Part shown: positions 1 through 64,000 of the stretch, piece by piece
Layout: every line of letters starts with the position of its first letter
Numbering within the stretch: position 1 is the first letter of the stretch
Origin: Tachypleus tridentatus
Lineage: Eukaryota > Arthropoda > Merostomata > Xiphosura > Limulidae
Direction of reading: 5' to 3'
Assembly: GCF_004210375.1 (NCBI RefSeq)
Contig: NC_134830.1
Location: 1,612,001-1,676,000, forward strand
Length of the DNA: 64,000 nt
Notes under the pieces: generated by a model
Seen by the model: only the letters and a program-made list of their open reading frames with translations
Databases searched by the model: none
What the model was told of the DNA's origin: nothing
Made by a program: the position numbers and the translations under genes

Positions 1-3000
1 CACAGAACATCCATTAAACTCTTATATACAGTGTTGATTCTGTTGTTAGACACAGAACATCCATTAAACTCTTATATACAGTGTTGATTCTGTTGTTAGA
101 CACAGAACATCCATTAAACTCTTATATACAGTGTTGATTCTGTTGTTAGACACAGAACATCCATTAAACTCTTATATACAGTGTTGATTCTGTTGTTAGA
201 CACAGAACATCCATTAAACTCTTATATACAGTGTTGATTCTGTTGTTAGACACAGAACATCCATTAAACTCTTATATACAGTGTTGATTCTGTTGTTAGA
301 CACAGAACATCCATTAAACTCTTATATACAGTGTTGATTCTGTTGTTAGACACAGAACATCCATTAAACTCTTATATACAGTGTTGATTCTGTTGTTAGA
401 CACAGAACATCCATTAAACTCTTATATACAGTGTTGATTCTGTTGTTAGACACAGAACATCCATTAAACTCTTATATACAGTGTTGATTCTGTTGTTAGA
501 CACAGAACATCCATTAAACTCTTATATACAGTGTTGATTCTGTTGTTAGACACAGAACATCCATTAAACTCTTATATACAGTGTTGATTCTGTTGTTAGA
601 CACAGAACATCCATTAAACTCTTATATACAGTGTTGATTCTGTTGTTAGACACAGAACATCCATTAAACTCTTATATACAGTGTTGATTCTGTTGTTAGA
701 CACAGAACATCCATTAAACTCTTATATACAGTGTTGATTCTGTTGTTAGACACAGAACATCCATTAAACTCTTATATACAGTGTTGATTCTGTTGTTAGA
801 CACAGAACATCCATTAAACTCTTATATACAGTGTTGATTCTGTTGTTAGACACAGAACATCCATTAAACTCTTATATACAGTGTTGATTCTGTTGTTAGA
901 CACAGAACATCCATTAAACTCTTATATACAGTGTTGATTCTGTTGTTAGACACAGAACATCCATTAAACTCTTATATACAGTGTTGATTCTGTTGTTAGA
1001 CACAGAACATCCATTAAACTCTTATATACAGTGTTGATTCTGTTGTTAGACACAGAACATCCATTAAACTCTTATATACAGTGTTGATTCTGTTGTTAGA
1101 CACAGAACATCCATTAAACTCTTATATACAGTGTTGATTCTGTTGTTAGACACAGAACATCCATTAAACTCTTATATACAGTGTTGATTCTGTTGTTAGA
1201 CACAGAACATCCATTAAACTCTTATATACAGTGTTGATTCTGTTGTTAGACACAGAACATCCATTAAACTCTTATATACAGTGTTGATTCTGTTGTTAGA
1301 CACAGAACATCCATTAAACTCTTATATACAGTGTTGATTCTGTTGTTAGACACAGAACATCCATTAAACTCTTATATACAGTGTTGATTCTGTTGTTAGA
1401 CACAGAACATCCATTAAACTCTTATATACAGTGTTGATTCTGTTGTTAGACACAGAACATCCATTAAACTCTTATATACAGTGTTGATTCTGTTGTTAGA
1501 CACAGAACATCCATTAAACTCTTATATACAGTGTTGATTCTGTTGTTAGACACAGAACATCCATTAAACTCTTATATACAGTGTTGATTCTGTTGTTAGA
1601 CACAGAACATCCATTAAACTCTTATATACAGTGTTGATTCTGTTGTTAGACACAGAACATCCATTAAACTCTTATATACAGTGTTGATTCTGTTGTTAGA
1701 CACAGAACATCCATTAAACTCTTATATACAGTGTTGATTCTGTTGTTAGACACAGAACATCCATTAAACTCTTATATACAGTGTTGATTCTGTTGTTAGA
1801 CACAGAACATCCATTAAACTCTTATATACAGTGTTGATTCTGTTGTTAGACACAGAACATCCATTAAACTCTTATATACAGTGTTGATTCTGTTGTTAGA
1901 CACAGAACATCCATTAAACTCTTATATACAGTGTTGATTCTGTTGTTAGACACAGAACATCCATTAAACTCTTATATACAGTGTTGATTCTGTTGTTAGA
2001 CACAGAACATCCATTAAACTCTTATATACAGTGTTGATTCTGTTGTTAGACACAGAACATCCATTAAACTCTTATATACAGTGTTGATTCTGTTGTTAGA
2101 CACAGAACATCCATTAAACTCTTATATACAGTGTTGATTCTGTTGTTAGACACAGAACATCCATTAAACTCTTATATACAGTGTTGATTCTGTTGTTAGA
2201 CACAGAACATCCATTAAACTCTTATATACAGTGTTGATTCTGTTGTTAGACACAGAACATCCATTAAACTCTTATATACAGTGTTGATTCTGTTGTTAGA
2301 CACAGAACATCCATTAAACTCTTATATACAGTGTTGATTCTGTTGTTAGACACAGAACATCCATTAAACTCTTATATACAGTGTTGATTCTGTTGTTAGA
2401 CACAGAACATCCATTAAACTCTTATATACAGTGTTGATTCTGTTGTTAGACACAGAACATCCATTAAACTCTTATATACAGTGTTGATTCTGTTGTTAGA
2501 CACAGAACATCCATTAAACTCTTATATACAGTGTTGATTCTGTTGTTAGACACAGAACATCCATTAAACTCTTATATACAGTGTTGATTCTGTTGTTAGA
2601 CACAGAACATCCATTAAACTCTTATATACAGTGTTGATTCTGTTGTTAGACACAGAACATCCATTAAACTCTTATATACAGTGTTGATTCTGTTGTTAGA
2701 CACAGAACATCCATTAAACTCTTATATACAGTGTTGATTCTGTTGTTAGACACAGAACATCCATTAAACTCTTATATACAGTGTTGATTCTGTTGTTAGA
2801 CACAGAACATCCATTAAACTCTTATATACAGTATTGATTCTGTTGTTAGACAAAGAACATCCATTAAACTCTTATATACAGTGTTGATTCTGCATTAAAC
2901 TGTTACCTACAGTGTTGATTCTTTTGTTAGACACAGAACATCCATTAAACTCTTATATACAGTGTTGATTCTGTTGTTAGACACAGAACATCCATTAAAC

Positions 3001-6000
3001 TCTTATATACAGTGTTGATTCTGTTGTTAGACACAGAACATCCATTAAACTCTTATATACAGTGTTGATTCTGTTGTTAGACACAGAACATCCATTAAAC
3101 TCTTATATACAGTGTTGATTCTGTTGTTAGACACAGAACATCCATTAAACTCTTATATACAGTGTTGATTCTGTTGTTAGACACAGAACATCCATTAAAC
3201 TCTTATATACAGTGTTGATTCTGTTGTTAGACACAGAACATCCATTAAACTCTTATATACAGTGTTGATTCTGTTGTTAGACACAGAACATCCATTAAAC
3301 TCTTATATACAGTGTTGATTCTGTTGTTAGACACAGAACATCCATTAAACTCTTATATACAGTGTTGATTCTGTTGTTAGACACAGAACATCCATTAAAC
3401 TCTTATATACAGTGTTGATTCTGTTGTTAGACACAGAACATCCATTAAACTCTTATATACAGTGTTGATTCTGTTGTTAGACACAGAACATCCATTAAAC
3501 TCTTATATACAGTGTTGATTCTGTTGTTAGACACAGAACATCCATTAAACTCTTATATACAGTGTTGATTCTGTTGTTAGACACAGAACATCCATTAAAC
3601 TCTTATATACAGTGTTGATTCTGTTGTTAGACACAGAACATCCATTAAACTCTTATATACAGTGTTGATTCTGTTGTTAGACACAGAACATCCATTAAAC
3701 TCTTATATACAGTGTTGATTCTGTTGTTAGACACAGAACATCCATTAAACTCTTATATACAGTGTTGATTCTGTTGTTAGACACAGAACATCCATTAAAC
3801 TCTTATATACAGTGTTGATTCTGTTGTTAGACACAGAACATCCATTAAACTCTTATATACAGTGTTGATTCTGTTGTTAGACACAGAACATCCATTAAAC
3901 TCTTATATACAGTGTTGATTCTGTTGTTAGACACAGAACATCCATTAAACTCTTATATACAGTGTTGATTCTGTTGTTAGACACAGAACATCCATTAAAC
4001 TCTTATATACAGTGTTGATTCTGTTGTTAGACACAGAACATCCATTAAACTCTTATATACAGTGTTGATTCTGTTGTTAGACACAGAACATCCATTAAAC
4101 TCTTATATACAGTGTTGATTCTGTTGTTAGACACAGAACATCCATTAAACTCTTATATACAGTGTTGATTCTGTTGTTAGACACAGAACATCCATTAAAC
4201 TCTTATATACAGTGTTGATTCTGTTGTTAGACACAGAACATCCATTAAACTCTTATATACAGTGTTGATTCTGTTGTTAGACACAGAACATCCATTAAAC
4301 TCTTATATACAGTGTTGATTCTGTTGTTAGACACAGAACATCCATTAAACTCTTATATACAGTGTTGATTCTGTTGTTAGACACAGAACATCCATTAAAC
4401 TCTTATATACAGTGTTGATTCTGTTGTTAGACACAGAACATCCATTAAACTCTTATATACAGTGTTGATTCTGTTGTTAGACACAGAACATCCATTAAAC
4501 TCTTATATACAGTGTTGATTCTGTTGTTAGACACAGAACATCCATTAAACTCTTATATACAGTGTTGATTCTGTTGTTAGACACAGAACATCCATTAAAC
4601 TCTTATATACAGTGTTGATTCTGTTGTTAGACACAGAACATCCATTAAACTCTTATATACAGTGTTGATTCTGTTGTTAGACACAGAACATCCATTAAAC
4701 TCTTATATACAGTGTTGATTCTGTTGTTAGACACAGAACATCCATTAAACTCTTATATACAGTGTTGATTCTGTTGTTAGACACAGAACATCCATTAAAC
4801 TCTTATATACAGTGTTGATTCTGTTGTTAGACACAGAACATCCATTAAACTCTTATATACAGTGTTGATTCTGTTGTTAGACACAGAACATCCATTAAAC
4901 TCTTATATACAGTGTTGATTCTGTTGTTAGACACAGAACATCCATTAAACTCTTATATACAGTGTTGATTCTGTTGTTAGACACAGAACATCCATTAAAC
5001 TCTTATATACAGTGTTGATTCTGTTGTTAGACACAGAACATCCATTAAACTCTTATATACAGTGTTGATTCTGTTGTTAGACACAGAACATCCATTAAAC
5101 TCTTATATACAGTGTTGATTCTGTTGTTAGACACAGAACATCCATTAAACTCTTATATACAGTGTTGATTCTGTTGTTAGACACAGAACATCCATTAAAC
5201 TCTTATATACAGTGTTGATTCTGTTGTTAGACACAGAACATCCATTAAACTCTTATATACAGTGTTGATTCTGTTGTTAGACACAGAACATCCATTAAAC
5301 TCTTATATACAGTGTTGATTCTGTTGTTAGACACAGAACATCCATTAAACTCTTATATACAGTGTTGATTCTGTTGTTAGACACAGAACATCCATTAAAC
5401 TCTTATATACAGTGTTGATTCTGTTGTTAGACACAGAACATCCATTAAACTCTTATATACAGTGTTGATTCTGTTGTTAGACACAGAACATCCATTAAAC
5501 TCTTATATACAGTGTTGATTCTGTTGTTAGACACAGAACATCCATTAAACTCTTATATACAGTGTTGATTCTGTTGTTAGACACAGAACATCCATTAAAC
5601 TCTTATATACAGTGTTGATTCTGTTGTTAGACACAGAACATCCATTAAACTCTTATATACAGTGTTGATTCTGTTGTTAGACACAGAACATCCATTAAAC
5701 TCTTATATACAGTGTTGATTCTGTTGTTAGACACAGAACATCCATTAAACTCTTATATACAGTGTTGATTCTGTTGTTAGACACAGAACATCCATTAAAC
5801 TCTTATATACAGTGTTGATTCTGTTGTTAGACACAGAACATCCATTAAACTCTTATATACAGTGTTGATTCTGTTGTTAGACACAGAACATCCATTAAAC
5901 TCTTATATACAGTGTTGATTCTGTTGTTAGACACAGAACATCCATTAAACTCTTATATACAGTGTTGATTCTGTTGTTAGACACAGAACATCCATTAAAC

Positions 6001-9000
6001 TCTTATATACAGTGTTGATTCTGTTGTTAGACACAGAACATCCATTAAACTCTTATATACAGTGTTGATTCTGTTGTTAGACACAGAACATCCATTAAAC
6101 TCTTATATACAGTGTTGATTCTGTTGTTAGACACAGAACATCCATTAAACTCTTATATACAGTGTTGATTCTGTTGTTAGACACAGAACATCCATTAAAC
6201 TCTTATATACAGTGTTGATTCTGTTGTTAGACACAGAACATCCATTAAACTCTTATATACAGTGTTGATTCTGTTGTTAGACACAGAACATCCATTAAAC
6301 TCTTATATACAGTGTTGATTCTGTTGTTAGACACAGAACATCCATTAAACTCTTATATACAGTGTTGATTCTGTTGTTAGACACAGAACATCCATTAAAC
6401 TCTTATATACAGTGTTGATTCTGTTGTTAGACACAGAACATCCATTAAACTCTTATATACAGTGTTGATTCTGTTGTTAGACACAGAACATCCATTAAAC
6501 TCTTATATACAGTGTTGATTCTGTTGTTAGACACAGAACATCCATTAAACTCTTATATACAGTGTTGATTCTGTTGTTAGACACAGAACATCCATTAAAC
6601 TCTTATATACAGTGTTGATTCTGTTGTTAGACACAGAACATCCATTAAACTCTTATATACAGTGTTGATTCTGTTGTTAGACACAGAACATCCATTAAAC
6701 TCTTATATACAGTGTTGATTCTGTTGTTAGACACAGAACATCCATTAAACTCTTATATACAGTGTTGATTCTGTTGTTAGACACAGAACATCCATTAAAC
6801 TCTTATATACAGTGTTGATTCTGTTGTTAGACACAGAACATCCATTAAACTCTTATATACAGTGTTGATTCTGTTGTTAGACACAGAACATCCATTAAAC
6901 TCTTATATACAGTGTTGATTCTGTTGTTAGACACAGAACATCCATTAAACTCTTATATACAGTGTTGATTCTGTTGTTAGACACAGAACATCCATTAAAC
7001 TCTTATATACAGTGTTGATTCTGTTGTTAGACACAGAACATCCATTAAACTCTTATATACAGTGTTGATTCTGTTGTTAGACACAGAACATCCATTAAAC
7101 TCTTATATACAGTGTTGATTCTGTTGTTAGACACAGAACATCCATTAAACTCTTATATACAGTGTTGATTCTGTTGTTAGACACAGAACATCCATTAAAC
7201 TCTTATATACAGTGTTGATTCTGTTGTTAGACACAGAACATCCATTAAACTCTTATATACAGTGTTGATTCTGTTGTTAGACACAGAACATCCATTAAAC
7301 TCTTATATACAGTGTTGATTCTGTTGTTAGACACAGAACATCCATTAAACTCTTATATACAGTGTTGATTCTGTTGTTAGACACAGAACATCCATTAAAC
7401 TCTTATATACAGTGTTGATTCTGTTGTTAGACACAGAACATCCATTAAACTCTTATATACAGTGTTGATTCTGTTGTTAGACACAGAACATCCATTAAAC
7501 TCTTATATACAGTGTTGATTCTGTTGTTAGACACAGAACATCCATTAAACTCTTATATACAGTGTTGATTCTGTTGTTAGACACAGAACATCCATTAAAC
7601 TCTTATATACAGTGTTGATTCTGTTGTTAGACACAGAACATCCATTAAACTCTTATATACAGTGTTGATTCTGTTGTTAGACACAGAACATCCATTAAAC
7701 TCTTATATACAGTGTTGATTCTGTTGTTAGACACAGAACATCCATTAAACTCTTATATACAGTGTTGATTCTGTTGTTAGACACAGAACATCCATTAAAC
7801 TCTTATATACAGTGTTGATTCTGTTGTTAGACACAGAACATCCATTAAACTCTTATATACAGTGTTGATTCTGTTGTTAGACACAGAACATCCATTAAAC
7901 TCTTATATACAGTGTTGATTCTGTTGTTAGACACAGAACATCCATTAAACTCTTATATACAGTGTTGATTCTGTTGTTAGACACAGAACATCCATTAAAC
8001 TCTTATATACAGTGTTGATTCTGTTGTTAGACACAGAACATCCATTAAACTCTTATATACAGTGTTGATTCTGTTGTTAGACACAGAACATCCATTAAAC
8101 TCTTATATACAGTGTTGATTCTGTTGTTAGACACAGAACATCCATTAAACTCTTATATACAGTGTTGATTCTGTTGTTAGACACAGAACATCCATTAAAC
8201 TCTTATATACAGTGTTGATTCTGTTGTTAGACACAGAACATCCATTAAACTCTTATATACAGTGTTGATTCTGTTGTTAGACACAGAACATCCATTAAAC
8301 TCTTATATACAGTGTTGATTCTGTTGTTAGACACAGAACATCCATTAAACTCTTATATACAGTGTTGATTCTGTTGTTAGACACAGAACATCCATTAAAC
8401 TCTTATATACAGTGTTGATTCTGTTGTTAGACACAGAACATCCATTAAACTCTTATATACAGTGTTGATTCTGTTGTTAGACACAGAACATCCATTAAAC
8501 TCTTATATACAGTGTTGATTCTGTTGTTAGACACAGAACATCCATTAAACTCTTATATACAGTGTTGATTCTGTTGTTAGACACAGAACATCCATTAAAC
8601 TCTTATATACAGTGTTGATTCTGTTGTTAGACACAGAACATCCATTAAACTCTTATATACAGTGTTGATTCTGTTGTTAGACACAGAACATCCATTAAAC
8701 TCTTATATACAGTGTTGATTCTGTTGTTAGACACAGAACATCCATTAAACTCTTATATACAGTGTTGATTCTGTTGTTAGACACAGAACATCCATTAAAC
8801 TGTACCTACAGTGTTGATTCTGTTGTTAGACACAGAACATCCATTAAACTCTTATATACAGTGTTGATTCTGTTGTTAGACACAGAACATCCATTAAACT
8901 CTTATATACAGTGTTGATTCTGTTGTTAGACACAGAACATCCATTAAACTCTTATATACAGTGTTGATTCTGTTGTTAGACACAGAACATCCATTAAACT

Positions 9001-12000
9001 CTTATATACAGTGTTGATTCTGTTGTTAGACACAGAACATCCATTAAACTCTTATATACAGTGTTGATTCTGTTGTTAGACACAGAACATCCATTAAACT
9101 CTTATATACAGTGTTGATTCTGTTGTTAGACACAGAACATCCATTAAACTCTTATATACAGTGTTGATTCTGTTGTTAGACACAGAACATCCATTAAACT
9201 CTTATATACAGTGTTGATTCTGTTGTTAGACACAGAACATCCATTAAACTCTTATATACAGTGTTGATTCTGTTGTTAGACACAGAACATCCATTAAACT
9301 CTTATATACAGTGTTGATTCTGTTGTTAGACACAGAACATCCATTAAACTCTTATATACAGTGTTGATTCTGTTGTTAGACACAGAACATCCATTAAACT
9401 CTTATATACAGTGTTGATTCTGTTGTTAGACACAGAACATCCATTAAACTCTTATATACAGTGTTGATTCTGTTGTTAGACACAGAACATCCATTAAACT
9501 CTTATATACAGTGTTGATTCTGTTGTTAGACACAGAACATCCATTAAACTCTTATATACAGTGTTGATTCTGTTGTTAGACACAGAACATCCATTAAACT
9601 CTTATATACAGTGTTGATTCTGTTGTTAGACACAGAACATCCATTAAACTCTTATATACAGTGTTGATTCTGTTGTTAGACACAGAACATCCATTAAACT
9701 CTTATATACAGTGTTGATTCTGTTGTTAGACACAGAACATCCATTAAACTCTTATATACAGTGTTGATTCTGTTGTTAGACACAGAACATCCATTAAACT
9801 CTTATATACAGTGTTGATTCTGTTGTTAGACACAGAACATCCATTAAACTCTTATATACAGTGTTGATTCTGTTGTTAGACACAGAACATCCATTAAACT
9901 CTTATATACAGTGTTGATTCTGTTGTTAGACACAGAACATCCATTAAACTCTTATATACAGTGTTGATTCTGTTGTTAGACACAGAACATCCATTAAACT
10001 CTTATATACAGTGTTGATTCTGTTGTTAGACACAGAACATCCATTAAACTCTTATATACAGTGTTGATTCTGTTGTTAGACACAGAACATCCATTAAACT
10101 CTTATATACAGTGTTGATTCTGTTGTTAGACACAGAACATCCATTAAACTCTTATATACAGTGTTGATTCTGTTGTTAGACACAGAACATCCATTAAACT
10201 CTTATATACAGTGTTGATTCTGTTGTTAGACACAGAACATCCATTAAACTCTTATATACAGTGTTGATTCTGTTGTTAGACACAGAACATCCATTAAACT
10301 CTTATATACAGTGTTGATTCTGTTGTTAGACACAGAACATCCATTAAACTCTTATATACAGTGTTGATTCTGTTGTTAGACACAGAACATCCATTAAACT
10401 CTTATATACAGTGTTGATTCTGTTGTTAGACACAGAACATCCATTAAACTCTTATATACAGTGTTGATTCTGTTGTTAGACACAGAACATCCATTAAACT
10501 CTTATATACAGTGTTGATTCTGTTGTTAGACACAGAACATCCATTAAACTCTTATATACAGTGTTGATTCTGTTGTTAGACACAGAACATCCATTAAACT
10601 CTTATATACAGTGTTGATTCTGTTGTTAGACACAGAACATCCATTAAACTCTTATATACAGTGTTGATTCTGTTGTTAGACACAGAACATCCATTAAACT
10701 CTTATATACAGTGTTGATTCTGTTGTTAGACACAGAACATCCATTAAACTCTTATATACAGTGTTGATTCTGTTGTTAGACACAGAACATCCATTAAACT
10801 CTTATATACAGTGTTGATTCTGTTGTTAGACACAGAACATCCATTAAACTCTTATATACAGTGTTGATTCTGTTGTTAGACACAGAACATCCATTAAACT
10901 CTTATATACAGTGTTGATTCTGTTGTTAGACACAGAACATCCATTAAACTCTTATATACAGTGTTGATTCTGTTGTTAGACACAGAACATCCATTAAACT
11001 CTTATATACAGTGTTGATTCTGTTGTTAGACACAGAACATCCATTAAACTCTTATATACAGTGTTGATTCTGTTGTTAGACACAGAACATCCATTAAACT
11101 CTTATATACAGTGTTGATTCTGTTGTTAGACACAGAACATCCATTAAACTCTTATATACAGTGTTGATTCTGTTGTTAGACACAGAACATCCATTAAACT
11201 CTTATATACAGTGTTGATTCTGTTGTTAGACACAGAACATCCATTAAACTCTTATATACAGTGTTGATTCTGTTGTTAGACACAGAACATCCATTAAACT
11301 CTTATATACAGTGTTGATTCTGTTGTTAGACACAGAACATCCATTAAACTCTTATATACAGTGTTGATTCTGTTGTTAGACACAGAACATCCATTAAACT
11401 CTTATATACAGTGTTGATTCTGTTGTTAGACACAGAACATCCATTAAACTCTTATATACAGTGTTGATTCTGTTGTTAGACACAGAACATCCATTAAACT
11501 CTTATATACAGTGTTGATTCTGTTGTTAGACACAGAACATCCATTAAACTCTTATATACAGTGTTGATTCTGTTGTTAGACACAGAACATCCATTAAACT
11601 CTTATATACAGTGTTGATTCTGTTGTTAGACACAGAACATCCATTAAACTCTTATATACAGTGTTGATTCTGTTGTTAGACACAGAACATCCATTAAACT
11701 CTTATATACAGTGTTGATTCTGTTGTTAGACACAGAACATCCATTAAACTCTTATATACAGTGTTGATTCTGTTGTTAGACACAGAACATCCATTAAACT
11801 CTTATATACAGTGTTGATTCTGTTGTTAGACACAGAACATCCATTAAACTCTTATATACAGTGTTGATTCTGTTGTTAGACACAGAACATCCATTAAACT
11901 CTTATATACAGTGTTGATTCTGTTGTTAGACACAGAACATCCATTAAACTCTTATATACAGTGTTGATTCTGTTGTTAGACACAGAACATCCATTAAACT

Positions 12001-15000
12001 CTTATATACAGTGTTGATTCTGTTGTTAGACACAGAACATCCATTAAACTCTTATATACAGTGTTGATTCTGTTGTTAGACACAGAACATCCATTAAACT
12101 CTTATATACAGTGTTGATTCTGTTGTTAGACACAGAACATCCATTAAACTCTTATATACAGTGTTGATTCTGTTGTTAGACACAGAACATCCATTAAACT
12201 CTTATATACAGTGTTGATTCTGTTGTTAGACACAGAACATCCATTAAACTCTTATATACAGTGTTGATTCTGTTGTTAGACACAGAACATCCATTAAACT
12301 CTTATATACAGTGTTGATTCTGTTGTTAGACACAGAACATCCATTAAACTCTTATATACAGTGTTGATTCTGTTGTTAGACACAGAACATCCATTAAACT
12401 CTTATATACAGTGTTGATTCTGTTGTTAGACACAGAACATCCATTAAACTCTTATATACAGTGTTGATTCTGTTGTTAGACACAGAACATCCATTAAACT
12501 CTTATATACAGTGTTGATTCTGTTGTTAGACACAGAACATCCATTAAACTCTTATATACAGTGTTGATTCTGTTGTTAGACACAGAACATCCATTAAACT
12601 CTTATATACAGTGTTGATTCTGTTGTTAGACACAGAACATCCATTAAACTCTTATATACAGTGTTGATTCTGTTGTTAGACACAGAACATCCATTAAACT
12701 CTTATATACAGTGTTGATTCTGTTGTTAGACACAGAACATCCATTAAACTCTTATATACAGTGTTGATTCTGTTGTTAGACACAGAACATCCATTAAACT
12801 CTTATATACAGTGTTGATTCTGTTGTTAGACACAGAACATCCATTAAACTCTTATATACAGTGTTGATTCTGTTGTTAGACACAGAACATCCATTAAACT
12901 CTTATATACAGTGTTGATTCTGTTGTTAGACACAGAACATCCATTAAACTCTTATATACAGTTGATTCTGTTGTTAGACACAGAACATCCATTAAACTCT
13001 TATATACAGTGTTGATTCTGTTGTTAGACACAGAACATCCATTAAACTCTTATATACAGTGTTGATTCTGTTGTTAGACACAGAACATCCATTAAACTCT
13101 TATATACAGTGTTGATTCTGTTGTTAGACACAGAACATCCATTAAACTCTTATATACAGTGTTGATTCTGTGTTGTTAGACATATACAGAACATCCATTA
13201 AACTCTTATATACAGTGTTGATTCTGTTTGTTCTGTTGTTAGACACAGAACATCCATTAAACTCTTATATACAGTGTTGATTCTGTTGTTAGACACAGAA
13301 CATCCATTAAACTCTTATATACAGTGTTGATTCTGTTGTTAGACACAGAACATCCATTAAACTCTTATATACAGTGTTGATTCTGTTGTTAGACACAGAA
13401 CATCCATTAAACTCTTATATACAGTGTTGATTCTGTTGTTAGACACAGAACATCCATTAAACTCTTATATACAGTGTTGATTCTGTTGTTAGACACAGAA
13501 CATCCATTAAACTCTTATATACAGTGTTGATTCTGTTGTTAGACACAGAACATCCATTAAACTCTTATATACAGTGTTGATTCTGTTGTTAGACACAGAA
13601 CATCCATTAAACTCTTATATACAGTGTTGATTCTGTTGTTAGACACAGAACATCCATTAAACTCTTATATACAGTGTTGATTCTGTTGTTAGACACAGAA
13701 CATCCATTAAACTCTTATATACAGTGTTGATTCTGTTGTTAGACACAGAACATCCATTAAACTCTTATATACAGTGTTGATTCTGTTGTTAGACACAGAA
13801 CATCCATTAAACTCTTATATACAGTGTTGATTCTGTTGTTAGACACAGAACATCCATTAAACTCTTATATACAGTGTTGATTCTGTTGTTAGACACAGAA
13901 CATCCATTAAACTCTTATATACAGTGTTGATTCTGTTGTTAGACACAGAACATCCATTAAACTCTTATATACAGTGTTGATTCTGTTGTTAGACACAGAA
14001 CATCCATTAAACTCTTATATACAGTGTTGATTCTGTTGTTAGACACAGAACATCCATTAAACTCTTATATACAGTGTTGATTCTGTTGTTAGACACAGAA
14101 CATCCATTAAACTCTTATATACAGTGTTGATTCTGTTGTTAGACACAGAACATCCATTAAACTCTTATATACAGTGTTGATTCTGTTGTTAGACACAGAA
14201 CATCCATTAAACTCTTATATACAGTGTTGATTCTGTTGTTAGACACAGAACATCCATTAAACTCTTATATACAGTGTTGATTCTGTTGTTAGACACAGAA
14301 CATCCATTAAACTCTTATATACAGTGTTGATTCTGTTGTTAGACACAGAACATCCATTAAACTCTTATATACAGTGTTGATTCTGTTGTTAGACACAGAA
14401 CATCCATTAAACTCTTATATACAGTGTTGATTCTGTTGTTAGACACAGAACATCCATTAAACTCTTATATACAGTGTTGATTCTGTTGTTAGACACAGAA
14501 CATCCATTAAACTCTTATATACAGTGTTGATTCTGTTGTTAGACACAGAACATCCATTAAACTCTTATATACAGTGTTGATTCTGTTGTTAGACACAGAA
14601 CATCCATTAAACTCTTATATACAGTGTTGATTCTGTTGTTAGACACAGAACATCCATTAAACTCTTATATACAGTGTTGATTCTGTTGTTAGACACAGAA
14701 CATCCATTAAACTCTTATATACAGTGTTGATTCTGTTGTTAGACACAGAACATCCATTAAACTCTTATATACAGTGTTGATTCTGTTGTTAGACACAGAA
14801 CATCCATTAAACTCTTATATACAGTGTTGATTCTGTTGTTAGACACAGAACATCCATTAAACTCTTATATACAGTGTTGATTCTGTTGTTAGACACAGAA
14901 CATCCATTAAACTCTTATATACAGTGTTGATTCTGTTGTTAGACACAGAACATCCATTAAACTCTTATATACAGTGTTGATTCTGTTGTTAGACACAGAA

Positions 15001-18000
15001 CATCCATTAAACTCTTATATACAGTGTTGATTCTGTTGTTAGACACAGAACATCCATTAAACTCTTATATACAGTGTTGATTCTGTTGTTAGACACAGAA
15101 CATCCATTAAACTCTTATATACAGTGTTGATTCTGTTGTTAGACACAGAACATCCATTAAACTCTTATATACAGTGTTGATTCTGTTGTTAGACACAGAA
15201 CATCCATTAAACTCTTATATACAGTGTTGATTCTGTTGTTAGACACAGAACATCCATTAAACTCTTATATACAGTGTTGATTCTGTTGTTAGACACAGAA
15301 CATCCATTAAACTCTTATATACAGTGTTGATTCTGTTGTTAGACACAGAACATCCATTAAACTCTTATATACAGTGTTGATTCTGTTGTTAGACACAGAA
15401 CATCCATTAAACTCTTATATACAGTGTTGATTCTGTTGTTAGACACAGAACATCCATTAAACTCTTATATACAGTGTTGATTCTGTTGTTAGACACAGAA
15501 CATCCATTAAACTCTTATATACAGTGTTGATTCTGTTGTTAGACACAGAACATCCATTAAACTCTTATATACAGTGTTGATTCTGTTGTTAGACACAGAA
15601 CATCCATTAAACTCTTATATACAGTGTTGATTCTGTTGTTAGACACAGAACATCCATTAAACTCTTATATACAGTGTTGATTCTGTTGTTAGACACAGAA
15701 CATCCATTAAACTCTTATATACAGTGTTGATTCTGTTGTTAGACACAGAACATCCATTAAACTCTTATATACAGTGTTGATTCTGTTGTTAGACACAGAA
15801 CATCCATTAAACTCTTATATACAGTGTTGATTCTGTTGTTAGACACAGAACATCCATTAAACTCTTATATACAGTGTTGATTCTGTTGTTAGACACAGAA
15901 CATCCATTAAACTCTTATATACAGTGTTGATTCTGTTGTTAGACACAGAACATCCATTAAACTCTTATATACAGTGTTGATTCTGTTGTTAGACACAGAA
16001 CATCCATTAAACTCTTATATACAGTGTTGATTCTGTTGTTAGACACAGAACATCCATTAAACTCTTATATACAGTGTTGATTCTGTTGTTAGACACAGAA
16101 CATCCATTAAACTCTTATATACAGTGTTGATTCTGTTGTTAGACACAGAACATCCATTAAACTCTTATATACAGTGTTGATTCTGTTGTTAGACACAGAA
16201 CATCCATTAAACTCTTATATACAGTGTTGATTCTGTTGTTAGACACAGAACATCCATTAAACTCTTATATACAGTGTTGATTCTGTTGTTAGACACAGAA
16301 CATCCATTAAACTCTTATATACAGTGTTGATTCTGTTGTTAGACACAGAACATCCATTAAACTCTTATATACAGTGTTGATTCTGTTGTTAGACACAGAA
16401 CATCCATTAAACTCTTATATACAGTGTTGATTCTGTTGTTAGACACAGAACATCCATTAAACTCTTATATACAGTGTTGATTCTGTTGTTAGACACAGAA
16501 CATCCATTAAACTCTTATATACAGTGTTGATTCTGTTGTTAGACACAGAACATCCATTAAACTCTTATATACAGTGTTGATTCTGTTGTTAGACACAGAA
16601 CATCCATTAAACTCTTATATACAGTGTTGATTCTGTTGTTAGACACAGAACATCCATTAAACTCTTATATACAGTGTTGATTCTGTTGTTAGACACAGAA
16701 CATCCATTAAACTCTTATATACAGTGTTGATTCTGTTGTTAGACACAGAACATCCATTAAACTCTTATATACAGTGTTGATTCTGTTGTTAGACACAGAA
16801 CATCCATTAAACTCTTATATACAGTGTTGATTCTGTTGTTAGACACAGAACATCCATTAAACTCTTATATACAGTGTTGATTCTGTTGTTAGACACAGAA
16901 CATCCATTAAACTCTTATATACAGTGTTGATTCTGTTGTTAGACACAGAACATCCATTAAACTCTTATATACAGTGTTGATTCTGTTGTTAGACACAGAA
17001 CATCCATTAAACTCTTATATACAGTGTTGATTCTGTTGTTAGACACAGAACATCCATTAAACTCTTATATACAGTGTTGATTCTGTTGTTAGACACAGAA
17101 CATCCATTAAACTCTTATATACAGTGTTGATTCTGTTGTTAGACACAGAACATCCATTAAACTCTTATATACAGTGTTGATTCTGTTGTTAGACACAGAA
17201 CATCCATTAAACTCTTATATACAGTGTTGATTCTGTTGTTAGACACAGAACATCCATTAAACTCTTATATACAGTGTTGATTCTGTTGTTAGACACAGAA
17301 CATCCATTAAACTCTTATATACAGTGTTGATTCTGTTGTTAGACACAGAACATCCATTAAACTCTTATATACAGTGTTGATTCTGTTGTTAGACACAGAA
17401 CATCCATTAAACTCTTATATACAGTGTTGATTCTGTTGTTAGACACAGAACATCCATTAAACTCTTATATACAGTGTTGATTCTGTTGTTAGACACAGAA
17501 CATCCATTAAACTCTTATATACAGTGTTGATTCTGTTGTTAGACACAGAACATCCATTAAACTCTTATATACAGTGTTGATTCTGTTGTTAGACACAGAA
17601 CATCCATTAAACTCTTATATACAGTGTTGATTCTGTTGTTAGACACAGAACATCCATTAAACTCTTATATACAGTGTTGATTCTGTTGTTAGACACAGAA
17701 CATCCATTAAACTCTTATATACAGTGTTGATTCTGTTGTTAGACACAGAACATCCATTAAACTCTTATATACAGTGTTGATTCTGTTGTTAGACACAGAA
17801 CATCCATTAAACTCTTATATACAGTGTTGATTCTGTTGTTAGACACAGAACATCCATTAAACTCTTATATACAGTGTTGATTCTGTTGTTAGACACAGAA
17901 CATCCATTAAACTCTTATATACAGTGTTGATTCTGTTGTTAGACACAGAACATCCATTAAACTCTTATATACAGTGTTGATTCTGTTGTTAGACACAGAA

Positions 18001-21000
18001 CATCCATTAAACTCTTATATACAGTGTTGATTCTGTTGTTAGACACAGAACATCCATTAAACTCTTATATACAGTGTTGATTCTGTTGTTAGACACAGAA
18101 CATCCATTAAACTCTTATATACAGTGTTGATTCTGTTGTTAGACACAGAACATCCATTAAACTCTTATATACAGTGTTGATTCTGTTGTTAGACACAGAA
18201 CATCCATTAAACTCTTATATACAGTGTTGATTCTGTTGTTAGACACAGAACATCCATTAAACTCTTATATACAGTGTTGATTCTGTTGTTAGACACAGAA
18301 CATCCATTAAACTCTTATATACAGTGTTGATTCTGTTGTTAGACACAGAACATCCATTAAACTCTTATATACAGTGTTGATTCTGTTGTTAGACACAGAA
18401 CATCCATTAAACTCTTATATACAGTGTTGATTCTGTTGTTAGACACAGAACATCCATTAAACTCTTATATACAGTGTTGATTCTGTTGTTAGACACAGAA
18501 CATCCATTAAACTCTTATATACAGTGTTGATTCTGTTGTTAGACACAGAACATCCATTAAACTCTTATATACAGTGTTGATTCTGTTGTTAGACACAGAA
18601 CATCCATTAAACTCTTATATACAGTGTTGATTCTGTTGTTAGACACAGAACATCCATTAAACTCTTATATACAGTGTTGATTCTGTTGTTAGACACAGAA
18701 CATCCATTAAACTCTTATATACAGTGTTGATTCTGTTGTTAGACACAGAACATCCATTAAACTCTTATATACAGTGTTGATTCTGTTGTTAGACACAGAA
18801 CATCCATTAAACTCTTATATACAGTGTTGATTCTGTTGTTAGACACAGAACATCCATTAAACTCTTATATACAGTGTTGATTCTGTTGTTAGACACAGAA
18901 CATCCATTAAACTCTTATATACAGTGTTGATTCTGTTGTTAGACACAGAACATCCATTAAACTCTTATATACAGTGTTGATTCTGTTGTTAGACACAGAA
19001 CATCCATTAAACTCTTATATACAGTGTTGATTCTGTTGTTAGACACAGAACATCCATTAAACTCTTATATACAGTGTTGATTCTGTTGTTAGACACAGAA
19101 CATCCATTAAACTCTTATATACAGTGTTGATTCTGTTGTTAGACACAGAACATCCATTAAACTCTTATATACAGTGTTGATTCTGTTGTTAGACACAGAA
19201 CATCCATTAAACTCTTATATACAGTGTTGATTCTGTTGTTAGACACAGAACATCCATTAAACTCTTATATACAGTGTTGATTCTGTTGTTAGACACAGAA
19301 CATCCATTAAACTCTTATATACAGTGTTGATTCTGTTGTTAGACACAGAACATCCATTAAACTCTTATATACAGTGTTGATTCTGTTGTTAGACACAGAA
19401 CATCCATTAAACTCTTATATACAGTGTTGATTCTGTTGTTAGACACAGAACATCCATTAAACTCTTATATACAGTGTTGATTCTGTTGTTAGACACAGAA
19501 CATCCATTAAACTCTTATATACAGTGTTGATTCTGTTGTTAGACACAGAACATCCATTAAACTCTTATATACAGTGTTGATTCTGTTGTTAGACACAGAA
19601 CATCCATTAAACTCTTATATACAGTGTTGATTCTGTTGTTAGACACAGAACATCCATTAAACTCTTATATACAGTGTTGATTCTGTTGTTAGACACAGAA
19701 CATCCATTAAACTCTTATATACAGTGTTGATTCTGTTGTTAGACACAGAACATCCATTAAACTCTTATATACAGTGTTGATTCTGTTGTTAGACACAGAA
19801 CATCCATTAAACTCTTATATACAGTGTTGATTCTGTTGTTAGACACAGAACATCCATTAAACTCTTATATACAGTGTTGATTCTGTTGTTAGACACAGAA
19901 CATCCATTAAACTCTTATATACAGTGTTGATTCTGTTGTTAGACACAGAACATCCATTAAACTCTTATATACAGTGTTGATTCTGTTGTTAGACACAGAA
20001 CATCCATTAAACTCTTATATACAGTGTTGATTCTGTTGTTAGACACAGAACATCCATTAAACTCTTATATACAGTGTTGATTCTGTTGTTAGACACAGAA
20101 CATCCATTAAACTCTTATATACAGTGTTGATTCTGTTGTTAGACACAGAACATCCATTAAACTCTTATATACAGTGTTGATTCTGTTGTTAGACACAGAA
20201 CATCCATTAAACTCTTATATACAGTGTTGATTCTGTTGTTAGACACAGAACATCCATTAAACTCTTATATACAGTGTTGATTCTGTTGTTAGACACAGAA
20301 CATCCATTAAACTCTTATATACAGTGTTGATTCTGTTGTTAGACACAGAACATCCATTAAACTCTTATATACAGTGTTGATTCTGTTGTTAGACACAGAA
20401 CATCCATTAAACTCTTATATACAGTGTTGATTCTGTTGTTAGACACAGAACATCCATTAAACTCTTATATACAGTGTTGATTCTGTTGTTAGACACAGAA
20501 CATCCATTAAACTCTTATATACAGTGTTGATTCTGTTGTTAGACACAGAACATCCATTAAACTCTTATATACAGTGTTGATTCTGTTGTTAGACACAGAA
20601 CATCCATTAAACTCTTATATACAGTGTTGATTCTGTTGTTAGACACAGAACATCCATTAAACTCTTATATACAGTGTTGATTCTGTTGTTAGACACAGAA
20701 CATCCATTAAACTCTTATATACAGTGTTGATTCTGTTGTTAGACACAGAACATCCATTAAACTCTTATATACAGTGTTGATTCTGTTGTTAGACACAGAA
20801 CATCCATTAAACTCTTATATACAGTGTTGATTCTGTTGTTAGACACAGAACATCCATTAAACTCTTATATACAGTGTTGATTCTGTTGTTAGACACAGAA
20901 CATCCATTAAACTCTTATATACAGTGTTGATTCTGTTGTTAGACACAGAACATCCATTAAACTCTTATATACAGTGTTGATTCTGTTGTTAGACACAGAA

Positions 21001-24000
21001 CATCCATTAAACTCTTATATACAGTGTTGATTCTGTTGTTAGACACAGAACATCCATTAAACTCTTATATACAGTGTTGATTCTGTTGTTAGACACAGAA
21101 CATCCATTAAACTCTTATATACAGTGTTGATTCTGTTGTTAGACACAGAACATCCATTAAACTCTTATATACAGTGTTGATTCTGTTGTTAGACACAGAA
21201 CATCCATTAAACTCTTATATACAGTGTTGATTCTGTTGTTAGACACAGAACATCCATTAAACTCTTATATACAGTGTTGATTCTGTTGTTAGACACAGAA
21301 CATCCATTAAACTCTTATATACAGTGTTGATTCTGTTGTTAGACACAGAACATCCATTAAACTCTTATATACAGTGTTGATTCTGTTGTTAGACACAGAA
21401 CATCCATTAAACTCTTATATACAGTGTTGATTCTGTTGTTAGACACAGAACATCCATTAAACTCTTATATACAGTGTTGATTCTGTTGTTAGACACAGAA
21501 CATCCATTAAACTCTTATATACAGTGTTGATTCTGTTGTTAGACACAGAACATCCATTAAACTCTTATATACAGTGTTGATTCTGTTGTTAGACACAGAA
21601 CATCCATTAAACTCTTATATACAGTGTTGATTCTGTTGTTAGACACAGAACATCCATTAAACTCTTATATACAGTGTTGATTCTGTTGTTAGACACAGAA
21701 CATCCATTAAACTCTTATATACAGTGTTGATTCTGTTGTTAGACACAGAACATCCATTAAACTCTTATATACAGTGTTGATTCTGTTGTTAGACACAGAA
21801 CATCCATTAAACTCTTATATACAGTGTTGATTCTGTTGTTAGACACAGAACATCCATTAAACTCTTATATACAGTGTTGATTCTGTTGTTAGACACAGAA
21901 CATCCATTAAACTCTTATATACAGTGTTGATTCTGTTGTTAGACACAGAACATCCATTAAACTCTTATATACAGTGTTGATTCTGTTGTTAGACACAGAA
22001 CATCCATTAAACTCTTATATACAGTGTTGATTCTGTTGTTAGACACAGAACATCCATTAAACTCTTATATACAGTGTTGATTCTGTTGTTAGACACAGAA
22101 CATCCATTAAACTCTTATATACAGTGTTGATTCTGTTGTTAGACACAGAACATCCATTAAACTCTTATATACAGTGTTGATTCTGTTGTTAGACACAGAA
22201 CATCCATTAAACTCTTATATACAGTGTTGATTCTGTTGTTAGACACAGAACATCCATTAAACTCTTATATACAGTGTTGATTCTGTTGTTAGACACAGAA
22301 CATCCATTAAACTCTTATATACAGTGTTGATTCTGTTGTTAGACACAGAACATCCATTAAACTCTTATATACAGTGTTGATTCTGTTGTTAGACACAGAA
22401 CATCCATTAAACTCTTATATACAGTGTTGATTCTGTTGTTAGACACAGAACATCCATTAAACTCTTATATACAGTGTTGATTCTGTTGTTAGACACAGAA
22501 CATCCATTAAACTCTTATATACAGTGTTGATTCTGTTGTTAGACACAGAACATCCATTAAACTCTTATATACAGTGTTGATTCTGTTGTTAGACACAGAA
22601 CATCCATTAAACTCTTATATACAGTGTTGATTCTGTTGTTAGACACAGAACATCCATTAAACTCTTATATACAGTGTTGATTCTGTTGTTAGACACAGAA
22701 CATCCATTAAACTCTTATATACAGTGTTGATTCTGTTGTTAGACACAGAACATCCATTAAACTCTTATATACAGTGTTGATTCTGTTGTTAGACACAGAA
22801 CATCCATTAAACTCTTATATACAGTGTTGATTCTGTTGTTAGACACAGAACATCCATTAAACTCTTATATACAGTGTTGATTCTGTTGTTAGACACAGAA
22901 CATCCATTAAACTCTTATATACAGTGTTGATTCTGTTGTTATACACAGAACATCCATTAAACTCTTATATACAGTGTTGATTCTGTTGTTAGACACAGAA
23001 CATCCATTAAACTCTTATATACAGTGTTGATTCTGTTGTTAGACACAGAACATCCATTAAACTCTTATATACAGTGTTGATTCTGTTGTTAGACACAGAA
23101 CATCCATTAAACTCTTATATACAGTGTTGATTCTGTTGTTAGACACAGAACATCCATTAAACTCTTATATACAGTGTTGATTCTGTTGTTAGACACAGAA
23201 CATCCATTAAACTCTTATATACAGTGTTGATTCTGTTGTTAGACACAGAACATCCATTAAACTCTTATATACAGTGTTGATTCTGTTGTTAGACACAGAA
23301 CATCCATTAAACTCTTATATACAGTGTTGATTCTGTTGTTAGACACAGAACATCCATTAAACTCTTATATACAGTGTTGATTCTGTTGTTAGACACAGAA
23401 CATCCATTAAACTCTTATATACAGTGTTGATTCTGTTGTTAGACACAGAACATCCATTAAACTCTTATATACAGTGTTGATTCTGTTGTTAGACACAGAA
23501 CATCCATTAAACTCTTATATACAGTGTTGATTCTGTTGTTAGACACAGAACATCCATTAAACTCTTATATACAGTGTTGATTCTGTTGTTAGACACAGAA
23601 CATCCATTAAACTCTTATATACAGTGTTGATTCTGTTGTTAGACACAGAACATCCATTAAACTCTTATATACAGTGTTGATTCTGTTGTTAGACACAGAA
23701 CATCCATTAAACTCTTATATACAGTGTTGATTCTGTTGTTAGACACAGAACATCCATTAAACTCTTATATACAGTGTTGATTCTGTTGTTAGACACAGAA
23801 CATCCATTAAACTCTTATATACAGTGTTGATTCTGTTGTTAGACACAGAACATCCATTAAACTCTTATATACAGTGTTGATTCTGTTGTTAGACACAGAA
23901 CATCCATTAAACTCTTATATACAGTGTTGATTCTGTTGTTAGACACAGAACATCCATTAAACTCTTATATACAGTGTTGATTCTGTTGTTAGACACAGAA

Positions 24001-27000
24001 CATCCATTAAACTCTTATATACAGTGTTGATTCTGTTGTTAGACACAGAACATCCATTAAACTCTTATATACAGTGTTGATTCTGTTGTTAGACACAGAA
24101 CATCCATTAAACTCTTATATACAGTGTTGATTCTGTTGTTAGACACAGAACATCCATTAAACTCTTATATACAGTGTTGATTCTGTTGTTAGACACAGAA
24201 CATCCATTAAACTCTTATATACAGTGTTGATTCTGTTGTTAGACATAGAACATCCATTAAACTCTTATATACAGTGTTGATTCTGTTGTTAGACACAGAA
24301 CATCCATTAAACTCTTATATACAGTGTTGATTCTGTTGTTAGACACAGAACATCCATTAAACTCTTATATACAGTGTTGATTCTGTTGTTAGACACAGAA
24401 CATCCATTAAACTCTTATATACAGTGTTGATTCTGTTGTTAGACACAGAACATCCATTAAACTCTTATATACAGTGTTGATTCTGTTGTTAGACACAGAA
24501 CATCCATTAAACTCTTATATACAGTGTTGATTCTGTTGTTAGACACAGAACATCCATTAAACTCTTATATACAGTGTTGATTCTGTTGTTAGACACAGAA
24601 CATCCATTAAACTCTTATATACAGTGTTGATTCTGTTGTTAGACACAGAACATCCATTAAACTCTTATATACAGTGTTGATTCTGTTGTTAGACACAGAA
24701 CATCCATTAAACTCTTATATACAGTGTTGATTCTGTTGTTAGACACAGAACATCCATTAAACTCTTATATACAGTGTTGATTCTGTTGTTAGACACAGAA
24801 CATCCATTAAACTCTTATATACAGTGTTGATTCTGTTGTTAGACACAGAACATCCATTAAACTCTTATATACAGTGTTGATTCTGTTGTTAGACACAGAA
24901 CATCCATTAAACTCTTATATACAGTGTTGATTCTGTTGTTAGACACAGAACATCCATTAAACTCTTATATACAGTGTTGATTCTGTTGTTAGACACAGAA
25001 CATCCATTAAACTCTTATATACAGTGTTGATTCTGTTGTTAGACACAGAACATCCATTAAACTCTTATATACAGTGTTGATTCTGTTGTTAGACACAGAA
25101 CATCCATTAAACTCTTATATACAGTGTTGATTCTGTTGTTAGACACAGAACATCCATTAAACTCTTATATACAGTGTTGATTCTGTTGTTAGACACAGAA
25201 CATCCATTAAACTCTTATATACAGTGTTGATTCTGTTGTTAGACACAGAACATCCATTAAACTCTTATATACAGTGTTGATTCTGTTGTTAGACACAGAA
25301 CATCCATTAAACTCTTATATACAGTGTTGATTCTGTTGTTAGACACAGAACATCCATTAAACTCTTATATACAGTGTTGATTCTGTTGTTAGACACAGAA
25401 CATCCATTAAACTCTTATATACAGTGTTGATTCTGTTGTTAGACACAGAACATCCATTAAACTCTTATATACAGTGTTGATTCTGTTGTTAGACACAGAA
25501 CATCCATTAAACTCTTATATACAGTGTTGATTCTGTTGTTAGACATAGAACATCCATTAAACTCTTATATACAGTGTTGATTCTGTTGTTAGACATAGAA
25601 CATCCATTAAACTCTTATATACAGTGTTGATTCTGTTGTTAGACACAGAACATCCATTAAACTCTTATATACAGTGTTGATTCTGTTGTTAGACATAGAA
25701 CATCCATTAAACTCTTATATACAGTGTTGATTCTGTTGTTAGACATAGAACATCCATTAAACTCTTATATACAGTGTTGATTCTGTTGTTAGACATAGAA
25801 CATCCATTAAACTCTTATATACAGTGTTGATTCTGTTGTTAGACATAGAACATTCATTAAACTGTACCTACAGTGTTGATTCTGTTGTTAGACACAGAAC
25901 ATCCATTAAACTGTACCTACAGTGTTGATTCTGTTGTTAGACATAGAACATCCATTAAACTCTTATATACAGTGTTGATTCTGTTGTTAGACATAGAACA
26001 TCCATTAAACTCTTATATACAGTGTTGATTCTGTTGTTAGACATAGAACATCCATTAAACTCTTATATACAGTGTTGATTCTGTTGTTAGACACAGAACA
26101 TCCATTAAACTCTTATATACAGTGTTGATTCTGTTGTTAGACACAGAACATCCATTAAACTCTTATATACAGTGTTGATTCTGTTGTTAGACATAGAACA
26201 TCCATTAAACTCTTATATACAGTGTTGATTCTGTTGTTAGACACAGAACATCCATTAAACTCTTATATACAGTGTTGATTCTGTTGTTAGACACAGAACA
26301 TTCATTAAACTCTTATATACAGTGTTGATTCTGTTGTTAGACATAGAACATTCATTAAACTCTTATATACAGTGTTGATTCTGTTGTTAGACATAGAACA
26401 TTCATTAAACTCTTATATACAGTGTTGATTCTGTTGTTAGACATAGAACATTCATTAAACTCTTATATACAGTGTTGATTCTGTTGTTAGACATAGAACA
26501 TTCATTAAACTCTTATATACAGTGTTGATTCTGTTGTTAGACATAGAACATTCATTAAACTCTTATATACAGTGTTGATTCTGTTGTTAGACATAGAACA
26601 TTCATTAAACTCTTATATACAGTGTTGATTCTGTTGTTAGACATAGAACATTCATTAAACTCTTATATACAGTGTTGATTCTGTTGTTAGACATAGAACA
26701 TTCATTAAACTCTTATATACAGTGTTGATTCTGTTGTTAGACACAGAACATTCATTAAACTCTTATATACAGTGTTGATTCTGTTGTTAGACATAGAACA
26801 TTCATTAAACTCTTATATACAGTGTTGATTCTGTTGTTAGACATAGAACATTCATTAAACTCTTATATACAGTGTTGATTCTGTTGTTAGACATAGAACA
26901 TTCATTAAACTCTTATATACAGTGTTGATTCTGTTGTTAGACATAGAACATTCTTTAAACTCTTATATACAGTGTTGATTCTGTTGTTAGACATAGAACA

Positions 27001-27059
27001 TTCTTTAAACTCTTATATACAGTGTTGATTCTGTTGTTAGATGTAGAACATCTATTAAG
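1..27059. repeat. 50-bp satellite array, about 540 copies
   Basis: The unit is 50 bp and starts CACAGAACATCCATTAAACT. It repeats head to tail from the first base of the window, so the array continues to the left. By eye the copies are identical from 1 to about 2832, about 2940 to 8800, about 8815 to 12960 and about 13240 to 22941. The rare differences are at 2833 (G to A), a rearranged unit at 2890-2930, a shortened unit at 8801, a 2-bp loss at 12961, rearranged units at 13160-13235, and single changes at 22942 and 24246. From about 25540 variants become frequent. The last recognisable unit, strongly changed, ends near 27059. All six frames contain stops, so the array codes for nothing. Such uniformity is typical of satellite DNA kept uniform by unequal exchange; centromeric or other heterochromatic location cannot be told from sequence alone. 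Real copy number may differ if assembly collapsed or expanded it. Confidence 0.99.
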
Positions 27060-27436
27060 ATTACAAAAGAAAAGAATGAACATTAAAATAATTAAAGAAA
27101 GAAAACTTTAATTTTTATCTAATTTATCAGAAATGTCTTCATAAAACTGTTTCAATTACCGTACTGTTTAAGACCTTAAAAAGTATAGCCACAGAGATTT
27201 TTCAAAACTGATTTAAAAAATTAAATAGAAATATAACTATAATATTAACTCTTGCACCATGACATCTTAAAAAAGTGATAAATATGTTTATGAATGTTTC
27301 ATGTGAACCTTTGCTTTTGTGCTCTGTTAAGGTGTATTAACACATGTGCGTTGTGTTTTGTCAACACAACATGTTCGTAATGTTTTTTGAACACAAATCT
27401 TCCCCACTTCTAGAGTTACATTTACCATTAGAGTGT
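27060..27436. other. AT-rich flank of the satellite, no gene seen
   Basis: Single-copy AT-rich DNA directly after the satellite. I see no open frame, repeat or RNA gene in it. Confidence 0.6.
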
Positions 27437-27632
27437 TGTAATGATTATATTATTTTATAAGTTAAAAGTTTAAACATTACACCAATTGTCACAATCAAAC
27501 TTCAGTAATTGGTATTTGTTGTAATGATTATTTTATTTTATAGGTTAAATGATTATATTATTTTTTAGGTTAAAAGTTTAAACATTACACTAATTGTCAC
27601 AATCAAACATCAGTAATTGGTATTTTTTATAG
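27437..27632. repeat. Local duplication of about 80 bp
   Basis: A segment that starts near GTAATGATTATATTATTTTA and ends near CAGTAATTGGTATT occurs twice, at about 27437-27514 and 27548-27625, with few differences. A shorter partial copy of its start lies between them (about 27519-27546). This looks like replication slippage in AT-rich DNA. The following stretch to about 27840 shows nothing I can name. Confidence 0.75.
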
Positions 27633-27839
27633 AACTTTAACTAAAAAGATTCTATGCAGTTAAAGATTTCTGAAAAATAAAATGAAACCGTGTTTGAGAA
27701 AGACAATGTGTAACATTTTAAAAACAGTCTTTATTTGTATATTTCTTATTGAGAGTTTTAACAAACACTTTTGACATTAAAGAATATGAAATTATTTAAT
27801 AAGTTGTTTGTAAAGTGGTTTGTAGACTGCACATTTTAC

Positions 27840-28220
27840 ACTCTTGTATATTTTTTACAGACTACAGAAGTAGGCTTCATGTGAAGAATACACAGGTTAG
27901 AATTCACACACACATATATAGACCAAGGCCAGTGAAATCCACGTATATGTAGACTACAGTGGTTAGAAACCACCCACATGTATATAGACTAATGCAATGA
28001 AGTTCACTCATGTATAGAAAACAGACTATAGTATTTCCATATGTATAGTTTACGGATAGAAAATACACAGACTACAGGAGCTATAAATATACATATATGA
28101 ATTCCAAAAATATATATATAAAGCTTAGAGACAGTAAAATCTATATATATGTGGACTGCAGATGGTAAACTGCACACTACACATAGGTAGAATCCATACA
28201 GACAGTAGAAATGAAACATG
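27840..28220. repeat. Degenerate minisatellite, unit about 40-45 bp
   Basis: Phrases such as TATAGACTACAG, GGTTAGAA and CACATGTATATAGAC recur roughly every 40-45 bp with many changes. The array is old and diverged compared with the younger arrays elsewhere in the window. An apparent minus-strand open frame in it has a composition typical of AT-rich noncoding repeat and is not reported as a gene. Confidence 0.5.
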
Positions 28221-28426
28221 TAGGCTACATATACCCAACATATGTCATTTTCATAGATAAAGTAATATTCTAAGGTTGCTCAGTTTAACTGAATAACAGA
28301 TAAAGTCACACATTTCTGTTAACGTGTGTAATTCTAAGTATATACAGCTGCACTTTGCTTTAAGATAGGATAACTACTGTACGTTTATTTTCAGTACCTT
28401 TAACATAGTCTTCTATTGTGGTTCGT

Positions 28427-28436
28427 TTTATTTATT
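28427..28436 (-). promoter_or_regulatory. Possible polyadenylation signals for the 28.6-kb exon
   Basis: Read on the minus strand, two overlapping AATAAA hexamers lie about 170 bases after the stop codon of the secreted-protein exon. The spacing would suit a short 3' UTR. The region is AT-rich, so chance occurrence is quite possible. The rest of 28221-28604 shows nothing else. Confidence 0.35.
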
Positions 28437-28604
28437 TCTATATTGTTTCTGTCCATTTTATGAATGGTTTTATCACTTGGGCAGTTTGTTTAAGTCATTA
28501 TTTAAGTCTACATAAGAAAAGATTCTTGACTTTAAAATGGTGTGTGAACTTTAAGTCACGTCTGTTAAGATGTTGACACTTCACTACACAAGAGTTTCTC
28601 TGTT

Positions 28605-29081
28605 TTAGAAGTGTTTAGGCAACCCCTTAACTAGAGTATAAAGAGCATCTAGTTTGCTTATGTGGCCATGAGGTAAGTCATGAAGCGGAGAGCTACGTGG
28701 CCTGTAACCCCAGTATGGCTCCTTAACTCCATGGTAAATGAAAGGTTTTGTATCCGTGTACCCAGGACATTGGGCAGGATTTTCTTGACAGTATTCTCGA
28801 CCCAGAGCCTTCACGTATCCGAAGCCTTTTTCGACCTGCGCGAAGGGGTTACTTCCATACTTCACTCCAAAGCCATACGTGAACAACTCCCATGGACCTT
28901 TGCCGTAATTTTCCGGGGAGTCGAATTGGGCTCTCTTTTCATAGATGATAACGGATTTTGACAAATTCTCAATTGGATTCTTTTGGTCTTTATTATAATC
29001 ATGAAGTTTTGTTGAAGACAAGCCTTTGTTTTCATGTTTGGATGCACAGACCCAGATTGCTTCCTGACACAAAATAAATCC
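28605..29081 (-). CDS. Terminal exon of an unrecognised small secreted protein
   Basis: An open frame of about 158 codons runs from a 3' splice site to a stop at 28605. The first residues after the splice, GFILCQEAIWVCASK, look like the end of a signal peptide core and its cleavage region, so the start codon should sit in an upstream exon (higher coordinates). The mature part is about 145 residues, rich in Tyr, Gly, Pro, Lys and His, with only two cysteines (EYCQENPAQCPGY) and a C-terminal PYWGYRPRSSP stretch. There are no membrane segments or catalytic motifs I know. The exon is visibly more GC-rich than its surroundings, which supports real coding. The intron is phase 0 and cuts the signal peptide, an arrangement known from many arthropod cuticle-protein genes, but no chitin-binding R&R motif is visible. 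Function unknown; I am fairly sure it is a genuine exon, not a repeat artefact. Confidence 0.7.
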   Translation of the reverse strand, partial: GFILCQEAIWVCASKHENKGLSSTKLHDYNKDQKNPIENLSKSVIIYEKRAQFDSPENYGKGPWELFTYGFGVKYGSNPFAQVEKGFGYVKALGREYCQENPAQCPGYTDTKPFIYHGVKEPYWGYRPRSSPLHDLPHGHISKLDALYTLVKGLPKHF

Positions 29082-29100
29082 CTGGAGAGAAAAACACAGA
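29082..29100 (-). promoter_or_regulatory. 3' splice site of the 28.6-kb exon
   Basis: In minus-strand sense the sequence TGTTTTTCTCTCCAG ends in CAG directly before the codon GGA that opens the coding frame. It is a strong pyrimidine tract plus acceptor. The frame is closed by context, not by an ATG: the first frame-compatible in-exon candidate is a TTG inside the hydrophobic stretch, which makes a spliced start much more likely. Confidence 0.7.
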
Positions 29101-29104
29101 GCAT

Positions 29105-30735
29105 TTTATGAATAGGAGAGAAGAAAAATATAAATCATGAACAGGAGAATAAAAAACATAAATGATGAACAGGAGAGTAGAAAAACATAAATCATGAACA
29201 GGAGAGTAGAAAATACAACAAGTTATGAACGGGAGAAGACAATAACGGAAGTTAGGAACGGGAGGAGATAAAAACAGAAGATAGGAACGGGAAAAAATAA
29301 AAACGGAAGTTAGGAACGGGATGAGATAAAAACGGAAGTTACGAACGGGAGGAGATAAAAACAAGTTAAGAACGGGAGATAAGAGAAAGAGAATTTATGA
29401 ACAGGAGAGGAGAAAACAGAACAAGTTATGAACGGGAGGAGATAAAAACAAGTTAGGAACGGGAGAAGATAAAAACAAGTTAGAAACGGGAGTAGATAAA
29501 AACGGAAGTTAGGAACGGGAGGAGATAAAAACAGAAGATAGGAACGGGAAGAAATAAAACGGAAGTTAGGAACGGATGAGATAAAACGGAAGTTACGAAC
29601 GGAGGAGATAAAACAAGTTAAGAACGGGAGATAAGAGAAAGAGAATTTATGAACAGGAGAGGAGAAAACAGAACAAGTTATGAACGGGAGGAGATAAAAA
29701 CAAGTTAGGAACGGGAGAAGATAAAAACAAGTTAGGAACGGGAGGAGATAAAAACGGAAGTTAGGAAAGGGAGGAGATAAAAACGGAAGTTAGGAACGGG
29801 AGGAGATAAAAACGGAAGTTAGGAACGGGAGGAGATAAAAAACAGAAGTTAGGAACGGGAGGAGATAAAAACGGAAGTTAGGGACGGGTGGAGATAATAA
29901 CGGAGGTTAGGAACGGGAGGAGATAAAAACGGAAGGAAATAAAAACGGAAGTTAGGAACGGGAGGAGATAAAAACGGAAGTTAAGAACGAGAGGAGAAAA
30001 AACGGAAGTTGGGAACGGGAGAAGATAAAAACAAGTTTAGAACGGGAGATAAGAGAAAGAGTAGTTATGAACAGGAGAGAAGAAAACAGAACAGGTTATG
30101 AACGGGAAAGATAAAAACAAGTTAGAAACGCGAGGAGATAAAAACAAGTTAGGAACGGGAGTAGATAAAAAAACGGAAGTTAGGAACGGGAGGAGATAAA
30201 ACGGAAGTTAGGAATGGGAGGAGATAAAAACGGAAGTTGGGAACGGGAGAAGATAAAAACAGAAGTTAGGAACGGGAGATAAGAGAAAGATAATTTATGA
30301 ACAGGAGAGGAGAAAACAAAACAAGTTATGAACGGGAGGAGAGAAAAACGGAAGTTAGGAACGGGAGGAGATAAAAACGGAAGTTAGGAACAGGAGGAGA
30401 TAAAAACGGAAGTTGGGAACGGGAGAAGATAAAAACAGAAGTTAGGAACGGGAGATAAGAGAAAGAGAATTTATGAACAGGAGAGGAGAAAATAGAACAA
30501 GTTATGAACGGGAGGAAATAAAAACAAAAGTTAGGAACGGGAGAAGATAAAAACAGGTTAGGAACGGGAGGAAAGAAAAACGGAAGTTAGGAATGGGAGG
30601 AGATAAAAACGGAAGTTAGGAACGGGAGGAGATAAAAACAGAAGTTAGAAACGGGAGATAAGAGAAAGAGAACTTATGAACAGGAGAGGAGAAAACAGAA
30701 CAAGTTATGAATAACGGGAAAAGCAATTAAAAATA
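29105..30735. repeat. Purine-rich 29-bp minisatellite inside the intron
   Basis: The common unit is about 29 bp, for example GTTAGGAACGGGAGGAGATA followed by AAAACGGAA, in roughly 50 copies. A longer variant block (GGGAGATAAGAGAAAGA, then TTATGAACAGGAGAGGAGAA) returns irregularly at about 29370, 29630, 30045, 30275, 30455 and 30655, giving a loose higher-order pattern. The plus strand is mostly A and G. In transcript sense (minus) the units are pyrimidine tracts with a CTAAC element, and from 29084 to 30672 there is no AG dinucleotide. The array begins within about 25 bases of the splice acceptor. Confidence 0.95.
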
Positions 30736-31094
30736 GGAGAGAAGAAGATCATGAATTTTTTAAAGAACTTAATATAAGTAAGTAATAAGACAAACGAATT
30801 AATAAAATATGGATACAGTAAGTTCTGTGTTTTATGTGAAAAGCCACATTAGACCATCTTCTCTGTCCACCATGGTGAATCTGGTCGGCAAATTTACGAT
30901 GTACCACAGAGAGAAAACAATAATAACTATGATCTAATAAATATCATTGTAAACTTAGATAAAAACAAATAATTCTAAATAATTATACAATCTTGACATA
31001 ACTATGTTTCTGATGGATGAATGGATAGATGAACAAGGATAGTGATTAGTCTATTATATAATAAAACATTCACGAATTGTACATTGAACGACAG
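30736..31094. other. Unannotated AT-rich stretch
   Basis: I see no gene or clear repeat here beyond a short run of GGATGAATGGATAGATGAA-like tetranucleotide repeats near 31014. Confidence 0.5.
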
Positions 31095-31105
31095 TCGTTA
31101 CTGAA

Positions 31106-31379
31106 TGGTCTGGCATGGTCAAGCGTGTTAAGACGTGCGACTCGTAATCTGAGGGTCGCGGGTTCGCATCCCCGTCGCACCAAACATGCTCATCTTTTCA
31201 GCCGTGGGAGCGTTATAATGTAACGGTCAATCCCACTATTCGTTGGTAAAAGAGTAGCCCAAGAGTTGGCGTGGTGATGACTACTTGCCTTCCCTCTAGT
31301 CTTACACTGCTAAATTAGGGACGGCTAGCACAGATAGCCCTCGAGTAGCTTTGTGCGAAATTCTAAAATAAACAAACAA
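31106..31379 (+). mobile_element. tRNA-derived SINE, family A, near full length
   Basis: The 5' part is tRNA-like, with an A-box-like start (TGGCATGGTCAAGCG) and a B-box-like GGTTCGCATCC. A conserved body follows (CAATCCCACTATTCGTTGGT, then GCCCAAGAGTTGGCG), and the 3' end is AATAAACAAACA. It is flanked by the perfect 11-bp target duplication TCGTTACTGAA at 31095-31105 and 31380-31390, which shows LINE-driven insertion. Related copies lie at 46.47 kb and 57.34 kb in reverse orientation. The tRNA-like head has lost parts of the anticodon stem, so this is not a functional tRNA gene. Confidence 0.92.
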
Positions 31380-31390
31380 TCGTTACTGAA

Positions 31391-32103
31391 ATTCTTTTTA
31401 ATTTCTATACGAAGTATTTCAAAAGTTGATCAGAATTAAAAGAAAAACCTAATTACGACACGTTGATGATGTAGTTTCTATCTGGCCTAACAATAGAATA
31501 TATTGGTGGACATTTTCGTCACTAGAGCAGAAAAAAGACTTGTTATTTGTATCTATAGAAAACCAACAAACCGTTTAAGCTAGGATTATTCTTTTTTATC
31601 TCTCGTGGCAACATTTAAAACATCAATTATAACTTTAATGTTTTTAAGAACTTACAGAATAACTCACTGATGTACTATTAATATTGAATTAAAAACTTTA
31701 GTATCGAATACTGATCTTACCAAAGCAATACGTATAGGGACCATTATGTGAGTTGGAAATCTTAAGATGTGAACGCACTACACCACTCTTGTAGAACTCT
31801 GTAGAAACTCTGGTTCATTTAGTTTACTCTGGTTGAGGTTGAACCAAAATGTATCTAGGTTAATATCGACCTACATGTAGCAGAGAATGTTTGTTTGGAG
31901 ACAAGAACTTCGATATTGGAACAATGGAAATGACAGGTGGAAACTGACTACAGAGAAAAATATGCTGATAACAAAAGAAATATGAAACTTAACCAATATT
32001 GAAACTGGATACTTTTGTAGGTGATAAGTTTTCGTGTTTGTTTTCTTTAGCAGTAGAGAAGAAACTACTATTCATTACTAACGATTTATCATGAAAATAA
32101 AAA
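31391..32103. other. Unannotated AT-rich stretch
   Basis: Single-copy AT-rich sequence with no open frame of note, no repeat and no RNA gene that I can recognise. Confidence 0.5.
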
Positions 32104-32362
32104 TATGAGAATATCCAAGTGAATGTTTACAATATGAGAATATCCAAGTGAATGTTTACAATATGAGAATATCCAAGTAATGTTTACAATATGAGAATAT
32201 CCAAGTGAATGTTTACAATATGAGAATATCCAAGTAATGTTTACAATATGAGAATATCCAAGTGAATGTTTACAATATGAGAATATCCAAGTAATGTTTA
32301 CAATATGAGAATATCCAAGTGAATGTTTACAATATGAGAATATCCAAGTATATGTTTACAAT
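32104..32362. repeat. Minisatellite with alternating 29- and 28-bp units
   Basis: About nine units of AATATGAGAATATCCAAGT followed by GAATGTTTAC (29 bp) or AATGTTTAC (28 bp). After the first two 29-bp units, the long and short forms alternate strictly, so the real amplified unit is a 57-bp dimer. The last unit reads AGTATATG. Confidence 0.95.
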
Positions 32363-33140
32363 ATTATTACATATTACTATAAATAAGCGATGTTAGCTGT
32401 TACATATTATAATTTATCTTTGACGAGTCTCCGATATATTATGTTACGTATTACGATTTAAAATAGCCTGGAATTTTAGTTTTAATTTAGTAATTTATGG
32501 AATGTCAATATGTATTAAACTTATGACAGTAAAACCGATACACAGATTTCTTTTTTAACACAGACATATTTTAACATACGAACAACAATACAATTTATAA
32601 TAACATTTATTACTAATAATGATTTCTATACAAAAGTTTTAGAATTAATTCGCTCATTGTGAGCCGCCGAAAAAATATCCAATTTCAGACCTGATAGAAG
32701 GCATAGTATTATTTGCAATTTTCTATGTTGAAACACAGGTACGTCTCGTTTGAGGGGAAGCTACTCAGCATCTTCACACTTGAGTTTTCTCCCAACGAAA
32801 ATATCTAATGCCCTTGTAGACATACTATCGTCCAAAGTAAAATCACTGAAGTTAAACTTTTCTTGTCAAATACCTGTAATTTTCTCATTAATAAGCGTTT
32901 ATAACAGTTATAGCTTCTGAGGATTATAGTGCACTAACTGTAGCAAATCAACAATATAAACTTTTGTGACGACGACCTTTCGTAATCATTAGGTGAGTTT
33001 CTGGAAAAGTCAGTTGACAATTATACTGGTAATCACTAGTACCTTACATACCCACATAATACATTGTTGATTCTTACACGGAAGAATCTTCTACAAATTT
33101 AGTGGGTAATTGGGACTTTCGCAACACATATTTAATAATT
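32363..33140. other. Unannotated stretch
   Basis: No gene, repeat or mobile-element signature recognised in this AT-rich stretch. Confidence 0.5.
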
Positions 33141-33690
33141 TAACTTACAAGTAGGTGTCTATACCATTAGTCATTTCCCATCTGTGGCTTATCCAAAGGA
33201 AATGTATGTTAATTGTTAATGTACAAGTAAATGTTTATGCCATTTGTTATTTACCATCTGTGGCTATAGCCAAGAGAAATGTGTGGTAGTTATTAACTTA
33301 CAAGTAAGTGTTTATACCATTAGTCATTTACCATCTGTGGCTATAGCCAAGAGAAATGTGTGGTAGTTATTAACTTACAAGTAAGTGTTTATACCATTAG
33401 TCATTTACCATCTGTGGCTATAGCCAAGAGAAATGTGTGGTAGTTATTAACTTACAAGTAAGTGTTTATACCATTAGTCATTTACCATCTGTGGCTATAG
33501 CCAAGAAATGTGTGGTAGTTATTAACTTACAAGTAAGTGTTTATACCATTAGTCATTTACCACCTGTGGCTATAGCAAAGAGAAATGTATGCAAGTTGTT
33601 AGCATACAAGTAAGTGCCTATATCATTAGTCATTTGCCAAAGGCTATAGGTAAGATAAATGTGTGCTGTATGGTTAACTTACAAGTAAGT
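33141..33690. repeat. 77-bp minisatellite, about 7 copies
   Basis: Units contain ACTTACAAGTAAGTGTTTAT, ACCATTAGTCATTTACCATC and TGTGGCTATAGCCAAGAG. Central copies are near identical and the outer copies at both ends are diverged. Each unit carries the short palindrome GGCTATAGCC. The end of the last unit grades into the 32-bp array that follows. Confidence 0.95.
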
Positions 33691-33935
33691 GTTTATAAAT
33701 GTGTGCTGTATGGTATGTAAGTGTGCATAAATGTGTGCTGTATGGTATGTAAGTGTGCATAAATGTGTGTTGTATGGTATGTAAGTGTGCATAAATGTGT
33801 GCTGTATGATATGTAAGTGTGCATAAATGTGTGCTGTATGGTATGTAAGTGTGCATAAATGTGTGCTGTATGGTATGTAAGTGTGCATAAATGTGTGCTG
33901 TATGGTACGTAAGTGTGCATAACTGTGTGCTAGTT
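33691..33935. repeat. 32-bp minisatellite, about 7 copies
   Basis: The unit is TAAATGTGTGCTGTATGGTA plus TGTAAGTGTGCA. Thirty-two is not a multiple of three and the unit lacks stops on the minus strand, so open frames run through in all three minus frames (His-, Thr- and Tyr-rich). They are artefacts of the repeat. The unit appears to derive from the end of the 77-bp repeat just before it. Confidence 0.95.
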
Positions 33936-34954
33936 GTTAACTTCATTTACAAAGTGAAACACTTCTTTTCTGGAGTAAATTATATCTTTTTTACATTAAA
34001 CAACAGTATGCTATTTTTTATTTATCTAATGTAAACAGATTAATATTTTACAGTTTTAACTTGATTCCTTGTTTTGTTACATATTATAAAGTTTCTTTCT
34101 TCAACCATCCTTTTCGTACCTTTATATACATTCTGTTTTTAGTGACTTATTTTGAATTGGTTAATAAAAACTGATGTTCTTGTTCTGTCTGAATGATTGT
34201 AGAATGGCTCGTTAATCACAAACGTCTCACTAAGTATTGTATATCAGATGAAAAATAAAAGTCTTAAGGTTTCATACTACCGATGTGAGTGCAAGTTTCA
34301 CTCTGGTACAATTGTAATCCTAGTAAAGCTTACCAATAATGAGGGGAGTTAGGCAGGTCAGTCTGACGCCCTGCTTCGAAACACAAATAACTTCGAAGAA
34401 ATTCTGAATCATAGCCAAAAAGTTGAAGAAATGGGTCACCACATTATAAAGAAATATATAATAGTTCGAAAGAAAGGGAAACAATCTAACAAGTTCAACT
34501 ATAACTTAACCACATCTTGAAGAAAAGAATTATGTACCAGCATGATCCATTGTGTTGACTTGTATTTCTTTTGTTTATCAATACCATAATCACTTAACCA
34601 CGAGAGTTGACCAACTATTACATCAGATTTTAGGGTCAGTAGTTCTTAACAATTTTAGAGAAAGTACACTGAATATTTTCATACAATAGCACGAATACAA
34701 AATATTAAACATTTTTTTGTGATTTCGTAACTCTGATATGTTTATTGGATATGTTTGATTATTGAAATACACGAAGAAAAATTAAGAAATCAAGAAAGAG
34801 AAATAAAAATACCCACTTGATAAACATAAAAATGTCTCTTAATTACAATAGTTTAGTTTTCGTGAGCGTCCACAGAAATTTCACAACTGAATCCCTCCGT
34901 ACCCGAAGGGTAATTCCTCAATATTAAGTGTCAACGACTATACTGATATTTCAT
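33936..34954. other. Unannotated stretch
   Basis: AT-rich sequence of about 1 kb. I find no supported gene, repeat or mobile-element end. Confidence 0.5.
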
Positions 34955-35720
34955 AATGGTTGCACTAACTGGATAATTCATCAATATAAACTATCAACTA
35001 TTGTAATGGCACTTTATAAATGTTGTATTAAATTGATAATTCATCAATATAAACTATCAACTATTGTAATGGCACTTTATAAATGTTGTATTAAATTGAT
35101 AATTCATCAATATAAACTATCAACTATTGTAATGGCACTTTATAAATGTTGTATTAAATTGATAATTCATCAATATAAACTATCAACTATTGTAATGGCA
35201 CTTTATAAATGTTGTATTAAATTGATAATTCATCAATATAAACTATCAACTATTGTAATGGCACTTTATAAATGTTGTATTAAATTGATAATTCATCAAT
35301 ATAAACAATCAACTATTGTAATGACACTTTATAAATGTTGTATTAAATTGATAATTCATCAATATAAACTATCAACTATTGTAATGGCACTTTATAAATG
35401 TTGTATTAAATTGATAATTCATCAATATAAACTATCAACTATTGTAATGGCACTTTATAAATGTTGTATTAAATTGATAATTCATCAATATAAACTATCA
35501 ACTATTGTAATGGCACTTTATAAATGTTGTATTAAATTGATAATTCATCAATATAAACTATCAACTATTGTAATGGCACTTTATAAATGTTGTATTAAAT
35601 TGATAATTCATCAATATAAACTATCAACTATTGTAATGGCGCTTTATAAATGTTGTATTAAATTGCTAATTCATCTATCAACTATATATAATGACATTTT
35701 ATTAAAGTTCTATTAAATCG
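34955..35720. repeat. 63-bp minisatellite, about 12 copies, open on the plus strand
   Basis: The unit contains TTGATAATTCATCAATATAA, ACTATCAACTATTGTAATGG and CACTTTATAAATGTTGTATTAAA. Copies are almost identical and the last ones are diverged. Because 63 is a multiple of three, a plus-strand frame from 34928 to 35716 stays open and would encode a 21-residue repeat (MALYKCCIKLIIHQYKLSTIV is the unit, 21 residues counted from its Met; core KCCIKLIIHQYKLS). No splice sites, promoter or coding composition support it, so I annotate it as repeat, not gene. Each unit holds a short inverted repeat, ATTGAT-AATTC-ATCAAT. Confidence 0.93.
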
Positions 35721-35989
35721 ATAATTTATCTATTAACTATTATAATGACACGTGTATTAAATAGATAATTCATTAGTATTAGCTATCAACAATTATAACG
35801 ACACTTTACAAAGATTCAACTAATCGGATAATTTGTCAACATTATATATTTACAATCACAGAATAGATAGAGCATATCTGAAATATACGTCAGTTAGTAA
35901 GCTGAACGTCTTAGCTTCTATTTACCCTAAATACTCATGTTTTTATTTATAATAGGTGATTAGGATTATTTTATTACAGAAACATATTC
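35721..35989. other. Decayed flank of the 63-bp array
   Basis: Fragments such as ATCGATAATTTATC and AGATAATTCATTAGTATTAGC continue to about 35860 as strongly diverged copies of the 63-bp unit. Nothing else is seen. Confidence 0.55.
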
Positions 35990-35994
35990 TGTTG

Positions 35995-36210
35995 AAGGGA
36001 TACAAGATCATAGCATGTCGAGCCATAAATATTCACATCATGGCGTGTCGAGCCATAAATATTAGCATCATGGTGTGTGGAATCATATAAACTTAGATCA
36101 TAGCGTGTGGAACCATATATGCTTAGATCATAGCGTGTGAAATCATATATACTTAGATCATAGCGTGTGGAACCATATATACTTAGATCATAGCGTGTGG
36201 AACCATAAAG
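35995..36210. repeat. 30-bp minisatellite, about 7 copies
   Basis: The unit is ATCATAGCGTGTGGAACCAT plus ATATACTTAG, with diverged copies (CATGGCGTGTCGAGCC) at the left end. The 30-bp length keeps a minus-strand frame open with a ten-residue repeat (YGSTRYDLSI), which I treat as fortuitous. Confidence 0.93.
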
Positions 36211-36282
36211 AATCAGAATACACAGGAACATGATTCCTCTATTGGTCGATAAGTGATCATTTAACATACTTTAATTTTAAAC

Positions 36283-37575
36283 AGTGACATCGTGTAGAAA
36301 CATTCTGTTCACCCTCTCCAACCTTTAGCACATTAGGTACAAACATTCTGTTTACCCTCTCCAACCTTTATCACATAATGTACTAACATTCTGTTCACCC
36401 TCTCCAACCTTTATCACATAATGTACTAACATTCTGTTCACCCTCTCCAACCTTTATCACATAATGTACTAACATTCTGTTCACCCTCTCCAACCTTTAT
36501 CACATAATGTACTAACATTCTGTTCACCCTCTCCAACCTTTATTACATCATGTAGAAACATTCTGTTCACCCTTCCCAACCTTCACTACATCATGTAGGA
36601 ACATTCTGTTCACCCTTTCCAACCTTTATTACATTATGTACAAACATCCTGTTTACCCTTCCCAACCTTCAATACATAATGTAGAAACATTCTGTTCACC
36701 CTCTCCAACCTTTACAACATAATGTAGAAACATTCTGTTCACCCTTTCCAACCATTGGTACATCATGTACAAACATTCTGTTCACCCTCTCCAACCTTTA
36801 TTATATCATGTAGAAACATTCTTTTCACCCTTTCCAACCTTTATTACATTATGTACAAACATTCTGTTAACCCTCTTCAACCTTTATTGCATCATGTACA
36901 AACATTCTGTTCACTCTTTCTCCAACCTTTATTACATCATGTACAAACATTCTGTTCACCTTTACCAACCTTTATTACATCATGTACAAACATTCTGTTT
37001 ACCCTTTCCAACCTTCAATACATAATGTAGAAACATTCTGTTCACCCTCCTAAACCTTTATTACATCATGTACAGACATTCTGTTCACCCTCCTAAACCT
37101 TTATTACATCATGTACAGACATTCTTTTCACCCTCTCCAACCTTTACAACATAATGTAGAAACATTCTGTTCACCCTTTCCAACCATTGGTACATCATGT
37201 ACAAACATTCTGGTCACCCTCTCCAACCTTTATTAGATCATGTAGAAACATTCTGTTCACCCTTTCCAACCTTTATTACATCATGTACAAACATTCTGTT
37301 AACCCTCTTCAACCTTTATTGCATCATGTACAAACATTCTGTTCACTCTCTCTCCAACCTTTATTACATCATGTACAAACATTCTGTTCACCCTTTCCAA
37401 CCATTGTTACATCATGTACAAACATTCTGTTCACCCTTTCCAACCATTGTTACATCATGTACAAACATTCTGTTCACCCTCCTCAACCTTTATTACATCA
37501 TGTACAAACATTCTCTTCACCCTTCTTAACCTTTACTACATCATGTACAAATATTCTGTTCACCCTCCTTAACCT
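36283..37575. repeat. 43-bp minisatellite, about 30 copies, with a block duplication
   Basis: The unit contains ACATTCTGTTCACCCTCTCC and AACCTTTATTACATCATGTA. Variants (TTAACCCTCTTCAACC, CACTCTTTCTCC, ACCATTGGTACATC) occur in the same order near 36690-37000 and 37125-37400. This shows that a block of about ten units was duplicated with an offset of about 432 bp. The plus strand is pyrimidine-rich. Confidence 0.95.
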
Positions 37576-38236
37576 TTACTTTATAGGATTTAACTGACAT
37601 TTATCTGTGGAATTTCCCAATCAACCAATTTGTTCTAATTGTAGTTGACCTTGTCTCAACGTTAATGCACTTGCCTTCTGTTTATTAATTTTATTATCTA
37701 ATTTCCTCTTCTAAATACTTCGCTTCCATCACTGTTAAGACAGGTCCTTTCACACTGCATTCAGAGACTCACTCTAACACAAACGACCTGAGATATTTCT
37801 GATTCATTACACTTACAGTACTAATGTCTAACGCTTATGTTTTTAATATTTTAACATATGGAGTTGTTTACCAGCCACCTTTGTTTTAAGTGTTATTTAT
37901 ACAGCAGGGACAGTTTTCAGTTATGTTTGTTTTTAATAGTGTTATCTAAACAGCAGGATAACTTTCCAACTACTTGTTGAGGTAACTTATCCAGGACTTC
38001 ATATGCACTTCCACTTCAACCACATGAGGGACTCTTGAATGCCAAGTGCGGTCTCAGAGTCTGAAAAGCTGTGTTCTCGCTCTGATCATGCTGTTGGTTT
38101 TGGTAGTATTGGTGTTCCTCTGTGCAGTCACTGATACACGTTGTGTCGCTCTGATCATTTTCTGGGGCTGGTATGGTAGGTGTAGCCACATGCCACTTCT
38201 GTCTCTTAATTCTTTACCGATCACCTGAAACGCTAT
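37576..38236. other. Stretch without a recognised gene
   Basis: Apart from a short duplication (AGTGTTATTTATACAGCAGG and AGTGTTATCTAAACAGCAGG at about 37890 and 37938) I see no repeat. From about 38046 the GC content rises and both strands have open frames of 60-90 codons. The minus-strand frame (38329-38054) is hydrophilic and could be a decayed transposon or exon fragment, but I recognise no motif. The plus-strand frame has a hydrophobic stretch and is likely its shadow. Confidence 0.4.
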
Positions 38237-38416
38237 CATTACACTTTCTATTTGCTGTTGCTTGGTTGTCATTTGTGTACGTTCAGGAGATTTATACACT
38301 TTCCCACTATATGGGTCACTCTTATACACTATTATTACACTTTCTATTGCTTGGTTGTTATTTGTGTACGTTCAGGAGATTTATACACTTTCCCACTATA
38401 TGGGTCACTCTTTTTG
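38237..38416. repeat. Tandem duplication of about 90 bp
   Basis: The segment with TTACACTTTCTATT, GCTTGGTTGT and ACTTTCCCACTATATGGGTC is present twice in tandem. The second copy lacks a few bases of the first (CTATTGCTTGG against CTATTTGCTGTTGCTTGG). Confidence 0.9.
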
Positions 38417-38549
38417 AAGGTACGTCATTTCCAACATCAACTTTCATAAGTGATTTTTATCAGAAATACAGTCTTGGTCAAAGTGTTTGTATATTTTGTA
38501 GAAAATAATAAGATCATTAGTAGGGAAAAGATGAAGGAAAACTGTCTTA

Positions 38550-38900
38550 TCTACGGGTAACACACAGGGGGAGGTGCAGTATATGCTTGGGCAACTACTC
38601 ATCATGGAGGAAAATCCGCTCTTTATATTTAGCAGGAAAATGTCAATGGCGCCTTGTACAAGTATGGTATGGAGAAGATATTTCTACCATATTCTAGGGC
38701 AACGTTTGGCAATAACCTTGTGTTCTCGGACGACAATGCCACTGCCCACAGTACACATATTATACAGAATTATCTCGAAAGTAGGATACTAAAAGATTGC
38801 AATGGTAAGCAAATTTTCACAATTGTAATCCCATTGAGAACTATTGATATGAGCCATAAGATTGACTTCCACATCTGTAAACCAGCTACTGTCTGAGTTT
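38550..38900 (+). pseudogene. Tc1/mariner transposase fragment
   Basis: In plus-strand frames, pieces typical of the middle of Tc1-family DDE transposases follow in order: GGGAVYAWATTHHGGKSALYI, then a stop, then NGALYKYGMEKIFLPYSRATFG, then NNLVFSDDNATAHSTHIIQN. The DDN motif is the second catalytic aspartate region of the DD34E triad. The first Asp region, the catalytic Glu region and the terminal inverted repeats are not seen, and there is at least one stop, so this is a dead fragment. It is not a part of the copy at 53.2 kb, which retains the complementary C-terminal region. Confidence 0.8.
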
Positions 38901-39307
38901 CAGCCCCTTGTAATGACAATTTGGATGAAATCCCGGTGGTTAGATCAATAACCTTATGGACAGCTTGCCACATCGTTTGCGGAGGTTATTAGTGTATGAG
39001 GCAGATAATCAAGTGCTGAATGTTTAATGTGAACTGATATAAAGTTACAGACACTTTATATTTTTATAAAGTACAAAAATCATTGTCTGTCTGTTTCTTG
39101 CTATCTATTCCTATGTTACTACTCCAACGTCAACCAAACTTTGTGGGTGATAGTTTGAAACAAGGGGCTTGGCAATAGGCGATTTACAACCCCTATATTC
39201 TATTATTAATGTTGTTAAGCATTTATTATGTTTTACGTAACTTAATGTTAACTGTTTTCAGGGATAATGACACAAAATAAAAAGTAATTATTAAATTCTC
39301 TATATTC
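38901..39307. other. Stretch without a recognised gene
   Basis: No supported feature. It contains the 3' flank of the Tc1 fragment and AT-rich sequence. Confidence 0.45.
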
Positions 39308-39392
39308 CAGGGGGACAACGGTAAGTAAGTTTTCAGATTTACAATGGTAAGTCAGGCATTCGATACCCTTTGGTGGACACAGGAGACAATTC
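39308..39392 (+). mobile_element. SINE family B fragment, tRNA-like head
   Basis: The segment GGGGGACAACGGTAAGTAAG, then TTACAATGGTAAGTCAGGCA, then TTCGATACCCTTGGTGGACAC corresponds to the head of the SINE at 56.25-56.45 kb in opposite orientation (CCCCCACTGGCGCAGTGGTA, then GATACCCGTGGTGGACAG). The B-box-like part is TTCGATACCC. The tail is missing. Confidence 0.65.
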
Positions 39393-39439
39393 AATATGAC
39401 TTTGACATAAGAAAACACACATACACATCAAATGTTATA

Positions 39440-39780
39440 TAACGCAACATATAACTATCCAAACAGTGTGCTGTTGCTAGTGGTAGGGCAAATGGGATTT
39501 TAGGTTGTATCTACAGAAACACTGAATACAAGTCTACAGATGTTATGATTTCATTGTAAAGATCACTGGTTAGGCCAAATTTGAGTTCAGCCTTGGGTTC
39601 CTTACCTTAGGAAAGACATCAAATTGTTGGTAAAGAGAAGGGTTACTGGAATGATGGAACGTCATATGAGGAGAAGATGAAATCTCTCCAATGGTTTTCT
39701 CTTGAAAAAAAGAAACGTTAGGGTGATCTGGTTGAGGGGTTTAAGACTGCAAAAGAATGAATAGTATTGATGTATCATCT
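39440..39780 (+). pseudogene. CR1/Jockey-type LINE reverse transcriptase, C-terminal part, first half
   Basis: In plus-strand reading with stops and frame changes I recognise LG-CIYRNTEYKSTDV, then SLVRPNLSSALGS, then YWNDGTSYEEKMKSLQWFSL and EKKKR-GDLVEGFKTAKE. This order (LVRP, then an R-R-A-T-like region, Y-E-E-R-L, SLE-RR-RGDLI) is the standard thumb and connection region behind the RT core of CR1-like non-LTR elements. The continuation lies beyond the minisatellite at 39.78-40.27 kb. The copy is 5' truncated and dead. Confidence 0.75.
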
Positions 39781-40275
39781 TTTATAATATTTCTTGATGA
39801 CGAGATACAGCACTAGTACAATATTTAACAGTGATAAATACTAATATTTCTTGATGACGAGATACAGCACTAGTACAATATTTAACAGTGATAAATACTA
39901 ATATTTCTTGATGACGAGATACAGCACTAGTACAATATTTAACAGTGATAAATACTAATATTTCTTGATGACGAGATACAGCACTAGTACAATATTTAAC
40001 AGTGATAAATACTAATATTTCTTGATGACGAGATACAGCACTAGTACAATATTTAACAGTGATAAATACTAATATTTCTTGATGACGAGATACAGCACTA
40101 GTACAATATTTAACAGTGATAAATGCTAATATTTCTTGATGACGAGATACAGCACTAGTACAATATTTAACAGTGATAAATACTAATATTTCTTGATGAC
40201 GAGATACAGCACTAGTACAATATTTAACAGTGATAAATACTAGTATTTCTTGATGACGAGATACAGCACTAGTAC
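39781..40275. repeat. 57-bp minisatellite inside a LINE coding remnant, about 8.5 copies
   Basis: The unit is CTAATATTTCTTGATGACGA, GATACAGCACTAGTACAATA, TTTAACAGTGATAAATA. Copies differ by only one or two bases in total. The length is 19 codons, so a minus-strand frame (40339-39782) stays open with the repeat VSRHQEILVFITVKYCTSA; this is not a gene. The array sits between two parts of one LINE open frame and its unit is made from that frame. Confidence 0.95.
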
Positions 40276-40284
40276 TAGTATACA

Positions 40285-40430
40285 TTTTAGCAGGGTAGAA
40301 GCAATATTGAGCTAAGACAATTTTATTTTTCTGACACAATAGTTGGTCTTTGGAACGCGTTGCCTTCAGAAGTTGTAGACGCAGTAATTTAAGTGCGTTT
40401 AGGAAAGGGCTTGATGAATGGTAAGGGCTG
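40285..40430 (+). pseudogene. CR1/Jockey-type LINE reverse transcriptase, extreme C-terminus
   Basis: Plus-strand reading gives FFSDTIVGLWNALPSEVVDA (with one frame adjustment), a stop, and then VRLGKGLDEW. This matches the family's typical end: F-S-R-V-V-x-x-W-N-x-L-P-x-x-V-V, then F-K-x-x-L-D. It continues the fragment ending at 39780 after the inserted tandem array. The 3' UTR and tail are not defined. Confidence 0.75.
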
Positions 40431-41369
40431 GCTTTAGGAATTTTTATTAAATTATTTAAATTTACTTTAAAGTATAAAACTGCTGAGATGAACTAATAGG
40501 TTCTATATGGTTCCAAACCATAGTGAGTTCTTAAAGCTTGTACAAAACCTTTGGTGAGATAATAATGAATACTGTAACAATATGTTATGTTACAAATTGT
40601 GTGGAAGTTAGGACTGTCGTATTATTTATCATAGCTTCTATTCACACGACATTTTAAAGTTGATAACCAGATAAAGTATGGGTACCTGAATTTGTTTTAA
40701 TAACTTCGTGTTATATTTTGTCATTATATATATATTTTGGTGATAGGTGAAATGGCGAATTACACACATTTCTAAAGGTGTCTGGTAAAATTGTATACTG
40801 TTCTAATAAATTGTTCAAGATCCACAGAATCCATACAGGTGACATATGTAGATCTTTAATATGTCAGTTTGGTAGCATTTAGTTTATTTATATTCCATTT
40901 GAACGATCTTATTTCATATAATTTAACGATGAAAACCATACAATTCGGGTATTTTCGAAAGGGAATCCTTATTTCTTTAAATTAGACAGTGTGTCCCTGA
41001 ATAAGAAAGGCCCACCTTTTGAAAGCTTTCGGGTTACAGGGTTTTATATTAAGACCACTAGAGTTTACGTGTTTTTCTGACATCAGGAATTTAATTAAAA
41101 ACCGTTTGACAAAGACTGCACCACTTTGACCCAGCAGTACCTCTTGTGTCGTTTTAAATAATCTCCTGCTTCTGTTTGACAAGATGATTTGACGTATAAG
41201 CTAAGAAATATATTTTTTCTATTTTTGTATATACAATGGATTCATTCAGTCGCCGATGATAGTTACCAAACTATTTCCATCAGTGGCAGGTACCCTTTTT
41301 GATACCACAAGACTCAAAACTCTCAATACTTTTAGCTTCACCGATATGCTTACCATACTGTTTCAGTGT
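40431..41369. other. Stretch without a recognised gene
   Basis: AT-rich sequence. Short open frames at 40982-41182 (minus) and 41256-41450 (plus) show no motif or coding signature. Confidence 0.45.
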
Positions 41370-42155
41370 CTTATTGTTCAAAGTTTAATATATTATGATC
41401 GTTCCAAACAGCTGTTTAAAGATACAACACACCTGTTGATCAAAGTTTAATCTGTTATGACTCGTCAAACAGTTGTTTAAAGAAACAACACACCTGTCGA
41501 TCAAAGTTTAATCTGTTATGACTCGTCAAACAGCTGTTTAAAGAAACAACACACCTATCGATCAAAGTTTAATCTGTTATGGCTCGTCAAACAGTTGTTT
41601 AAAGAAACAACACACGTGTTGATCAAAGTTTAATCTGTTATGACTCGTCAAACAGTTGTTTAAAGATACAACACACCTGTCGATCAAAGTTTAATCTGTT
41701 ATGACTCGTCAAACACTTATTTAAAGATACAACACACGTGTCGATCAAAGTTTAATCTGTTATGACTCGTCAAACAGTTGTTTAAAGAAACAACACACCT
41801 GTCGATCAAAGTTTAATCTGTTATGACTCGTCAAACACTTCTTTAAAGATACAACACACCTGTCGATCAAAGTTTAATCTGTTATGACTCGTCAAACAGT
41901 TGTTTAGAGATACAACACACCTGTCGATCAAAGTTTAATCTGTTATGACTCGTCAAACAGTTGTTTAAAGAAACAACACACCTGTCGATCAAAGTTTAAT
42001 CTGTTATGACTCGTCAAACACTTCTTTAAAGATACAACACACCTGTCGATCAAAGTTTAATCTGTTATGACTCGTCAAACACTTCTTTAAAGATACAACA
42101 CACCTGTCGATCAAAGTTTAATCTGTTATGACTTGTTACATAGTTGTTTAAAGTC
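41370..42155. repeat. 61-bp minisatellite, about 13 copies
   Basis: The unit contains GATCAAAGTTTAATCTGTTA, TGACTCGTCAAACAGTTGTT and TAAAGAAACAACACACCTGTC. Two sequence types alternate irregularly (CAGTTGTTTAAAGAAACAAC and CACTTCTTTAAAGATACAAC). The first type carries a perfect inverted repeat, GTTGTTT-AAAG-AAACAAC. Confidence 0.95.
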
Positions 42156-42795
42156 TCTTTTATGAGTTACCAATGAGAGATTTTTATCACGAGGCTCTGT
42201 GTTGTGTTTGACCATCCATGCATCCAGTTTCTGTCATTCAATCATAAGATCCATCATGCGTTCAGTTTCCAAATCTGGATTTTTTCAAGAAGTATTTGAT
42301 TTGCAAAAATTATTGATATTAAAATTGATATAAAGAAGAAAGTACCAAAATGATTACCTTCAGCTGTATAACAATTTACAGACTAAACTATTAAAAGTTG
42401 AAGTTCAGTGATATCAGTGTTTGAAATAGTTAGTTCTAAATGTTCGTGCTTAAATAATAAAAACTTGTTTATCATAATCACATACTCTTGTCTTAATGTT
42501 AATCTGGAACGTGGAATTCGTCCACAAAGAGAAAGAACGTGGCCTCCTACTCAACAAAAGGTAGAGGCTGGTTAAGTTTGTTAACACAAATCAGGTTTTT
42601 AACGGGAACTTAATAAAACAAACAAAATGCACAAGCAGATAATGAGAAGTCTGAGAAAAAAAGTAGAACAGTCTATAAAAAATCTATTAAAATAGTTTAC
42701 TTATATAAAACAAACTAATGTTAACAGGTATAAACAAGTAACTTATAAGGACTAATAAAACTATAAACCATGCTCTAAAGAACAGCTAGTACATT
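42156..42795. other. Stretch without a recognised gene
   Basis: No supported gene, repeat or mobile-element signature. Confidence 0.5.
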
Positions 42796-43400
42796 CTTCA
42801 GCCTCTTCTGATGGTACATCTGGTACATTCTTCAGCCTTTTCTGATGATGCATCTGGTACAATCTTCAGCCTTTTCTGATGGTACATCTAATACAATCTT
42901 CTTAAGCCTTTTCTGATGGTACATCTAGTACAATCTTCTTCAGCCTTTTCTGATGATACATCTAGTACAATATTCTTAAGCCTTTTCTGATGGTACATCT
43001 AGTACAATCTTCTTCAGCCTTTTCTGATGACACATCTAGTACAATCTTCTTCAGCCTTTTCTGATGACACATCTAGTACAATCTTCTTCGGCCTTTTCTG
43101 ATGATACATCTAGTACAATCTTCTTCAGCCTTTTCTGATGATACATCTAGTACAATCTTCTTAAGCCTTTTCTGATGGTACATCTAGTACAATCTTCTTT
43201 AAGCCGTTTCTGATGGTACATCTAGTACAATCTTCTTCAGCCTTTTCTGATGGTACATCTAATACAATCTTCTTCAGCCTTTTCTGATGGTACATCTAAT
43301 ACAATCTTCTTCAGCCTTTTCTGATGGTACATCTAATACAATCTTCTTCAGCCTTTTCTGATGGTACATCTAGTACAATCTTCTTAAGCCTTTTCTGGTG
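42796..43400. repeat. 37-bp minisatellite, about 16 copies
   Basis: The unit is TCTTCTTCAGCCTTTTCTGA plus TGGTACATCTAGTACAA. Left-end copies are shorter and more diverged (TCTTCAGCC without the second TTC). Confidence 0.95.
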
Positions 43401-43491
43401 AAACAGAGAAGCCTTAAGTAATAGATTAGTTGAGAAGGGGATTTAAACAAGATTGTCCACATATTTCAGATGAACATAACGAGTACTTCAT

Positions 43492-43560
43492 AACTAACAA
43501 ACATTTATCTTCGATAAGAGAGTATAAGAGAGTCTTATCGAAGATAAATGTTTGTTAGTT
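43492..43560. repeat. Perfect inverted repeat, 28-bp arms, 13-bp spacer
   Basis: The left arm at 43492-43519 starts AACTAACAAACATTTATCTT. The right arm at 43533-43560 is its exact reverse complement. The spacer is GAGTATAAGAGAG. Directly after it (43559-43590) is a short piece resembling the tail of SINE family A (TCGCTCAAAGCTACTC). Confidence 0.95.
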
Positions 43561-43591
43561 TCGCTCAAAGCTACTCAAGAGATATCTGGGA

Positions 43592-45290
43592 TATATTCAC
43601 TTATTACTGAGAATCTAACAACAGGATTTTTATCCAACACGCTGATACTAGTGGTTATATTAACTGAGAATCTAACAACAGGATTCTTATCCAACACGCT
43701 GATACTAGTGGTTATATTCACTTATTACTGAGAATCTAACAACAGGATTTTTATCCAACACGCTGATACTAGTGGTTATATTAACTGAGAATCTAACAAC
43801 AGGATTTTTATCCGACACGCTGATACTAGTGGTTATATTAACTTATTATTGAGAATCTAACAACAGGATTTTTATCCAACACGCTGATACTAGTGGTTAT
43901 ATTCACTTATTACTGAGAATCTAACAACAGGATTTTTATCCAACACGCTGATACTAGTGGTTATATTCACTTATTACTGAGAATCTAACAACAGGATTTT
44001 TATCCAACACGCTGATACTAGTGGTTATATTAACTGAGAATCTAACAACAGGATTTTATCCAACACGCTGATACTAGTGGTTATATTCACTTATTACTGA
44101 GAATCTAACAACAGGATTTTTATCCAACACGCTGATACTAGTGGTTATATTAACTGAGAATCTAACAACAGGATTTTTATCCGACACGTTGATACTAGTG
44201 GTTATATTAACTGAGAATCTAACAACAGGATTTTTATCCAACACGCTGATACTAGTGGTTATATTAACTTATTTCTGAGAATCTAACAACAGGATTTTTA
44301 TCCAACACGCTGATACTAGTGGTTATATTCACTTATTACTGAGAATCTAACAACAGGATTTTTATCCAACACGCTGATACTAGTGGTTATATTCACTTAT
44401 TACTGAGAATCTAACAACAGGATTTTTATCCAACACGCTGATACTAGTGGTTATATTCACTTATTACTGAGAATCTAACAACAGGATTTTTATCCAACAC
44501 GCTGATACTAGTGGTTATATTAACTGAGAATCTAACAACAGGATTTTTATCCAACACGCTGATACTAGTGGTTATATTAACTTATTACTGAAAATCTAAC
44601 AACAGGATTTTTATCCAACACGCTGATACTAGTGGTTATATTAACTTATTATTGAGAATCTAACAACAGGATTTTTATCCAACACGCTGATACTAGTGGT
44701 TATATTCACTTATTACTGAGAATCTAACAACAGGATTTTTATCCAACACGCTGATACTAGTGGTTATATTCACTTATTACTGAGAATCTAACAACAGGAT
44801 TTTTATCCAACACGCTGATACTAGTGGTTATATTCACTTATTACTGAAAATCTAACAACAGGATTTTTATCCAACACGCTGATACTAGTGGTTATATTAA
44901 CTTATTATTGAAAATTTAACAACAGGATTTTTTATCCAACACGCTGATACTAGTGGTTATATTCACTTATTACTGAGAATCTAACAACAGGATTTTTATC
45001 CAACACGCTGATACTAGTGGTTATATTCACTTATTACTGAAAATCTAACAACAGGATTTTTATCCAACACGCTGATACTAGTGGTTATATTAACTTATTA
45101 TTGAGAATTTAACAACAGGATTTTTATCCAACACGCTGATACTAGTGGTTATATTAACTTATTACTGAGAATCTAACAACAGGGTTTTTATCCAATACGC
45201 TGATAGTAGTGGTTACATTAACTTACTCTTGAAAATCTAATAACAAGGTTTTTATCCAACACATTGATACTAGTGGTTATTTTAATGCAT
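43592..45290. repeat. 64/57-bp minisatellite, about 27 copies
   Basis: The unit contains GAGAATCTAACAACAGGATT, TTTATCCAACACGCTGATAC and TAGTGGTTATATT. A long form (64 bp) ends with CACTTATTACT and a short form (57 bp) lacks CTTATTA; the two are intermixed. Core copies are near identical and the right-end copies are diverged. Confidence 0.95.
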
Positions 45291-45394
45291 TCTTGTTAGA
45301 CTTACAAGGAAAACAAAACCCGCTCCAAACGGTCAGTCTGTAATTTTTATTCTTTCTCCAACAAAACCGATTAGGTGTATCGCATCAAAACTCT

Positions 45395-46050
45395 TTGTAA
45401 AACATTAAATAAAGTACTGTGAAACATTACATAAAGTACTGTGAAACATTATATAAAGTACTGTGAAACATTAAATAAAGTACTGTAAAACATTATATAA
45501 AGTACTGTGAAACATTAAATAAAGTACTGTGAAACATTACATAAAGTACTGTGAAGTACTGTAAAACATTAAATAAAGTACTGTAAAACATTAAATAAAG
45601 TACTGTGAAACATTAAATAAAGTACTGTGAAACATTAAATAAAGTACTGTGAAACATTAAATAAAGTACTGTGAAACATTACATAAAGTACTGTGAAACA
45701 TTAAATAAAGTACTGTGAAACATTAAATAAAGTACTGTGAAACATTACATAAAGTACTGTGAAACATTACATAAGGTACTGTGAAACATTAAATAAAGTA
45801 CTGTGAAACATTACATAAAGTACTGTGAAACATTAAATAAAGTACTGTGAAACATTACATAAAGTACTGTGAAACATTAAATAAAGTACTGTGAAACATT
45901 ACATAAAGTACTGTGAAACATTACATAAAGTACTGTGAAACATGACATAAAGTACTGTGAAACATTAAATAAAGTACTGTGAAACATTACATAAAGTACT
46001 GTGAAACATTACATAAAGTACTGTGAAACATTAAATAAAGTACTGTGAAT
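45395..46050. repeat. 22-bp minisatellite, about 30 copies
   Basis: The unit is AAAGTACTGTGAAACATTAA plus AT, varying mostly between TTAAAT and TTACAT at one position. That gives a two-letter pattern along the array. Confidence 0.96.
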
Positions 46051-46334
46051 GTCGCAATTGTGTTGGAAAATCAGTTTGTTTCTTCCGTATTTGACATACG
46101 TTAAAGAACAGAATTATTGAAATCCTTACCCCTTGAACCTAGTTGTCTTACAAATATCAGTTAAAACTTAAGTATAAGATAAAACAGTTAATAATAAATG
46201 AACATGTAGTTCCTCAATGTTTATTACACTATAGAATCGGTAGCTTTAGTGATCCAACTCCACATTATGAACGAAGTTAAAAAATATAAAGAAATCACTA
46301 CACATAATATTAAATTTTTTACACGCATTTGTAG
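46051..46334. other. Spacer between two minisatellites
   Basis: AT-rich spacer with no feature recognised. Confidence 0.5.
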
Positions 46335-47480
46335 TATAATTACTTTATTTGTAGTGTAATTACTTTATTTGTAATGTAATTACTTTACTTGCAGTATAAT
46401 TACTTTATTTGTAGTGTAATTACTTTATTTTTAGAATAATTACTTTACTTGTAGAATAATTACTTTATTTGTTGGTTTTGGTTTGGTTGGTTTTTGGAAT
46501 TTCGCACAAAGCTACTCGAGGGCTATCTGTGCTAGCCGTCCCTAATTTAGTAGCGTAAGACTAGAGAGAAGGTAGCTAGTCATCACCACCCACCGCCAAC
46601 TCTTGGGCCACTCTTTTACCAACGAATAGTGGGATTGACATTATAACGCCCCCACGGCTGAAAGGGCAAGCATGTTTGGCGCGACGGAGATGCGAACCCG
46701 CGACCCTCAAATTACGAGTCGCACGCCTTAACGCGCTAGGCCATGCCAGGCCCCTACTTTACTTGTAGTATAATTACTTTATTTGTAGTATAATTACTTT
46801 ATTTGTAGTGTAATTACTTTATTTTTAGAATAATCACTTTACTTGTACAATAATTACTTTACTTGTAGTATAAATACTTTATTTGTAGAATAATTAATTA
46901 ATTTGTAGAATAGTTACTTTATTTGTAGAATAATTACTTTATCTGTAGAATAACTACTTTATCTGTAGAATAATTACTTTATTTGCAGAATGATTAATTT
47001 ATTTGTAGTGTAACTACTTCATCTGTAGAAAAATTACATTACCTGTAGTATAATTACTTTATTTGTAGTGTAATTACTTTACTTGTAGAATAATTAGTTT
47101 AGTTGTAAAATAATTACTTTATTTGTAATATAATTACTTTATTTGTAGTGTAATTACTTTACATGTAGAATAATTACTTTACCTGTAGTGTAATTACTTT
47201 ACTTGTAGAATAATTACTTTACTTGTAGAATAATTACTTTATTTGTAGTATAATTACTTTACTTGTAGAATAATTACTTTATTTGTAGAATAATTAATTA
47301 ATTTGTAGAATAGTTACTTTATTTGAAGTATATTTACTTTACTTGTCAAATAGTTACTTTATTTGTAGAATAGTTACTTTATTTGTAGAATAAATACTTT
47401 ATCTGTAGAATAGTTACTTTTTCTGTAGAATAATTAGTTTATTTGTAGAATAAATACTTTATCTGTAAAATAATTACTTC
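46335..47480. repeat. 20-bp minisatellite, interrupted by a SINE
   Basis: The unit is TAATTACTTTATTTGTAGAA with many single-base variants, from 46335 to 46471 and again from 46755 to 47480. The interruption is the SINE at 46472-46754. It is more diverged than most arrays here, which suggests an older array. Confidence 0.95.
46472..46754 (-). mobile_element. tRNA-derived SINE, family A, full length, inside a minisatellite
   Basis: On the minus strand it starts with the tRNA-like head (GGCCTGGCATGGCCTAGCGC, then GCGGGTTCGCATCTCCGTCG with a B box). It continues with the conserved family body and ends in CCAAAAACCAACC. The target duplication, TACTTTATTTG at 46461-46471 and TACTTTACTTG at 46755-46765, is one repeat unit segment of the host minisatellite. 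The array therefore existed before the SINE landed. Confidence 0.92.
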
Positions 47481-48235
47481 AAAAGACACGAAGGTTTATC
47501 TGAAGTGATGATTTAGACGTATATGTTTTATTTGATGAGGCTGCTTTTCTACGATAAATGTTTATATGTGCTTAGCGGTAGGTGTTTAGGAATATGTTTG
47601 CCCGTTTCTATATATTACGTATAGGAAACTTAGTTACACAGAAACTATAAATTCTCACTATATTCTCAAACAAATATCTGTGACAATTTCCATTTGCCGC
47701 TTAATAATTTACATCTTGAAGAATTGCGATCAAATAGTCAATAGCTGTAGTAAATCATCATGAACCGTATCAGCTGTGTTTATAATCATAACAATGTAAA
47801 CGGTTAGCTACCACATCAAGTAATCCCTTCTCCATAGTTGAGCACAAACACATTCCTGCAAACAAAATTAACAAAAAATAGGAGTTTGAAAACCTGTAAA
47901 CAGGAATATAGATAGCGTAGAAATTATTTACTGAAACTACAAGCCACTATTCTGGCTCTATGCTGCTACCAAGAATTACATTGGATGGAGTCAAAATAAG
48001 GAGTTTCAATAAGTAATGTCTATATTATCCCCAGCCTTGTTTGTTCACTTTTTACGATCCAGATTTTTAAATTACTATTTTTATTTATCTTGTATATCCT
48101 CATGAGAGACACAGCTGTTTAATGAGTTATTTAATTATCTTGTAAGCAGTAAGATTCCACACGAAACCAAAAAATAATTTGTATAAAATATCCATAATTC
48201 AAATGAAACATGTTATGCATATATATAGGGGATTG
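47481..48235. other. Stretch without a recognised gene
   Basis: No supported gene or repeat. AT-rich single-copy sequence. Confidence 0.5.
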
Positions 48236-48345
48236 ATATGTGTGTTCTTATAACCACCTGAGTCCACCAGGCGGAATCGAGCCCCTGTTTTTAGTGTTGT
48301 AAATCCTAAGACTTCACGCTGTACCAGCTGAAAACTAGGGACTTG
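48236..48345 (-). mobile_element. Diverged tRNA-like SINE fragment, family B related
   Basis: Minus-strand sequence CAGCTGGTACAGCGTGAAGT, then AGGGGCTCGATTCCGCCTGG, resembles a tRNA-type promoter (A-box-like TGGTACAGCG, B-box-like GGCTCGATTCC). Its middle, TTTACAACACTAAAAACAG, matches the head of family B. No target duplication is seen. Confidence 0.55.
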
Positions 48346-48599
48346 ACAATGTGTTGTGATGTTTTTGTTATTTAGTTTCACAAATGCTCTAAACTTTTAA
48401 TATTTTATTTAATATAATTACTTCGTGTTTCTTGAATACTATTTTCTTCTATAAAAATTTTTGTTTTAAGTTGCTTAGTCTTTCAAAGTCAACCAACCAT
48501 CGAAAAACAGTTATCTCTGATTACTATATAGTTATCATAGATTCTTTGGAGATTACATACTTATCTCAGAGTCTCTGGAATGTTTGTAACTAAATATTT

Positions 48600-49990
48600 A
48601 ACATTTTCCGGGTAGTATATAGGTCAGTTATTTAAGGTTCCCTGGGGAGTAAGTATATAGTTGAGTTATTTCAGATTCTCTAGAGAGTATATAATTAAGT
48701 TATTCAATAATGTACTCTCGAGAAAACATAGTAGGTTACCACAGATTTTCTGGATAGACAATTGTTAAGTAATATAATGTTCTTTGGAGAGAATATAGTT
48801 AAGTTACCATAGATTATTCAGAGAGAATATATTTAAGTTACCTCAGATTCTTTAGAGAGAATATAGAATATAGTTAAGTTGCCTCACATTCTTTAGAGAG
48901 AATATAGTTTAGTTACCTCACATTCTTTAGAGAGAATATAGTTAAGTTACCTCATATTCTTTAGAGAGAATATAGTTAAGTTACCTCAAATTCTTTAGAG
49001 AATATAGTTAAGTTATCTCACATTCTTTAGAGAGAATACAGTTAAGTTACCTCACATTCCTTAGAGAGAATATAGTTAAGTTACCTCACATTCATTAGAG
49101 AGAATATAGTTAAGTTACCTCACATTTTTTAGAGAGAATATAGTTAAGTTACCTCACATTCTTTAGAAAGAATATAGTTAAGTTACCTCACATTCCTTAG
49201 AGAGAATATAGTTACGTTACCTCACATTCTTTAGAGATAATACAGTTAAGTTACCTCACATTCTTTAGAGAGAATATAGTTAAGTTACCTCACATTCTTT
49301 AGAGAGAATATAGTTAAGTTACTTCAGATTCTTTAGAGAGAATATAGTTAAGTAATATAATATTCTCTGAAGAGAATATAGTTAAGTAATGTAGTATTCT
49401 CTGGAGAGAATATAGTTAAGTAATTCAGTATTTTCAGGAGAGAATATAGTTAAATTGTGTCAGATTTTGTGGAGAGTATGTAGTTATTTCAGATTCTTTA
49501 GAGAGAATATAGTTAAGTAATGTGGTATTCTCTGGAGAGAATATAGTTAAGTAATGTGGTATTCTCTGGAGAGAATATAGTTAAGTAATTTAGTATTCTC
49601 TGGAGAGAATATAGTTAAATTGTGTCAGATTTTGTGGATAGTATGTAGTTATTTCAGATTCTTTAGAGAGAATATAGTTATGTAATGTGGTATTCTCTGG
49701 AGAGAATATAGTTAAGTAATGTGGTATTCTCTGGAGAGAATATAGTTAAGTAATGTGGTATTCTCTGGAGAGAATATAGTTATTTCAGATTCGTCGGAGA
49801 GTGTATAGTTAAATTGTATCAGATTTTATGGAGAGTATACTATTAAAGTATTTCAGGTTCTCTGGAGAGTATATAGTTATCTCAGATTCTTTTGACAGGA
49901 TATAGTTATCTTAGATTATCTGGACAGAATATAGACAAGTTATGTCAGGTTTTCTGGAAAGTATATAGTTGAATTATCACAGATTCTCTC
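48600..49990. repeat. 34-bp minisatellite, about 38 copies, hairpin in each unit
   Basis: The core unit is AGAGAGAATATAGTTAAGTT plus ACCTCACATTCTTT. A second type with TAATGTGGTATTCTCTGGAG takes over from about 49340. Both types keep an inverted repeat around the unit junction (ATTCT-TTAG-AGAAT-like, or ATTCTCT-GG-AGAGAAT). The ends of the array are much diverged. Confidence 0.93.
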
Positions 49991-51180
49991 CAAGTTAAGT
50001 AACACAACTGCCCTAGATAATGCATTATCAAGCCTCAACTTCGATAGCGAGTACCTTGTCAAGTCAGTTTAGTTTCTGTAGGATATGCAAAAGATAAATA
50101 TTGAACGATTATTTTAAATGATGTTTTAAACTCTGTGATTCTTCCCCATATTTCTCTTAAACTCTTATTTTAACTCGAGTTACGCAGGCAGATGATAATG
50201 AATCTAAAACCTTTACATACTTACAAATAACTCTTACAAATTCGTATCTTAAATACAGAGATAATTCCCTTATAGATGTTTCCCATTTATCAACTATAAT
50301 CTTGCTTGTTCTGACCTTATTGATGCTAACAGGAATTCCATTACAATTGTTAACAGATGTGTTGGAAAATAGTTTTAAAATAGAAAAGACTGCGTCAGAA
50401 AATAAATGTTCTCTTTGATGGTCAGTTATTTTATGTTTCGTTCAGGTTAAATGTTAATTAATACATTATTGAAGTTTTTTAAGCAGCTAAAGCAGACTTT
50501 TTATTTCTTTCAAACGTGTGAATTACTAGACATGAACAGCTCCGCTAACCCTTACCTGTAGGTTACCCTTCTCGACAAGTGCTTGCTTCATGTGTTTATC
50601 TGACACACAAATCAGAAAACGTGAAAATGTTATAAAAGGATTAACATCTGTGGATGATCAAAATCGTTTCGAAAGTTGTTAACAGTTCTTGTAAGTGCGT
50701 ATATATATTTGAATAATTATTGAGAAAACAAGCATTCATGTATATGTCTTGCAATGTGATGTCTTAGCAGGACGAATCTTTTCCTCTTTATATTTTTCAC
50801 TCGTTTTGAATCAGCATTCGTCATCGGGTTTTAGGTCTTTGTAGACGAGGGAAAGTAAGGTTCGATATAAACTTCGTGTTCTGTGTTTTATATATGTACA
50901 ATGTAAAATTCTATTTAGAACTTCAAGTAAACAAAGTTAGGTGATTCGTTATTTTTATCCCATTCGTTTTAAATAAGCCAAATATATTCAAATTTAAATA
51001 ATTTCCTATTGAAAACGTTGCTATGTAGTGGCATCTGGTGATATAAATGAATTTTAATAAATTCCTTTTGTTGGAAATTAGAACTGTGTATGTTTTAAGG
51101 TAATAATACGTCATACCTTTCGCCATCGATGTTGTCAAATAAATCCACCTCTCTATATTTCAAGTAGCCTACCCTTTGTT
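49991..51180. other. Stretch without a recognised gene
   Basis: Mostly AT-rich single-copy sequence. A minus-strand ATG at 50591-50589 followed 36 bases later by CAGGTAAGG is treated in the findings as a possible first exon. Nothing else is supported. Confidence 0.4.
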
Positions 51181-51500
51181 TGTCTAGTATGACCACGATG
51201 CTGTCATACAGACTAGCCTCTGTTTGTCTTGTACGACCACGATGCTGTCATACAGACTAGCCTCTGTTTGTGTGGTATGACCATAATGTTGTCATACAGA
51301 CTAGCTTCTGTTTTCTGGTATGACCAGAGTGTTGTCAAACAGACTAGCCTCTGTTTGTGTGGTATGACCATAATGTTGTCAAACAGACTAGACTCTGTTT
51401 GCCTTGTATGACCACAATGTTGTCAAACAGACTAGCTTGTGTTTGTCTGGTATGTACACTATGTTGTCAAACAGAGTAGCTTCTGTTCGTCCAGTGTTGT
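51181..51500. repeat. 44-bp minisatellite, about 7 copies
   Basis: The unit contains GTATGACCACGATGCTGTCA and TACAGACTAGCCTCTGTTTG plus four bases. Copies vary at several positions. Short open frames across it are repeat artefacts. Confidence 0.92.
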
Positions 51501-51799
51501 CATAAAGATTAGTTTCTGTATTACTAAATTTAGGAGAAAACTTTAAAATACCAGTTATGTTTGTGTAGTTTTGAAATGCAAAGACAATGTGATTTCTTAT
51601 AAGTTATGTCTGTATGATAGTCGTTGTGATACGACCCCTTAATTTATTTGTTTTAACTTTTAACATCATTTTATTTGTCTACCATGAACAGCAGTAAGCT
51701 GCCAATATGTGAACCACTTTGACAGTTGTTAATGAATCTTGTTCAATGATTCATCCAGTTTATTTGTTCACTCACTGTCATTAATCGTGTATGACACCT

Positions 51800-52270
51800 A
51801 ACTTGAGTTAAACTTGGTCCAGTGTTGTATTTTTAGTGTATGGAACACAGCTGGATTTAAGCTATTCGATATTTTATTTTTTATAGTATATTAATAATAA
51901 CGTTGGTGTTTTACTTTCTATGGAAATATGAAAGTATAGAATATACTCATTATAATTTAAGTTCAGTGTATTACATTCAATAAGTGTGGAACATCAACTT
52001 GATTCGATGTCTTATTTTTTAGTCTGTGAAACAATTTAAACTAGGTTCGGTGTTTATTTTCTCCAGTGTATGGAACATAACTTGATTTAAACTAGGTTAC
52101 ATGTTTCGTTTTTTAAAGTGTATGAAAGACAGTTAAAATTAGCTTCGATGTTTCATTTGCTATAGTTCACCTAACATAGCTTGATTTAAGCTAGGTTCGA
52201 TACTTCATTTTCTACAGTTCATGGGACATAATTTAAACTAGGTTTGGTGTTTGTTTTCTACAGTGTATTT
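51800..52270. repeat. Degenerate minisatellite, unit about 50-60 bp
   Basis: Blocks with CTTGATTTAAACTAGGTTCG, ATGTTTCATTTTCTA and CAGTGTATGGAACATA recur with many changes and indels. This is an old array, next to the 3' end of the secreted-protein exon at 52.4 kb. Confidence 0.7.
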
Positions 52271-52392
52271 TGGTCTACTTACTGATTGTAAGTCCTTCTA
52301 CATTAGTTCACTTTAGAGCTCAAGTGAAACATTGTTTTTCCTATAACTCCATCTTACACTGACAAGTGATTGGCTTCTTCACAGTGAGCCAT

Positions 52393-53145
52393 TTATCCTT
52401 CGACTAATCCGATCTGCGGACTGTCATTATGAGGAACGTACCCTTCTTGAAAGCCAAGATACAGAACAGGACTCGTAGCTAAATCTTGTGCACCAGTATG
52501 GCCGAGGTTCTTATTAAATGGCTGAATTTTGTAAAGTGTCTCCAGTACTGGACGTCCTCTCGGAGGTCCGCCTGCTCTGTAAGTTTTTTGGTCTGTGTTA
52601 GAAAATCTGTGAAGGTCCCTTTGTCCATTTGTTAAAGCGGTGAGTGATACACCTGCTAACTGATCTCCTTCACTCGGGTATTGTTCGGTGTTAAGAGGAA
52701 TAACATTCAGCGCCACTCCTCGGAGACCTTGAGTAGCTGTTGGATATGGTAACATGGCTGGAGACCTTTGTGGCAAGCCACTTGACTGCTGACCTTCGTC
52801 ATAGAGGGATGCTGGAAGTCCACCGGCATCGTGTGTTGCTTCGGGAGACTGGCCAGTAAACGGGTGAGGGACAATTCTTTCCGGCGGATCCATTTCGGAT
52901 TGTGAACCTTCTTTTGATTGTGTAGGCCTAAGGGCATATCTTCCTAATATTGACTGTCTGAAGTTCAACTGTTTTTGTCTACCGTCGTTCATACTTTGGA
53001 AATCTTCTGGTAGGTTTCCGTATCCATATTCATGATTTATTATTGGTCGGGCGAAATAAAATCTTAAAAATCCGTTTGGACGTGTATTTGATGGTGATCT
53101 TTTGTCTTCACCTTGGACCATATATCCTAACAATATCGTTAGAAC
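52393..53145 (-). CDS. Terminal exon of an unrecognised cysteine-free secreted protein
   Basis: An open frame of 250 codons runs from a 3' splice site to a TAA at 52395-52393. The first residues, VLTILLGYMVQGEDKRSPS, read as the hydrophobic core and cleavage end of a signal peptide, so the start codon lies in an upstream exon. The mature protein of about 235 residues has no cysteine and is rich in Pro, Gln, Gly, Ser and Asn, with low-complexity character. It has a moderately conserved-looking N-terminal part (NGFLRFYFARPIINHEYGYG) and a C-terminal part with YRAGGPPRGRPVLETLYKIQ. There are no known domains, membrane segments or repeats. GC content and codon quality are clearly above the surroundings. 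Gene structure (phase-0 intron inside the signal peptide, long last exon, same strand) equals that of the exon at 28.6 kb, although I see no sequence similarity between the mature proteins. A matrix, cuticle or silk-like role is possible but only inference. Confidence 0.72.
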   Translation of the reverse strand, partial: VLTILLGYMVQGEDKRSPSNTRPNGFLRFYFARPIINHEYGYGNLPEDFQSMNDGRQKQLNFRQSILGRYALRPTQSKEGSQSEMDPPERIVPHPFTGQSPEATHDAGGLPASLYDEGQQSSGLPQRSPAMLPYPTATQGLRGVALNVIPLNTEQYPSEGDQLAGVSLTALTNGQRDLHRFSNTDQKTYRAGGPPRGRPVLETLYKIQPFNKNLGHTGAQDLATSPVLYLGFQEGYVPHNDSPQIGLVEG

Positions 53146-53161
53146 CTATTAAAACAAACAT
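53146..53161 (-). promoter_or_regulatory. 3' splice site of the 52.4-kb exon
   Basis: In minus-strand sense TATGTTTGTTTTAATAG precedes GTT CTA ACG, the first codons of the exon. The pyrimidine tract is T-rich and the acceptor is TAG. A CCCTAAC branch-point-like element lies about 40 bases upstream (near 53180). Confidence 0.65.
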
Positions 53162-53208
53162 ATAATAAAGGAAAGTTAGGGCCTGTTAAATATATAAATA
53201 GATACTTA

Positions 53209-54174
53209 CGGGGTCGGACATAAAAATGGCCCCTCCTTCAAAAATGTTGTTAATTTGTTACATTCTTTATTAGATGACAGAAACAATATGTGACACAATA
53301 TGTTTTTAGAATGCACTCGACGAGATCTGTTCGAATTTGATTTGAACTCCTAGTTTCTGACTTTCATAAATATCTGAACTTTTCATGATTTCAGTTACAT
53401 TTTCTCATAAAAACGTACTGTGTACCAGCTGTAGTTTCTTGGACCTTCTTACTACAATTAGCTTATAAAATGATCAAACAAGTTTCTCTGTAATAATCGA
53501 ACGTAAAAATGAAACTCAAAATAACACCAACCACTTTCATAAGTTAATATTTAGTGGACGTTCCCTTGGATTTCAGTACTGCTTCATATTGACCTGGTAT
53601 GTTTTCAATGAGTGTCTACAGATATTCCTGAGTGATTGACTGTCATTCTTCTTGGATTTCAGTACTGCTTCACATGTATGTTTTCAATGAGTGTCTACAG
53701 ATATTCCTGAGTGATTGACTGTCATCCTTCTTTGAGTAGTTCTTAAAGTTCATCTTCAGTGTTTGGTTTGTGATCTTTCATTAATCGGTTTAACTCAGCT
53801 CATAAATTTTCAATCGGATTAATACAAGTGATTGATCTGGCCATTCTATAATATTAACTTTCTTATTTCTCAGATTTCTTTTAATGACTCCATAACTGTA
53901 GAGAAAGTTGTTTGTTTATTTTCTAGGCTAACTAGAATAAGAAACTATAAGAAACTCCAGTACATACACAACACTTATTATGAGAAAATGTAACTGAAAT
54001 CATGGAAGTTCACGTATTTATGAAAGTTAATGTTCAGATTAGGAGTTGAGATCATATTTGATCAGATCTCGTTGAGTGTGTTCTAAAAACACACAGTGCT
54101 ATATAGTTTTTTAATAGCTGATAAAAGATATAACAAATTAACATTTTTCAAATTGGTCCATTTTTGTCCACCAC
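53209..54174 (-). mobile_element. Tc1/mariner element, internally deleted, with long terminal inverted repeats
   Basis: The element is flanked by TA dinucleotides (53207-53208 and 54175-54176). Its ends, CGGGGTCGGACATAAAAATG and, inverted, GTGGTGGACAAAAATGG, begin imperfect terminal inverted repeats of roughly 220 bp (about 53209-53440 and 53950-54174). Minus-strand sequence at about 53870-53560 encodes the transposase end, including NPIENL (catalytic Glu region of DD34E), ELNRLMKDHKPNTEDEL and SITQEYL, with stops. The catalytic Asp regions are missing, so it is non-autonomous. A stretch of about 80 bp of this coding end is duplicated in tandem (about 53565-53645 and 53650-53730). It lies in the presumed intron of the secreted-protein gene. 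Confidence 0.88.
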
Positions 54175-54199
54175 TATATATAACAGAGAAAAGAAATAG

Positions 54200-54350
54200 T
54201 TATAGCTTTTCATGATGACGAAAACCCACTTGAAGAAAAAATATCTTCTAAAAACGGTTAAGCTGAAGATGACCTTTAAAGGTCGAAACGACATTTTGCA
54301 GTTTATTTTAATTAAAGCTTTCATACCAGCCGTATTTAGAATACAATTAA
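54200..54350 (+). mobile_element. Possible 3' end of a Penelope-like element
   Basis: The order of short elements (GATGACGAAAACCCACTT, then CTAAAAACGG, then CTGAAGATGACC-GGTCGAAACG) resembles the terminal region of the Penelope-like element at 57.9-60.2 kb, although the sequences differ. No coding part is left. It directly abuts the right end of the Tc1 element. Confidence 0.4.
54263..54288 (+). ncRNA. Hammerhead-like core motif, copy 1
   Basis: CTGAAGA-T-GACC-TTTAAA-GGTC-GAAA follows the hammerhead core pattern CUGANGA, helix II, GAAA, with one extra base before helix II. Flanking helices I and III are not convincingly paired. The same pattern occurs in the Penelope-like element downstream with a different loop. 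Confidence 0.35.
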
Positions 54351-54429
54351 AGCCATTTTAAAAATACACACAATACATATATCTGTGATAAAGAAAGGCC
54401 ACTGACACCCAGTGTAATAAAACAAACTA

Positions 54430-55640
54430 TTTTTAGATATATAGTAAAGAAGGACAGTTGGAACCTGTTAAAAAAACGTTTTATACGTATGATAAAGGAT
54501 CGGTATATTCTGTTAAAAACACGTCTTATACGTATGATAAAGGATCGGTAGAGCCTGTTATATATACTTGTTAAAAACATGTTTTATATATATAATAAAG
54601 GATAGGTAGATCCTGTTAAAAACATGTTTTATATACATAATAAAGGATAGGTAGATTCTGTTAAAAACATGTTTTATATATATAATAAAGAATAGGTAGA
54701 TCCTTTTAAAAACATGTTTTATATATATAATAATGGATAGGTAGATCCTGTTAGAACATGTTTTATATACATATAAATACAATATTTATTGTATATACAT
54801 ATATACAATAAAGGATAGGTAGATCCTGTTAAAACATGTTTTATACATATAATAAAGGACAGGTAGATCCTGTTAAAAACATGTTTTATATACGTAATAA
54901 AGGATACGTAGATCCTGTTAAAACATATTTTATACATATAATAAAGGATAGGTAGATCCTGTTAAAAACATGTTTTAAACATATAATAAAGGATAGGTAG
55001 ATCCTGTTAAAACATGTTTTATATACATAATAAAGAATAGGTAGATCCTGTTAAAAACATGTTTTATATATATAATAAAGGATAGGTAGATCCTGTTAAA
55101 ACATGTTTTATACATATAAAAAAGGATAGCTAGATCCTGTTAAAAACATGTTTTATATACATAAAACAGGATAGGTAGATCCTGTTAAAACATGTTTTAT
55201 ACATATAATAAAGGATAGGTAGATCCTGTTAAAAACATGTTTTATATACATAATAAAGGATAGGTAGATTCTGTTAAAAACATGTTTTATATATATAATA
55301 AAGGATAGGTAGATCCTGTTAAAACATGTTTTATATATATAATAAAGGATAGGTAGATCCTGTAAAAAACATATTTTATACATATAATAAAGGATATGTA
55401 GAACTTGTTAAAACATGTTTTATATACATAATAAAGGATAGGTAGATCCTGTTAAAAACATGTTTTAAATACATAATAAAGGATAGGTAGATCCTGTTAA
55501 AACATGTTTTATATATAGAATAAAGGATAGGTAGATCCTGTTAAAAACATGTTTTATATATATAATAAAGGATAGGTAGATCCTGTTAAAACATGTTTAT
55601 ATACATAATAAAGGATAGGTAGATCCTGTTAAAAGCAAAA
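54430..55640. repeat. 45/44-bp minisatellite, about 27 copies
   Basis: The unit contains AAAGGATAGGTAGATCCTGT, TAAAAACATGTTTTATATAC and ATAAT. It contains the 12-bp palindrome AAAACATGTTTT, and copies differ mainly in A-run length (AAAAACATG or AAAACATG). A single related unit lies at about 53160-53200 (TAATAAAGGAAAGTTAGGGC), on the other side of the Tc1 element and next to the splice acceptor. The array therefore probably extended there before the insertion. Open minus-strand frames (Ile-, Tyr- and Phe-rich) are artefacts. Confidence 0.94.
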
Positions 55641-55737
55641 TGAAAAATACTTAATTATGAAGTTATATGATTGTTTTTGTTAGACGCTGTTTGATACTTA
55701 ACTATGAAGTTATATGATTGTTTTTTTAGACGCTGTT
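55641..55737. repeat. Tandem duplication of about 48 bp
   Basis: The segment TATGAAGTTATATGATTGTT, then TTAGACGCTGTT, occurs twice in a row with small differences. Confidence 0.85.
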
Positions 55738-55870
55738 CGAGGAATAACTGGCTTTAATCTTGAAGTAATAGATTAGAGGAAAGGCAGTTAGTCGAAATCA
55801 CATACCGCCATCTCTTGTTTGACCAAGAACTGGGACTTAACCTTTAACCTTACGGCCAAATAGCGCAGAA
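55738..55870 (-). mobile_element. Old SINE remnant related to family A
   Basis: GATTAGAGGAAAGGCAGTTA, ATCACATACCGCCATCTCTT and ACGGCCAAATAGCGCAG show the order and partial identity of the family A body and head (GAGGGAAGGCAGCTAGTCAT, CACCGCCAACTCTTGG). Divergence is high and no target duplication is seen. The following stretch to about 56240 has no recognised feature. Confidence 0.5.
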
Positions 55871-56245
55871 CACGATTTTTGTTTATTTATTGTGGTAATA
55901 CAATGCTAACCACGGGGCTAAGGTCTACAGAACAACATGTTAATTACTGTGTCATGTTCACCTAGAAATAAAATAAAAATACTGGAAATATAGGGCATTT
56001 ACTGTTTTAATATGTCATGTTTTAATCGGTTGATATTCTTTATTATATACAGTTATAATTCATAGATTCAGAGAGAAATTTAAAGTATAATTAAATGTTT
56101 TTCATACATAGTTTCTCAAGTACGTTTAATTGAGCTTTTTACAGTAATACCTGCTCACAAACAATAACAACACAAAATTATTTTAGAAAGGAATAAAAGA
56201 ATTGAAAGACGAGAAAAAGCCTAAAGAAAACAATTTTATAAATAA

Positions 56246-56445
56246 AAAGTGTTGTTGTTTGTAAATATAAGCACAAAGAGCTATCTGTGCTCTGTCCACC
56301 ACGGGTATCTTGATAAATAAAAAGTGTTGTTGTTTGTAAATATAAGCACAAAGAGCTATCTGTGCTCTGTCCACCACGGGTATCAAAATTCGGTTTTTAG
56401 ACTTGTAAATCCGTAGACTTACCACTGCGCCAGTGGGGGACATAA
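56246..56445 (-). mobile_element. SINE family B with a tandem 75-bp duplication
   Basis: The minus strand starts with CCCCCACTGGCGCAGTGGTA (tRNA-like head), continues with GATACCCGTGGTGGACAGAG and ends in TTGTGCTTATATTTACAAAC. The tail segment of 75 bp is present twice in tandem (about 56246-56320 and 56321-56395). The same family is seen in fragments at 39.3 and 48.2 kb. Confidence 0.75.
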
Positions 56446-56449
56446 AAGT

Positions 56450-56625
56450 CTAAAATATAAAGTAGATAATACTGAGATATTTAATATAAACTAAATAATA
56501 CTGAAATATTTAATATAAAGTAGATAATACTGAGATATTTAATATAAAGTAGATAATACTGAGATATTTAATATAAAGTAGATAATACTAAGATATTTAA
56601 TATAAAGTAGATGATAAAGTAAGTT
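56450..56625. repeat. 29-bp minisatellite, about 6 copies
   Basis: The unit is TATAAAGTAGATAATACTGA plus GATATTTAA. Copies are nearly identical apart from one with CTAAATAATACTGAAA. Confidence 0.92.
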
Positions 56626-57325
56626 AAATTAAAGTTAGATAGAGCTGGAAATAATGTTGATTGAAGGTATATAAAATAAAAAATAATTTAGGTTGAGTTT
56701 AATTAAAGCTACAAACAATGTTGATTGAAGGTTGATTAATCTAGAAGATAATCTTAAAGGTAGATAAAAATTATATTAGGGTTGACAGGTGAATAGCGAA
56801 AATGTCGATATTTTCATGGATAACATTTCGCTGTAAAACCATAGACAGTAGATCATATATGGATCATTTTGAAATCGTCATCTAGTAAACATACAGTTAA
56901 AATTAGTTTAACTAATACAGCTGGGAACAAATGAAAACACATGGAAACTTTCACTTACAATTGACTTCAACACTGGCATAGCGAGTTACGTGACGTATAT
57001 TTTAGACACTACTGGTTCAGGTGTGTTTCTCTTCTATTTATACAGTTACAACGAAGTAGCTACAAGCCAGAGTATAAGAAGGTACTGGGCAGTTACCCAC
57101 CTTGTTTCTAAATTCAGCGTGCTTTAATCCAGGCATGAATTCAGATTAGCATGTATAACATAGAAGAGAAAGTAGTTATGTGCTAGACTTTCCGGGTGAA
57201 ATAAACCGTGATGTATTGTGTGCCAATTTTAGATTTCATACGTTGATACCGTTACACAAGCTATTCTAGAACAAAAATACAAACTGCACGAGAGCATCAT
57301 CATAAATGAGGTCAAAAAGTTTGGA
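56626..57325. other. Stretch without a recognised gene
   Basis: A weak duplication (AATGTTGATTGAAGGT at about 56650 and 56718) is the only structure seen. Confidence 0.5.
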
Positions 57326-57336
57326 ACGAGTAAGAA

Positions 57337-57538
57337 TTTGTTTTGTTTTTTTTGCAATTTCGCACAAAACTACTCGAGGGCTAGTCGTCCCTAATTTAGC
57401 AGTGTAAGACTAGAGGGAAGGCAGCTAGTCATCACCACCCATCGCCAACTCTTGGGCTACTCTTTTACCAACGAAAAGTGGGATTGACCGTAACATTATA
57501 ACGCCCCCACGGCTGGGAGGGCGAGCATGTTTAACGCG
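57337..57538 (-). mobile_element. 5'-truncated SINE, family A
   Basis: The minus-strand body of family A is present from the tail (57337) to GTCGCGTTAAACATGCTCGC, where the tRNA-like head is cut off. A few internal bases are also missing (CTATCTGTGCTAGC reduced to CTAGTC). The perfect 11-bp duplication ACGAGTAAGAA at 57326-57336 and 57539-57549 shows that it is a genuine insertion truncated during reverse transcription. Confidence 0.9.
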
Positions 57539-57548
57539 ACGAGTAAGA

Positions 57549-57825
57549 AAACAAAGTAAACAAGTGTTGCTGTTGAGTATATGCTAGAACAACAAAACAA
57601 AGTAAAACAAGTGTTGCTGTTGAGTATATGTTAAAACAACAAAACAAAGTAAAACAAGGGTTGCTGTTGAGTATATGTTAAAACAACAAAACAAAGTAAA
57701 ACAAGTGTTGCTGTTGAGTATATGTTAAAACAACAAAACAAAGTAAAACAAGTGTTGCTGTTGAGTATATGTTAGAACAACAAAACAAAGTAAAACAAGT
57801 GTTGCTGCTGAGTATATGTTATTCT
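57549..57825. repeat. 47-bp minisatellite, about 6 copies
   Basis: The unit contains AAAACAACAAAACAAAGTAA and AACAAGTGTTGCTGTTGAGT plus ATATGTT. It begins directly at the right target duplication of the truncated SINE. Confidence 0.94.
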
Positions 57826-58034
57826 ATTACATCAAATGAAAATATGATATTACACAATTGAAATATACTAAAACAAATAATTGAAGTGAAAAGGATATAA
57901 CTGAAACGAAAGACAAACTCTTTTACTCAAACATTACTCTCAGTGATGTCGAGAAACCCACTTGTTGAGAAATATATATGCAAAAACGGCTCGTTTGGGT
58001 TGAGAAAATATTTTACATAGAAGAGCGAACAACG

Positions 58035-58060
58035 TTTCGACCTTCTTCGGTCATCGTCAG
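58035..58060 (-). ncRNA. Hammerhead-like core motif, copy 2
   Basis: On the minus strand CTGACGA-T-GACC-GAAGAA-GGTC-GAAA, in the 3' region of the Penelope-like element. Hammerhead ribozymes in terminal regions of Penelope-like elements are documented for the group. Here helix II is four base pairs with one extra base, and helices I and III are short or unclear. Confidence 0.45.
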
Positions 58061-58191
58061 GTTCACAAAGAAAAAAAGAGGTAACTGACCGGAAGCTGAC
58101 CACATGTTTGTAAGGGGTTGTGTAACTGAATGTCGGAATGTAGAGGGCGGTGTTAGATGTTTTGAATATATAATTTTATTTATTTATTATA

Positions 58192-59775
58192 TTAATATAG
58201 GTATAAAAGCGTTCCTTTATATTGGTTTATTTTGGGTTTAAGTTGTTGTATAAGTAAGGCTTCTTTAATTTTGCGTTTGTTTATGTTTGTTTCTTTATTT
58301 AGTATTTGAGTGTTTTCTATGGTTATGTTGTGTTTATTTGACTTGCAGTGTTCGAAAACGTGTGAAGGTGACTTTTTATGTTCTTTGAATCTGGTTTCCA
58401 TTTTTCTACTTGTTTCTCCAATATAGAAGTCGTGGCAGTTATCACATTGTATTTTGTAAATAATGTTGGTGTGGTGTTTGTCAGTGTAGTTTTTACATAG
58501 TATAGACCTCAGTTTTGTGCCTGGTTTTTGAATAAATTTGGTATTAACTGGAATGTCATTTTTTGTTACTAATTTTTGCCAAATGTTGGTTATTTGTTTG
58601 CTGATGTCGGGAATATATTGTATACAGCAGTATATGGTTTCGTGATTTTTTGATTCGTGAGATATATTTACTTTTGTTGGTTGATTTTGCTTTCTGTCTA
58701 GGTGTGTGCGTATAATGTTTTCTACAGTTTGTGGAGGAAACTTATTGATGTTGATGAAGTATTGTTTTATTTTGTCTAATTCATCGTTAATTTTATCTGG
58801 TGAGCATAGTTTTATGGCTGTGTTTATTTGGTTTCTTAATATGTTCAGTTTTTCTGTTTCATGTGCTCAGTCCCAAGCAATGTATAATCCAGTATGGGTG
58901 ATTTTACGGTAGATTTCTGTTTTCAATTGTGTGTCGGTTCTTGTAATTTTGAGGTTAAGAAATCATATTTGATTGCTTTCTTCCTGTTCACAAGTGAAGT
59001 TAATGTTGGGATGTATAGAGTTAATGTGATTGAAAAAATTAAGTGTGTGTTCTGTAGATGTGAATCCCGCAACCGTGTCATCTACATATTTGTACCAGTA
59101 TAGTGGTGGATGTAATGCTGTGTTAATTGTTTGTGTTTCAACTTGTGTCATAAAAATATTGGCTAGAACTGGTGATACTGGGTTGCCCATGCTCAGGCCA
59201 TTTGTTTGTATATAGTTTTGGTTGTTGAACATGAAGTTTGTCTTTATCGTGGTGAATTCTATGAGGGTTGCTAACTGGTTACTGGGAATTTCTATGGTTG
59301 GGTTAGGGTCTCGGATATAGAGTTCTAAGGCTATCTTGCAGGCTTCAGTGGTTGGAACTTCTGTAAAGAGGGATATAACATCGAAACTGGCCATTGAGGC
59401 TTTATGATTAAGTTGATTTGGATTAGACTTGAAATTAAAAGAGTCTTTGATGAATGAGCTGGCTGATGTTACATATTTGGAGAATGCCCATGCTATGTAT
59501 TTACCAAGATTGTAATTAAACGATTCATATGTGGACATTATTTGTCGTAATGGACAATCTGGTTTATGAGGTTTGGGGTGCCGTATATTTGCGGTGTGTG
59601 TGAGTCGGTTTTACGTAGGTAGGAATAAAGTGTTTGTGAAATTGTGTTGGCTTTTTTCATTTGTAGTAGTAATTTGTTCAGTTGCGTCTCGTGTGTCTTT
59701 GTTGGATTTGTGTGTATTGGTTTAAATTTGTTCGTGTCTGATAGGATGTTATTCATTTTTTGGATGTAGGATGTA
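58192..59775 (-). pseudogene. Penelope-like RT plus GIY-YIG endonuclease, broken
   Basis: In minus-strand order: an N-terminal part (59756-59538) ending in RKTDSHTPQIYGTP; the RT core (59538-58963) with MASFDVISLFTEVP, NGLSMGNPVSPVLANIFM and YWYKYVDDT (the YVDD catalytic box); a linker; and then the GIY-YIG endonuclease end with FYIGETSRKMETRFKEHKKS and HVFEHC near 58440-58350. Breaks: a 1-base frame change near 59578 after YGTP, a TGA at about 58963 after EESNQI, and another TGA in the linker near 58868. The 5' part of the usual reading frame is missing at the inversion junction. The RT would copy RNA into DNA primed at a nick made by the endonuclease; this copy cannot. Confidence 0.88.
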
Positions 59776-60107
59776 TTTATTCGTGTTCATAAAAAGTCAC
59801 CTTCACACGTTTTCGAACACTGCAAGTCAAATAAACACAACATAACCATAGAAAACACTCAAATACTAAATAAAGAAACAAACATAAACAAAGGCAAAAT
59901 TAAAGAAGCCTTACTTATACAACAACTTAAAACCAAAATAAACCAATAAAAAGGAACGCCTTTATACCTATATTAATATAATAAATAAATAAAATTATAT
60001 ATTCAAAACATCTAACACCGCCCTCTACATTCCGACACTCAGTTACACAACCCCTTACAAACATGTGGTCAGCTTCCGGTCAGTTACCTCTTTTTTTCTT
60101 TGTGAAC

Positions 60108-60133
60108 CTGACGATGACCGAAGAAGGTCGAAA
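60108..60133 (+). ncRNA. Hammerhead-like core motif, copy 3
   Basis: This is the same motif as copy 2, in the inverted terminal copy, so it faces the opposite way. The sequence is unchanged between both arms, including flanks GTGAAC and CGTTGTTCGC. Confidence 0.45.
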
Positions 60134-60204
60134 CGTTGTTCGCTCTTCTATGTAAAATATTTTCTCAACCCAAACGAACCGTTTTTGCATACAAACATTA
60201 CTCT

Positions 60205-60664
60205 GTCATACGAGTGTCGCCTAAAACTTGGCAATAGGTGCTATTGAGCAGTTACGTTCTTTCCAGATTAGCACAAGCTTAGTGACTGCTGAGCACCGCT
60301 ATTATAAATTACTTGATTTGTTCCTTCTAATTACGTAAACCTTACATTAAGCCTATTCTGGATACTAATGTTGATGAAATTTATAAACCTATAAGGTTAT
60401 TTGTATGTCTTCTCTAAAGAGTACACACTACACGGTATGTTGGTTGCAACTGGTGTTTCTATTTCATTTGACAACATAAAGTTTATAATAAACAGGCTCT
60501 AGTGTACAAGCTAGTGTAGCTATCATCATACGTTAGTAATTATTCCCAGAGTATCTCTCACCATGTGTCTGTACGTACTCCATGCGTAGTCTACATTATA
60601 AGTCTATAGGTATTATATGGGTAATTTTCATCATACGTCTGTAGATATTCAAACGATAAGTATA
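60205..60664. other. Stretch without a recognised gene
   Basis: No supported feature except a weak repeat of CATCATACGT and CATCATACGTCTGTAG at about 60520 and 60630. Confidence 0.5.
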
Positions 60665-60667
60665 ATA

Positions 60668-60851
60668 AATATCAACCATTAGATTGAATTTTGGTAAGTG
60701 TAACACACATTAGAAGCATGCGTCAACCATTAGAATGAATTTTGATAAGTGTAACACGTGTTAAAAGCAAGCGTCAACCATTAGAATCAACTTTGGTAAG
60801 TGTAACACGTGTTAAAAGCATGCGTCAACCATTAGAATGAATTTTGGTAAG
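60668..60851. repeat. 51-bp minisatellite cut by a hAT insertion
   Basis: About 3.5 copies of CAACCATTAGAATGAATTTT, GGTAAGTGTAACACGTGTTA, AAAGCATGCGT. The last copy stops after TTTTGGTAAG, where the hAT end CAGGGGCGTAGCC begins. The missing rest of the unit (TGTAACACG) should reappear on the far side of the transposon. Confidence 0.9.
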
Positions 60852-61062
60852 CAGGGGCGTAGCCAAGTGGGGGTTGGGGATTAAATCCCCCCATGAACCC
60901 AAACTTTTTAGACAAGTTCAGTTGCCACCTGTGAAGTTTCATAAAGATCCGTGATTGCATGGCATATAATTTCACATACAACAAATGGTCAAATGCAAAT
61001 TTCTGATTGAACACTTTTAATACAGCAAGTTTTGTCAGAACTAGAGAAATACAATTGAATAT

Positions 61063-63744
61063 CTATGAAAGGCTTAAACGCCTGTTCGTTTTTGCCAGGA
61101 CATCTACAACACAGTTTGGTTCAACTTTAATATCACGGTGAATGTATAATGAGGCCAGGCCATTCAATCGATCTTCAGGAGTGATATTTCTCAAATACGT
61201 TTTGAGTCTTCTGAGAGTTGAAAACGAACGCTCCACTGAGCTCGTTGACACAGGCAGCGTGGCAAATACTTTCAACAGTCTAGAAATGACTGGGAACATT
61301 TGTGCATTGCACATTGCATATGCATTTATGACATTTTTTAGTCTGTTGTTCGCAAGCGATTTGTACCAAACCCTAAGCTCACCAACTACAGCTAGTGAAG
61401 TGCTGTCAATGTCAGCCTTGTATATATTACCAACTCTTTAATTTGGTCACATTGTTGTGCTGTAGGTTCTGACCGTTCTGTGGTAGCTCCTGATGGTGGT
61501 AGACAATGAAGTTTGTAAGGAGAGTTTTGTGACTGGACAGACAGTCACATATTTGTGAAAAAAATTAATCAACAAATGGTACAAATACAACAATACGAAA
61601 GTATTCCTCAAGGCGTTTGTGGGTTAGCACGGTACATCTGTCTTTTATCCTTCCTTGGCATTATGATGTCAATTTGAAGCTCACTACACAGAGTTTAAGC
61701 CTCACAGAAAATGTTGTTAAATTCATTCACAGTATTATTTCTGAGTGAACGGATTAAATCTTCCACTATTTCTACGTGATGCATCGCAGCACCTAAATTA
61801 ATGTTCTGTTGCTGCAGTAAGTTGCACAAAGGTAAACTAAAGGAAAACAATTTAGCAATGGTAAGTAGAGTTATGATAAATTCTGGCTGTGTTATAGAAC
61901 ACAACAATTGATTGGTTTGCGTGGCAGAATCTCTGTCTTGTCAACCTGATATGGTCTCAAGGGCATCTACAACTGTATGGATTAATTCTAGAAAGACAAT
62001 GAAATGACTGAGTCATGCCTCTCAACCCACCGGGTGAGGCAGATACCTTTCAAACTTTTTTTTTCGATTCAGGTGCTTTATTCTCCACCGAAAGAGCCAA
62101 AACGTGCTTTCTTTTGGGTGTATTGAGAAAGTTTTCAATGCTAGAAATTACTTCCATGCAATTTCGCACAGGAATTTCTTTACAAGCATCAGAAATTGCC
62201 AAGTTTAAAGAATGGGCACTGCAGTGTACATAGGGTGCAAGTGAGAATTTATCACTTATGTGTCTCTGGACATCATTGAATTTCCCACTCATAGAGGCAG
62301 CACCGTCGTACCCTTGTCCTCGCAGGTAAGCCATGTCAGGGCCATATTTTGTCAGATTGGTTATGATAACATCAGCGAAGTTTCTGCCTGTCACATCATG
62401 AACAGGTATAAATTGCAAAAAATCTTCTCTCATTGCAACAGAGTTGTCATTGGCATGCAAATATCTAACACACAGCAAAAACTGTTCAATGCCTGAAATA
62501 TCTGTTGTTTTATCAGCTAATATTGAGAAACACTTTGCAGCATTGACCCTGTTGACCAAAGCATCAAGAACATGAGTATCACAGGCATTGATGATTTCAT
62601 TTTGAATTTGAGGACTCAGATACGTAGCATTCCTATTTGTACTCTTAAGGCTTGCTGAAAGCTTGACATCAGTCTTTGTCCTGTAGCGCAAAATTGCCCG
62701 AAAATTCCCATCATTATTGATGGGCTCCTCATCAGTTTCACCAACAAACATTGGACCAGAATCATATTTTCTCCTCACAGCTAAACCCTGTCTCCCGCAC
62801 AGCAATACAGTATCAATAGTAGGCATTAAATATTGCCGGTTCTGTTCAATTTCTTGCTTGTAAATTGCATAAAGCTGTAAGTGCACAGATGGACTTTTGT
62901 TTACGACCTGTAGAAAATTGTTAGCTTTTTCTTTGCTGTCTTTGGTGGTACTGTTTCAATTCGTGTGCCTTGAAGTCTTCAACCACCTTCTTCCAGTTTG
63001 TGTATGGAAATTTCATTTGTTGTCCCAATTTCTGGCTTCCAACACCAGCACCATCAGGAGCAAAAAGACAGCAGTACTTGCAGAAAGCACCCTTTGCATG
63101 TTGACTGTAGAGTAGCCATCTCCACTGTGAAAGCCAACGATGCTGAAACGCAGCTTTCTTGGACCACACTGGGGGAAAACATAATCACTCTCTGGCTTCC
63201 AGGCATTCTCAAGGAGGCATTTTTTGGTTTCAGCGTTTATCTAAAAGAGACAGAAAGGCATAGTTCTAATTAAGTTATTTTGCACATAGGAAAGTTTGTT
63301 ATCAGAGTACAATAATCTCGAAGAGAAAGGCTTAGAGCTGTACTTCACAGAGCAGGCTTAACATCCTGTGGCTGTAGGCCTACAATCACTAGCAACAATG
63401 AATATTCAGTCTAAAATTCATCAGAATGTTTGCATGATTTTAATACAAAATTAATATTATAAGGAGTCGACTTACCTATTTATTAATGCTGACGTCATCA
63501 GAAATGTAATTTCCAATGTCCCAGACTGGACCTGAGGTGGTACTGGCAGCACTGGTAGAAGGCCAGGTGGTGACTCTAACAATTCAGTTGACAATTCTGA
63601 TTCAACCTGATTGGTTGCAGCAGATTGATCAGGATTAGCCTCATGAATGGATTTAAAGAACCCATGCAGTGTATTTTGCTTTTTCAGGCTTGACACAGTG
63701 AATGATTGTTTATCGCAACTTCTATTTGTCAACGTCACATTCAC
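61063..63744 (-). pseudogene. hAT-family transposase, ZMYM1/DUF4371-like, decayed
   Basis: In minus-strand order: a first segment (63744-63476) with LKKQNTLHGFFKSIHEANPD, ending at a splice-donor-like AG/GTAAGT; after a possible acceptor (CTGTCTCTTTTAG, near 63245), KKCLLENAWKPESDYVFPQ; the TTF-type zinc-finger region (63169-62921) with RWLLYSQHAKGAFCKYCCLF; the DUF4371-like catalytic region (62886-62050) with CFSILADKTTDISGIEQFLL, YLRGQGYDGAASMSGKFNDV and HCSAHSLNLAISD; a middle part (61907-61695); and the hAT dimerisation domain (61314-61063) with LPVSTSSVERSFSTLRRLKT. Breaks: frame changes near 63145, 62945 and 62055 (an A-run), and stop codons between about 62030 and 61930. The protein would cut and paste its own DNA; this copy is inactive. 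Confidence 0.88.
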
Positions 63745-63801
63745 AGTACCATTGGCGCCATCTATAGTGAATGATTCACTATAGATGGCGCCAATGGTAC
63801 T
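63745..63801. repeat. 57-bp near-perfect palindrome
   Basis: The left arm starts AGTACCATTGGCGCCATCTA and the right arm ends TAGATGGCGCCAATGGTACT. The 28-bp arms are exact reverse complements around a single central base at 63773. It lies one base before the first Met of the hAT transposase reading frame. It is GC-richer than its surroundings. Confidence 0.95.
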
Positions 63802-64000
63802 AGGTTAGTGCCATGGTGCTGCCAGCCTGTCACGGTGCCGCCCACTGTTTATTTGTGAAGTTAATTCTTGAAATCCATGGAATCTGAACATACACTGTCC
63901 ATGATATTTGAATACAGATTATAGACACTTTACATGTATTTTACACTCTCCTGAGTGACTCTATGTTTTATATGTTGATGACAGGACTGTAGGCCTACTT

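What the first reader, a model, noticed from the sequence alone, without database searches (positions are those of the whole stretch)
29084..30672. A 1.6-kb AG-free, branch-point-rich minisatellite directly upstream of a 3' splice site
In transcript sense (minus strand) the array is a chain of pyrimidine tracts (TTTTTATCTCCTCCCGTTCC), most units with CTAAC, the classical branch-point core. I checked line by line and found no CT on the plus strand, that is no AG in the transcript, from 29084 to 30672. The acceptor AG at 29082-29083 is the first one. AG exclusion zones normally reach tens to a few hundred bases. Here a tandem repeat seems to have expanded a splice-acceptor-like module about 50-fold without ever creating an AG. 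It could allow branch points at many distances, or attract pyrimidine-tract-binding proteins and give length-dependent splicing control.
Basis: partly seen in the sequence, partly recalled or inferred. Interest (0 to 1): 0.72.

Follow-up and report, generated by a model that had tools for sequence, protein, structure and literature searches.

The report
Repeat array grown onto splice acceptor
In a probable horseshoe-crab gene, the short signal that marks the end of an intron looks like the last copy of a tandem repeat of some 56 units, and the repeat's lack of stray splice-site letters can be explained largely by a starting unit that lacked them.

Summary
The AG-free run is real: no CT on the plus strand from 29084 to 30672. 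But the interval was cut at the first AG; unit-like sequence runs on to about 30755 and holds one AG (30674-30673). The acceptor at 29083-29082 is supported by homology: the closest paralogue has a YAG at the same phase-0 place in an alignable signal peptide, and two more have one in theirs. A predicted exon 1 (31744-31721) gives a 2,639-nt intron. The new point is that the acceptor is itself the last repeat unit, in register: 29112-29082 matches the 31-nt B1 unit ungapped at 23 of 29 positions (AG excluded), reached by 0 of 4,948 other YAG sites and 0 of 20,000 shuffles. So acceptor and array very probably share an origin; other units end mostly in CG or TG. Redistributing the observed substitutions gives 1.6-2.0 AGs in 55 units against one observed, so selection against AG is not shown; two other diverged arrays did gain AGs, so it is not excluded. 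Likeliest reading: an AG-silent minisatellite expansion, neutral for acceptor choice. Regulation by distant branch points is untested. No RNA data were available.

The parts
31721..31744 (-). Predicted coding part of exon 1 (MVPIRIAL), donor TTG|GTAAGA; inferred
   Evidence: One of 13 candidates in the window in a relaxed scan; it was below the donor threshold of a first, stricter scan. Chosen because the closest paralogue has MMIPARVIL with TTG|GTAAGC (one of 25 candidate rows there). Similarity of the surrounding 180 nt to L023 reached by 54 of 2,000 shuffles; to L024 by 323 and to L025 by 281. No RNA evidence.
29082..31720 (-). Intron 1, 2,639 nt in this model; about 63% of it is the array
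   Evidence: The 965 nt between array and predicted donor hold 55 AGs.
29082..30755 (-). Tandem array: 56 units of 25-31 nt (one of 45) from 30711 to 29082 in classes A, A27, B1, B2, C, the acceptor unit included, plus a divergent outer stretch 30755-30712
   Evidence: TRF 29220-30657 and 29108-29237; segmentation.
29082..29112 (-). Terminal unit that is the 3' splice site: branch-point candidate TTCAT (A at 29109), pyrimidine tract, CCAG
   Evidence: Ungapped in-register identity 23/29 to the B1 consensus; 0 of 4,948 YAG sites, 0 of 203 pyrimidine-rich YAG sites and 0 of 20,000 shuffles as good.
29082..29083 (-). Acceptor AG
   Evidence: Same place and phase as in the closest paralogue; similar place in two others.
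29251..29255 (-). CTAAC nearest to the acceptor, second A at 29252, 170 nt from the acceptor G
30673..30674 (-). The one AG inside the array besides the acceptor (unit at 30680, A-to-G change)
28605..29081 (-). Exon 2 coding part with stop, 158 aa; secreted-protein-like, no Pfam match
   Evidence: ORF; 3 paralogous exons, 58-59% identity over 97-140 of 158 residues; 0 Pfam families.

Best explanation
This is the 3' end of intron 1 of a small secreted-protein gene, very probably of a horseshoe crab. The last 31 nt of the intron (branch-point candidate, pyrimidine tract, acceptor) and the array upstream share one origin: the acceptor is the last unit of the array, in register. Shown: the array, its register with the acceptor, and an acceptor position shared with the closest paralogue. 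Inferred: the acceptor module is the older partner, because the paralogues have the intron without an array at their acceptors, and a segment that ended before the AG was amplified, so that copies end in YG. The array is AG-poor mainly because its founder had no AG and few substitutions in such a pyrimidine-rich unit create one. Inferred mechanism: the units bring branch-point and pyrimidine-tract signals but no AG, so every branch point within the AG-free stretch leads to the same first AG, and the array could grow or shrink without changing the splice junction. It is most likely tolerated, not a regulator.
For: AG-free run and its true limits; units in register down to the acceptor; acceptor unit 23/29 identical to B1, not matched in controls; the seven B1-class units are 71-81% identical to the acceptor unit; acceptor place and phase shared with the closest paralogue, and paralogue AG-free zones of only 15, 21 and 37 nt, with no array of 400 nt or more at the paralogue acceptors; AG expectation about 2 against 1 seen; GG-free run longer than the AG-free run. 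Two other arrays are AG-free in one strand without such a setting, window 34972-35675 (spacing 779 between AGs on the plus strand) and L013:1899-2447 (577), but their copies are 98-99% alike, so they show founder composition and not tolerance of divergence.
Against: No transcript data: splicing rests on homology and reading frame. Exon 1 is a prediction chosen among 13 candidates after a stricter scan missed it. The direction (acceptor seeded array, or array homogenisation overwrote the acceptor) is not shown; similarity of the intron end to the closest paralogue is not significant (270 of 2,000 shuffles). Of four other arrays examined whose consensus lacks AG on one strand or both, the only two diverged ones (86% and 88% matches) gained 18 and 14 AGs, so absence is not automatic. 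The joint result AG<=1, GG=0 and no new GA has P = 0.05-0.08. The simulation leaves out indels and older differences between unit classes; adding the latter would raise the expected AG count somewhat.
Confidence: 0.66

Rival explanations
1. A functional extended AG exclusion zone: branch points in the array are used at distances of 170 nt or more, and selection keeps the stretch between them and the acceptor AG-free.
For: CTAAC in 28 of 56 units and only TTCAT/TTTAT candidates within 100 nt of the acceptor; nearest CTAAC is 170 nt away. AGs are at ordinary density upstream of the array (55 in 965 nt). The one AG in the array lies in its outer part. Two other diverged arrays whose consensus lacks AG gained 18 and 14 AGs. 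Known human distant branch points reach up to 400 nt (PMC1431707, abstract and passages).
Against: The AG count is not significantly below expectation; GG is absent over an even longer run; a yUnAy candidate lies 27 nt from the acceptor, a normal distance.
Confidence: 0.18
2. The resemblance of acceptor and unit is convergence of two pyrimidine-rich sequences; an unrelated minisatellite happens to abut the acceptor.
For: Both are pyrimidine-rich. A similar unit (CTCCTGGTCATAACTTCT) forms an array at C10:7743.6k that appears, by eye, antisense to a PDZ-like exon, so such units can exist without an acceptor.
Against: 0 of 203 pyrimidine-rich YAG sites and 0 of 20,000 composition-matched shuffles reach the observed identity; the match is ungapped and in register with its neighbour.
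Confidence: 0.12
3. The array is a regulator: its repeated pyrimidine tracts bind PTB-like proteins and tune intron removal by copy number.
For: 81% pyrimidine over 1.67 kb and 31 TCTT motifs.
Against: 0 CTCTCT; no expression data; in this gene model the second exon carries the whole mature protein, so skipping it would abolish the product (inference).
Confidence: 0.08

Closest known systems
Distant-branch-point exons with large AG exclusion zones (Gooding et al. 2006, PMC1431707; abstract and passages seen)
   Same: Long AG-free stretch directly upstream of a 3' splice site, candidate branch points with pyrimidine tracts within it, AGs resuming upstream.
   Different: The known cases described there reach up to 400 nt; here the stretch is 1.6 kb of tandem repeat, and AG depletion beyond what the repeat explains is not shown.
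Ordinary intronic minisatellites (recalled as a class)
   Same: Units of about 29 nt in mixed classes with divergent ends; the window holds many other arrays (59 TRF rows, several per array).
   Different: Here the last unit is itself the splice acceptor, in register.

Membership tests
Distant-branch-point exon with AG exclusion zone | Extended AG-free region immediately upstream of the acceptor | tested here: met
   1,589 nt between the two AGs; in 41 control exon loci the longest AG-free run in the 1.5 kb upstream has median 92 and maximum 577 nt.
Distant-branch-point exon with AG exclusion zone | AG frequency normal again upstream of the zone | tested here: met
   55 AGs in the 965 nt from the array to the predicted donor.
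Distant-branch-point exon with AG exclusion zone | AG depleted more than sequence make-up and other dinucleotides explain | tested here: inconclusive
   Expected 1.6-2.0, observed 1; GG-free run is longer. But two other diverged arrays with AG-less consensus gained 18 and 14 AGs.
Distant-branch-point exon with AG exclusion zone | Branch point in use far upstream | not testable with these tools
   Needs lariat sequencing or mutagenesis.
Intronic minisatellite | Head-to-tail units of about 10-100 nt within an intron | tested here: met
   29-nt period, 49.6 copies by TRF; 56 units by segmentation. That it lies in an intron is inferred from paralogues and the predicted exon 1.
U12-type intron (motifs recalled) | TTCCTTAAC branch site and GTATCC/ATATCC donor | tested here: not met
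   0 TTCCTTAAC in the array; predicted donor GTAAGA.

The most novel reading that the evidence does not exclude
A tandemly repeated 3' splice-site module acting as one multi-branch-point acceptor: dozens of branch-point/pyrimidine-tract units over 1.6 kb all funnel to a single AG, with the array length setting splicing efficiency.
Probability: 0.08. Interest if true: 0.75.

Novelty: new variant of a known kind. Interest (0 to 1): 0.4.

Why it matters
It suggests how a minisatellite can be continuous with a working splice acceptor and yet leave the junction unchanged, because the unit carries branch-point and pyrimidine signals but no AG. If array length varies between individuals, it is a natural test of how far upstream a branch point can lie and whether extra branch-point/pyrimidine units help or hinder splicing. 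It also warns that a long AG-free zone inside a repeat is not by itself evidence of a distant branch point.

Tried and rejected
Selection against AG as the cause: not shown, on the redistribution test and the longer GG-free run; left open because. A U12-type intron: rejected. A dispersed repeat family: an exact 22-mer has 8 matches in the genome, all in this array; the whole array finds one other place, at 67% identity; a degenerate 18-mer has 17 matches, 12 here and 5 at that second place. These searches skip simple repeats and score only the best candidates, so more distant relatives may exist; whether the two arrays share descent is undecided. Common origin of the intron ends of the window gene and its paralogues: not significant (270, 1,646 and 645 of 2,000 shuffles for L023, L024, L025). 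Naming the protein: no Pfam match; one PDB match at E 0.061, taken as chance. Literature: eight searches on repeats, branch points, AG exclusion and splicing showed, in the rows listed, no paper whose title or abstract start is about a minisatellite continuous with an acceptor; the library is open-access papers only and I opened none of the listed papers except PMC1431707 (abstract and passages). PMC7815833 came from a search on horseshoe-crab genomes and I saw passages of it. All other papers: listing and start of abstract only.

Controls and their limits: the 41 exon loci are 3 paralogues, 8 of the 19 coagulin matches and the best 30 of at least 151 trypsin matches; several are near-duplicates, and the acceptors picked there are heuristic (some picks fall inside the exon), so only the longest-run figure is used. 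The YAG pool comes from window 27201-29000 and 30851-64000 and 11 loci, some of which overlap, so some sites count twice; the 27-kb satellite and the array were left out. The array table covers the window and 42 loci, arrays of 400 nt or more and period 15 or more; L044/L045, L049/L053 and L070/L071 there are duplicates or overlaps.

Full report
What is there. On the minus strand a run without AG extends from 30672 to 29084, exactly as reported. It lies in a degenerate tandem array, 29-nt consensus, 77% matches by TRF. Split at its recurrent start, the array gives 56 units of 25-31 nt (one of 45) from 30711 to 29082, the last being the acceptor, in five classes: A and A27 (TTCCTAAC...CTCCCG), B1 (31 nt), B2 (29 nt) and C. 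A further divergent stretch with unit-like sequence reaches 30755. CTAAC is in 28 of 56 units.

Where it is. The genome (2.17 Gb, 205 contigs) carries 19 matches to the coagulin family, which rang in 0 of 14 control genomes; the control genomes named are prokaryotes, and that coagulin marks horseshoe crabs is recalled knowledge. The exon downstream of the array (28605-29081) encodes 158 aa. Three paralogous exons, 58-59% identical over 97-140 of 158 residues, lie on three other contigs, as would fit the whole-genome duplications reported for horseshoe crabs (PMC7815833, passages). The closest (L023) aligns from the first residue of the exon with one gap in the first 100 columns, and a YAG precedes it in the same phase. 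In the other two (L024, L025) the protein match begins at residues 42 and 38; a YAG in phase 0 precedes an open, signal-peptide-like stretch there, placed by frame and not by alignment. Short candidate first exons were sought upstream: MVPIRIAL (window, 31744-31721), MMIPARVIL, MSCFKFVA and MFSLAIFL, with introns of 2,639, 6,640, 2,117 and 834 nt. They were picked from 13, 25, 3 and 4 candidate rows; a first scan with a stricter donor score listed the last two but not the first two. The first two resemble each other (54 of 2,000 shuffles as good over 180 nt); the 5' flanks of the last two look alike by eye. These exons are predictions.

The acceptor is a repeat unit. The last 31 nt of the intron, TTCATAAAATGCTCTGTGTTTTTCTCTCCAG, line up without gaps with the B1 unit TTCATAACTTGTTCTGTTTTCTCCTCTCCTG: 23 of 29 positions, final dinucleotide left out. 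Scored the same way against all five classes, 0 of 4,948 YAG sites from the rest of the window (27-kb satellite excluded) and 11 other loci, 0 of 203 pyrimidine-rich ones among them and 0 of 20,000 shuffles did as well; the best other site scored 0.67 and the best shuffle 0.74 against 0.79. The seven B1-class units are 71-81% identical to it over their full length. At the last two positions the 56 units read CG 41, TG 10, CA 2, CT 1, TA 1 and AG 1, the AG being the acceptor. The paralogue acceptors lack such a resemblance (0.36, 0.56 and 0.44). The simplest history is that the copied segment ended just before the AG, so copies never had one; homogenisation of the acceptor by the array is an alternative I cannot exclude.

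Is AG avoided? From 73 substitutions against class consensuses, simple rates predict 2.1 AGs (1.7 with repeated events counted once). Random redistribution of the same substitutions gives means of 2.0 and 1.6, P(0) 0.10 and 0.16, P(<=1) 0.37 and 0.49. GG is absent over a longer run and GA over a similar one. Against this reading: of four other arrays examined whose consensus lacks AG on one strand or both, two with 98-99% identical copies stayed AG-free on that strand (window 34972-35675; L013:1899-2447), while the two diverged ones, at 86% and 88%, gained 18 and 14 AGs (L026:4393-6207; window 36287-37567); and the joint scarcity of AG, GG and new GA has P 0.05-0.08. So AG absence can be explained by descent from an AG-less unit, but a weak constraint cannot be ruled out.

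How it probably works. By the scanning rule, the first AG downstream of the branch point is used, with known exceptions for AGs very close to it (PMC1431707, passages). A candidate branch point, TTCAT, lies 27 nt from the acceptor G, and the nearest CTAAC 170 nt away. Whichever is used, and equally for branch points further up to the AG at 30674, the first AG is 29083-29082. The array is therefore silent for acceptor choice (inference). Whether its branch-point and pyrimidine signals compete, help or do nothing is untested. The known cases described in that paper reach up to 400 nt, so use of the far units would be extraordinary.

Verdict. An unusual arrangement, a minisatellite continuous and in register with an acceptor that homology supports, most likely neutral.

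Noticed in passing
1-27058: About 540 copies of a 50-bp satellite at 99% matches fill 27 kb just downstream of the gene.
   Followed up: no
L026:3599-4247: A second array with a similar unit (CTGTCTTCTCCTGGTCATAACTTCTTCTAA), apparently antisense to a PDZ-like exon (by eye); it contains AGs.
   Followed up: partly
L013:1899-2447: An 18-copy AT-rich array, AG-free in gene sense, about 240 nt upstream of a coagulin exon match.
   Followed up: partly
52393-53145: Open frame of 250 aa on the minus strand that looks like an exon of another secreted protein; no Pfam match at E 0.001.
   Followed up: no
58963-62955: Reverse-transcriptase fragment (RVT_1, 58963-59610) and hAT-type transposase pieces (Dimer_Tnp_hAT 61063-61437, DUF4371 62050-62955) on the minus strand.
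   Followed up: no
31110-31385: tRNA-derived SINE-like sequence in the predicted intron (recognised by eye); ARAGORN found no tRNA gene in the window.
   Followed up: no
L023:3249-7314: The predicted intron of the closest paralogue also holds a large minisatellite (units of 53-54 bp, about 74 copies in two blocks), but about 2 kb from its acceptor.
   Followed up: no
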